This document shows, one piece after another, positions 1 through 38,612 of a stretch of 38,612 nt of DNA. Every line of letters starts with the position of its first letter. Position 1 is the first letter of the stretch. This DNA is from Sanguibacter inulinus (GTDB taxonomy: Bacteria > Actinomycetota > Actinomycetes > Actinomycetales > Cellulomonadaceae): contig NZ_JACBYE010000042.1 in assembly GCF_013415325.1 (NCBI RefSeq), forward strand, positions 1-38,612, written 5' to 3'. The notes below the pieces were generated by a model. That model was not told the origin of the DNA and did no database searches. It saw nothing but the letters and a program-made list of their open reading frames with translations. The translations under genes were made by a program, and so were the position numbers.

Positions 1-42
1 GTCCGGGGTGGGGCGGGCTGCGCTGGTCGGGCTGCGGCCCGG

Positions 43-1302
43 TCAGTCGTCGAGCGCGGACTGGATCGCGGTCTGGGCCTCGGCGAGCAGCGCGTCGACG
101 GGCTCGCCCGCCATCGCGCGCTGCGTGAGGTTGTCGACGGCGGTGAGCACGTCAGTGCTGTTGACGACCCCCGGCAGCAGCGGGCGGCCGAGCTCAGCCT
201 GCTCGGTGAGCGCCGCGACGACGGGGTTCTCGGCGACGTCCGCGGCGGCGATGTCGGTGCGCAGCGGGGGCCAGCCGGAGCCGAGGGCCCAGGTGGTCGC
301 CTGCTCCTGCGAGAGGAAATAGCTGAAGAACTCCTGCGCGGCCTCCTGCTGGGCCTGGTCGGCCTGCTCGGTGAGGGCCATCGAGACGCCGATCGCCGAC
401 GCGGCCTGCTCCTGGGGTCCGGCAGGGATCGGCGCGATGCCGTATTCGACGCCGTTCTCCTCGGAGACCGAGGCCATCCACGGTCCGCCGATGTACATCG
501 CGACACGACCGCTGCTGAAGAGGCCGTCGCCGCTCACACCGTCGACGCCTGTGGGGCTGATCTTCCCGGCGGTGATCGCGTCGTGCCAGAACTCGAGTGT
601 CTCGGCGTTCTCGTGGGAGTCGATCACGGCCTTGCCGTCCTCGACGACGGCGCCGCCGTTGCCGTAGAACAGCGACGGCCAGACGCCGTTGCCGACGGTC
701 GCGTGGTCGGCGAGGGCGAGCCCGTACTGCTCGGGGGTGCCGTCGCCGTCCTGGTCGACGGTGAGCGCCTCGGCGGCGGTGACCCACTCGTCCCAGGTGG
801 TGGGGACCTCGACGCCCGCGGCGTCGAAGAGGGCCTTGTTGTAGAACATCGTCAGCGGCACGAAGCCCGTCGGGACGCCGTACCGGGTGCCGTCGACGGT
901 GACCATGTCGAGGGCCCCGGTGTTGAGGTTGGGGGTCGAGGCGTCGGCGTCGTAGAAGTCGTCGAGGTCGACGAAGGCGCCGCGGTCGGCGTAGACCGGC
1001 AGGCGCTCGGCCGGCATGGCGACGATCTCGGGGCCGTTGTCCGCCGAGAGGGCGGGCAGGAAGGTGTCGTCGATGACGTCCCAGGGGTTGACCTGGGTGG
1101 TGATGGTGATCTCGCCGTCGTGCGCGGCGTTGAAGTCGTCCACGATCTGCTCGAGGACGTCACCGTCGGCCTCGGTGTAGCCGTGCCAGAAGGTGAGCTC
1201 GACAGGGCCGTCGGAGTCGGAGGCGCTGTCACCAGAGCAGGCGGAGAGGGAGAAGAGCGCCAGGGCGACCGGCGCGGCGACGAGGGCGGGGATGCGCTTC
1301 AT
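43..1302 (-). CDS. Extracellular solute-binding lipoprotein, ABC sugar importer type
   Basis: Family 1 solute-binding protein of 419 aa that would capture a sugar or oligosaccharide outside the membrane and deliver it to an ABC permease. The N-terminus is a lipoprotein signal peptide with lipobox LSAC, placing the lipidated cysteine at residue 22. Mature sequence has the family's ELTFWHGYTEADGD opening and a GGPWMASVSEENG segment late in the protein. The start is supported by AAAGGA seven bases upstream of ATG. The next genes of the operon, normally two permeases, would lie beyond position 1 and are not visible. A strong promoter and a double palindromic operator sit just upstream, and the LacI gene is next door, so repression lifted by the transported sugar is likely. 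Substrate cannot be told from sequence alone. Confidence 0.93.
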   Translation of the reverse strand: MKRIPALVAAPVALALFSLSACSGDSASDSDGPVELTFWHGYTEADGDVLEQIVDDFNAAHDGEITITTQVNPWDVIDDTFLPALSADNGPEIVAMPAERLPVYADRGAFVDLDDFYDADASTPNLNTGALDMVTVDGTRYGVPTGFVPLTMFYNKALFDAAGVEVPTTWDEWVTAAEALTVDQDGDGTPEQYGLALADHATVGNGVWPSLFYGNGGAVVEDGKAVIDSHENAETLEFWHDAITAGKISPTGVDGVSGDGLFSSGRVAMYIGGPWMASVSEENGVEYGIAPIPAGPQEQAASAIGVSMALTEQADQAQQEAAQEFFSYFLSQEQATTWALGSGWPPLRTDIAAADVAENPVVAALTEQAELGRPLLPGVVNSTDVLTAVDNLTQRAMAGEPVDALLAEAQTAIQSALDD

Positions 1303-1324
1303 TGCGTTGTCCTTTCAGGGAACC

Positions 1325-1357
1325 CACTTACAACGTTGTAAGACAACGTTGTAAGTG
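1325..1357. promoter_or_regulatory. Double LacI-type operator of the ABC importer
   Basis: TTACAACGTTGTAA (1328-1341) is a perfect 14-bp palindrome, and ACAACGTTGT recurs at 1343-1352. The whole block is a larger inverted repeat with 15-bp arms (1325-1339 and 1343-1357) around AAG. The CG-centred palindrome is typical of LacI-family sites. It lies directly downstream of the -10 box, covering the likely transcription start, so a bound repressor would block initiation. Confidence 0.88.
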
Positions 1358-1359
1358 AG

Positions 1360-1389
1360 ATCTTGCGGCGCGCGGCACGACCTTGTCAA
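1360..1389 (-). promoter_or_regulatory. Promoter of the ABC importer operon
   Basis: On the minus strand TTGACA (1384-1389) is followed after 18 bp by CAAGAT (1360-1365). The -35 is a perfect consensus match. The start site would fall at the edge of the adjacent operator, about 55 bases before the lipoprotein gene. Confidence 0.65.
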
Positions 1390-1441
1390 CCCTGTCTCGG
1401 GTGAGACCTGTGCTCGTGCAGGTCGCCGGGGGCGACGCTGC

Positions 1442-1581
1442 GGGTCGGTGCCCTGTCGGCTCCCGGACGTCGCCGCGGGTCAGCGCTCCGCCGCCCCCCG
1501 GACGATGCTGCTGGTCGGCCGCTTGTCGACCCGTAGACGACGGCGGAGGTCAGCCGCCTGTCGACTCCCGGACGACCAGCC
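1442..1581. repeat. Four 35-bp degenerate tandem repeats spanning the lacI stop codon
   Basis: Four consecutive 35-bp units (1442-1476, 1477-1511, 1512-1546, 1547-1581) share the pattern GGTC(A/G)G..C....TCG.C.CCCGGACG. Unit 4 is the end of the LacI reading frame including its stop. Units 1-3 lie beyond the gene as diverged copies. The region between lacI and the operator holds nothing else I can identify. Confidence 0.75.
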
Positions 1582-2587
1582 GGAACTCCGGGGCCGTCAC
1601 CCGGGGCGCGAGCGCGCCGCTCGCCCCGTCGGCGATCCGCTCGGTCAGCATCGTCACCGCGGCACGGGCGATGTCGTGCCGTCCAGGCTCGACGGTGGTC
1701 AGGCTCGGGTAGGTGTACCGCCCGTCGGCCACGTCGTCGAAGCCCATGAGGGCGACGTCGCCCGGCACCGTGACGCCGCGCTCCTGGAGGGACCGCAGGG
1801 CCCCGAGGGCGAGGTCGTCGTTCATCGCGAAGACGGCGTCCATCTGCACGCCGGAGCCGAGCACCCGGGCCATGGCCTCGGCGCCGTTGCTCCGGTCCCA
1901 GGTCTCGACGGGCACGACGAGGTCGTCGTCGACGGGCAGGCCCGCGGCCTCGAGGGCCTCGCGGTACCCCGCGTACCGCAGCGCTGCGACCCCCGTGCGC
2001 TCGGTCGCGTGCGCCCCGAGGAGCATGACGCGGCGACGTCCGAGGCCGAGCAGGTGCTCGGTCGCGGCGCGGGCGGCCGCCTCGTGCTGCATCGTCACGT
2101 GGTCGACGGGTCCGGGGAACAGCGGCTCGCCGAGGACCACGAGAGGTCTTCCGGCGGGGTCGGGCAGGACGTCGTCGTGGGTGAGGCCGAGCGGGGCGAG
2201 CAGCAGGCCGTCGGTCAACGACAGGCGCGGGTTGCGCAGCGCCTCGAGCTCACGCTCGCGCAGGCCTCCGGTCTGCTCGACGAGGACCACGAGGTCTTGC
2301 TCGGCGGCGACGCGGATCACCTCGTCGGCCAGCTGGGCGAAGAACGCCTGGCTCAGCTCGGGCACGGCCAGCCCGATGACGCCGCTGCGCCCGAGCCGGA
2401 GGTTGCGCGCGGCCAGGTTCGGCCTGTAGCCGACCGAGTCGACCGCTGCGAGGACCTTCGCCCGGGTCGACTCCCGCACCTGCGGGTGGTCGTTGAGGAC
2501 GTTGGAGACGGTCTTGAAGGACACGCCGGCGACCCGCGCGACGTCGCGCAGCGTCGGGGCTGCCCTCCCCTCTGGTCCTGTGGCCAT
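1550..2587 (-). CDS. LacI-family transcriptional regulator
   Basis: 345-aa repressor. Residues about 12-60 form the LacI helix-turn-helix and hinge helix (TLRDVARVAGVSFKTVSNVL, then VGYRPNLAARNLR), and the rest is the periplasmic-binding-protein-like sensor domain of normal length. The gene lies directly upstream of the solute-binding protein gene in the same direction, and matching ACAACGTTG palindromes precede both, so it most likely represses the importer and itself. The start lacks a Shine-Dalgarno sequence, but TAACCT lies six bases before ATG, consistent with a leaderless transcript. The last codons fall inside a tandem-repeat array. The inducer is unknown; a mono- or disaccharide fits the neighbour. 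Confidence 0.95.
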   Translation of the reverse strand: MATGPEGRAAPTLRDVARVAGVSFKTVSNVLNDHPQVRESTRAKVLAAVDSVGYRPNLAARNLRLGRSGVIGLAVPELSQAFFAQLADEVIRVAAEQDLVVLVEQTGGLRERELEALRNPRLSLTDGLLLAPLGLTHDDVLPDPAGRPLVVLGEPLFPGPVDHVTMQHEAAARAATEHLLGLGRRRVMLLGAHATERTGVAALRYAGYREALEAAGLPVDDDLVVPVETWDRSNGAEAMARVLGSGVQMDAVFAMNDDLALGALRSLQERGVTVPGDVALMGFDDVADGRYTYPSLTTVEPGRHDIARAAVTMLTERIADGASGALAPRVTAPEFRLVVRESTGG

Positions 2588-2593
2588 CCCCGG

Positions 2594-2612
2594 AGGTTAC
2601 AACGTTGCAACC
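2594..2612 (-). promoter_or_regulatory. lacI promoter -10 with overlapping autoregulatory operator
   Basis: GGTTACAACGTTGCAACC (2595-2612) is a palindrome with one mismatched pair and shares ACAACGTTG with the importer operator. It overlaps the -10-like TAACCT (2594-2599) that ends six bases before the lacI ATG. Binding here would shut off lacI itself. Confidence 0.75.
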
Positions 2613-2679
2613 CGCGGTGGCGACCTCCGGTCCGGAGGGGAGGTGCCGTGCCCGGCTCGTCAGGCGAGCCGGGCTGCGC

Positions 2680-4305
2680 TCAGTGCCTGAACCGCGCCAC
2701 CTGCGAGCTGAGCTCCTGCGCGAGCGCCGCGAGGCCTTCGATGCTCTCCCGCGCCTGGGCGATCCCGCGGGCGACCTCGCCTGTCGACTGGGCGACGCCG
2801 GAGATGTGCCCGGCGATCTGCTCCGACCCGCTCGCGGCCTCGGTGATGTTGCGGCCGGACTCGTTGGTGGTCGCGGTCTGCTCCTCGACGGCCGACGCGA
2901 TCGACATCTGGTAGTCGTTGATCGACGCGACGATCTGCCCGATCTCGCGGATGGCGTCGGCTGCGCCCTGCGAGTCGGTGCGGATGGCGTCGACGCGCCG
3001 GGAGATCTCGTCTGTGGCCCGGGCGGTCTCCTGCGCGAGCTCCTTGACCTCGCCGGCGACCACGGCGAAGCCCTTGCCGGCCTCTCCGGCACGGGCGGCC
3101 TCGATGGTCGCGTTGAGCGCCAGGAGGTTCGTCTGGTCGGCGATCGCGGTGATGAGCCGGACCACGTTGCTGATCTCGGTGCTCGAGTCCGCGAGGCTCA
3201 CCACGGCCGTGTCGGTCTTCTGCGCGGCGCCCACGGCTGTCGCGGCGACCTCGGCGGCCTGGTTGGCGTTGCGGGAGATCTCGCGGATCGAGGTCTCCAT
3301 CTCGTAGGAGCCAGCGGCGACGGTCGAGACGTTCTCCGAGACGCCAGCGGCGGCGCGGGTCACCTCGTCGGCCTGGCGGGACGCCCTGTCGGAGGCTGTC
3401 GCGACGGCCGCGGAGACTGTCTCGAGCTCTTGGCTGGCGCTGGTCAGGGCCGTCGTGGTCGCGCTGATGTCCCGCACGAGGGCCGCGACGTTGCCGGCGG
3501 CCTCGTTGAGCGCCTCGCCCATCTGCCCGGTCTCGTCGGCCGAGTCGACGTCGACGCGGACGGTGAGGTCACCGTCGGCGAGGCCTCGCAGGGCGTCGCG
3601 CACGGCGTGCAGTCGTCGGACGATGCCGCGGGCCACGACCCAGGCGAGGGCCGCACCGATGATGATCGCGAGGGTCACCGCTGCGAGGGTGACCCAGCGG
3701 TTGGTGGACTCGCGGTCGGCGACCTGGGCGCGGAGGTCGTCGACCTGCGTCTGGACGGCTGTGCGGAGCTCGTCGAGCGCACCGGAGACCACGAAGTAGG
3801 CGTCCCAGCGCTCGCCGACCCAGATCGCGTCACCGGCGTCGAGGTCGCCCGCGCGCCACGCCTCGAAGATCTTCTGGTCGGCGTCGACGTAGGTGGACCA
3901 GCCGTCGTTGATCGCCGCGACCGCGGCGCTCCCGTCGGAGGTGAGGGTCGACGGGTCGAGGGTGAGCACAGACTCCTCGAAGTCGGTGATGCCCTGCTGG
4001 TAGCCGGTCATGTTGTCGCCGTCTTCCGCGGCGCTCACGTCGCCGCCGTCGACGCGCGCGGACCACGCCATGATCGCCAGGTAGTCGGCGGCCCAGAGCA
4101 TGCCGTAGCGCCCGGCCTCGACCTCGGCCTGGATCTCGACGGCGGCGTCGGCCTCGGCCCGCAGGGACGAGATCTTCGCAGCGCCCTGGAGGGCCGTCGC
4201 GGCGACGACGACCAGCCCCAGGACGAGGACCAGCACGATCGCGGAGACGCGGGTCATCACGCTCCGGTCGTTGAACCACCGACGTGCACCGTGCGACGTG
4301 CTCAT
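2680..4305 (-). CDS. Methyl-accepting chemotaxis protein
   Basis: 541-aa transmembrane chemoreceptor. Order: short cytosolic N-terminus, TM1 about residues 18-40, an extracytoplasmic helical sensor to about 205, TM2 about 210-232, HAMP, then the coiled-coil signalling domain. The signalling tip contains [20 protein letters not shown] and [13 protein letters not shown], the conserved hairpin contacting CheA/CheW. No C-terminal CheR-tethering pentapeptide is seen. I placed the start at 4305 rather than an in-frame ATG 24 bases upstream because CTGGAGG sits six bases before it; that motif would be coding from the upstream start. No che or flagellar genes are in the window. The ligand is unknown. 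The small membrane protein gene upstream is in the same direction and may belong to the same unit. Confidence 0.94.
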
Positions 4306-4340
4306 GACGACCTCCAGGGGGTGGATCAAGACTGGATGTC

Positions 4341-4348
4341 ATATCGGC
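4341..4348 (-). promoter_or_regulatory. Possible motility-sigma -10 element of the chemoreceptor gene
   Basis: Minus-strand GCCGATAT lies 35 bases before the chemoreceptor ATG and matches the -10 of sigma-28/FliA promoters (GCCGATAA). The expected TAAA at -35 is not there (TCAC instead), so this is a tentative call supported mainly by the gene's function. Confidence 0.35.
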
Positions 4349-4392
4349 AGCCTGGAGGCTCTCGTGAGGTGAAGGTGCAGGTGAAGGTGTCT

Positions 4393-4887
4393 TCAGGACA
4401 CCCCGGGTGCACCGAGTGCTTCCTCGAGCGCGGTCGTCGCCTCGACGAGCCCGGGTCGACCCTCCTCGATGTTGTTGACGTACCTGGTGAGCAGCTCTGC
4501 CTGGCGCCGCAGAGCGTCGACGTCGCTGTCGGAGGGGTTCTTGAAGGGCTCGGCGTAGAGGATCTCGTAGGTCGACATCGAGTCGACCTGGACGGAGAGG
4601 CCGTCGCTCAGGCGACCCACCTCGGCGATGCCGACCGAGCTGGCCAGGACGCTCCTGGCGGTGTCGAGGTCCTCTGAGAGCTGGTCGTGGGTGGTGGTCA
4701 GCTCGGCGGCCCGCAGGTCGCGCAGCTCGCGCGCCTCGGCGACCGCCGTCGAGTGCTGGTGGCTGACGATCAACCACCCCGCTGTCACGATGACGGCGAT
4801 GGCGACGATCATGAGCAACGCCCGTCGTCGGGCGAGCTGCAACCGTGCCCGGCGCTCGCGCTCGATGACCACAGAGGCGCGCAGCAC
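4393..4887 (-). CDS. Small single-pass membrane protein beside the chemoreceptor, function unknown
   Basis: 164-aa protein with a short basic cytosolic N-terminus (ERERRARLQLARRR), one membrane segment about residues 27-46, and an outer helical region of about 115 residues. The outer part resembles a chemoreceptor-type four-helix sensor in character, but there is no HAMP or signalling domain. I chose the GTG start at 4887 because GGGAGG precedes it by five bases; a longer in-frame reading upstream would run through the terminator hairpin. It sits 87 bases upstream of the chemoreceptor gene, and the 11-bp sequence GATCAAGACTG occurs once upstream of each (4947-4957, 4324-4334), suggesting shared regulation. 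It could be an accessory ligand-binding subunit of the receptor, but this is inference. No named family recognised. Confidence 0.72.
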   Translation of the reverse strand: MLRASVVIERERRARLQLARRRALLMIVAIAVIVTAGWLIVSHQHSTAVAEARELRDLRAAELTTTHDQLSEDLDTARSVLASSVGIAEVGRLSDGLSVQVDSMSTYEILYAEPFKNPSDSDVDALRRQAELLTRYVNNIEEGRPGLVEATTALEEALGAPGVS

Positions 4888-4905
4888 GGGACCCTCCCTT
4901 GGGAT

Positions 4906-4939
4906 AAAAAAATCCCCGCCAATCCGGAGACGGCGGGGA
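4906..4939 (-). terminator. Rho-independent terminator in the leader of the small membrane protein gene
   Basis: Minus strand: TCCCCGCC, 11-base loop, GGCGGGGA, then seven T. It lies only about 20 bases before the GTG start at 4887 and downstream of a TTGACA box. A further GGCGGGG at 4958-4964 (minus strand) could pair with the 5' arm and prevent the terminator from forming. It may be an attenuator or simply a second terminator for the monooxygenase gene upstream. Confidence 0.75.
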
Positions 4940-4951
4940 ACAACGAGATCA

Positions 4952-4980
4952 AGACTGCCCCGCCTGTCCCATTTTGTCAA
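4952..4980 (-). promoter_or_regulatory. Candidate promoter for the small membrane protein / chemoreceptor pair
   Basis: Minus-strand TTGACA (4975-4980), 17 bp, then CAGTCT (4952-4957). The -35 is perfect and the -10 weak. Transcription from here would have to pass the hairpin at 4906-4939. Confidence 0.45.
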
Positions 4981-4999
4981 GTTAGGTGCCGCTCGACCG

Positions 5000-5042
5000 G
5001 GCTCGCGCGTCGCGCTGTCAGTGACAGCACGACGCGCGAGCC
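5000..5042 (-). terminator. 21-bp-stem terminator hairpin after the monooxygenase gene
   Basis: GGCTCGCGCGTCG...CGACGCGCGAGCC with TGTCA/TGACA at the tip forms an almost perfect 21-bp stem with one G-U pair. It begins 14 bases after the stop codon of the monooxygenase gene. There is no U-tract, as is common in high-GC actinobacteria. Confidence 0.7.
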
Positions 5043-5055
5043 TCACTCGGTCAGG

Positions 5056-6078
5056 TCACCGCCACCCCAACCCCGGAGCCACGTGCTTGAGCAGCCCCTC
5101 GAGCACGTGTGCGCAGTAGTCCACGCCGAGCTGGTTGGGGATGGTCAGCAGCAGCGTGTCCGCGGCGGTGATCGCGTCGTCAGCAGCGAGCTGCTCGACG
5201 AGCCTGTCGGGCTCGGCGGCATAGGACTTGCCGAAGGTCGCGAGCGTCCCACCGAGCGACCCGACCTGGTCCTTGGAGCCGGCGTCGCGCCCGAAGTAGG
5301 CGCGGTCGCGGTCGTCCATGAGCGGGAAGATGCTCCGGCTGACCGACACGCGCGGCTCGCCCGGGTGCCCGACCTCGGCCCAGCGCGCGCGGAACCGGGC
5401 GATCTGCTCGGCCTGGAGCTCGTGGAAGGGCTTGCCCGTGTGCTCGGAGAGCAGCGTCGAGCTCATGAGGTGCATGCCCTGCTCGGCGGTCCACTCGGCC
5501 GTCGCCATCGACCCGGCGCCCCACCAGATGCGGTCCCGCAGGCCGGGGGACTGCGGCTCGATGCGCAGCAGCCCGGGCTCGTTGGGGAACATCGGGTTGG
5601 GGCTCGGCTCGGCGAAGCCCTCGCCACCGATCGCCTGGAGGAAGGCCGCCGTGTGCTCGCGGGCCATGTCGGCGCCGTCGCGGTCGTGCGGCGCAGGCTC
5701 GTGGCCGAAGTACCTGTAGCCCTCGCGGACCTGCTCGGGTGATCCCCGGCTGATGCCGAGCTGGAGCCTGCCGCCCGAGATGAGGTCGGCCGCCCCGGCG
5801 TCTTCCGCCATGTACAGCGGGTTCTCGTACCGCATGTCGATGACGCCGGTGCCGATCTCGATCCGGCTGGTGCGGGCGCCGACGGCGGCGAGCAGCGGGA
5901 AGGGCGAGCCGAGCTGCCGCGCGAAGTGGTGCACGCGGTAGTACGCGCCGTCGGCGCCGAGCTCTTCGGCGGCGACGGCCAGGTCGATCGACTGGAGCAG
6001 CACGTCGGAGGCCGAGCGGGTCTGGGAGTGCGGCGAGTCGGTCCAGTGGCCGAAGGACAAGAATCCGATGCGCTTCAT
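5056..6078 (-). CDS. LLM-class flavin-dependent oxidoreductase (luciferase-like)
   Basis: 340-aa bacterial-luciferase-fold monooxygenase of the F420/FMN family. The N-terminus MKRIGFLSFGHW, the segment ELGADGAYYRVHHF, and LAAVGARTSRIEIGTGVIDMRYENP are typical of the FMN-type group annotated as LLM class oxidoreductases. The later RLQLGISRGSPEQ forms the flavin phosphate-binding region. Length is normal for the family. Cofactor (FMN or F420) and substrate cannot be decided from sequence. It lies 85 bases downstream of the MFS transporter gene in the same direction and may be co-transcribed with it; a strong hairpin follows its stop. Confidence 0.88.
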   Translation of the reverse strand: MKRIGFLSFGHWTDSPHSQTRSASDVLLQSIDLAVAAEELGADGAYYRVHHFARQLGSPFPLLAAVGARTSRIEIGTGVIDMRYENPLYMAEDAGAADLISGGRLQLGISRGSPEQVREGYRYFGHEPAPHDRDGADMAREHTAAFLQAIGGEGFAEPSPNPMFPNEPGLLRIEPQSPGLRDRIWWGAGSMATAEWTAEQGMHLMSSTLLSEHTGKPFHELQAEQIARFRARWAEVGHPGEPRVSVSRSIFPLMDDRDRAYFGRDAGSKDQVGSLGGTLATFGKSYAAEPDRLVEQLAADDAITAADTLLLTIPNQLGVDYCAHVLEGLLKHVAPGLGWR

Positions 6079-6163
6079 GCCTTCAGGTTACGGTCCTCGT
6101 CGCTCGGTGCGAAGGCGTCGCCGACCGTGAGCCCGTGCGGTCCCGGCGCCCGCCCGGCGCCCG

Positions 6164-7555
6164 CTATCCGCGGTCCGTCGGGTGCGGCGCCCACCGCCGC
6201 GCACCGAGGGCGAAGGCGAGACCGACGAGCACGAACAGCCCGGCGAGCATCGCCCAGCCGGCTGGCCCGTGGCTGATCACGGTCGTGGTGACGAGCAGCG
6301 GCGCGATCATCGTGGCGACCGCGTAGCCCATGGTGCTCAGGCCCTGGTAGGCGCCTGCGGTGCGCTCGTCGGCGAGGTCGAAGGACAGCGTCCATGACCC
6401 GGCCTCGCCCCACAGCTCTGCCGCGGCGTGGACGAGGGCCGCCACGAGGAGCACAGTGACCGCGAGGGCGACGTTGCCGACTGCTGCCGCCGCGTAGAGG
6501 CCGCAGGCGAGCGCGAGCACGACGCAGGCCCGCGTCATGGTGCGCGCGGCCGACGGGACCGTGGTCGCACCCCGGGCGAACCGCACCTGGAAGAGCGCGA
6601 CCAGCACGGTGTTGAGCACGAGCAGCACGGAGATCATCACGGAGGGCACCTCGGTGTGGCTGGCGATCCACAGCGGCAGGCCGACGGTCTGCAGGCCGAA
6701 GTGCACGGCGAACACACTCGTCAGGCCGACGACGACGAGGTACTGCGGGTCGCGGAACGGCGACCGGCCGGGGCTGACTGCCTGGGTCGCCTCGTCCGGG
6801 CTGGGGACCGACGCCGTCGGCCTGCCCGACCCGTCCGTAGCGCCTTGTGCTGCCATCTCCGGCCCCGCCGTCTCCTGTCCCGCTGACGCCGCCGGCTCGG
6901 CGAGGCGCCGCGCGGCCTCGGTGCTGCGCGCGAGCCTGACGAGCGGCAGCGCCCCTGTCGTGGTCACGCACCCGACCGCGAAGACCGCGATCCTGTACGC
7001 GGCCGCGGTGTCGACGAGCAGCGCCGCGGCGGCGACGCAGGTGCCGAGCCCGATGCCGACGTTGACCACCACGTGCAGCCGGGCTCGCATCTCGACCCTG
7101 GACGGGCCTGTGAACGAGCGTGCGACGAGCGCCGACCGGGCCGACGCACCGGCCTGGCGGGCGCCCGTCGCGAGGCAGGCGACGGCCACGAAGGCGGGGA
7201 CGCCGTCGACGACCGAGAAGGAGGCGAGCGAGAGGCCCTGGGCCACGACGCAGAGAGTGAGCAGCCGCAGCGCCCCGACCCGGTCCGCGAGGTACCCGGC
7301 ACCGAGCGACGTGAGCACACCGACCGCCCCGGACACCGTGAGCCCGATGCCGACAGTCACGGCGGGGATGCCCATGGCCCGCGTGAACAGCAGCGCGGAC
7401 ACGGCGTAGAACATCCCGTTGGCGACGGTCAGCGACAAGGATGCCGCTGTGAGCGCCCGGGCGACGGGGTCTGCTGGGCGGAAGGTGGACGAGACCTCGC
7501 TGACGAGGCGGCGGCTGCGGGCGCGCTCGACCCGCGGTGCGTCGGTGGTGGGCAT
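6164..7555 (-). CDS. MFS transporter
   Basis: 463-aa major facilitator with two six-helix halves. The first half has the loop motif GAGYLADRVGALRL between TM2 and TM3. A long hydrophilic central loop of about 60 residues (from ARSTEAARRLAEP to PGRSPFRDP) separates TM6 from TM7. No substrate signature; drug or metabolite export is the usual assignment. The gene is divergent from the DUF5937/ArsR regulator, whose start lies 56 bases away, so control by that protein is likely. The monooxygenase follows downstream on the same strand. Confidence 0.9.
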   Translation of the reverse strand: MPTTDAPRVERARSRRLVSEVSSTFRPADPVARALTAASLSLTVANGMFYAVSALLFTRAMGIPAVTVGIGLTVSGAVGVLTSLGAGYLADRVGALRLLTLCVVAQGLSLASFSVVDGVPAFVAVACLATGARQAGASARSALVARSFTGPSRVEMRARLHVVVNVGIGLGTCVAAAALLVDTAAAYRIAVFAVGCVTTTGALPLVRLARSTEAARRLAEPAASAGQETAGPEMAAQGATDGSGRPTASVPSPDEATQAVSPGRSPFRDPQYLVVVGLTSVFAVHFGLQTVGLPLWIASHTEVPSVMISVLLVLNTVLVALFQVRFARGATTVPSAARTMTRACVVLALACGLYAAAAVGNVALAVTVLLVAALVHAAAELWGEAGSWTLSFDLADERTAGAYQGLSTMGYAVATMIAPLLVTTTVISHGPAGWAMLAGLFVLVGLAFALGARRWAPHPTDRG

Positions 7556-7594
7556 GGGAGAGATCTCATCGTGCTCGACGGCGATCGCGTAATG

Positions 7595-7613
7595 ATGAAG
7601 ACTATGGCTTCAT
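7595..7613. promoter_or_regulatory. Candidate operator between the MFS gene and its regulator
   Basis: ATGAAG, seven bases, CTTCAT forms an inverted repeat overlapping the start codon of the ArsR-type gene within the 56-bp divergent gap. Its position suits autorepression together with control of the exporter. Confidence 0.4.
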
Positions 7614-8592
7614 GCTCCGCTACAGGTTGTCCGACGCCGACCTCTCCGAGATCCGTTTCGGGCTCTCTCCGCTCAACGAGCTCGGTCTGTCGCTGCGGGC
7701 TCTGCGCGACCCCGCGCTCTACCCCGCGCACCTGCGGTGGGTCCAGCGGGTGGTCGACGACCTTCCTGCGCCAGAGCTGGAGGTGCTGCGGGCCCTGGTG
7801 GACACCAGGAGCTGGGTGCCCGACTTCCTCAACCCTGTGCCGACCACCCCGCTGACCCGCTTCGACGACGAGCTCGCCGACCTCGCCCAGATCGACCTCG
7901 GCCGCCTCGACCGCGACCTCGACGCCGTGCACGACGTGCGGCCAGTCGTGCTCGCGGGACCGGCTGAGGCCGTGCGAAAGCGGGTCGTCGATGCCGTCGG
8001 GGTCTACTGGGACGTGTCGTTCAGGTCGACGTGGACCCGCATGCGGACCCTCCTCGAGGCCGACGTCGTGTTCCGTGGCCGCGAGATCGGACGGTCCGGC
8101 CTGGCCGGGATGTTCGCCGGGCTCGCCCCTGCCGTGAGCTTCGACGGGCGCACGGTGTCGATCGCGCTGCGCGACCCGCGGACCCGCACTGTCGACGTCG
8201 CCGGGGCGGGGCTCACGCTCATCCCCAGCCTCTTCACCCAGCGCGCGTCGTCACCCGTGACCGACGACGACAGCCCGTCGGTCATCTACCCCGTCCGCGG
8301 CGCAGCCACGCTCTGGGACCCGGCCCCCGTGCGCGGCAGCGGAGCGCTCGCGGACCTGCTCGGCGCGACCCGCGCGGGTCTGCTCGACGCCCTGCACGAG
8401 CCGGCGTCGTCCTCAGAGCTCGCCACCCGCTACGGCGTGAGCCCGAGCGCCGTGAACCAGCACCTGCGGGTGATGCACGACGCGGGTCTGCTCACGCGGG
8501 CCCGCCACGGGCGGTCGGTCCTCTACCGCACGAGCGAGCTCGGTGAGCAGCTCTCGGGCCGCGGGGACCTGTCGGCCGGGCCGTGGTCCTGA
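7612..8592 (+). CDS. DUF5937 / ArsR-type winged-helix transcriptional regulator
   Basis: 326-aa regulator. Residues 1 to about 240 match the DUF5937 style seen before ArsR domains (MLRYRLSDADLSEIRFGLSPL at the start). The C-terminal winged helix, about 245-312, includes LLDALHEPASSSELATRYGV, SPSAVNQHLRVMHDAGLL and RHGRSVLYR. The start is ATG 7612, where the typical N-terminus MLRYRL begins; upstream in-frame codons are low-complexity. No metal-binding cysteine pair of classical ArsR proteins is present, so the ligand is probably organic. Divergent from the MFS gene, which is its likely target. Its stop lies one base from the end of the convergent neighbour. Confidence 0.88.
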   Translation: MLRYRLSDADLSEIRFGLSPLNELGLSLRALRDPALYPAHLRWVQRVVDDLPAPELEVLRALVDTRSWVPDFLNPVPTTPLTRFDDELADLAQIDLGRLDRDLDAVHDVRPVVLAGPAEAVRKRVVDAVGVYWDVSFRSTWTRMRTLLEADVVFRGREIGRSGLAGMFAGLAPAVSFDGRTVSIALRDPRTRTVDVAGAGLTLIPSLFTQRASSPVTDDDSPSVIYPVRGAATLWDPAPVRGSGALADLLGATRAGLLDALHEPASSSELATRYGVSPSAVNQHLRVMHDAGLLTRARHGRSVLYRTSELGEQLSGRGDLSAGPWS

Positions 8593-8593
8593 C

Positions 8594-9748
8594 CTAGTCC
8601 TCGATCTCTGAACCGTCCGCGGCGAACCTGAACGACGTGCTGCCGTAGTCGTCACCGATGCTGAAGGTGATGACCGGCGGGCCGACAGCCTCGGCGAAGG
8701 TCTCGCTGTCGATGTCACCGTCGGCGGAGCGACGGACGGAGGCGCTCGCGTCGCCGACGGGCAGGCCGACCTCCGTGGCGGAGGTCTCCATGAGGCCCCA
8801 CAGCTGGTCGAGCGCGACGTCGGACCAGGCGTACTGCTCCTCCGCGAGACCGGGCTGGATGGTCGCGGCGCCCTCGTTGCTGACCCGGCCCCCGCGGTAC
8901 GTCCACCGGTCTGTGGCGGTCTCTCCGGCGCGCAGCGGTGCGTCGACCGTCACGAAGTCCTTCGTGACGACGATCGACGTCACCTGGTCGTGGCCGATCT
9001 CCTCGACGAGGGCCTCCTGGGCCTGGGCGAGGAGGTCGGGGTGACGCATGTCCGGCCGCAGGTGCCCGTCCTGGATCGCGTCGACGGTCTGGGCGACCGC
9101 GACCCTGTAGGGCGCCACGACGACGGCGGCGGCTGCGACCGTGACGACGGCGAAGAGGACCAGGCGCAGCGGACGGCCCTTCGGCCCGACGCCGAGGAGC
9201 GGCCCCTTGCGACGGCCGTCGACGACGCGGGTGTGCGGCTCGACCCTGAGGACCGGGACGGACCTGCGGGCGGGGACGGTGAGCCGTTCGCGCTCGCGGG
9301 GTGAGAGCTCGCCGTCGACGAAGGCGATCTCGGGACCGCCGTCGAGCAAGATCGCCACCTCGAGCTCTGCGCCGGGCTGGAACCTCGGGACGTCGGTGAT
9401 CGGCACGACGGTCCGGACTGTCGTCGCGAAGGCAGAGCCGCTGAGCGGCTGCACGGTGACGTCGATGTCGCAGAGCGGCTGGTCGTTGATCTGCGTCCCG
9501 GTCTGGCGCAGCGCGTCGACGCGGGCGAGGCCGAGGCGTCGTGCGTCGCGCGCCTGCTGCACGGCCTTCGGCGAGGCCGCGACGCTGCCGCCGAGCGACC
9601 CGGCGACCCGGGTCATGACCGCCGCGAAGACCAGCACCGTGAAGGCGACGCCGGCGATCGCGATCCCCGCCCCGGGCGGGCCGACGATCGCGACGACCAC
9701 CCCTCCGAGGAGAGCACCGAGGGCAGCGAAGGCGATCAGTCTGAGCAC
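8594..9748 (-). CDS. Membrane protein of unknown function
   Basis: 384-aa protein I cannot place in a named family. Two membrane segments lie at the start (about residues 1-22 and 26-48) and a third about 198-218. Between them is a mostly beta cytosolic domain (LCDIDVTVQP, TTVRTVVPITDVPRFQPGAELEVAI). The region after the third segment, about 220-384, is acidic, beta-rich and probably extracytoplasmic. GTG is the start; there is no Shine-Dalgarno, but TAGGCT ends six bases before it, fitting a leaderless mRNA. The gene converges with the regulator, one base separating the two stops. Confidence 0.75.
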   Translation of the reverse strand: MLRLIAFAALGALLGGVVVAIVGPPGAGIAIAGVAFTVLVFAAVMTRVAGSLGGSVAASPKAVQQARDARRLGLARVDALRQTGTQINDQPLCDIDVTVQPLSGSAFATTVRTVVPITDVPRFQPGAELEVAILLDGGPEIAFVDGELSPRERERLTVPARRSVPVLRVEPHTRVVDGRRKGPLLGVGPKGRPLRLVLFAVVTVAAAAVVVAPYRVAVAQTVDAIQDGHLRPDMRHPDLLAQAQEALVEEIGHDQVTSIVVTKDFVTVDAPLRAGETATDRWTYRGGRVSNEGAATIQPGLAEEQYAWSDVALDQLWGLMETSATEVGLPVGDASASVRRSADGDIDSETFAEAVGPPVITFSIGDDYGSTSFRFAADGSEIED

Positions 9749-9754
9749 GTCACG

Positions 9755-9760
9755 AGCCTA
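9755..9760 (-). promoter_or_regulatory. -10 box for a leaderless membrane-protein transcript
   Basis: Minus-strand TAGGCT ends six bases before the GTG start at 9748, so the transcript should begin at the start codon. No clear -35 is visible. Confidence 0.45.
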
Positions 9761-9778
9761 CGGGTCGAGACCGGCCAC

Positions 9779-9804
9779 CACCCTGGGGAGTTGTCCCCAG
9801 GGTG
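9779..9804 (-). terminator. 11-bp stem hairpin, probable terminator of the FMN reductase gene
   Basis: CACCCTGGGGA and TCCCCAGGGTG form a perfect 11-bp stem with a 4-base loop. It lies 111 bases after the FMN reductase stop and just upstream of the next promoter. A protein-binding palindrome for that promoter is the alternative. Confidence 0.55.
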
Positions 9805-9855
9805 ATGCCCGGCCTCGTCGTGGTGGTGCGGGGTGCTTGTGGGAGCCAGGCTCGC

Positions 9856-9897
9856 CGGAGCCCGGAGCCCGGAGCCCGGAGTCCGTAGCCCGGAGCC
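9856..9897. repeat. Six tandem 7-bp repeats (CGGAGCC)
   Basis: Units at 9856, 9863, 9870, 9877, 9884 and 9891 read CGGAGCC four times, with CGGAGTC and CGTAGCC as variants. They are noncoding, 18 bases past the FMN reductase gene end. Replication slippage explains such an array; no function is visible. Confidence 0.85.
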
Positions 9898-9915
9898 GGG
9901 CGTCGGGGTCGTCCG

Positions 9916-10479
9916 TCAGGCCTGGGCGCGCAGCGGTGCGAGCGCCTCGCTCCAGGCGGTCACCTGGTCGAGGAGCGTGCCGAGGGCGTCGACCGACGCG
10001 TCGGACGGTGTGAGCTCCGAGTAGTCCTTGAACTCCGACGCGAGCGGCAGGGTGACCTGCTGACGGACGTCGGCCATCTTCAGCTCTCCGGCGATGAGCC
10101 GCAGGTGCTCGACGGCCCGGGCGCCGCCCACCGAGCCGTAGGACACGAAGCCGACGGCCTTGTCGTGCCACTCGTGGAACAGATAGTCGATCGCGTTCTT
10201 GAGCACCCCGGAGGTGGAGTGGTTGTACTCGGGGGTGACGATCACGTACCCGTCGAAGGACGCGATCTTCGCTGCCCACTGCTTGGTGTGCTCCTGGGTG
10301 TGCTCACCCATGGACGGCGGGACGGGCTCGTCGAGGTGGGGGAGCGGGAAGTCGCGGAGGTCGACGAGCTCGTAGTCGACGCCCTCGCGCTGCGAGGCGA
10401 TGTCGAGGACCCACCGGGCTACCTGCTCGCCGTTGCGGTTGGGTCGGGTGCTGCCCAGGATGATGCCGATGCGGGTCAT
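9916..10479 (-). CDS. NADPH-dependent FMN reductase (flavodoxin-like fold)
   Basis: 187-aa cytosolic flavoprotein of the NADPH-dependent FMN reductase family, reducing FMN, quinones or azo compounds with NAD(P)H. Visible motifs are the phosphate-binding loop GSTRPNRNGEQVARWV near the N-terminus, the flavin-contacting TPEYNHSTSGVLKNAIDYL about residue 82, and YGSVGGARAVEHLR. Length is normal. GAGAGG lies before the ATG. The VOC-family gene lies 88 bases upstream in the same direction, so both may be transcribed from the MarR-controlled promoter near 10960, giving a small detoxification unit. Confidence 0.93.
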   Translation of the reverse strand: MTRIGIILGSTRPNRNGEQVARWVLDIASQREGVDYELVDLRDFPLPHLDEPVPPSMGEHTQEHTKQWAAKIASFDGYVIVTPEYNHSTSGVLKNAIDYLFHEWHDKAVGFVSYGSVGGARAVEHLRLIAGELKMADVRQQVTLPLASEFKDYSELTPSDASVDALGTLLDQVTAWSEALAPLRAQA

Positions 10480-10567
10480 GGTGCTCGCCTCTCGAGGTCA
10501 CGTGCGGTGCGTTCCTCGTCGAGTCTGAGCGAGACCCGCCCGCGCCGCGACCGCTGGTGCCGCGGGG

Positions 10568-10939
10568 TCAGGCGCGGCTGTGCAGGGTGATCTGGTAGCC
10601 GTCGGGGTCGGCGAAGGTGAAGGTGCGGCCGAAGGGCCCGTCGACGGGGGCCGACGTGATGATGATGCCGTCGGCGACCATGCGGTCGTGGATGCCCTGC
10701 GCGTCGGCGGCGTGCAGCCAGATCCCCACACCGACGCCGGGCTGGGCGACGGCGTCGAGGTCGACCCCCGGCAGGGGTGAGCGCACGGCGAAGGACGCGG
10801 GCTTCGTGTCGAAGACGACGGCGTGGGGCGGTCCGGGCTGGCGGGTGAGACCGAGGTAGGACTCGTAGAACGCCGCTGAGGCGTCGTAGTCACGGACCTG
10901 GAGCGAGATGAATCCTGGGCCTGATGCTGCTGCAGTCAT
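10568..10939 (-). CDS. VOC-family (glyoxalase/bleomycin-resistance fold) protein
   Basis: 123-aa vicinal-oxygen-chelate protein. It starts with the expected FISLQVRDYDASAAFYESYLGL and ends with GRTFTFADPDGYQITLHS, the typical closing beta strand with the D-P-D-G turn. It may bind or modify a small electrophile or antibiotic; the substrate is unknown. The start is well supported by GGAGG seven bases upstream. It is divergent from the MarR gene, and two near-identical palindromes lie in the gap, so it is a likely MarR target. Confidence 0.92.
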   Translation of the reverse strand: MTAAASGPGFISLQVRDYDASAAFYESYLGLTRQPGPPHAVVFDTKPASFAVRSPLPGVDLDAVAQPGVGVGIWLHAADAQGIHDRMVADGIIITSAPVDGPFGRTFTFADPDGYQITLHSRA

Positions 10940-10965
10940 GGTGCGCCTCCGTCGGACGAGCTGCT

Positions 10966-10987
10966 GAGTGTCAGTTGTCTGACACTC
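10966..10987. promoter_or_regulatory. MarR operator 1
   Basis: Perfect inverted repeat with 9-bp arms GAGTGTCAG and CTGACACTC separated by TTGT. It lies between the VOC gene and marR and overlaps the probable -35 of marR (TTGTCT, 10975-10980). Its core TGTCAG-N4-CTGACA recurs in operator 2. Confidence 0.88.
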
Positions 10988-10995
10988 GCGAACCT

Positions 10996-11013
10996 ATGTC
11001 AGACTACTGACAT
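10996..11013. promoter_or_regulatory. MarR operator 2, overlapping the marR start codon
   Basis: Perfect inverted repeat with arms ATGTCAG and CTGACAT separated by ACTA, centred 28 bp from operator 1. It covers the -10-like CAGACT (11000-11005) and the first two bases of the marR ATG, so binding would block marR transcription directly. Confidence 0.88.
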
Positions 11014-11464
11014 GAGTCAAGACGGGCCCGGTATCCACCTCGAGACCTCTGTCGGCTATCTGCTCAAGGAGGCGTCGAGCGCCCTCCGTAGCGCGATGGA
11101 GGCTGTGCTCCGGCCTCTGGGCATGACGATCACCCACTACTCCTGCCTCGAGCTGCTCAAGCAGCGCCCGGGGCTGTCGAACTCGGAGCTCGCGCGCGGC
11201 ACCTTCGTCACCCGGCAGTCGATGAACGTCCTGCTGCAGTCTCTCGAGCGCGACGGCCTCGTCACTCGCGCCGAGCAGCCTGAGTCTGGGCGCGCGCTGC
11301 CCACCGAGCTCACTGACGCGGGACGACGCCAGCTCGCGACCGCCAGCGCGGCCGTGCGTGGGGTCGAAGACCGCATGAAGTCAGGCATGGACGGTGCCGA
11401 GCAGGCGGTCTTCGCCGACCTGCTGGGTCGCAGCATCGCGTCGCTGCGGGGCGACGGGGTCTAG
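11012..11464 (+). CDS. MarR-family transcriptional regulator
   Basis: 150-aa winged-helix regulator of normal MarR length. The DNA-binding helices lie about residues 50-95 (LLKQRPGLSNSELARGTFV, TRQSMNVLLQSLERDGLV), followed by the wing TRAEQPESGRALPTELT. No Shine-Dalgarno precedes the ATG, while CAGACT ends six bases upstream, suggesting a leaderless message. Two palindromes sharing TGTCAG-N4-CTGACA lie across its promoter and that of the divergent VOC gene, indicating autorepression and control of the VOC/FMN reductase pair. Ligand unknown; phenolic or redox-active compounds are common in the family. Confidence 0.94.
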   Translation: MSQDGPGIHLETSVGYLLKEASSALRSAMEAVLRPLGMTITHYSCLELLKQRPGLSNSELARGTFVTRQSMNVLLQSLERDGLVTRAEQPESGRALPTELTDAGRRQLATASAAVRGVEDRMKSGMDGAEQAVFADLLGRSIASLRGDGV

Positions 11465-11474
11465 CGCTGGACGC

Positions 11475-11497
11475 GAGCCGCCTGGTCGAGACGGCTC
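11475..11497 (+). terminator. Weak hairpin after marR
   Basis: GAGCCG, 11 bases, CGGCTC, starting 11 bases past the marR stop, with no U-tract. The rest of the gap to 11676 shows nothing recognisable apart from the ribosome-binding site of the next gene. Confidence 0.35.
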
Positions 11498-11676
11498 CGG
11501 CGTCGCTCGAGAGCCCGGGTGAAAAGAGCATCCGTCGGCGTCGGCGGGGTGCCGTGGGCGTCGCCCGGCGGCAGGTGCCCGCACAATCGACTCTCCCGGC
11601 TACCTCGGGGGTGCGGTTCTCGGCTGCTCGTCCCTGAGTGCGCACAGATCATGACGACGGGCGATGAGGAGGATCG

Positions 11677-12174
11677 ATGACCGAAGGCCTCGACCGGGAC
11701 CGCGGCGGCTCATCCCCGATGACGTCGTACCGGAAGGCGGATGCCCCGAATGTGCCTGGGGTCCCGGTCTACGGAGGGGGCGGTGGGCTGCTCTCCCGGC
11801 TGGAAGGTCGGCGGATGTACTCCGTCGAGTTCGTCCTCAACGACTACGTCCAGCTGCGCTTCGACGCCGACGAGGTGCCGGGCCCTGTGACGCTGAACTG
11901 CTACGTCTGGCCGATGATCGAGAGTCGCGGTCGCCAGTGGCGTGAACCTGACCTGGGGTACGCCGATACCTTGCGCTCCCTCACGCCGGGGATCGTCGTC
12001 TCGGCGACCGAGCGGACTGGGAAAGGGATCCGCATCGAGCTCGACCGTGGGGCGGTCGTGCTCGACCCGACTGCGGACGAGGTATTCGTCGAGGTCGCGG
12101 AGCTCATGGGTCCGGCGAACTTCGGCTGGGTCGTGTGGCGACCCGGGGAGGACACCTTCGAGCATCTGGCTTAG
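11677..12174 (+). CDS. Hypothetical protein, 165 aa
   Basis: I recognise no family. The protein is soluble and beta-rich with many tryptophan and tyrosine residues in its core (LNCYVWPMIE, NFGWVVWRPGEDTFEHLA at the end) and no signal peptide or membrane segment. The start is well supported by AGGAGG four bases before ATG, and codon use is typical for the window. A Gly run (YGGGGGLL) follows a flexible N-terminus of about 30 residues. It stands alone: marR upstream is separated by 212 bases, and the downstream DUF1905 gene converges with it. Confidence 0.78.
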   Translation: MTEGLDRDRGGSSPMTSYRKADAPNVPGVPVYGGGGGLLSRLEGRRMYSVEFVLNDYVQLRFDADEVPGPVTLNCYVWPMIESRGRQWREPDLGYADTLRSLTPGIVVSATERTGKGIRIELDRGAVVLDPTADEVFVEVAELMGPANFGWVVWRPGEDTFEHLA

Positions 12175-12204
12175 CCGTCCCGCCGGTTGACGGGGCAGAG
12201 CTCT

Positions 12205-12492
12205 TCAGGTCAGTCGTTCGGTGATGCGGACCGTCACCTCGTCACCGATCTCCTTGCCGAGCTTCGTGCGGAGCTTCGCGCTGACGGACAGCATGTGGCC
12301 TCCCGTGCCAGTCGGCATGAGGCCGCCGGTCCACGGCTGGTCGTCGACCGTCGCGACGACCTTCACGGACTTCCCGGTGCCGAAGGCGTCGACGGACCCA
12401 GGGACCTCGATGCAGGACCAGACGTCTCCCTTGACGTCGACGCCGATGGTGCCGGTGAACTGCCAGTCTGTCGGGCCGATCTCGATGCGCAT
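12205..12492 (-). CDS. DUF1905 domain protein
   Basis: 95-aa protein covering one DUF1905 beta-barrel domain. The hallmarks are an opening FTGTIGVDV, the middle VKVVATVDDQPWTGGLMP, then GGHMLSVSAKLRTKLGKEIGDEVTVRI at the end. In the family the domain often precedes a YdeI-type OmdA domain; here it stands alone. Biochemical role unknown. AGGAG lies four bases before the ATG. It converges with the hypothetical gene and is followed on the same strand, 96 bases upstream, by the XRE-cupin gene. Confidence 0.85.
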   Translation of the reverse strand: MRIEIGPTDWQFTGTIGVDVKGDVWSCIEVPGSVDAFGTGKSVKVVATVDDQPWTGGLMPTGTGGHMLSVSAKLRTKLGKEIGDEVTVRITERLT

Positions 12493-12588
12493 GCGTCTCC
12501 TCGAGGGCTGGGGCGGCTCCGGTGCGGGGTGCGTCGCTCGCCCGGGCCTTCGTCACCGGCAGCCTAGCGAGGGTCCCGGTGCGGCGCC

Positions 12589-13164
12589 TCACTTCTCGTG
12601 ACGGTGCCCGGGCAGGTGGGCGCGCTCGCCGTCGTGGTCGAAGATCGTGAGGATCTCGACGGGGCCCTCGTGGGCCTGGATGACGTGCGGGGTCATGGTC
12701 GAGAACTCTGCGGCCTGCCCCTCACGGACCAAGATCGTGCGCTCGCCGAGGGTCAGCCGGACGACCCCGCTGAGGACCGTGAACCACTCGTAGCCCGGGT
12801 GAACCTGACCCTCGCGCCACTCGCGCTCGGGGGTGATGCGCATCTTCGCGATGGTCACGCCGCGGCGGTCGCGCTCGCGGGACAGCAACCACACGGTCGA
12901 ACCCGTCATCGTCTCGGGCTCGGGGCGGATGACGACGTCTTCGTCGCCCTCGGGCTCGACGAGCTGGTCGAGGGTGGTCCCGAGCGCCTGTGCGATCGGG
13001 ACCAGCTGGTCGAGGGCGATACGTCGGTGACCGGTCTCGATGCGGCTCAGTGTCGACGCGGAGAGGAAGCAGCGCGAGGCGAGCGCGTCGAGGGTCCAGC
13101 CCCTCGCCAGGCGGAGACCGCGGATGCGCTGGCGGACGATGTCGTCGAGCAGTTCTTGCGTCAT
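12589..13164 (-). CDS. XRE-family regulator with C-terminal cupin domain
   Basis: 191-aa regulator. Residues about 8-68 are a helix-turn-helix of the XRE type (LRLARGWTLDALASRCFLSA, STLSRIETGHRR). A cupin follows, about 105-180, with HPGYEWFTVLSGVVRLTLGE and the closing strand VEILTIFDHDGE. Cupins in such proteins sense a small ligand or metal. The start is ATG 13164; the reading frame stays open far upstream but without supporting signals. There is no Shine-Dalgarno, and TAGCCT ends seven bases before ATG, fitting a leaderless mRNA. A perfect palindrome is centred on the start codon. Divergent from the methyltransferase/flavoprotein operon, which it probably represses. Confidence 0.92.
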   Translation of the reverse strand: MTQELLDDIVRQRIRGLRLARGWTLDALASRCFLSASTLSRIETGHRRIALDQLVPIAQALGTTLDQLVEPEGDEDVVIRPEPETMTGSTVWLLSRERDRRGVTIAKMRITPEREWREGQVHPGYEWFTVLSGVVRLTLGERTILVREGQAAEFSTMTPHVIQAHEGPVEILTIFDHDGERAHLPGHRHEK

Positions 13165-13177
13165 ACGCAAGAGGCTA
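13154..13177 (-). promoter_or_regulatory. Operator centred on the XRE-cupin start codon, with -10 box
   Basis: Arms TCTTGCGT (13154-13161) and ACGCAAGA (13165-13172) flank the CAT that is the ATG on the minus strand. The -10-like TAGCCT (13172-13177) touches the outer arm. Self-binding would block initiation; the methyltransferase start is 40 bases away. Confidence 0.7.
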
Positions 13178-13212
13178 TGTCTCTGGCGCATCTCTCGTCT
13201 AGCGTGGAGGGC

Positions 13213-14223
13213 ATGACGCACACCGATCACACCTCGCACGGCTCGGGCCCCGCCGGGCACTCCGGCAGTGGCGCTCGCGACCACGGCAGCACCGGCAGCG
13301 CGCACGACGCCAGCGCTCACGTGGCCCACGGGGCCCACAGCCACGGCGCCCACGCTGCTCATAGCCACGCCGACCGCCCCGGCCACGGCCCGGCACCTGA
13401 GGGCGACTCGGACATGGCTGAGCTCCTCGACCTCGACGCCGCACTTGGAGCGACAGTCCTCACCGACGCTCTCGACGCCGCGGCGGCCGTCCTCGGTACC
13501 GAGCCTCGCAGCATCGTCGACCTCGGCGCAGGGACCGGCACAGGCACCCTGGCGCTCGCGGGCCGCTTCCCGGAGGCCCACGTCCACAGCCTCGACGCGA
13601 CGGCCTCGATGCTCGACCACCTCACGGCGAGCGCCCAGACCGCCGGAGTCGGCGACCGTGTGACCACCCACCTCACCGACCTCGACGGTGACTGGACCGC
13701 CGTGCTGCCCGAGCAGGTCGACCTCGCGTGGGCCGCGCTCTCGCTGCACCACGTGAGCGACCCCGCGCGCGTGCTGCGCCAGGCCTATGGCGCGCTGCGT
13801 CCTGGGGGAGTGCTGGTCGTGACGGAGATGAGTGGCGCCCGGTTCGAGCCGAGCGACCTCGGCTCGGGACGCGACGGCCTCGGTGACCGCGTGACGGCCG
13901 CGCTCGCCGGGCACGGCTACCCCGTGACCGCCGAGTGGACCACCGCGCTCGGCGAGGCGTGCTTCGCCCCCGTCGAGCGCCACGAGATGTCCTTCGACGC
14001 GTCCGCAACCACGGCAGAGGGCGCGCGGTACCTCGCGATCCAGCTGTCGAGGAACCGGGACAGGATCGCCGACGACCTCTCCGCAGACGATCTTGCCGCG
14101 CTCGACGCCGTCATCCTCGCGCTGGGCGCCGGGACCTCAGAGGTGCGGACAGTCTCGGGCCGCAACGTCTGGGTCGCCGTGCGACCGCTCGACACCATGA
14201 CCCACGAAGGAGCAGACCGATGA
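13213..14223 (+). CDS. SAM-dependent methyltransferase with histidine-rich N-terminus
   Basis: 336-aa class I methyltransferase. Motif I IVDLGAGTGTGTLAL lies about residue 101, followed by HVHSLDATASMLDHL (motif II) and later LAWAALSLHHVSDPARVLRQAYGALRPGGVLVVTE. The first 58 residues carry 14 histidines in a low-complexity stretch (SHGAHAAHSH and similar), a likely metal-binding tail. ATG 13213 is preceded by TAGCGT (13200-13205), so the transcript may begin at the start codon; GGAGG is only two bases away. Its last four bases overlap the flavoprotein gene (ATGA), so the two form an operon. The methyl acceptor is unknown. Confidence 0.9.
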   Translation: MTHTDHTSHGSGPAGHSGSGARDHGSTGSAHDASAHVAHGAHSHGAHAAHSHADRPGHGPAPEGDSDMAELLDLDAALGATVLTDALDAAAAVLGTEPRSIVDLGAGTGTGTLALAGRFPEAHVHSLDATASMLDHLTASAQTAGVGDRVTTHLTDLDGDWTAVLPEQVDLAWAALSLHHVSDPARVLRQAYGALRPGGVLVVTEMSGARFEPSDLGSGRDGLGDRVTAALAGHGYPVTAEWTTALGEACFAPVERHEMSFDASATTAEGARYLAIQLSRNRDRIADDLSADDLAALDAVILALGAGTSEVRTVSGRNVWVAVRPLDTMTHEGADR

Positions 14224-15284
14224 CCCCAGACCTGACTGCCGTATCCTCGACAGCCGACCCGAGCACCACCCTGACCGCAGACGTCGTCGTGGTCGGGGGT
14301 GGTGCCGCGGGCCTGGCTGCCGCGATCGCGCTCGGCCGCTCACGCCGCAGCGTCGTCCTCGTCGACGCGGGCGAACCCCGCAACGCCCCGGCCGAGGGCG
14401 CGCACAACGTGCTCGGCCAGGAGGGCATCTCGCCCCTCGAGCTGCTGGCCCGCGGCCGTGCTGAGGCCGAGGCCTACGGTGTCCGTCTCGTCAGTGGCCG
14501 CGTGACAGGCGCGTCGGGAGTGGTCGACAGCTTCACGCTCGAGATCGACGGTGCGCCGGTCGCCAGCACCACCCAGCAGGTGACCGCGCGCCGCGTGATC
14601 CTCGCGACCGGCCTCGTCGACGAGCTGCCCGACGTCCCCGGTGTCGCGCAGGCTTGGGGTCACACAGTCCTGCACTGCCCGTACTGCCACGGCTGGGAGG
14701 TCCGGGACCAGCGCATCGCCGTGCTCGCCACCTCCGAGAACGCCCTGCACCAGGTGATGCTGTTCCGTCAGCTGAGCGACGACGTCACGCTGTTCTTGCA
14801 CGACGCCCCCGAGCCGACTGAGGAGCAGTGGGATCAGCTCGCGGCCCTCGGGGTGCGGGTCGTGACGCCGCGGGTCGAGCGGCTGGTGGTGGACGGGACG
14901 CAGGTGCGCGCCGTCGAGGTCGAGGGAGGTCGGTCCTTCGCGGTCGACGCCGTGGCGGTCGGACCGAGGTTCATCGCCCGGACCGAGCTCTACGAGGCGC
15001 TCGGCGGGGAGAAGACCCTCTCGCCCTTCGGCGAGCAGATCGTCGCCGACCCCCGCGGGGCGACGGCCGTCCCCGGGGTGTGGGTCGCCGGCAACTCGGG
15101 TGACCTCATGGCGATGGTCGCGGCCGCCGCAGCCTCGGGAGTCATGGCAGGAGCAGCCGTCAACGGCGACCTCGCCGTAGCCGACCTCGCCCGCGCTGTC
15201 GCCGAGCGCCGCGCCCCGTTCTCCGCAGCGATGGAGTCCGAGGTGGCCCTGGCTGTAGCCGGAGACCGCCGCCACGGCCTCTGA
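14220..15284 (+). CDS. Thioredoxin-reductase-like FAD/NAD(P) flavoprotein with CPYC
   Basis: 354-aa pyridine nucleotide-disulfide oxidoreductase of the low-molecular-weight thioredoxin reductase type. It has the FAD loop VVVVGGGAAGLAAAIALGRS about residue 22, the redox pair C153-P-Y-C156 in LHCPYCHGWEVRD, and the closing FAD motif GVWVAGNSGDLMAMVAAAAASG. This CPYC-HGWE type differs from classical TrxB (CATC) and lacks an obvious thioredoxin partner here. GAAGGAG precedes ATG 14220, which overlaps the methyltransferase stop. Pairing with a methyltransferase and an XRE-cupin regulator suggests a redox or metal-stress operon; this is inference. Confidence 0.92.
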   Translation: MTPDLTAVSSTADPSTTLTADVVVVGGGAAGLAAAIALGRSRRSVVLVDAGEPRNAPAEGAHNVLGQEGISPLELLARGRAEAEAYGVRLVSGRVTGASGVVDSFTLEIDGAPVASTTQQVTARRVILATGLVDELPDVPGVAQAWGHTVLHCPYCHGWEVRDQRIAVLATSENALHQVMLFRQLSDDVTLFLHDAPEPTEEQWDQLAALGVRVVTPRVERLVVDGTQVRAVEVEGGRSFAVDAVAVGPRFIARTELYEALGGEKTLSPFGEQIVADPRGATAVPGVWVAGNSGDLMAMVAAAAASGVMAGAAVNGDLAVADLARAVAERRAPFSAAMESEVALAVAGDRRHGL

Positions 15285-15301
15285 CCCACCCCCCGGTCCG
15301 A

Positions 15302-15495
15302 CGAGGTCGCCCCTGCCCAGACGAGGTCGTACCCGCTGCCGCGAGGTCGTACAGACACGCCAGCCACGGGCGTCTGGCGGGTGATGTTGGCGTGTCTGTA
15401 CGACCTCGGCGCAAGGGGTACGACCTCGGCGCAAGGGGTGCGACTTCGGCGCAGCGGGTGCGACCTCGGCGCGCGGAGGGCTCGGCGCGACCTCG
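15302..15495. repeat. Intergenic palindromic element A: 20-bp-period AGGTCG units around a 21-bp stem
   Basis: CGAGGTCG occurs at 15302, 15322 and 15342, exactly 20 bp apart. The third is fused to GTACAGACACGCCA, forming a perfect 21-bp arm (15342-15362). The reverse complement follows at 15388-15408 after a 25-base loop. Then CGAC(C/T)TCGGCGC units run at 15401, 15421, 15441 and 15461, again 20 bp apart, with a further CGACCTCG at 15488. It lies between convergent genes, so a bidirectional terminator role is possible. A second element with the same plan is at 19171-19317. Confidence 0.92.
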
Positions 15496-15498
15496 GGG

Positions 15499-15660
15499 TC
15501 AGCTGATCCCCGGGTCGCGGGACAGGAAGTCGATGTTCTCGGCGGCCCAGGGGAAGACCCAGACGAACAGCGCGGCGACGACGGCCGCGATCAGCGCGAG
15601 CGCGAGCAGGATCCGTACGGGCAGCGGCCCGGGCAGGTGCCGGAAGATCCACGGGTACAT
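15499..15660 (-). CDS. Small membrane protein translated with the sortase
   Basis: 53-aa protein beginning MYPWIFRHLPGPLPVR, with one membrane helix about residues 16-36 (ILLALALIAAVVAALFVWVF) and a short tail ENIDFLSRDPGIS. The form (W-x-x-x-HLPG at the start, FPW after the helix) matches a conserved small membrane protein found next to class E sortases in many actinobacteria, which has no established function. Its ATG overlaps the sortase stop by one base (TGATG), so translation is coupled. A helper of the sortase or its substrate in the membrane is a reasonable guess. Confidence 0.82.
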   Translation of the reverse strand: MYPWIFRHLPGPLPVRILLALALIAAVVAALFVWVFPWAAENIDFLSRDPGIS

Positions 15661-16433
15661 CAGACGACTCCTGGGTTCTCGAGGACCTGCTCGGGCATGC
15701 CGTCGGCGCGAGGCATCCAGCCGACGAACTTTGCGTAGGTGATCCAGCGGTGGTCGTTCCCGTACTCGCCGAGCGAGAGTGAGTGGCAGGTGGTCAGCGT
15801 GAGCATCCGCTCGGTCGGCGCAACGCCCGGCTGGTTCGGCACAGGCGCGGTGACCTCGATGGCGCTCGGCAGCACGATCTCGTGGGACGTCACCTCGTAG
15901 ACGTACCAGGCCTCGGCGGTCTCGACGATCACCTGGTCACCCTCGACCAGCTCGTTGACGTACCTGAAGGAGTTCCCGTAGGTCCGGCGGTGGCCGGCGA
16001 GCGCGAAGTTGCCCACCTCGCCGACCTGCTGCGTGTGCTCGTAGTGACCAGCCGTCGCACGGTCGAGGAGGTCGAGCGATGTCCCCTCGACGATCGGCAT
16101 GGTGTTGTTCGTCTTGCCGTACCAGCTGGGGACGATCAGCACCCCTGTCGTCTCCCCGTAGGCAGCCTTGGCGGGCACCGGAGGGTCGTCGGTCCGCAGC
16201 TCGGCGACGACCTCGGGAGCAGGCGGGAGCGTGTCCTGGAACTCTTCGACCAGCTGGGCGGCCTCGTTGTTCGCCTCGACGCTCGTCCACCACAGCTGCC
16301 ACACGACGAAGAGCCCGATGACCAGACCAGCGGTGATGAGGAGCTCGCCGATGCCGCCGAGGATCGCGGAACCGACACCACCGCGGCTGCGCTCGCCGGG
16401 CGCTGTGCGCTCACGGGTCTTCTGGTGTCTCAC
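15660..16433 (-). CDS. Class E sortase
   Basis: 257-aa membrane transpeptidase that attaches LPXTG-like (class E often LAXTG) surface proteins to the cell wall. After a basic cytosolic N-terminus there is one membrane segment about residues 23-48, then an outer stalk and the sortase barrel. The catalytic residues are visible: H148 in FALAGHRRTYG, C216 in LTLTTCHSLS and R229 in GNDHRW. GTG 16433 is the start, with GGAGGAG eight bases upstream. No LPXTG or LAXTG substrate is encoded in the window. It is translated together with the 53-aa membrane protein. Confidence 0.94.
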   Translation of the reverse strand: MRHQKTRERTAPGERSRGGVGSAILGGIGELLITAGLVIGLFVVWQLWWTSVEANNEAAQLVEEFQDTLPPAPEVVAELRTDDPPVPAKAAYGETTGVLIVPSWYGKTNNTMPIVEGTSLDLLDRATAGHYEHTQQVGEVGNFALAGHRRTYGNSFRYVNELVEGDQVIVETAEAWYVYEVTSHEIVLPSAIEVTAPVPNQPGVAPTERMLTLTTCHSLSLGEYGNDHRWITYAKFVGWMPRADGMPEQVLENPGVV

Positions 16434-16495
16434 CTGGGGTGCTCCTCCGCGTGGCAGCCTCGTCCGGCTGCCGAGTATGCCACGGCGACCTGACG

Positions 16496-16640
16496 ACGGT
16501 CTGGCGACGCCTCGGCCTGAGGACAGGTGGCCTTCTCCACAGGAACGTCGCCACGGTCTGGCGACGCCTCCGTCAGGGGACGGGCGGCTTCCTCCACAGG
16601 TGGTGGCGCGTCAACCTGTGGACGAATCCCCTTCTCCACA
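16496..16640. repeat. 57-bp direct repeat with four CTCCACA/DnaA-box-like motifs
   Basis: ACGGTCTGGCGACGCCTC occurs at 16496 and 16553, 57 bp apart, each followed in register by a CTCCACAGG motif (16535-16543, 16592-16600). Two more related motifs follow: TGTGGACGA (16618-16626) and TTCTCCACA (16632-16640). TTCTCCACA differs from the actinobacterial DnaA box TTGTCCACA by one base. No replication genes are nearby, so this is not called an origin. Confidence 0.7.
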
Positions 16641-16652
16641 GGGAGTCGAGCG

Positions 16653-16703
16653 GCTCAGGTCTCCCGACCGCTCAGCTCTCCCGGTGCCTCAGTCTCGCGA
16701 CGG
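16653..16703. repeat. Three 17-bp tandem repeats across the ndh stop codon
   Basis: Units at 16653, 16670 and 16687 share the pattern GCTCAG.TCTCCCG. The third contains the NDH-2 stop codon and last codons; the other two lie downstream of the gene. It is the same arrangement as the 35-bp array at the lacI end. Confidence 0.65.
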
Positions 16704-18029
16704 CTCGGCCGGCGGCGTCTCGCGCTCCTCGGAGGGCTCGCCCCGGCCCGTGCTCTCGCGGTCCTCGCGCGAGGGGCGGATGGTCGGCACGTCGCCGACG
16801 ATCGGGATCTGCTTGCGGTGGAAGGGGAACCCGTACCGCGTGACGATCCCGGCGAGGGTCGTGAGGCGGTTGCGCGGCCCGATGAGGCCCATGATGTGCA
16901 CGAACAGCCACGCGAGCCATGCCGTCCCACGGGTCAGCTGGACCTTGCCGAGGATGTCGGCGATCGCGGCGCGGCGACCGATCACAGCCATCGTGCCCTT
17001 GTCGAAGTACCTCAGGTGCTTCATCGGCCTGCCGTCGATGAGCGCGAGGATGTTCTTGGCGGCCTGCGTCCCGGACTGGATGGCGGGCTGCGCGAGCTGC
17101 GGCAGGTCGTCGGGCGTGATCGCGATGTCGCCCACAGCGAAGACCCCGGGGCGTCCGTCCACCTGGAGATCGCGACCCACGACCACGCGGTCACCAGCGC
17201 CGCGCGGGAGGTCCCAGGCGTCGACCTCCTCGTGCGGGCGCACGCCCGTCGACCAGATGGTCAGGTCCGAGTGGAGCTTGGTGCCGTCGGTGAGCACGAC
17301 CCCGTCGGGGTGGACCTCGGCGACCCCTGCGCCCAGGTGGAGCTTGACGTTGCGACGCTCGAGCTCGGAGACCGTGTACTCCCGCAGACGCTTCGGGAAC
17401 GACTTGAGCACCTCGGTGCCGCGCTGGACGATCGTCACCTCGAAGGCGTCACCACGGATCTCCGGGTAGGCAGGCCGCAGACCTGCGTTGCGCAGCTCGG
17501 CGAAGGCCCCGGCGACCTCGACACCCGTCGCTCCGCCGCCGACGACGACCACGCGGAGACCGTCGTCGGTGCCCGGGGTGTGCGCGGCTTCTTCGAGGCG
17601 GACGAAGAGCGCGTCGCGGATCTTGACGGCCTGGCTGCGCGAGTACATGGGGAAGGCGTTCTCCTTCGCACCGGGGGTGCCGAAGAAGTTGGTCGTCACG
17701 CCGTTGGCGAGCACCAGGTAGTCGAAGTCCATGTACTCGTCGTTGAGCAGACGGATGCGCTTGTTCGCGTGGTCGATGCTCGCCAGGTGCTCGTGGACCA
17801 CCCGGACGTTCTTCTGACCCAGGCGCAGACCGCGGAGGAAGTAGGTGACGTCCCCGGGGTTCAGGCCGCCGGTGGCCACCTGGTAGAGCAGCGGCTGGAA
17901 GGTGTTGTAGACGCGACGGTCGAGCAGGGTGACTCGGACGTTCGCGCCGGCGAACGCCCTGACGGCGGCGATGCCGGCGAAGCCACCTCCGACCACGACG
18001 ACGTGCGGGGCCTGGGTGGTCTGCGGCAC
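16689..18029 (-). CDS. ndh: Type II NADH:quinone dehydrogenase (NDH-2)
   Basis: 446-aa single-subunit NADH dehydrogenase that passes electrons from NADH to menaquinone at the inner membrane face without pumping protons. The N-terminal FAD loop is VVVVGGGFAGIAAVRAF (residues 10-26), the NADH-binding loop RVVVVGGGATGVEVAGAF lies about 165, and GVFAVGDIA about 300 closes the FAD site. The C-terminal part has the usual amphipathic membrane-contact region (WLAWLFVHIMGLIG). The tail after it, rich in E, R and P, is unusual. I chose GTG 18029 because GGAGGAG lies five bases upstream. Divergent from the YitT-type gene. Confidence 0.93.
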   Translation of the reverse strand: MPQTTQAPHVVVVGGGFAGIAAVRAFAGANVRVTLLDRRVYNTFQPLLYQVATGGLNPGDVTYFLRGLRLGQKNVRVVHEHLASIDHANKRIRLLNDEYMDFDYLVLANGVTTNFFGTPGAKENAFPMYSRSQAVKIRDALFVRLEEAAHTPGTDDGLRVVVVGGGATGVEVAGAFAELRNAGLRPAYPEIRGDAFEVTIVQRGTEVLKSFPKRLREYTVSELERRNVKLHLGAGVAEVHPDGVVLTDGTKLHSDLTIWSTGVRPHEEVDAWDLPRGAGDRVVVGRDLQVDGRPGVFAVGDIAITPDDLPQLAQPAIQSGTQAAKNILALIDGRPMKHLRYFDKGTMAVIGRRAAIADILGKVQLTRGTAWLAWLFVHIMGLIGPRNRLTTLAGIVTRYGFPFHRKQIPIVGDVPTIRPSREDRESTGRGEPSEERETPPAEPSRD

Positions 18030-18068
18030 GAGCTCTCCTCCGGGGGGTCGAGGCGTCCCGCTGCGGCG

Positions 18069-18111
18069 GGCGTCGTCTCTTACGCTACGACGCCTCCGGA
18101 CACCCTGCGAA
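18069..18111 (-). promoter_or_regulatory. ndh promoter with inverted repeat over the -10
   Basis: Minus-strand TTCGCA (18106-18111), 18 bp, then TAGCGT (18082-18087) is a plausible promoter. GGCGTCGT (18069-18076) and ACGACGCC (18087-18094) form an inverted repeat with 8-bp arms around the -10, a candidate operator. A smaller repeat, TGACA-GAG-TGTCA (18119-18131), lies just upstream. The rest of the 326-bp gap to 18355 shows nothing I recognise. Confidence 0.45.
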
Positions 18112-18355
18112 CTCGACATGACAGAGTGTCACCGGCATCACGTGAGAGGTCTGCGCGGGTGAAACTCCGGTAGGGACCGCGGTAGGCACCCGCCCGGGCC
18201 CTGAACCACCGTCAGCCTCGTCGCGAGACCGAGTGCGATGCTCCGAGCCGCTGCCGTCCCACGGGAGGTGACGGTCTGTCCGTATCGCGAGCACAGATCG
18301 ACCAGCAGGCGTGCACGGGGTGGCGTGCGCGGCCGGGGGCGCGCACGCTGCACCC

Positions 18356-19138
18356 GTGACAGACGAGAGCACGCCCTCCGCCGCCGCGCCCACACCGAGA
18401 CCGACGACGGGAGACGCGCCGCTCTCCGCAGCCTCAGCCCCCGGTCCGGGAGCGCCCGCCGCTCCCGACGGGGCTGCCGTTCCCGACGGGCCTGCCGCCC
18501 CCGTCCACGACGGCGCACCCGTCCCCGACCCCGTCGCGGACCTCGTCACCCGGCCGCACCGCCTGGTCGAAGACGTCGTCGCCCTGCTCATCGGTTCCCT
18601 CGCACTGTCCTTCGGGCTCATGCTGCTCAAGGACGTCGGCGGGGTGTCGGGCGGGATCGCGGGGATCGCCTTCCTCGTCAACTACTCGACGGGCTGGCCC
18701 TTCGGCCTCGTGTTCTTCCTCATCAACCTGCCGTTCTACGCCCTCGCGATCGTCCGGATGGGCTGGCCCTTCACCATCAAGACCTTCGCCGTCGTCGGGC
18801 TCATCTCCGTGCTCACCAGCTTCCACGCCGCGAACATCACCATCGAGCACATCACGCCGTTCTACGCCTGCGCGCTCGGCGGCATGTTCATGGGGCTGGC
18901 CTTCCTGGCGCTGTTCCGCCACGGGGCGAGCGCGGGCGGGCTCGGGATCTTCGTGTTCTACCTGCAAGACCGCTTCGGGGTCAGCGCCGGCGTCGTCCAG
19001 CTGTGCTTCGACGCCGTGATCGTCCTCTGCGCGCTCTTCGTCGCCGACGTCCCGACAGTCCTTGCGTCGGTCCTCGGCGTCGTGGTCCTCAACGTCATCC
19101 TCGCCATGAACCACCGCCCCGGCCGGTACCGGGCCTGA
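18356..19138 (+). CDS. YitT-family (DUF161) membrane protein
   Basis: About 260-aa membrane protein. The first 65 residues are an Ala/Pro/Ser-rich low-complexity tail (AAPTPRPTTGDAP, then PDGAAVPDGPAAPVHDGA), after which come about six membrane segments. VGGVSGGIAGIAFLVNYSTG and GASAGGLGIFVFYLQDRFGV are the typical paired YitT_membrane motifs. The C-terminal DUF2179 domain of longer YitT proteins is missing. Transport is presumed but no substrate is known. I chose GTG 18356; in-frame GTG codons at 18311 and nearby are possible and no good ribosome-binding site distinguishes them. It is followed by palindromic element B. Confidence 0.82.
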   Translation: MTDESTPSAAAPTPRPTTGDAPLSAASAPGPGAPAAPDGAAVPDGPAAPVHDGAPVPDPVADLVTRPHRLVEDVVALLIGSLALSFGLMLLKDVGGVSGGIAGIAFLVNYSTGWPFGLVFFLINLPFYALAIVRMGWPFTIKTFAVVGLISVLTSFHAANITIEHITPFYACALGGMFMGLAFLALFRHGASAGGLGIFVFYLQDRFGVSAGVVQLCFDAVIVLCALFVADVPTVLASVLGVVVLNVILAMNHRPGRYRA

Positions 19139-19170
19139 CTGACCGGTTCCCGTGCCGCACGCTCGTCGCA

Positions 19171-19317
19171 CGAGGTCGCACCCCGGGGCGCCAGGTCGCA
19201 CGCCCTGCACCGAGGTCGCATGGACACGCCACATGAGCTCAAACATGGGGTCTGGCCGGCGTGTCCGGGCGACCTCGGCTTCAGGGGTGCGACCTCGGCG
19301 GTCAGGGTGCGACCTGG
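19171..19317. repeat. Intergenic palindromic element B: same plan as element A
   Basis: CGAGGTCGCA at 19171, CAGGTCGCA at 19192 and CGAGGTCGCA at 19211 keep a 20-bp period. The third continues to GGACACGCC. After a loop of about 27 bases, GGCGTGTCC leads to CGACCTCGG at 19270 and 19290 and CGACCTGGG at 19310, again 20 bp apart. Stem bases, unit spacing and the loop word GTCTGGC agree with element A, while the rest of the loop differs. Also between convergent genes. Confidence 0.9.
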
Positions 19318-19391
19318 GCGTGACCGCACCGGCTCAGACGGAGACGGGCGACGGCCTAGGGTCCAGGCGAGGGTGGGACGAACCGCGACGC

Positions 19392-20579
19392 TCATGCGTC
19401 GACCGTCTCGCGCTCGCGGGCGGCGACGGCTGCGTCGATGCGGCGCTGGGTCGCGGCCTCGCGGCGGCGGCGGGACCGTCGCGCCAGCAGCACCAGGGCG
19501 ACCGCGAGGGCCACGAGCGCGAGCTGAGCCCACGGCACGGCCCACGCCGACCAGCCCGCGGAGACCTGCTGCACCTCGACCTCGACCACGTCGTCACCGA
19601 CGACCACCGGGATCACCGTGACGTCACCAGACATCCGGCCGAGCGGCCACGTCCCGTCGAGCACCACGGTCGACGTGGCGCTCTGGCCGGGCAGCAGCTC
19701 GCGCTGCGGGGTGCCCTCGGCCGAGGCCTCACCCCAGCCGAAGGGGCCCGATGCCTCCACAGCCGTCCCGGCGCCGAGCCGCACGTTGCCCTCGTTCGTC
19801 ACCGTGTAGTCGACCTCGACCGCACCGGCGGCGAAGGGGTTCCACGAGGACGCGTACGTCGCCTGGACGTCGGACACCGAGAGCGTGGGCACGACGTCCC
19901 CCGCAACCCGCAGGTGCAGGCGCACGCCGACGCGCGCGTCGAAGCTGACCTGCTGCTCGCCCGCAGCAGGCACGAGCGCGGCGACGATCCCGGCAGGGTG
20001 GTCGCCGGGTGTCGCGTCGGCAGGGACTGTCAGCGTGAAGGGGACTGTCACCGTCGCCTCGGGACCGACCTCGACGCGCAGAGGCGTCGAGCCCTCGGCG
20101 GCGGGGACCCCGCCCTCGCCGAGCGCGACCCAGGCGCCCGAGTCTGTCGGGGTGGCCCCGGCGGGCAGCAGGTCGAACTGGCCGTCGGCGGTGACCAGCC
20201 CGTCGCTCGCGTACAGCTCGAAGGTCGCGGGGTGTGCCGAGAAGTTGGTGACGGCGACGTGGTCGGCGACGGTCTGGCCCGGTTCAGCGTCGATGCGGTG
20301 CGAGACGCGCCCGTTGGGGCCGTCGGCTGTCGCGGGTTCGACTGTCCAGGTGGTCGAGCCGGCGGCGTCGTCGGTCGTCGAGGGGAGCGACGTGGCTGCG
20401 AGAGCAGAGAGTGCCGACCCGGCGGGTGCCGCGGGGGGCGCCGTCGCGGGGAGAGTCGAGAGCGCCGGTCCGGCGGGTGTCGCGCCCGCCGCAGGCAGCG
20501 CGACGGCTCCGGTGACGACGACTGCCGCGACAGCGGTCGAGACGAGCAGGTGGGCGGCGCGAGAGAGCTGAGAGGTCAT
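19392..20579 (-). CDS. Secreted membrane-anchored DUF916 (WxL peptidoglycan-binding) protein
   Basis: 395-aa exported protein. It has a signal peptide to about residue 33 (VTGAVALPAAGA), an Ala/Pro/Ser-rich linker, then a DUF916-type domain from about 78: TTWTVEPATADGPNGRVSH, TVADHVAVTNFSAHPATFELYASDG, and later TPGDHPAGIVAALVP. One membrane helix lies near the C-terminus (WAQLALVALAVALVLLARR), followed by a basic cytosolic tail. DUF916 proteins of Gram-positives occur with WxL surface proteins and are thought to bind peptidoglycan and host the WxL partner. The neighbouring phosphatase carries a WxL-like tail, which fits. ATG 20579 is the start; the frame upstream is open but lacks a signal sequence. 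Confidence 0.85.
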   Translation of the reverse strand: MTSQLSRAAHLLVSTAVAAVVVTGAVALPAAGATPAGPALSTLPATAPPAAPAGSALSALAATSLPSTTDDAAGSTTWTVEPATADGPNGRVSHRIDAEPGQTVADHVAVTNFSAHPATFELYASDGLVTADGQFDLLPAGATPTDSGAWVALGEGGVPAAEGSTPLRVEVGPEATVTVPFTLTVPADATPGDHPAGIVAALVPAAGEQQVSFDARVGVRLHLRVAGDVVPTLSVSDVQATYASSWNPFAAGAVEVDYTVTNEGNVRLGAGTAVEASGPFGWGEASAEGTPQRELLPGQSATSTVVLDGTWPLGRMSGDVTVIPVVVGDDVVEVEVQQVSAGWSAWAVPWAQLALVALAVALVLLARRSRRRREAATQRRIDAAVAARERETVDA

Positions 20580-20670
20580 GGGGCACGTCCGAGGGTGAGG
20601 GTCGGGCTGCGTCGTCCGACGCGCCACGGGCGAGGGGATCGAGGGGTCAGGGCAGCACCCCGACGACGCG

Positions 20671-20705
20671 AGGTGCCGGCCGGTCGCGCGGACCGACCGG
20701 CACCT
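20671..20705 (-). terminator. Terminator hairpin after the alkaline phosphatase gene
   Basis: AGGTGCCGGCCGGTC and GACCGACCGGCACCT form a 15-bp stem with one mismatch and a 5-base loop, eight bases past the phosphatase stop. There is no U-tract. It separates the phosphatase from the DUF916 gene on the same strand, so the latter depends on read-through or its own promoter. Confidence 0.7.
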
Positions 20706-20713
20706 CACCTGGG

Positions 20714-22606
20714 TCAGTCGACCGGGAAGAGCGAGACGCTCAGCGCGCCCGTGTACTCGCCGGCGCGGGTGTCGACGGGGACCTCGAGGCCGATCTCGGC
20801 CCCCAGGTCCGTCGTGCCGAGGCGTCCCTCCGTGCTCGCTGTCGCGAGCGTCGCGGGGGCGCCGAGGCCGGTGCCCTCGCCCATGACCGTGCGCACCGGG
20901 GAGCCGAGCGTGACGCCGGGCTTCGCGGCGGCGGTGCTCGGGGTCCAGCCGAGGTGCTGGGCGCGGATGGTCTGGCCCTGCGAGCTCAGGTCGGTGGCCT
21001 GCCCGGAGACCGTCCAGCCACCCGTCCCCGCGACGGCGTTCGAGCGGGAGTCGGTCACCGAGACCGTCGGCAGCTGACCGAGGAACCGGAGCCTGTCACC
21101 GATGTTCTTGCCGCCGTCGAGCGCGACGACGCCGTCCGCGACCGTGAGGGTGAGGTTGCCCTCGGCCTCGCCGATCTCGGGGACGTTCGCCTGGATCTCG
21201 ATGCCCTCCTGCTCGGGGGCGTCCTCCCGGCCCCAGGACTCGAAGGCCACCCGGGCGACGTCGACGTTGTCGAGGTACGCACCGCGGACCGGGTCCGAGC
21301 CGACCGCGTAGGAGCCGAGGAGGTCGGAGCCGACGCCCTTGGCGAAGAGCGGCACGAGCTGGTTGGTGTGGTTGCCGGAGAACCACTTCTGGTCGGGCAG
21401 CTGGCCCTTCTCACCGGTGATCGGCGTCCATGTCGGGTCCGAGGACGACCCGTCGAGGTAGCCGGTCTCGTGGTCGGCCGTGACGATGACGAGGGTCTCG
21501 TCCCAGCTGGACTCCGTCTCGACCCACTCGACGACGGCCTCGACGGAGGCGTTGAAGTCGACGGTCTCCTCGATGTTGCGGGTGGTCTCGTTCGCGTGGC
21601 CGGTCCAGTCGATCGCGCCGCCCTCGACCATGAGGAACAGGCCGTCCTCGTCCTGCTCGAGGGCGTTGAGCGCACCCTTGGTCATCGTCTCGAGCGACGG
21701 GACGTCGTTCTGCGCGACGGTGAAGGGCAGCTGGCCCTCGGAGTCGCCCGAGCGGCCCTGCTGGAGCGTGTTGGCGACCTGCGCCAGGCCGAACACCTGG
21801 GTCGGTCCGCCCTCGGTCGTCGCGAGCGCCTCGAAGTCTGCGCGGTCCTCGACGAAGGTGCGGGAGGTCTGGCCGTCCTGCAGACGCTGGAAGTCGCCCT
21901 CGCTGATGAGCGAGTAGTCGGCGTCGCGGGGCTGGTGGTCGTCGTCGTAGCCCGGGTGCCCGGCGCCCATGATGACGTCGAGCGGCCCGTCGATCATCTC
22001 GGTCGAGATGCCCGTCGAGTCGTTGCGGCTCGCGTTGTGCGCGCCCCAGGCGGCCGGGGTCGCGTGGTTGAAGGGGACCGAGGTGACCACACCCGTCGCC
22101 TTGTCGAGCTCGGCGGCGCGCTCGGCGACGTTCTTGACGACGTTGCCCGCCGGGTCGACGCCGAGGATCCCGTTGTTCGTCTTGACGCCTGTCGCCAGCG
22201 CGGTCCCGGCGGCGGCCGAGTCGGTCGCGCCCTCGGCGATCCACGTGAAGTCGGCCCACGCCTTGGTGGGGTCGTACCCGGCGCGGCCGTTGGCGGAGTA
22301 GGTCGACATGGCGACCTGCACGGGGAAGGACTGGAACACCTGGGACGGTGTGCCCGGCACGTGCTCGACGGTCCCGGCGGCGGGGTCGACCGCGACCTGG
22401 TGGTTGGTGGTGCCGTGCTGGTACAGGCTCGTGGCGTCGATGTGGTTGTAGCCCATCCCGTCGCCGATCAGGACGATGATGTTCTTCGGGCCGGCGGGGG
22501 CACTGTCGGTGGCGAGCGCGGGCGTCGATGCCCCGAGCGCGAGGGATCCGGCGAGGGCGCCGGTGCCGGCGACCTTCAGCCAGGCGGAGGGAACGCGTGA
22601 AGTCAT
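20714..22606 (-). CDS. phoA: Secreted alkaline phosphatase with C-terminal WxL-like domain
   Basis: 630-aa phosphomonoesterase acting outside the cell. The signal peptide ends at about residue 32 (LGASTPALA). The catalytic domain shows metal ligands and nucleophile: D49 in IGDGMGYNH, S130 in EGATDSAAAGTALATG, H181/T183 in FNHATPAAWG, then EGGAIDWTGHAN, TADHETGYLDG and GNHTNQLVPL. Residues about 474-630 are extra: beta-rich, with LPTVSVTDSR, GGWTVSGQATDL and LGWTPS, resembling a WxL wall-binding domain. AAGGAAGAG precedes ATG 22606. A PHO box lies 60-100 bases upstream, so phosphate starvation is the expected signal. The DUF916 gene next door is the likely anchoring partner. Family call firm; the tail assignment is by motif likeness only. 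Confidence 0.94.
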   Translation of the reverse strand: MTSRVPSAWLKVAGTGALAGSLALGASTPALATDSAPAGPKNIIVLIGDGMGYNHIDATSLYQHGTTNHQVAVDPAAGTVEHVPGTPSQVFQSFPVQVAMSTYSANGRAGYDPTKAWADFTWIAEGATDSAAAGTALATGVKTNNGILGVDPAGNVVKNVAERAAELDKATGVVTSVPFNHATPAAWGAHNASRNDSTGISTEMIDGPLDVIMGAGHPGYDDDHQPRDADYSLISEGDFQRLQDGQTSRTFVEDRADFEALATTEGGPTQVFGLAQVANTLQQGRSGDSEGQLPFTVAQNDVPSLETMTKGALNALEQDEDGLFLMVEGGAIDWTGHANETTRNIEETVDFNASVEAVVEWVETESSWDETLVIVTADHETGYLDGSSSDPTWTPITGEKGQLPDQKWFSGNHTNQLVPLFAKGVGSDLLGSYAVGSDPVRGAYLDNVDVARVAFESWGREDAPEQEGIEIQANVPEIGEAEGNLTLTVADGVVALDGGKNIGDRLRFLGQLPTVSVTDSRSNAVAGTGGWTVSGQATDLSSQGQTIRAQHLGWTPSTAAAKPGVTLGSPVRTVMGEGTGLGAPATLATASTEGRLGTTDLGAEIGLEVPVDTRAGEYTGALSVSLFPVD

Positions 22607-22665
22607 GGACTCTTCCTTGGTGAGGTACTCATCAGGAGCGGACACCGACAACCCTGTGCGTTGGC

Positions 22666-22705
22666 TGTGGACCCAGGGTTAACCCGGGTGAAACTCTGAT
22701 GGAAC
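22666..22705 (-). promoter_or_regulatory. PHO box: four 11-nt-spaced PhoP direct repeats
   Basis: On the minus strand GTTCCAT (22699-22705), GTTTCAC (22688-22694), GTTAACC (22677-22683) and GTCCACA (22666-22672) are each exactly 11 nt apart. Actinobacterial PhoP binds GTTCACC direct repeats of this spacing. The array sits 60 bases upstream of the phosphatase start, the expected place for PhoP activation. Confidence 0.82.
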
Positions 22706-22817
22706 CCTCATGGGGGTGCCCTGACCTGCCGATAGACGTCCCTCGACCCGGGGTGCGGTCGGGCGAGGACGCGAGAGAAGGGCTCGGGGCCCGCATCGCG
22801 TGCGAGCCGGGGGCGCG

Positions 22818-22871
22818 CTCGACAGGTCCCGCTCGACGGGTCCCGCTCGACAGGCCCCGCTCGTCCGAGCG
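22818..22871. repeat. Three 14-bp tandem repeats and a small hairpin
   Basis: CTCGACAGGTCCCG at 22818 recurs with one or two changes at 22832 and 22846. CGCTCG-TC-CGAGCG follows at 22858-22871 and could end transcripts of the ADP-ribosylglycohydrolase gene, whose stop is 33 bases away. No other feature is seen between 22706 and 22903. Confidence 0.6.
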
Positions 22872-22903
22872 TGGACGGAAGACTCGTCTGCGCAGAGCCC
22901 TGC

Positions 22904-24232
22904 TCAGTCCGCCGGCAGCACCACGATCCCGCCGAAGCGGGCCTCCTGGGCGTAGTAGCGACGCCCGCCGATGAGGATGCGCCCCGACCGTGCCGCGGGG
23001 GTCGCGGGGGTGCCGTCGTCGTACTGGGCGTCGAGGCCGCCCGAGAAGCTCGCGTTGAACAGCAGCACGCCGCGCCCGGTCTCGTCGGTCGCCCACGCCA
23101 CGCACCACAGGCACACCTGGTCGGGGTAGCGCTCGAGCTGCCGGTTGACCGTCCCGCACACCGGGCACGTCTGGCCGGTCTCCGGGGTCGTGAGGGCCAC
23201 CTCGGCGGTCTCGGTCTCCGTCGACGCCGCCTCGAACAGCCCGTGCTGGGCCGTGCGGCGGCCCATGCGAGACACGTCGATGCCGCGGACCCCGGGCCAG
23301 CCGTGCACGGCGAAGGCCCACTCGCGCGGGATGTACCGCGTGCCGTGCCGCGCGCCGAGCAGCGCCCCGGCGATCGCCGCGACGGTGTCCGTGTCCCCGC
23401 CGATGCGCACGGCACGGTGCAGGGCGTCGGGCAGGTGGGACACCATGTGGTCGTACTCGGTGATCTGGCCTGCCGAGAAGAACGGCGAGCGGAAGATCGC
23501 GTGCCACGCCGCCTGGAAGGCCGTGACCGTGAACCCGTTGTTCTGCAGGTCGGCGACGGGACGCTCGGACTCGGCGTCCGTGATCCACGCGGCCCAGCGG
23601 TCGCGCCTGTCCTCGGGCAGCAGGTCGAGCCCGGACCGCAGGTCGAGGCGCTCCTCGGTGACGGCGACCCGGATCGCCTCGGACCACAGGACGCACGACT
23701 CGGCCGCGAGCGGGTCTGCGTGCGTGAGGCGCGCGACGGCGGTTGCCGCCCGGGCCGTGGCCTCGCGGTCGGTCAGCGCGACGAGCCCGACGACGCCCGT
23801 GCGCATGAGCGCACCGTTGCCGGCGGTCTTGCCCGTCCGGGTGTGCAGCTGCTCCGAGGCGGCCACGAGCCGCGCCGACGGCGACCCCTGCATCCGCGCG
23901 GCGTCGCCGAGGACCGTGCGGGTCTGCGCGCCGACGTCTGTCGCGCCGCGCGCGAACCACTCTTCGAAGGCCGCGGCGATCTCGTCGAGCTCCGCCTCGG
24001 TGTCGAGGGCGCCGCCGCGCTCGCTCACGCGCGCCACGCAGATCGCCATCTGGGTGTCGTCGCTCCACTCACCCGGCGCGTAGGGGCCGAGGCCGCCGCC
24101 ACGCATCTCCGCCTCGCCCTCGGGCGGGTAGTCGAACTCGTAGGGGACGCCGAGCGCGTCTCCGCACGCCTGCCCGAGCAGGACTCCGGAGGCGCGGTCG
24201 AGCACGTCGAAGGAGACCGGGTCGGGCGTCAT
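22904..24232 (-). CDS. ADP-ribosylglycohydrolase-family protein with C-terminal zinc-ribbon domain
   Basis: 442-aa protein. Residues 1 to about 320 are an ADP-ribosylglycohydrolase (DraG/ARH) fold, which removes ADP-ribose from proteins, nucleic acids or small molecules. The two metal-binding motifs are intact: WSDDTQM (S57-T60) and RIGGDTDTVAAIAGALLG about 287, with GQACGDALGVPYEF at the start. The last 89 residues are a separate domain with paired C356-P-V-C359 and C374-L-W-C377, then DETGRGVLLFN and the closing ARYGG-like EARFGGIVVLP. That tail looks like a zinc-ribbon module found in other bacterial proteins; its role is unknown. Monocistronic, with no obvious ADP-ribosyltransferase partner nearby. 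Confidence 0.9.
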   Translation of the reverse strand: MTPDPVSFDVLDRASGVLLGQACGDALGVPYEFDYPPEGEAEMRGGGLGPYAPGEWSDDTQMAICVARVSERGGALDTEAELDEIAAAFEEWFARGATDVGAQTRTVLGDAARMQGSPSARLVAASEQLHTRTGKTAGNGALMRTGVVGLVALTDREATARAATAVARLTHADPLAAESCVLWSEAIRVAVTEERLDLRSGLDLLPEDRRDRWAAWITDAESERPVADLQNNGFTVTAFQAAWHAIFRSPFFSAGQITEYDHMVSHLPDALHRAVRIGGDTDTVAAIAGALLGARHGTRYIPREWAFAVHGWPGVRGIDVSRMGRRTAQHGLFEAASTETETAEVALTTPETGQTCPVCGTVNRQLERYPDQVCLWCVAWATDETGRGVLLFNASFSGGLDAQYDDGTPATPAARSGRILIGGRRYYAQEARFGGIVVLPAD

Positions 24233-24355
24233 GCTCGAACCTTATCTACTCGTGCCGACCGGCGGGGGCGCTGGGCGTCCCGACGGGCGTCCGCTGTGCG
24301 CACGGACGCCCGCTGGATGCTCGGGCGCACGGTCCGCGTCGTCCCGAGGCTGGCC

Positions 24356-24375
24356 GGCACCTAGGTCTAGGTGCC
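24356..24375. promoter_or_regulatory. 20-bp palindrome upstream of narK
   Basis: Arms GGCACCTAG and CTAGGTGCC flank GT, followed by CTTTC. No gene ends nearby in either direction: the ADP-ribosylglycohydrolase gene starts at 24232 and reads away. It is therefore better read as a protein-binding site or processed hairpin than as a terminator. TCAC-N6-GTGA (24398-24411) lies a little downstream. Confidence 0.45.
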
Positions 24376-24515
24376 CTTTCGGAGACGGGCGATCTTCACA
24401 CGATCGTGACCTTCGAGGACGGGGACTCAGCGGCACCTGGGGGTCGTCTCTTTGTTCCGACGGAATGCCGGTACCGAGGTGGTGGTGAGGGTCTCGCGGC
24501 GCTCCCCGTGCGGCC

Positions 24516-24587
24516 GGTCTGCGAGGGCCCGTCGCCAGGAGGCCTGCGAGGGCCCGTCGCCCCCCAGGTCTGCGAGGGGCTGTCGCC
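24516..24587. repeat. Three 21-bp tandem repeats in the narK leader region
   Basis: Units beginning GGTCTGCGAGGGCCCGTCG start at 24516, 24541 and 24567, with 4- to 5-base spacers rich in A, G or C. Two near-perfect copies and one diverged. No gene could be supported anywhere from 24233 to 24813, a 581-bp gap which also holds the palindrome at 24356. Confidence 0.8.
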
Positions 24588-24813
24588 TCCTGAGATCGAG
24601 CCAACCCCTGCGCCGACTCTCCACCCGGTCCGCAGGCGTCACGCCTCCCCGTTGATACGCAGCAATGCAGGGCCTCGAGAGGGGCGCACTGCCTCGAGCC
24701 CGGCGACATGTCTACTCAAACAGAGCACAACGGGACGAAGGTCTCACCTGCCCCGGCGCCTGGATCCGTACGGTCGGCCATCAACACCTCGCCCCACCTC
24801 AGGACGGAGCCCC

Positions 24814-26157
24814 GTGGCCGCAGCCGACGCCGATGCGCACCCCACCCACGCCGTGACCGACGACGCCCGGCGGGACCTCCTCGACTGGGACCCGAACGAC
24901 CCCGAGAGGTGGGACCCGCGGGTCGCCTGGTCCACCCTGTGGGTCACCACCTTCAACCTCGTGCTGGCCTTCGTCGTCTGGTACCTGCCCGGGGCGCTCG
25001 TCCCCACGCTCGGCACCGTCACGGGCTGGGACCTCACCGAGGGCCAGTCGTACTGGCTCCTCGCCATGCCGGGCCTTAGCGGGGGGCTCCTGCGCATCGT
25101 CTGGATGACGCTGCCGCCGCTTCTGGGCACCCGCAGGATGATGACGCTCTCGGCTCTGCTCATGATCATCCCGCTCGTCGGGTGGACCTGGGTCGTCATG
25201 CTCCCCAGCCAGCCGTCCTACGCGATGCTCGTCGCGCTCGCGCTCGCGGCCGGTATCGGCGGCGGGGCGTTCTCGGGCTACATGCCCTCGACGTCGTACT
25301 TCTTCCCCAAGAGCAAGCAGGGCACGGCGCTCGGGCTCCAGGCCGGCATCGGCAACTTCGGCGTCTCCGTGGTGCAGCTCGTGGTGCCGTGGGCGATCGG
25401 CTTCGGCATGCTCGGCATGGCGGGCCAGCTGGCCCGGCCCGAGGGCGAGGAACCCACGCAGGTGTGGCTGCAGAACCCGGGTCTGATCTTCCTGCCCTTC
25501 GCTGTCGTCGCGGTGGTCCTCTCGTGGACGACGCTCAGGTCGATCCCCGTGAAGGCGAACGTCCGCCAGCAGTTCGACATCTTCTCGACCAAGCACACAT
25601 GGCTCATGACCGCCGAGTACGCCCTGACCTTCGGCATCTTCTCCGGGCTGGCGGGTACCTTCGGCATGCTGCTCAAGGCGCAGTTCGGCCCCGGCCACCT
25701 CAGGCTCGTGTTCCTCGGGGCCCTCGTCGGCTCGCTGGCGCGCATCTGCTGGGGCCCGCTGTGCGACCACTTCGGCGGTGGGGTCTGGACCGTCGTCTCA
25801 GGAGTCGGCGTCGCGCTGTCGTCAGGCCTGGTGCTCTACGGCCAGCTCGCCGTCCCGGCGGACGGTGCGCCGTCGCTGACGATCTTCATGACGGGCATGA
25901 TCTGCATCTTCTTCTTCTCGGGGATCGGCAACGCCGCGACCTTCAAGCAGATGCCGATGATCTTCCCGGCCCGCCAGGCGGGCGGGGTCATCGGGTGGAC
26001 CGCGGCGATCGCCGCCTTCGGCCCCTTCGTGTTCTCCATGCTCTTCAACTACATGTCCCGGACCGTCGTGTTCTCCGGGATCATCGTCTACGCCCTCGCG
26101 TGCGCCGCGATCGCCTGGTACTACTACGCCCGCCCCGGCGCCGAGGCGAAGAGCTGA
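24814..26157 (+). CDS. narK: Nitrate/nitrite MFS transporter NarK
   Basis: About 447-aa major facilitator of the nitrate/nitrite porter family, supplying nitrate to the cytoplasmic NarG active site or exporting nitrite. The N-terminus DLLDWDPNDPERWDPRVAW is typical of actinobacterial NarK, followed by 12 membrane segments. The nitrate signature glycine stretches are visible: GIGGGAFSGYMPSTSYFFPKS in TM5 and GIGNAATFKQMPMIFP in TM11. GTG 24814 was chosen with GGAG four bases upstream; the frame is open further up but that part looks random. It lies beside narGHJI, with the regulator gene converging from the other side, and the two 3' ends overlap by 34 bases. Confidence 0.93.
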   Translation: MAAADADAHPTHAVTDDARRDLLDWDPNDPERWDPRVAWSTLWVTTFNLVLAFVVWYLPGALVPTLGTVTGWDLTEGQSYWLLAMPGLSGGLLRIVWMTLPPLLGTRRMMTLSALLMIIPLVGWTWVVMLPSQPSYAMLVALALAAGIGGGAFSGYMPSTSYFFPKSKQGTALGLQAGIGNFGVSVVQLVVPWAIGFGMLGMAGQLARPEGEEPTQVWLQNPGLIFLPFAVVAVVLSWTTLRSIPVKANVRQQFDIFSTKHTWLMTAEYALTFGIFSGLAGTFGMLLKAQFGPGHLRLVFLGALVGSLARICWGPLCDHFGGGVWTVVSGVGVALSSGLVLYGQLAVPADGAPSLTIFMTGMICIFFFSGIGNAATFKQMPMIFPARQAGGVIGWTAAIAAFGPFVFSMLFNYMSRTVVFSGIIVYALACAAIAWYYYARPGAEAKS

Positions 26158-26990
26158 TGCGCCCCCGAGACTGCCGCAGCACCCGCCCCTCGGTCGACGA
26201 CGACAGCGCCTGCGACCGTCGGCGACGGCCGACCCGTCAGCACGATCGGTACCGGCGCGGCGTCGTCGTGGGTGGTCCGGTCGACCTCCTCGAGGTGGGC
26301 CTCGCAGCGGTGCGGGCCGACCAACGGGTGCAGCGCGACGACCCGCCGGTTCGACCCGAGCTCGGAGAGCGTCCCGTTGACGAGCCCGGCGTGCAGCGAG
26401 CACACCACCTGCGGGTCGCACCGCGACGTCACGGTGAAGGGGCAGTTGTGCAGCACGAGGAGCCCCGCGCTCTTCGAGGGGACGACGGGCTCGGCGCCGT
26501 CGAGCGACGGTGCGAACCACAGGGCGTCCATCTTCGCCACGAGGTGCTCGGTGACGGAGTCTTCGTCGACGGTGCCGAGCAGGCTCGGTGGGTCGGCGAG
26601 CTGGCGGCCCCATGCGCGCCCGACGCCGTAGACGACGCCGTGCGCGTCCGGGACGTGGGCGGCGACAGTCGAGGTCAGGGCCTCGGCGAGCACCCTGTAG
26701 CCCTGAGCCCGCTCGTGCGTCTGGTTGGGCAGGGTGCCCACGTACAGGACCCGCGGCCGGCCTGGCGTCGACCGGGCCTGGTGGGTGCGCTCGGCGAGCC
26801 CGGCGTCCACGAGCGACTCGAGGTGGGAACGCGCCGCCGCGGCGCGGACGCCGACCTCCCGGGCGACGTCAGAGACCGACAAGGGCTCTCTGGAGTCACG
26901 CAGGATCTGGATGATGTGCGTCCGCCGACCCCCGTGGTCGGTGCGTCCGGTCGTCCCGTCGTAGCCGACCTGGCCCTGACGTCTGGTCAC
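26124..26990 (-). CDS. Winged-helix regulator with four conserved cysteines, probably Fe-S, for the nar genes
   Basis: 288-aa regulator. The winged helix lies about residues 22-85: RRTHIIQILRDSREPLSVSDVAREVGVRAAAARSHLES with the wing RPRVLYV (read as separate pieces). The sensor half ends with cysteines C183, C191, C197 and C229 in NCPFTVTSRCDPQVVCSLH and PHRCEAHL, like SufR-type [Fe-S] regulators. ArnR of Corynebacterium, an Fe-S repressor encoded next to narKGHJI, is the closest functional analogue I can name. AGGAGG precedes GTG 26990. It is divergent from narG (178 bases) and overlaps the narK 3' end by 34 bases, so it most likely controls narK and narGHJI in response to oxygen or NO. The cluster itself is inferred. 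Confidence 0.82.
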   Translation of the reverse strand: MTRRQGQVGYDGTTGRTDHGGRRTHIIQILRDSREPLSVSDVAREVGVRAAAARSHLESLVDAGLAERTHQARSTPGRPRVLYVGTLPNQTHERAQGYRVLAEALTSTVAAHVPDAHGVVYGVGRAWGRQLADPPSLLGTVDEDSVTEHLVAKMDALWFAPSLDGAEPVVPSKSAGLLVLHNCPFTVTSRCDPQVVCSLHAGLVNGTLSELGSNRRVVALHPLVGPHRCEAHLEEVDRTTHDDAAPVPIVLTGRPSPTVAGAVVVDRGAGAAAVSGAHQLFASAPGRA

Positions 26991-27113
26991 CGTTCCTCCT
27001 CGTGCTCCTGCAGGTGGCCCTGCACGGACAACGTGCGCAGGTGCCGCGAAACACCCGCTTCCCCCGATTCAAGCACAAAGGTTCCCGGCCGCAGTGGGCC
27101 CTGGCGACCACAC

Positions 27114-27159
27114 CCTCAAGCCCAGCGTCCTCAAGCCCCAGCGTCCTCGTGCCCGAAGG
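27114..27159 (+). repeat. Short tandem repeat in the narG leader
   Basis: CCTCAAGCCCAGCGT at 27114, CCTCAAGCCCCAGCGT at 27129 and CCTCGTGCCCGAAGG at 27145 form three 15- to 16-base units ending at the narG ribosome-binding site (GAAGGAG). A role in translation is possible but not shown. The rest of the 178-bp divergent gap shows no clear operator. Confidence 0.5.
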
Positions 27160-27168
27160 AGCTCTCCA

Positions 27169-30100
27169 GTGACTCAGCCTGATCTCGCCCCGATGTCGCC
27201 CCTGCTCAAGAAGCTGTTGACGACCCGTAGCCACTTCCCGGGTACCGAGGTGCTCGACTCCGCCCACGCGATGATCGAGACCGACCCCTCGGAGTGGGAC
27301 TCCTTCTACCGTGACCGGTGGGCGCACGACAAGGTGGTCCGCTCGACCCACGGCGTCAACTGCACGGGGTCGTGCGCGTGGGACGTCTACGTCAAGGACG
27401 GCCTCATCACCTGGGAGCACCAGGGGACCGACTACCCGACCACAGGACCCGACAGCCCGGAGTACGAGCCGCGCGGCTGCCCGCGCGGTGCCTCCTTCTC
27501 CTGGTACACCTACTCACCCTCGCGGGTGCGCTACCCCTACGTCCGTGGGGTCCTGCTCGAGATGTACCTGGATGCCCGGTGCAGGCTCGGAGACCCCGTC
27601 GCGGCCTGGGCCGAGGTCGTCGAGAGCCCGCTCAAGGCGACGCTCTACAAGCGTGCCCGTGGCAAGGGCGGCCTGGTCCGCGCCGACTGGGAGCTCGCGA
27701 CCGAGATCATGGCCGCCGCCCACGTCTACACGATCAAGACCTACGGCCCCGACCGCTGCGTCGGCTTCACACCGATCCCGGCCATGTCGATGGCGAGCTT
27801 CGGTGTCGGCACGCGCTTCCTGTCGATGATCGGCGGGACGTTGCTGTCCTTCTACGACTGGTACGCCGACCTCCCGCCGGCGAGCCCGCAGGTCTGGGGC
27901 GACCAGACCGACGTCCCCGAGTCCGGGGACTGGTGGAACTCGAGCTACATCATCATGTGGGGCTCGAACGTCCCCGTGACCCGGACCCCTGACGCGCACT
28001 TCCTCACCGAGGCGCGCTACAAGGGCACCAAGGTCGTGGCGGTGAGCCCTGACTACGCGGACAGCGTGAAGTTCGCCGACGACTGGATGGCGCCGGCGCC
28101 GGGGACCGACGGTGCGCTCGCCCAGGCGATGGGCCACGTCCTGCTCACGGAGTTCTACAGGGACAGGCAGGTCCCGTACTTCGAGGCCTACTCGCGGACC
28201 TTCACCGACGCGCCCTTCCTCGTCACGCTCGAGCAGCACGGCGACGGACCGGAGGCGACGTTCCACCCGTCGAAGTTCCTCACCTCGGCCGCCGCGACCG
28301 CAGCCGGCGTGCCGGTCGCCGGGGCCACCGGGGCACGGCCTGAGTTCCGCCCGGTCTTCCTCGACACCGCAGCCGACGCCCTCACGGTCCCGAACGGGAC
28401 GCTCGCCGACAGGTGGACCGACGACGGCGTCGGCCGGTGGAACCTCGACCTCGAGGAGAACGACCCGGCACTGAGCCTGCTCGGCCTGACCCACCAGGGC
28501 CAGACCGCCCAGGGCGTCGAGGTGACCCTGCCGCGCTTCGACGTCGGCGTGACCGAGGGCGGAGGGACGATCGTGCGCGGGGTCCCGGCGCTCCGGGTGG
28601 GCACGGTCCTCGTCACGACGGTCTTCGACCTGCTCATGGCGCAGTACGGCGTGGGTCGCGACGGTCTGCCGGGGACGTGGCCCACGGGCTACGACGACGT
28701 CGAGTCGCCCGGGACCCCGGCCTGGCAGGCCGACCTCACCGGTGTGCCCGCCGAGCAGTGCGTGCGCATCGCCCGCGAGTTCACGCGCAACGCCGAGGTG
28801 AGCGAGGGGAGGTCCATGATCATCATGGGCGCGGGGACCAACCACTGGTTCCACTCCGACACGATCTACAGGACCTTCATCGCCCTGCTCACCCTCACAG
28901 GCTGCCAGGGAGTCAACGGAGGCGGATGGGCGCACTACGTCGGGCAGGAGAAGGCCCGCCCGCTCACCGGCCAGCAGCACATGTCCTTCGCGCTCGACTG
29001 GCAGCGACCGACCCGCCACATGACGAGCACCTCGTTCTGGTACGCCGCGACAGACCAGTGGCGCTACGAGGGCTTCGGCGCCGACGAGCTGGTCTCGCCG
29101 GCCGGACCCGGCAGGCTCACGCAGCGGTCGATGATGGACTGCCTCACGCAGGCCGCCCGCCTCGGCTGGTCGCCCTCCCACCCAGGATTCGACAAGAACC
29201 CGCTCGACCTGTGCGACGAGGCCGCCGAGGCCGGGGTCCCCGTCGCGGAGCACATCGTCTCCGAGCTGAAGAACGGCACCCTCAAGTTCGCCGTCGAGGA
29301 CCCTGACGACCCGCAGAACTTCCCCCGGGTCCTCACGGTGTGGCGGGCCAACCTCATCGGCAACTCGGCCAAGGGCAACGAGTACTTCCTCAAGCACCTG
29401 CTCGGCGCAGACTCCTCGCTGCGCGCGAACGAGACACCACCCGACCGCCGCCCCCGCGACGTCGTCTGGCGGGAGCACGCGCCCGAGGGCAAGCTCGACC
29501 TGCTGACCAACATCGACTTCCGCATGACGTCGACCTCGCTGTTCGCCGACATCGTCCTGCCAGCCGCGACCTGGTACGAGAAGCAGGACATCTCGACGAC
29601 CGACATGCACCCCTTCGTGCACGCGCTCGACGCGGCCATCGCGCCGCCGTGGCAGGCGCGGACCGACTACGACGCGTTCCTCGGCCTGGCCGACAAGGTC
29701 TCTGAGCTCGCAGCCGTCCACCTCGGGACACGCACCGACGTCATCGCCGCACCCCTGACCCACGACACCCCCGACGAGATGGCCCAGCCCGGGGGCGTCG
29801 TCCGTGACTGGTCGAAGGGCGAGTGCGAGGCTGTCCCCGGCGTGACGATGCCGCGGTTCGTCGTCGTGGAGCGTGACTACACGCAGATCGGCGAGAAGAT
29901 GCGGGCCGTCGGCCCGCTCGTCTCGACCCTCGGCACGACGACCAAGGGCGTGACCGTCGTCCCCGAGTCCTCGGTCGCCTTCCTCGCCCAGGCCAACGGC
30001 GTGCGCCCGGACGGGGTCGCGAAGGGCCGACCGTCGCTCGAGACCGCGGCGCACATGTGCGAGGCCATCCTCGCGCTGTCCGGCACGACCCACGGGGGAG

Positions 30101-30906
30101 TCTCGCTCGCCGGGTTCACCGCCCTGGAGAAGCGGGTCGGCAAGCCTCTCGCCGACCTCGCCGAGGAGAACCACGAGCGGCAGGTGACCTTCGCCCAGAC
30201 GCTCACCGGCCCACAACCTGTCTTCACGAGCTACGAGTGGTCCGGCTCGGAGAAGGGCGGTCGGCGCTACTCGCCCTTCGTCATCAACGTCGAGCGGCAC
30301 AAGCCCTGGCACACCCTCACCGGGCGCCAGCACTTCTTCGTCGACCACGACTGGATGACCGAGCTCGGGGAGCAGCTCCCCGTGTACAGGCCGCCGCTCG
30401 ACATGGCCCGGCACTTCGGGCACCAGGGCTTCTCCGAGCCGGGGTCGACCGAGGTCACCGTGCGGTACCTCACCCCGCACTCCAAGTGGTCGATCCACTC
30501 GCAGTTCCAGGACAACCCCTACATGCTCGCGCTCTCCCGCGGGGGCCCCACCATCTGGGTCTCCGAGGCCGACGCCGCGACGGCGGGGATCGCGGACAAC
30601 GACTGGATCGAGGCGGTCAACCGCAACGGTGTGGTCGTGGCCCGCGCCGTGGTCTCGCACCGCATGCCGACGGGGACCGTCTTCATGTACCACTCCAAGG
30701 ACCGCAACATCGACGTCCCCAAGGCCGAGGCCTCGGGGAAGCGCGGGGGCATCCACAACGCGCTCACGATGATCATGATGAAGCCGACCCACCTCCTCGG
30801 TGGATACGGCCAGCTCACCTATGCCTTCAACTACTACGGACCGACCGGGAACCAGCGCGACGAGCTCACGGTCATCCGCCGCCGCAACCAGGAGGTCGAG
30901 TACTGA
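27169..30906 (+). CDS. narG: Respiratory nitrate reductase alpha subunit NarG
   Basis: 1245-aa catalytic subunit of membrane-bound nitrate reductase, reducing nitrate to nitrite on the cytoplasmic face with bis-MGD. The [4Fe-4S] FS0 ligands are H61, C65 and C69 in STHGVNCTGSCAWDVYVKDG and C104 in EPRGCPRGASFSW. The segment FYDWYADLPPASP (228-240) corresponds to the region of the Mo-ligand Asp222 of E. coli NarG, and WGSNVPVTRTPDAHF follows. Length matches E. coli NarG (1247). GTG 27169 has GAAGGAG seven bases upstream. No Tat signal, as expected for the cytoplasmic type. It opens a tight narGHJI operon, overlapping narH by one base. Confidence 0.98.
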   Translation: MTQPDLAPMSPLLKKLLTTRSHFPGTEVLDSAHAMIETDPSEWDSFYRDRWAHDKVVRSTHGVNCTGSCAWDVYVKDGLITWEHQGTDYPTTGPDSPEYEPRGCPRGASFSWYTYSPSRVRYPYVRGVLLEMYLDARCRLGDPVAAWAEVVESPLKATLYKRARGKGGLVRADWELATEIMAAAHVYTIKTYGPDRCVGFTPIPAMSMASFGVGTRFLSMIGGTLLSFYDWYADLPPASPQVWGDQTDVPESGDWWNSSYIIMWGSNVPVTRTPDAHFLTEARYKGTKVVAVSPDYADSVKFADDWMAPAPGTDGALAQAMGHVLLTEFYRDRQVPYFEAYSRTFTDAPFLVTLEQHGDGPEATFHPSKFLTSAAATAAGVPVAGATGARPEFRPVFLDTAADALTVPNGTLADRWTDDGVGRWNLDLEENDPALSLLGLTHQGQTAQGVEVTLPRFDVGVTEGGGTIVRGVPALRVGTVLVTTVFDLLMAQYGVGRDGLPGTWPTGYDDVESPGTPAWQADLTGVPAEQCVRIAREFTRNAEVSEGRSMIIMGAGTNHWFHSDTIYRTFIALLTLTGCQGVNGGGWAHYVGQEKARPLTGQQHMSFALDWQRPTRHMTSTSFWYAATDQWRYEGFGADELVSPAGPGRLTQRSMMDCLTQAARLGWSPSHPGFDKNPLDLCDEAAEAGVPVAEHIVSELKNGTLKFAVEDPDDPQNFPRVLTVWRANLIGNSAKGNEYFLKHLLGADSSLRANETPPDRRPRDVVWREHAPEGKLDLLTNIDFRMTSTSLFADIVLPAATWYEKQDISTTDMHPFVHALDAAIAPPWQARTDYDAFLGLADKVSELAAVHLGTRTDVIAAPLTHDTPDEMAQPGGVVRDWSKGECEAVPGVTMPRFVVVERDYTQIGEKMRAVGPLVSTLGTTTKGVTVVPESSVAFLAQANGVRPDGVAKGRPSLETAAHMCEAILALSGTTHGGVSLAGFTALEKRVGKPLADLAEENHERQVTFAQTLTGPQPVFTSYEWSGSEKGGRRYSPFVINVERHKPWHTLTGRQHFFVDHDWMTELGEQLPVYRPPLDMARHFGHQGFSEPGSTEVTVRYLTPHSKWSIHSQFQDNPYMLALSRGGPTIWVSEADAATAGIADNDWIEAVNRNGVVVARAVVSHRMPTGTVFMYHSKDRNIDVPKAEASGKRGGIHNALTMIMMKPTHLLGGYGQLTYAFNYYGPTGNQRDELTVIRRRNQEVEY

Positions 30907-32429
30907 TGCGTGTCATGTCACAGGTCGCGATGGTCATGAACCTCGACAAGTGCATCGGGTGCCACACCTGCTCGGTGACCTGCAAGCAGACGTGGACCAA
31001 CCGCGACGGGGTCGAGTACGTCTGGTTCAACAACGTCGAGACGAAGCCCGGCACGGGGTACCCGCGTGGGTACGAAGACCAGGACCGCTGGCGCGGAGGC
31101 TGGGAGCTCGACCGCAAGGGCCGGCTGCGGCTGCGCTCGGGCGGACGGCTGCGCCGTCTGGCGCACATCTTCTCCAACCCGGACATGCCCGGTCTCGACG
31201 ACTACTACGAGCCCGCCACCTACGACTTCGACCAGCTGGTCTCGGCACCTGCCGGCCAGCACGTCCCGGTCGCCCGCCCCAAGAGCGCGATCACGGGCAA
31301 GGACATGAAGATCACCTGGGGCTCCAACTGGGACGACGACCTCGCCGGCTCGCCCGAGATCGCGTCCAAGGACCCGAACCTCGCCTCGATGGTCGACAAG
31401 GTCCAGCTGTCCTTCGAGCAGACCTTCATGTTCCACCTGCCGCGCATCTGCGAGCACTGCCTCAACCCCGCGTGCGTCTCGGCGTGCCCGTCGTCGGCGA
31501 TGTACAAGCGCGTCGAGGACGGGATCGTGCTGGTCGACCAGGACGCGTGCCGCGGCTGGCGCATGTGCGTCTCGGCGTGCCCGTACAAGAAGGTCTACAT
31601 CAACCACCAGACCGGCAAGGCCGAGAAGTGCACCTTCTGCTTCCCGCGGATCGAGGTCGGCCAGCCGACGGTGTGCGCCGAGACCTGCGTGGGCCGGCTG
31701 CGGTACATCGGGCTGGTCCTGTACGACGCCGACGCCGTCGAGGCCGCAGCGTCGGTCGAGGACCCCAAGGACCTGCTGGACGCCCAGCGCGACGTCTTCC
31801 TCGACCCGACCGACCCCGAGGTGATCGCGGCGGCGCGTGCCGAGGGTATCGCCGAGGACTGGATCAAGGCTGCGCAGGACTCACCCATCTGGAAGCTCAT
31901 CCAGAAGTTCAAGGTCGCCCTCCCGCTGCACCCCGAGTACAGGACCATGCCCATGGTCTGGTACGTCCCGCCGCTCTCGCCCGTGCTCGACGTGACGACC
32001 GAGCTCGGCAAGGACGACGGCGACGCCGACGACGTGTTCCACACGATCGCGTCGCTGCGCATCCCGCTCGAGTACCTCGCGAGCCTGTTCTCCGCGGGGG
32101 ACGTCGACGTCGTGGCCGGGGTGCTCATGCGGCTGGCCGCGATGCGCACCCACATGCGCCAGCGGACCCTCGACGGCGAGGTCGACACGGCTCTGCTCGA
32201 AAGGGTCGGGCTGACGGCCGAGGAGGTCGAAGAGCTCTACAGGCTGCTGGCGATCGCCAAGATGGAAGACCGCTACGTCATCCCGTCTGCCCACCGTGAA
32301 GACGCCGCCGAGATGGCGTCGTGGGCCTCCGGCTGCTCCCTCGACTCCCCGGGCGGGCCAGGGATGAGCGCAGCGTCGACCCGCGGAGGTCCCGTGGCCG
32401 TATCGCTCCAGGTGCGGCGGCCGTCATGA
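30906..32429 (+). CDS. narH: Nitrate reductase beta subunit NarH
   Basis: 507-aa iron-sulfur subunit that carries electrons from the hemes of NarI to NarG. Cysteine groups are visible: MNLDKCIGCHTCSVTCKQTW near the N-terminus, ICEHCLNPACVSACPSSA about 180, CRGWRMCVSACPYKKVY about 214 (the W in place of a Cys makes that cluster [3Fe-4S]), and KCTFCFPRIE with CAETCVGR. The last 30 residues, past the conserved ASWASGCS region, are low-complexity and probably unstructured. ATG overlaps the narG stop (TGATG), and ATGA is shared with narJ. Confidence 0.98.
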   Translation: MRVMSQVAMVMNLDKCIGCHTCSVTCKQTWTNRDGVEYVWFNNVETKPGTGYPRGYEDQDRWRGGWELDRKGRLRLRSGGRLRRLAHIFSNPDMPGLDDYYEPATYDFDQLVSAPAGQHVPVARPKSAITGKDMKITWGSNWDDDLAGSPEIASKDPNLASMVDKVQLSFEQTFMFHLPRICEHCLNPACVSACPSSAMYKRVEDGIVLVDQDACRGWRMCVSACPYKKVYINHQTGKAEKCTFCFPRIEVGQPTVCAETCVGRLRYIGLVLYDADAVEAAASVEDPKDLLDAQRDVFLDPTDPEVIAAARAEGIAEDWIKAAQDSPIWKLIQKFKVALPLHPEYRTMPMVWYVPPLSPVLDVTTELGKDDGDADDVFHTIASLRIPLEYLASLFSAGDVDVVAGVLMRLAAMRTHMRQRTLDGEVDTALLERVGLTAEEVEELYRLLAIAKMEDRYVIPSAHREDAAEMASWASGCSLDSPGGPGMSAASTRGGPVAVSLQVRRPS

Positions 32430-33286
32430 CGACGCCGACCTCCGCCTCGGCAGCGCTGTCGCCGGCCACCTCACCTGCGCTCTCGGCACCGGGGCGCGCT
32501 GCGCCGGCACCTGGCGGCACCTCGGCCACCGGGCAGGGCCGTGCTCCCCGCAGGAAGATCTCGATCCCGCTGCTGCGGCGCTCGCGCCGCAGGGACCTCG
32601 TCGAGGTCCCTGCCCGGGCGGACGTCCTGGCCCTGTGCAGCGTCCTCCTCGGGTACCCCGACGAGGCGCTCTACGCCGACCTCGACCTGCTGGGAGAGGC
32701 TGTGGCCGCGCTGCCGGCATCAGCCCCGGCAGCGCACCTGGCGGTGTTCTGGCGTGCCTTCACCGGCCAGACCCCGGCGCAGGCACGCGCGCACTACGTC
32801 GAGACCTTCGACCTGCGCCGCAGGTCGTCGTTGTTCCTCAGCTACTACCTGCACGGGGACACCCGCCAGCGCGGCATGGCGCTGCTCTCGCTCAAGCAGC
32901 GCTACAGGGCTTGCGGCTTCACCCCCGAGGAGGGCGAGCTGCCCGACTACCTGCCCATGGTCCTCGAGTTCGCGTCGCGGGCCGGGACCGGTGCCGGAGA
33001 AGGCGTGCTGCGTGCGCACCGCCCCGGCATCGAGCTCATCCGGCGCTCCCTCGCCGACCGTGGCTCCTGGTACCAGGAGATCCTCGAGGCCGTCTCGGTC
33101 CTGCTCGGACCCGTCTCCGACAGGCACCGGACCGAGGCCGACCAGCTGGCGTCCTCAGGACCACCGAGCGACGACGCCGGGCTCGAGATCGCGGCCATGC
33201 CCTACGGCTCCGGCTGGACAGGCAGCCCGGGGACACCCTTCGGCCCGCCCGAGTACACCTGCGCCCCGGCAGGGCGGCAGTCGTGA
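32426..33286 (+). CDS. narJ: Nitrate reductase maturation chaperone NarJ
   Basis: 286-aa cytoplasmic chaperone of the TorD/NarJ family, needed to insert bis-MGD into NarG before the complex joins NarI. The core, from about residue 60, has DVLALCSVLLGYPDEALYADL, FDLRRRSSLFLSYYLHGDTR and LPDYLPMVLEFAS, the family's helical-bundle signatures. The first 55 residues are a low-complexity Ala/Pro/Ser-rich extension ending in a basic patch (RKISIPLLRRSRRRD), which makes the protein longer than usual (about 200-240). Start ATG overlaps the narH stop by four bases. Confidence 0.95.
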   Translation: MTTPTSASAALSPATSPALSAPGRAAPAPGGTSATGQGRAPRRKISIPLLRRSRRRDLVEVPARADVLALCSVLLGYPDEALYADLDLLGEAVAALPASAPAAHLAVFWRAFTGQTPAQARAHYVETFDLRRRSSLFLSYYLHGDTRQRGMALLSLKQRYRACGFTPEEGELPDYLPMVLEFASRAGTGAGEGVLRAHRPGIELIRRSLADRGSWYQEILEAVSVLLGPVSDRHRTEADQLASSGPPSDDAGLEIAAMPYGSGWTGSPGTPFGPPEYTCAPAGRQS

Positions 33287-33339
33287 CAGCGGTCGTGGGC
33301 CCGCCCGAGAACCCCTGCGACCCGAGAGAGGTCTGACCC

Positions 33340-34083
33340 GTGGACGTCGCCCTGTTCATCGTCCTGCCATACGTCTGCCTGGCGGTCTTCGTCGTCGGGC
33401 ACGTGTGGCGCTACCGTGCCGACCAGTTCGGCTGGACCTCCCGGACCAGCCAGCTCTTCGAGAAGAGATGGTTGGCCTGGGGCTCCCCGCTCTTCCACGT
33501 CGGGGCGCTCATGGCCATCCTCGGCCACGCTGCAGGCCTGCTCGTCCCGACCTCGTGGACGCAGGCTCTGGGCATCTCGGACCACGCGTACCACCTCGTG
33601 GCCGTGGTCGCCGGGACGGTCGCCGGCGTCGTCCTGTGCACGGGGCTGGTCATCCTGCTGCTCCGCAGGTTCGTCTTCTCCGTGCGCGTGCGGGTGGTGA
33701 CCACAGGGATGGACCGGGTGCTCTACGCGCTGCTGACAGTCGAGATCGCGGTGGGCATGTGGCAGACCGTCGCGATCAACGTCTTCGGTGAGGGCTACGA
33801 GTACCGGGGGACCGTCTCGGTGTGGTTCCGCCAGCTCTTCGTGCTGCAGCCTGACCCGGCACTCATCACCTCGGCGCCGGCCGTCTACGCGTGGCACGCG
33901 GTGATCGCCTGCCTGATCCTCGCGGTCTGGCCCTTCACCCGGCTCGTCCACGTGTGGTCCGTGCCGATCGCGTACCTCGGGCGCCCCTATGTCGTCTACA
34001 GGCGGCGCACCGCGGTCGCCCGCCCCCCGCGCGAGCAGAGCCGGGACAGGTCGTCCCGGCCACGGAGCAGTGCCGGCCGATGA
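33340..34083 (+). CDS. narI: Nitrate reductase gamma subunit NarI (cytochrome b)
   Basis: 247-aa membrane cytochrome b that oxidises menaquinol and anchors NarGH. Five membrane segments carry the four heme ligands: the two histidines in SPLFHVGALMAILGHAAG, H in VYAWHAVIACLI, and H in FTRLVHVWSVP. The C-terminal 30 residues are an Arg-rich hydrophilic tail. GTG 33340 follows GAGAGAGG. The gap of 53 bases after narJ is the only break in the operon and holds a 17-codon reading frame that could pass ribosomes on. The stop lies 11 bases from that of convergent moeA. Confidence 0.96.
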   Translation: MDVALFIVLPYVCLAVFVVGHVWRYRADQFGWTSRTSQLFEKRWLAWGSPLFHVGALMAILGHAAGLLVPTSWTQALGISDHAYHLVAVVAGTVAGVVLCTGLVILLLRRFVFSVRVRVVTTGMDRVLYALLTVEIAVGMWQTVAINVFGEGYEYRGTVSVWFRQLFVLQPDPALITSAPAVYAWHAVIACLILAVWPFTRLVHVWSVPIAYLGRPYVVYRRRTAVARPPREQSRDRSSRPRSSAGR

Positions 34084-34094
34084 CTGCCGACGAC

Positions 34095-35387
34095 CTACCA
34101 GGGCAGGGGCAGGTCCGGGACCACGGCCCCGGCCTGGACGCCGCCCGGAGGGACGACCAGGACGCCGTCCGCCCCCGCCAGCCCGCGGAGCATGCCCGAG
34201 CCGAGCCACGCCGTCGGCCGGGCCAAGACACCGCGGGTGGTCCCTGCGGCCACGTCGCGCTCGAGGAGCCCGCCGAGACCGTCGACGTCCGGGACCCGCA
34301 CGTACGGCACCAGCCGGCTGTCGTGGGCTGGAGCCCCCACAGCCCCGGCGGTGACCGCGCGGCCGAGGACCACGGGCGGCAGACCGCGCAGACCGAGGGC
34401 GAGCGGCCGGACGATCGTGAGCACACCGGCCATGGCCGAGAGCGGGTTGCCGGGGAGGCCGACCAGGGACCGCCCGTCCTGCAGCCGCGCCAGCAGCACG
34501 GGGTGCCCCGGACGCATGGCGACGGTGTCGACCACCAGCTCGGCACCGAGGACCGTCAGCGCCCTGTGCAGGTAGTCCGCCGGGCCTGCCGCCGTGCCAC
34601 CCGTCGTGAGCACCACGTCGGCCTCGCAGGCGCGGATCGCCTCGACAGCCGCGTCGAGGGTGTCGGCGACGAAGGTCGCCGGACCTGTCACCAGGCCGAG
34701 CATCCGTGCGAGGTGCGGCAGCTGAGGGGCGAAGGCGTCGCGGACCTCGCCCTCGCCGGGCAGGCCGTCGTGGCGCACCTCGTCCCCCATGACCAGGAGG
34801 GCCGCGGTCACCGGGCGGTGCACCGTCAGCCCGTCGTTGCCCGCCATCGCGGCCAGGCCCACCTGCGGAGGAGTCAGCACCCGGCCCGGTGCGACGAGCA
34901 CGTCGGCCTGCGCAGCCTCCAGGCCGGCCGGTCTGACATGGCTCCCCGCAGCAGGTTCGGCGGGCGGCCCGTCTGCGGGAGGGTCCGCGTGCACCCACGC
35001 CGGTCCGTCACCCTCGGTCCACGCTCTGCCGTCTGCGGTGCGGACCGAGCCGAGCTCGCGGCGCAGCACCCCGAAGGCCCCGGCAGGGACCACCCCGCCC
35101 GTCGCGATCACGGCCGCCGTGCCAGGAGCGAGGGCACGGCGCATCGGGTGCCCGGCGAGGGAGGAGCCCACGAGCTCCCACGGGCCGGTCTCGCCGGAGA
35201 CCACCCACCCGTCCATGGCCGAGGTGGTCGACCTGGGCAGGTCCATCAGAGAGACCGCCGGCTCGGCCAGCACCCGACCCACAGCCTCGACGAGCGGCAC
35301 CCGCTCGGCGGGGACAGGTCGCGCGGCGGCGTACGCAGCAGCGTGGGCGTCGGCCCACGACGGTTCGAGGAGAGAGTCATGATCCAT
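34095..35387 (-). CDS. moeA: Molybdopterin molybdenumtransferase MoeA
   Basis: 430-aa enzyme that inserts molybdate into adenylylated molybdopterin, the last step making Moco. Family motifs are RSTTSAMDGWVV about residue 53, PGTAAVIATGGVVPAGA, the MogA-like VVLTTGGTAAGPADYLHRAL, and MRPGHPVLLAR followed by LVGLPGNPLSAM. The second motif reads TTGGTAAGPADY where TTGG-S-G-x-x-D is common. I chose ATG 35387, since residues before it in the same frame look random; its ribosome-binding site is weak. It is divergent from the moaC-moaB gene by only 23 bases, so the two promoters must overlap. Its product completes the cofactor for NarG. Confidence 0.94.
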   Translation of the reverse strand: MDHDSLLEPSWADAHAAAYAAARPVPAERVPLVEAVGRVLAEPAVSLMDLPRSTTSAMDGWVVSGETGPWELVGSSLAGHPMRRALAPGTAAVIATGGVVPAGAFGVLRRELGSVRTADGRAWTEGDGPAWVHADPPADGPPAEPAAGSHVRPAGLEAAQADVLVAPGRVLTPPQVGLAAMAGNDGLTVHRPVTAALLVMGDEVRHDGLPGEGEVRDAFAPQLPHLARMLGLVTGPATFVADTLDAAVEAIRACEADVVLTTGGTAAGPADYLHRALTVLGAELVVDTVAMRPGHPVLLARLQDGRSLVGLPGNPLSAMAGVLTIVRPLALGLRGLPPVVLGRAVTAGAVGAPAHDSRLVPYVRVPDVDGLGGLLERDVAAGTTRGVLARPTAWLGSGMLRGLAGADGVLVVPPGGVQAGAVVPDLPLPW

Positions 35388-35410
35388 CACAAGAGACGAG
35401 TGTGCCCGAG

Positions 35411-36556
35411 ATGACCCAGTTCCGAGAAGTCCGAGCACGAGCACCCCACGACCCCGTGGCCCCCGCAGGGGACGGGCGGTCCGACCACCTCACGCACCTC
35501 GACGGCGCAGGCCACGCCCGCATGGTCGACGTCAGCACCAAGCCCGTCACGCAGCGAGCAGCCGTCGCCGTCGGACGGGTCGTCTGCGCCCCGGCGACTG
35601 TCGAGGTGCTGCGGCGCGGAGAGCTGGCGAAGGGTGACGCGCTCGCCGTCGCCCGTATCGCGGGCATCGCCGGCGCGAAGCGCACCCCCGACCTGGTGCC
35701 GCTGTGCCATCCCGTGGCGATCACGGGGGTCGAGGTGAGCGTCGAGGTCGTCGTCGACGGGGTCGAGATCCGGGCACAGGTCCGCACGGCCGAGCGCACC
35801 GGGATCGAGATGGAGGCGCTCACCGCCGTGACGGTCGCCGCGCTCACAGTCGTCGACATGGTCAAGGCCGTCGACAGGGCCGCGCACATCGGCAGGGTCT
35901 GGGTCGAGCGGAAAGAGGGTGGAGCGTCCGGGACCTGGGAGCGTGGGAAGCAGGTCGCGGCGGACGAGGCGCAGACTCCGGGCACGGGCACGGGCACGGG
36001 AACCGGAACCGGCGTCAGCGCCAGCGCCAGCGCCAGCGCCGGGCGAGAGGTCCAGGGCCCTCGTGCCGAGGTCCAGGCCGTCGTCGTCACCGTCTCCGAC
36101 AGGTGCTCGGCCGGGGAGCGCGACGACGTGTCCGGACCTGTGCTCGCCGAGATCCTCACGGGGTGGGGCGCGCAGGTGAGCAGGGCTGTCGTCGCCGACG
36201 ACGCCGAGGCCATCGCCGAGGCCGTCCGAGATGCCGTGGACTGCGGGGCGCGGCTGGTCCTCACGACAGGGGGCACCGGTGTCACCTCACGTGACGTGAC
36301 CCCCGAGACGGTCCGACCGCTGCTCGACAAAGAGCTGCCGGCGCTCGCCCAGGCGGTCCGCGACGCTGGTCGCGGCACCCCGGGGGCGCTGCTCTCGCGC
36401 TGCGTCGCCGGGATCGTCGGACGTTCCCTGGTGGTCACCCTCCCCGGGTCCCCGGGAGGGGTGCGAGACGGAGCACGGGTGCTCGCGGAGGTCGTCGAGC
36501 ACCTCCTCGACCAGCTGGGCGACGGCGACCACCCCAGCGCACGGAGCACCCGATGA
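35411..36556 (+). CDS. moaCB: MoaC-MoaB/MogA fusion protein
   Basis: 381-aa two-enzyme fusion in molybdopterin synthesis. Residues about 26-175 are MoaC, which converts the MoaA product to cyclic pyranopterin phosphate: ARMVDVSTKPVTQRAA, LVPLCHPVAITGVEV and MEALTAVTVAALTVVDMVK. Residues about 222-375 are MoaB/MogA, which adenylylates molybdopterin: VVVTVSDRCSAGERDD, LTTGGTGVTSRDVTPE and LPGSPGGVRDG. Between them is a simple linker of (GT)n then (SA)n, encoded by hexanucleotide repeats. ATG 35411 or GTG 35402 could start it; neither has a strong ribosome-binding site. Its stop overlaps moaE (ATGA). Confidence 0.95.
   Translation: MTQFREVRARAPHDPVAPAGDGRSDHLTHLDGAGHARMVDVSTKPVTQRAAVAVGRVVCAPATVEVLRRGELAKGDALAVARIAGIAGAKRTPDLVPLCHPVAITGVEVSVEVVVDGVEIRAQVRTAERTGIEMEALTAVTVAALTVVDMVKAVDRAAHIGRVWVERKEGGASGTWERGKQVAADEAQTPGTGTGTGTGTGVSASASASAGREVQGPRAEVQAVVVTVSDRCSAGERDDVSGPVLAEILTGWGAQVSRAVVADDAEAIAEAVRDAVDCGARLVLTTGGTGVTSRDVTPETVRPLLDKELPALAQAVRDAGRGTPGALLSRCVAGIVGRSLVVTLPGSPGGVRDGARVLAEVVEHLLDQLGDGDHPSARSTR
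35979..36041 (+). repeat. Hexanucleotide repeats encoding the MoaC-MoaB linker
   Basis: GGGCAC repeats three times, then GGAACC twice, then CAGCGC-type units about four times. All units are six bases, so gain or loss keeps the frame and only lengthens or shortens the Gly-Thr / Ser-Ala linker. Confidence 0.85.
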
Positions 36557-37002
36557 GGCGGGCAGCAGAGGTGGTCCCGGCGAGCGTGGTCGTGCTGGCA
36601 GCGGTCACCGACCAGCCGATCGACGTCGCGACCCACGAGCAGGCCGTCGCCGCACGCTGGGCTGGTGCGACAGCGATCTTCGCCGGGGTCGTCCGAGACC
36701 ACGACGGAGGGCGTGCTGTCGTCAGGTTGACCTACGAGGCGCACCCCGACGCAGGTCAGGTCGTCGCCCGGATCGCCGGTCAGGTGGCGGACCTCTTCCC
36801 CGGAACCGTGATCGCGGTGTCCCACCGTGTCGGTGCCTTGGAGGTCACCGACGTCGCGCTCGTCGCGGCTGTCGCCTCCGCGCACCGCGGTCAGGCCTTC
36901 GCCGCCTGCGCCGAGCTCGTCGAGAGGGTCAAGGCGAGCCTGCCCGTGTGGAAGCACCAGTTCCTCGCCGACGGGTCTGACGAATGGGTGGGGGCGCTGT
37001 GA
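36553..37002 (+). CDS. moaE: Molybdopterin synthase catalytic subunit MoaE
   Basis: 149-aa large subunit of molybdopterin synthase, which takes sulfur from thiocarboxylated MoaD to make the dithiolene. Family motifs are GATAIFAGVVRDHDGGRAV, LTYEAHPDAG, RVGALEVTDVALVAAVASAHR, and the catalytic-lysine region VERVKASLPVWKHQF. Length is normal. Its ATG overlaps the moaCB stop and its stop overlaps the moaA GTG, so all three are translated as one operon. The partner moaD lies on the other strand at 38.0 kb. Confidence 0.96.
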   Translation: MRRAAEVVPASVVVLAAVTDQPIDVATHEQAVAARWAGATAIFAGVVRDHDGGRAVVRLTYEAHPDAGQVVARIAGQVADLFPGTVIAVSHRVGALEVTDVALVAAVASAHRGQAFAACAELVERVKASLPVWKHQFLADGSDEWVGAL

Positions 37003-37991
37003 CCGCCGCACCCCTCGTGGACAGCTTCGGGCGGCGGCACCGCGACCTGCGGATCTCGCTGACCGACCGGTGCTCACTGCGCTGCACGTACTGCATGCCC
37101 GCCGAGGGGATGCCCTGGCTGCCGTCGGGCACGCTGCTCACCCTCGCCGAGACCACCCGGATCGCGGCTGTCGCCGTCCAGCACGGGATCGAGGAGATCC
37201 GGCTCACAGGCGGTGAGCCGCTGCTGCGGCCAGACGTCGTCCAGGTGGTCGAGGCGCTCGCGGGTCTGCCGGGCAGCCCGGAGGTGTCGATGACCACCAA
37301 CGGGCTGCGGCTCGGCGGGCTCGCGCAGGGGCTCAAGGACGCCGGGCTCGCCAGGCTCAACGTCTCGCTCGACACGCTCAGCCGCGAGCGCTACCAGCAG
37401 CTCACGCGCAGGGACCGGCTGGGGCAGGTCCTCGCCGGGCTGGTCGCCGCCGACGCTGCGGGCTTCGAGGGCACGAAGATCAACACCGTGCTGCTGCGAG
37501 GCGTCAACGAGGACGAGGCTCCGGCGCTGCTGAGGTTCGCCCTCGAGCGCGGGTACGAGCTGCGGTTCATCGAGCAGATGCCCCTCGACGCCGGTCACAC
37601 CTGGACCATGGAGGGGATGGTGCGTGCCGACGAGGTCCAGGCGCTGCTGAGCGAGCACTTCGACCTCGTCCCGGTCCCGGGCCGTGGTTCGGCGCCCGCC
37701 GAGCGGTGGTCCGTCGACGGCACGCAGTCCGCCGTCGGGATCATCGCGTCGGTCACCCGGCCCTTCTGCGGGGCCTGCGACAGGATCCGCCTCACGGCCG
37801 ACGGCCAGCTGCGCAGCTGCCTGTTCGCCCAGGAGGAGACCGACCTGCGGACCCTGCTCAGGTCCGGGGGCACCGACGAGCAGATCTCGGCGGCCCTCGG
37901 GCTCACCGTCGCGCAGAAGGCTGCCGGGCACGCCGTCGGGCAGGCGGGGTTCGAGCAGCCCGGACGGGGGATGTCGGCGATCGGGGGGTGA
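36999..37991 (+). CDS. moaA: GTP 3',8-cyclase MoaA
   Basis: 330-aa radical-SAM enzyme, first step of molybdopterin synthesis from GTP. The radical-SAM cluster cysteines are in RCSLRCTYCMPAEG about residue 28, followed by RLTGGEPLLRPD. The second C-terminal cluster uses FCGACDRIRLTADGQLRSC. The chain ends in the conserved double glycine (AIGG). I chose GTG 36999, which overlaps the moaE stop as GTGA; an in-frame ATG at 36984 adds five residues and is also possible. Both clusters look intact. Confidence 0.96.
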   Translation: MTAAPLVDSFGRRHRDLRISLTDRCSLRCTYCMPAEGMPWLPSGTLLTLAETTRIAAVAVQHGIEEIRLTGGEPLLRPDVVQVVEALAGLPGSPEVSMTTNGLRLGGLAQGLKDAGLARLNVSLDTLSRERYQQLTRRDRLGQVLAGLVAADAAGFEGTKINTVLLRGVNEDEAPALLRFALERGYELRFIEQMPLDAGHTWTMEGMVRADEVQALLSEHFDLVPVPGRGSAPAERWSVDGTQSAVGIIASVTRPFCGACDRIRLTADGQLRSCLFAQEETDLRTLLRSGGTDEQISAALGLTVAQKAAGHAVGQAGFEQPGRGMSAIGG

Positions 37992-38002
37992 CGGGTGCCA
38001 GA

Positions 38003-38035
38003 CTCAGCCGCCCGGTCGTGGGCCCGGCGGCTGAG
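38003..38035. terminator. Bidirectional terminator hairpin between moaA and moaD
   Basis: CTCAGCCGCC and GGCGGCTGAG form a perfect 10-bp stem with a 13-base loop, midway between two convergent stops (37991 and 38047). There is no U-tract on either strand. Confidence 0.72.
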
Positions 38036-38046
38036 CCTGGGGCCGG

Positions 38047-38301
38047 TCAGCCCCCTGCGAAGGGCGGGAGCACGTCGATCCGCACCGCCCCGACGACACG
38101 CTCTCCGAGCGCCTCGCGGCTGAGCGAGACCCCGTCGAGCAGGTAGGAGCTGATGCCGACGACCCGGGCGAGCTCGGGGCCGTGCGTGGCGACGAGCGCG
38201 GCGAAGGCTGACTCGGGGGTGTCGGCCTCGACGGTCTCCTGGTCGAGGCCCCCGGCGGCGGCGCGGGCCGCGGCGAAGTAGCGCACGGTGACGGTGGCCA
38301 T
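38047..38301 (-). CDS. moaD: MoaD/ThiS-family sulfur carrier
   Basis: 84-aa ubiquitin-fold sulfur carrier, small subunit of molybdopterin synthase. It opens MATVTVRYFAAARAAAG and ends PPFAGG, the C-terminal Gly-Gly that is adenylylated and thiocarboxylated. The ATG is one base past the stop of the DUF6457 gene and has no ribosome-binding site of its own, so it depends on translational coupling. It lies on the opposite strand from moaE. No adenylyltransferase (MoeB) is in the window. Confidence 0.93.
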   Translation of the reverse strand: MATVTVRYFAAARAAAGGLDQETVEADTPESAFAALVATHGPELARVVGISSYLLDGVSLSREALGERVVGAVRIDVLPPFAGG

Positions 38302-38302
38302 G

Positions 38303-38587
38303 TCAGGCCCCGTCCGTGGCCGTGCCCGGCCTCGTGCCCAGGGCGAGGTCGCGGGCGATCGTTGACGCGGCCTGGACAGCCTCGGGGGTCCCGCCGGCGA
38401 GTCCTGCGCAGAGCCCGACGAGATACGTGGTCAACGGCGCGGCAGGCCGGGCGACTGAGTGTGCGGCGTCGCGGGAGAGGTTCAGCAGGAGCTGGACGTC
38501 CGGGCGGAGGGCGACCTCCTGGGTGAGGCCGAGAGCCTGGCTGAGCTCGGCGCACCAGGCGTCGAGGGTCGAGGGCTGGGTGGTCAT
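38303..38587 (-). CDS. DUF6457 domain protein, probably with mobA
   Basis: 94-aa soluble helical protein. LDAWCAELSQALGL, LLLNLSRDAAHSVARPAAPL and TTYLVGLCAGLAGG are typical of DUF6457, a short actinobacterial domain found fused to or beside MobA (molybdenum cofactor guanylyltransferase). That would place mobA just beyond 38612 on the minus strand. GAAGGA lies upstream of the ATG. The domain's function is not known. Confidence 0.85.
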   Translation of the reverse strand: MTTQPSTLDAWCAELSQALGLTQEVALRPDVQLLLNLSRDAAHSVARPAAPLTTYLVGLCAGLAGGTPEAVQAASTIARDLALGTRPGTATDGA

Positions 38588-38612
38588 GAGAGGTCCTTCC
38601 GGTCGTGAGGGG

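Follow-up and report, generated by a model that had tools for sequence, protein, structure and literature searches.

Mirror-image elements in the Sanguibacter genome

Two intergenic elements, A and B, in the window (the whole stretch of 38,612 nucleotides analysed here) are members of a dispersed family of mirror-image elements in the genome of Sanguibacter, characterized by a rigid geometry, nearly uncoupled halves, conservation confined to the motifs and sites behind gene ends. The family plan consists of GTRCGACCTCG units repeated with a 20-bp step, the core GACACGCC, 27 bp, the core GGCGTGTC and then mirrored units. Judged from its sequence, each element is probably a double-stranded DNA binding array with cooperative outward assembly of a putative protein. 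Beyond Sanguibacter, the same core dyad is found in further genera and families of the order, where the outer motifs and the loop length differ by lineage. The family is apparently undescribed, as a full-text literature search, judged from titles and the starts of abstracts, gave no description of this element.

Element A extends by its in-phase units over 15302..15468. Three left units on the minus strand (15302-15312, 15322-15332 and 15342-15352; block 15302..15352), GTRCGACCTCG-like and with a 20-bp step, are followed by the left core GACACGCC (15354..15361, minus), a 27-bp loop of fixed length and unconserved sequence (15362..15388), the right core GGCGTGTC (15389..15396, plus) and four right units on the plus strand (15398-15408, 15418-15428, 15438-15448 and 15458-15468; block 15398..15468). 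The start agrees with the original prediction, but the end does not: it had been placed at 15495, where an extra CGACCTCG, near 15487, does not keep the phase of the array. The predicted extent of element B (19171..19317, 3+3 units) was confirmed. It has left units at 19171-19181, 19191-19201 and 19211-19221 (block 19171..19221, minus), the left core GACACGCC at 19223..19230 (minus), a 27-bp loop at 19231..19257, the right core GGCGTGTC at 19258..19265 (plus) and right units at 19267-19277, 19287-19297 and 19307-19317 (block 19267..19317, plus). Unit starts are 20 bp apart in both elements, and the 9-bp spacer slot in the first 20-bp step corresponds to GGCGTGTC plus one base. The loop, earlier put at about 25 bases, is exactly 27 in A and B alike, and the word GTCTGGC common to the two loops is no family feature, mid-loop identity between copies being 32%.

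Both elements lie, as predicted, in convergent gaps (home-made gene calls). A plus-strand gene for a pyridine nucleotide-disulphide oxidoreductase (14220..15284; Pfam match on the longer ORF 13935-15284) ends shortly before A, on which a short predicted minus-strand gene converges (15499..15660; 71.7% identity to its S. keddieii match), with a minus-strand sortase gene (15660-16433) behind it. The gene ending before B encodes a YitT-family membrane protein (18356..19138, plus), and the one converging on B (19392..20579, minus) has a match in S. keddieii that likewise adjoins an element.

The Sanguibacter genome has 25 exact dyads, compared with 0 matches to the reversed pattern, and their occurrence is therefore not due to chance. 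With mismatches allowed there are 36 intact copies, and S. keddieii has 18 intact copies plus 2 damaged ones (about 20 places). The C17 copy, the C16 units (57176-57247) and the damaged S. keddieii places at 1.287 and 3.592 Mb are kept apart from these counts of intact copies, and a candidate at L032:16106 was dropped as chance. A and B are thus neither the only two copies nor absent from relatives, in line with the dispersed family first proposed: 8 of the 20 S. keddieii places are in gaps with both neighbours matching those of a Sanguibacter copy (7 of them intact and 1 damaged in both species), and one further place has one neighbour in common. The loop measures 27 bp in 34 of 36 Sanguibacter and 17 of 18 S. 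keddieii copies, and a second unit at exactly +20 was matched 100 times over 108 arms (twice at +19). Copies are mostly found directly behind gene ends. Among scorable copies, i.e. those with a called neighbour on both sides (all except 3/36 and 1/18), 21/33 in Sanguibacter are between convergent genes and 1/33 between divergent ones, and in S. keddieii 13/17 are between convergent genes.

Half-site coupling and motif conservation

In Sanguibacter, mirror-half pairing amounts to 86.1% of cells versus 85.5% in shuffles, with 85 of 500 shuffles reaching 86.1%, and 1 of 26 mirrored positions has p<0.05 (uncorrected). Coupling is seen at one position pair (p=0.019) and is borderline at another (p=0.054), which counts against a binding array.

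Orthologous gaps were compared in the 7 pairs with both neighbours matching, excluding L044/L084 (different gap) and element B/L082 (one neighbour common). The core and units are kept in these gaps (core 107/112, unit 1 144/154, unit 2 119/154), while the spacers (58/126 and 50/126) and the mid-loop (30/85) are randomised; the baseline identity of unrelated copies is 0.35-0.36 for spacers and 0.32-0.33 for the mid-loop. At four-fold sites, 11 pairs of neighbouring genes show 67% agreement, with a floor of 44%. The loop has diverged beyond four-fold sites, which again counts against a binding array. Loop inversion between the sister species was rejected, since reverse-complementing the loop gives no better match overall. 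At two positions the preferred base is not the same in the sister species, a genome-wide shift (p=1e-5 and 9e-5) that looks as if it tracked a changing reader.

Near-independent halves, rigid spacing and motif-only conservation together point to protein recognition of double-stranded DNA rather than RNA pairing. Motif conservation independent of pairing and rigid spacing, both found here, are expected of a dispersed protein-binding chromosomal site. The idea of protein binding on one DNA face, favoured from the outset, thus gains indirect support from the uncoupled half-sites, the spacing and the selective conservation.

A putative binding protein and its role

In the proposed array, a symmetric complex would dock on the dyad, whose two GGCGTGTC half-sites are a constant distance apart, and further subunits would be added outward in 20-bp steps along the tandem array of GTRCGACCTCG units. 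Since this step is about two helical turns, all subunits would lie on one DNA face, in a predicted nucleoprotein patch of roughly 90-365 bp per element. Protein binding, its cooperativity and its encoding in the genome are what we infer from these patterns. No single neighbour gene is common to the fetched loci of four genera as a candidate binder, and apart from LacI-family regulators none emerged from the genes that flank divergent and tandem copies. In g9 these regulators occupy 5 of the 34 neighbour positions versus 1/47 among the other genes; they share only about 30-44% identity with one another and account for 1/69 neighbours in Sanguibacter, whose S. keddieii match is the 1/35 found there. 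We take this enrichment to be a property of g9, and the regulators are probably not the binder.

Because the binding protein was not found, we can only infer the job of the element. The leading candidate, which we put forward tentatively, is an insulator or roadblock that lies between converging genes and may keep transcription and its supercoiling off the neighbour. Reb1 and TTF-I arrays are eukaryotic roadblock terminators, and the elements resemble them as sites for a DNA-bound protein (putative here) behind genes; however, the present element is bacterial and two-sided, and its roadblock role is putative. If the proposal is true, it becomes testable whether protein insulators or roadblocks separate converging genes in bacteria, and the gene ends of a number of actinobacteria bear tens of protein-nucleated patches.

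The second candidate, which we consider rather unlikely, is a chromosome-organising or segregation site, similar in logic to those of Noc, MatP or SlmA and located behind genes merely through promoter avoidance. Noc, SlmA and MatP bind dispersed specific sites on the chromosome, and the dispersed dyads with cooperative-looking arrays are alike in being specific sites on one chromosome for a protein, here putative. Moreover, in S. keddieii the half nearer the origin holds 16 of 20 places (p=0.012; Rayleigh p=0.004), counted from a contig start that we take to be dnaA and dnaN from recognition of their translations. Against this, the copies of G166, from another genus, seem by eye to be spread around its single contig, and the occurrence of the family is patchy (4 of the 6 genomes in the genus yielded none), which would be unusual for a general architectural site and also counts against a binding array. 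The element is also far longer than the Noc, SlmA and MatP sites, with mirrored tandem arrays and a lineage-specific outer motif, and we know of no consensus that matches it.

Terminators, selfish repeats and RNA-level signals

It is conceivable, though doubtful, that the elements are bidirectional intrinsic terminators, whose central hairpin would form in either convergent transcript and end it, the likeness among copies being inherited or copied. Intrinsic bidirectional terminators are hairpin-forming sequences between convergent genes; the elements share this property, and their location behind gene ends in Sanguibacter and S. keddieii agrees with it, as does their frequent position 20-50 bp past a stop codon in g9 and g21. 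The central dyad would fold strongly as RNA (-51.1 and -45.1 kcal/mol), although such a fold is expected of any perfect palindrome. In 36 of 54 element gaps there is no other strong hairpin, while 18/54 have one (shuffled flanks 22/270; element-free convergent gaps 23/46), among them S. keddieii L097, extended to 12081 with no right-hand gene called. In g21, and partly in g9, the interior of the loop forms a palindrome whose changes are matched, and g9 in addition has p ~0.03 at five outer positions; this favours a hairpin in those genera. Sanguibacter and g4 lack the overall pair coupling that would mark a stem kept by compensatory change. Unlike intrinsic terminators, the Sanguibacter elements conserve their letters one by one without such coupling, the loop length is fixed and units outside the hairpin hold the 20-bp step. 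Spacers between the core and outer motif are mostly non-pairing in G381, G246, G240 and G393. In G166 only 2/11 copies, not the majority, are between convergent genes, which counts against terminators and the binding array alike. The terminator alternative of the original prediction may thus apply, above all in g21 and partly in g9, where the interior covaries, but is not needed for all copies.

A selfish palindromic repeat, REP or MITE-like and mobilised by a transposase in trans, is improbable. REP/BIME palindromes are dispersed, extragenic and tied to RAYT (Y1) transposases, and the elements are likewise dispersed extragenic palindromes behind genes. Patchiness (0 to 34 exact dyads per genome), fixed size and at most one candidate position common to genera in the fetched loci are also compatible with mobility. 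However, Y1 transposase (PF01797) was found in 0/20 genomes (ten element-rich, ten poor or empty; the set excludes the element-bearing G166, G240, G246, G381, G393, G513, G521 and G545), while 5/14 control genomes were positive. The REP alternative raised initially is therefore rejected for these 20 genomes. In the available text of PMC3733652, REP palindromes of 20-40 bp have a GTAG or CGTC tag at their side. The present dyad is much larger than REP/BIME, with phased arrays and a random loop of fixed length, and individual old copies retain the motif positions only. All 72 half-sites with <=2 mismatches in the Sanguibacter genome (own dialect) fall in the 36 copies or the C17 remnant; the lack of orphans speaks against promoter sites and a transposon with the same ends, and no half-sites stand at the gene-sized distance expected of an autonomous relative of a MITE. 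S. keddieii has two orphan half-sites (2,650,550 and 2,787,555), with 3 and 2 matches for the reversed control at <=3 mismatches.

It is very improbable that the elements act at the RNA level, as arrays in the 3' ends of both convergent transcripts on which, for example, a termination factor or an RNA-binding protein would load. Both converging transcripts would read units and then the hairpin, and by eye the flanks appear C-rich in the transcript sense, but the fixed steps of 20 and 31 bp, both close to an integral number of helical turns, suit DNA better than flexible RNA. At the gathering score, Rfam matched only three tRNAs, all in L016, among the window, L016, L023, L045, L086 and L117. 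CRISPR arrays, in which direct repeats alternate with spacers of some 30 bp next to cas genes, do not correspond to mirrored units with 9-bp spacers. The available text of PMC3035225 reports 0 CRISPR repeats for S. keddieii.

Lineage dialects

G166 carries arrays with a 31-bp step (21/28 spacings). It is possible, although we would not consider it likely, that the binding arrays form a patchy chromosomal addressing system across the actinobacterial order, a bacterial insulator with dialects. The invariant GACACGCC dyad would then be read by a conserved domain and the lineage-specific outer word by a fast-changing one, and the protein would polymerise outward by an integral number of helical turns per step (20 bp for Sanguibacter and 31 bp for G166), walling off transcription units. 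If true, the invariant core with its dialects offers a comparative system for co-evolution of a DNA-binding protein and its dispersed sites. DNA uptake sequences also occur as inverted pairs behind genes, in about a thousand copies and with lineage dialects; the present elements share the inverted words, location and dialects but number in the tens and have phased arrays.

The own-dialect pattern had 0 matches in viral contigs and 0 in genome contigs, in a set from which near genomes may be missing. S. suaedae has no element behind YitT, and no other part of the window matches there (blastn). One candidate for a position shared between genera was found, with the element 3' of a gene in S. keddieii (L095:5478-6014) and G146 (L115:3080-3613); other neighbours common to genera were rejected, having the element on another side or belonging to large paralogous families.

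A dispersed family of mirrored elements

The two intergenic elements of the window (element A, 15302-15468; element B, 19171-19317) share the mirrored plan described in the original prediction. Read outward from the middle, each arm consists of GGCGTGTC, one base and then GTRCGACCTCG repeats with unit starts 20 bp apart, and the two arms are mirror images about a 27-bp loop. Because GGCGTGTC and the next base together make nine bases, the size of the inter-unit spacer, the core takes the place of the spacer in the first 20-bp step. In the Sanguibacter inulinus genome (4,259,108 bases, 109 contigs) the exact dyad was matched at 25 sites vs. none for the reversed control, and a search allowing mismatches and requiring flanking units gave 36 intact copies; two damaged copies (C16, C17) were left out of this count. 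The intact copies carry one to nine units per arm and have loops of 27 (34 copies) or 26 bases (two). In a set of 108 arms a second unit was hit at +20 in 100 cases and at +19 in two. Three of the 36 copies, at L036 (C68:80), L042 (C85:12289) and L044 (C88:9427), stop within about 60 bp of draft contig ends, where the breaks perhaps reflect an adjoining repeat or insertion.

In the single-contig genome assigned to S. keddieii (4,253,413 bases) the unit pattern marks 20 places, scored by script as 18 intact and two damaged copies. Searches of four other Sanguibacter genomes with the exact dyad, the model and the unit pattern found no element. Eight of the 20 places lie in gaps sharing both neighbours with an S. 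inulinus copy and one shares one side. The S. keddieii copy at L082 has the same right-hand gene as element B (19171-19317) and a different left-hand gene, so that element B seems to have outlived the exchange of one neighbour. For the YitT-family gene that ends before element B (18356-19138, plus strand), the closest named relative found is from Sanguibacter suaedae (71% identity).

Recognition as DNA or RNA

If an RNA stem maintained the mirror, a substitution in one arm would be expected to have its counterpart in the other. Among the 36 S. inulinus copies paired cells amount to 86.1%, a level attained in 85 of 500 shuffles (shuffled value 85.5%), one of 26 mirrored positions is coupled at p = 0.019, uncorrected, and another at p = 0.054, and the free position adjoining the core matches across the mirror in 16 of 36 copies (16.7 expected). 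Seven intact copy pairs in gaps with both neighbours common to the two species agree at 107/112 core, 144/154 first-unit and 119/154 second-unit positions, vs. 58/126 and 50/126 in the spacers and 30/85 in the mid-loop; unrelated copies give 0.35-0.36 (spacers) and 0.32-0.33 (mid-loop), and at the four-fold sites of 11 neighbouring gene pairs agreement is 67% (floor 44%). The same gaps have thus retained the motif while nearly everything between its parts was rewritten. The computations are taken to show that the elements are selected, dispersed dyads with phased arrays, read in Sanguibacter as double-stranded DNA.

Base preferences differ between the species: the first-unit R is A in 51/72 S. 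inulinus arms vs. 9/36 in S. keddieii (p = 1e-5), and the core is followed by Y in 69/72 vs. 24/36 (p = 9e-5). Since a preference shifting jointly across all copies would point to a changing reader, this genome-wide shift suggests that the element reader changed between the two species.

Genomic position and possible function

Like the two window elements, most copies occupy convergent gaps: by gene calls from a purpose-written script, checked for plausibility alone, 21 of the 33 S. inulinus copies with called genes on both sides are convergent (nine −/−, two +/+, one divergent), and 13 of 17 in S. keddieii, with none divergent. Among the other gaps (80 bp or longer) of these S. inulinus loci, 22 are convergent and 55 divergent (n = 178); for other gaps in S. 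keddieii the numbers are 12 and 30 (n = 98). No described family matching the element was found among open-licence papers, in line with the original prediction. A protein would polymerise on the dyad and phased arrays, and a putative role as insulator or roadblock between converging genes is put forward tentatively.

A hairpin terminator, one alternative raised originally, is a somewhat less likely rival. The dyad is predicted to fold very well as RNA, as is expected of every perfect palindrome, but mirrored positions mostly lack matched changes in the 36 Sanguibacter copies. A separate strong hairpin lies outside the element in 18 of 54 element gaps, so that the element is not always the sole hairpin (such a hairpin is present in 22 of 270 shuffled flanks and in 23 of 46 convergent gaps lacking the element); in the remaining gaps the element could act as terminator.

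A role in chromosome organisation is about as likely as termination. The origin-proximal half of the S. keddieii chromosome holds 16 of the 20 places (p = 0.012; Rayleigh p = 0.004), with the contig start taken as origin, since the sequence there appears to encode dnaA and dnaN.

That the element is a selfish repeat appears improbable, and the REP-like mobile palindrome of the original prediction gained no support, no Y1 transposase (PF01797) having been found in the 20 genomes searched, ten of them element-rich. Every one of the 72 S. inulinus half-sites (at most two mismatches) is part of one of the 36 copies or of the C17 remnant.

In the loci examined from four genera, which contain part of the copies, no gene neighbours the copies throughout, and one shared position at most is a candidate. 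LacI-family regulators are frequent beside copies in genus g9, where they make up five of the 34 adjoining genes (L063, L065, L116, L118, L120), and these are unlike each other (about 30-44% mutual identity).

Lineage dialects of the wider family

The core dyad, with 20-34 bases separating its halves, has matches in 56 of 221 family genomes; when 15-40 bases are allowed, 102 of 396 genomes sampled from the order have a match. Many of the single matches probably arose by chance; at least five matches occur in 27 genomes vs. two for the reversed control. The Sanguibacter dialect was found only in S. inulinus and S. keddieii, and elsewhere in the family model R1 matched 12 genomes far more weakly, presumably through the common core.

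Loop length is mostly lineage-fixed, and the mirrored motif outside the core differs by lineage. Loops measure 20-21 in genus g4 (G078/G079/G084; outer motif CTGGACTCTCGG), 20 in genera g9 (GTGCACCCACAGCG) and g21 (CTGTACCCACARCG), 19 in 10 of 12 for genome G166 (TGCGGTTCGACG) and in 9 of 12 among the matches listed for G521 (TTGGCGACTC), and 31 in 20 of 22 for G381 and 19 of 20 for G246 (both TCCGTTGCGACTGTCAGG, after a 9-bp gap); further lineages have other motifs. By eye, a mirrored outer motif is present in 16 of 17 compared matches (weak in L139, missing in L141). The outer unit of G166 recurs in tandem every 31 bp: in the 11 of its 12 dyads that were analysed, 21 of 28 spacings are exactly 31 and 25 lie at 30-32. 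The 20- and 31-bp steps come close to two and three turns of the DNA helix. Only two of 11 G166 copies are convergent, so this lineage is not mainly convergent.

Matched changes within a palindromic loop interior are seen in g21 and, for part of the positions, in g9, where five outer positions give p of about 0.03; in g4 neither a palindromic covarying loop interior nor outer-position coupling was seen. The stretch from core to outer motif is mostly non-pairing in G381, G246, G240 and G393. Many G381/G246 loops (L129, L130, L137, L158-L162) share an asymmetric word, approximately GCACGATGCGC, in either orientation, in contrast to the random loops of Sanguibacter.

Other sequences containing the core

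Long near-perfect hairpins with GACACGCC ends occur at G205:C1:227660-227703 (S. keddieii), L011, G242:C14:101150 and L138:1501; that of L138 is flanked by outer motifs and its loop is palindromic throughout, and that of L011 has no recognised tandem unit. A longer asymmetric sequence with the same core, GACACGCC-N21-GGCGTGTC, recurs with similar interior and flanks in several genera (L164:3738 and 6272; L165:69 and 985; L166:3439 and 14896; L167:4029; L169:3639; L170:3557; L171:3840; L172:3620; L173:1186) and looks like a cassette recombination site. In L164, L165 and L166 two same-orientation copies enclose small sets of unrelated genes (MFS and sliding-clamp-like in L164), and other copies have SAVED, OGG-like, DUF5677 or CAAX-protease genes nearby.
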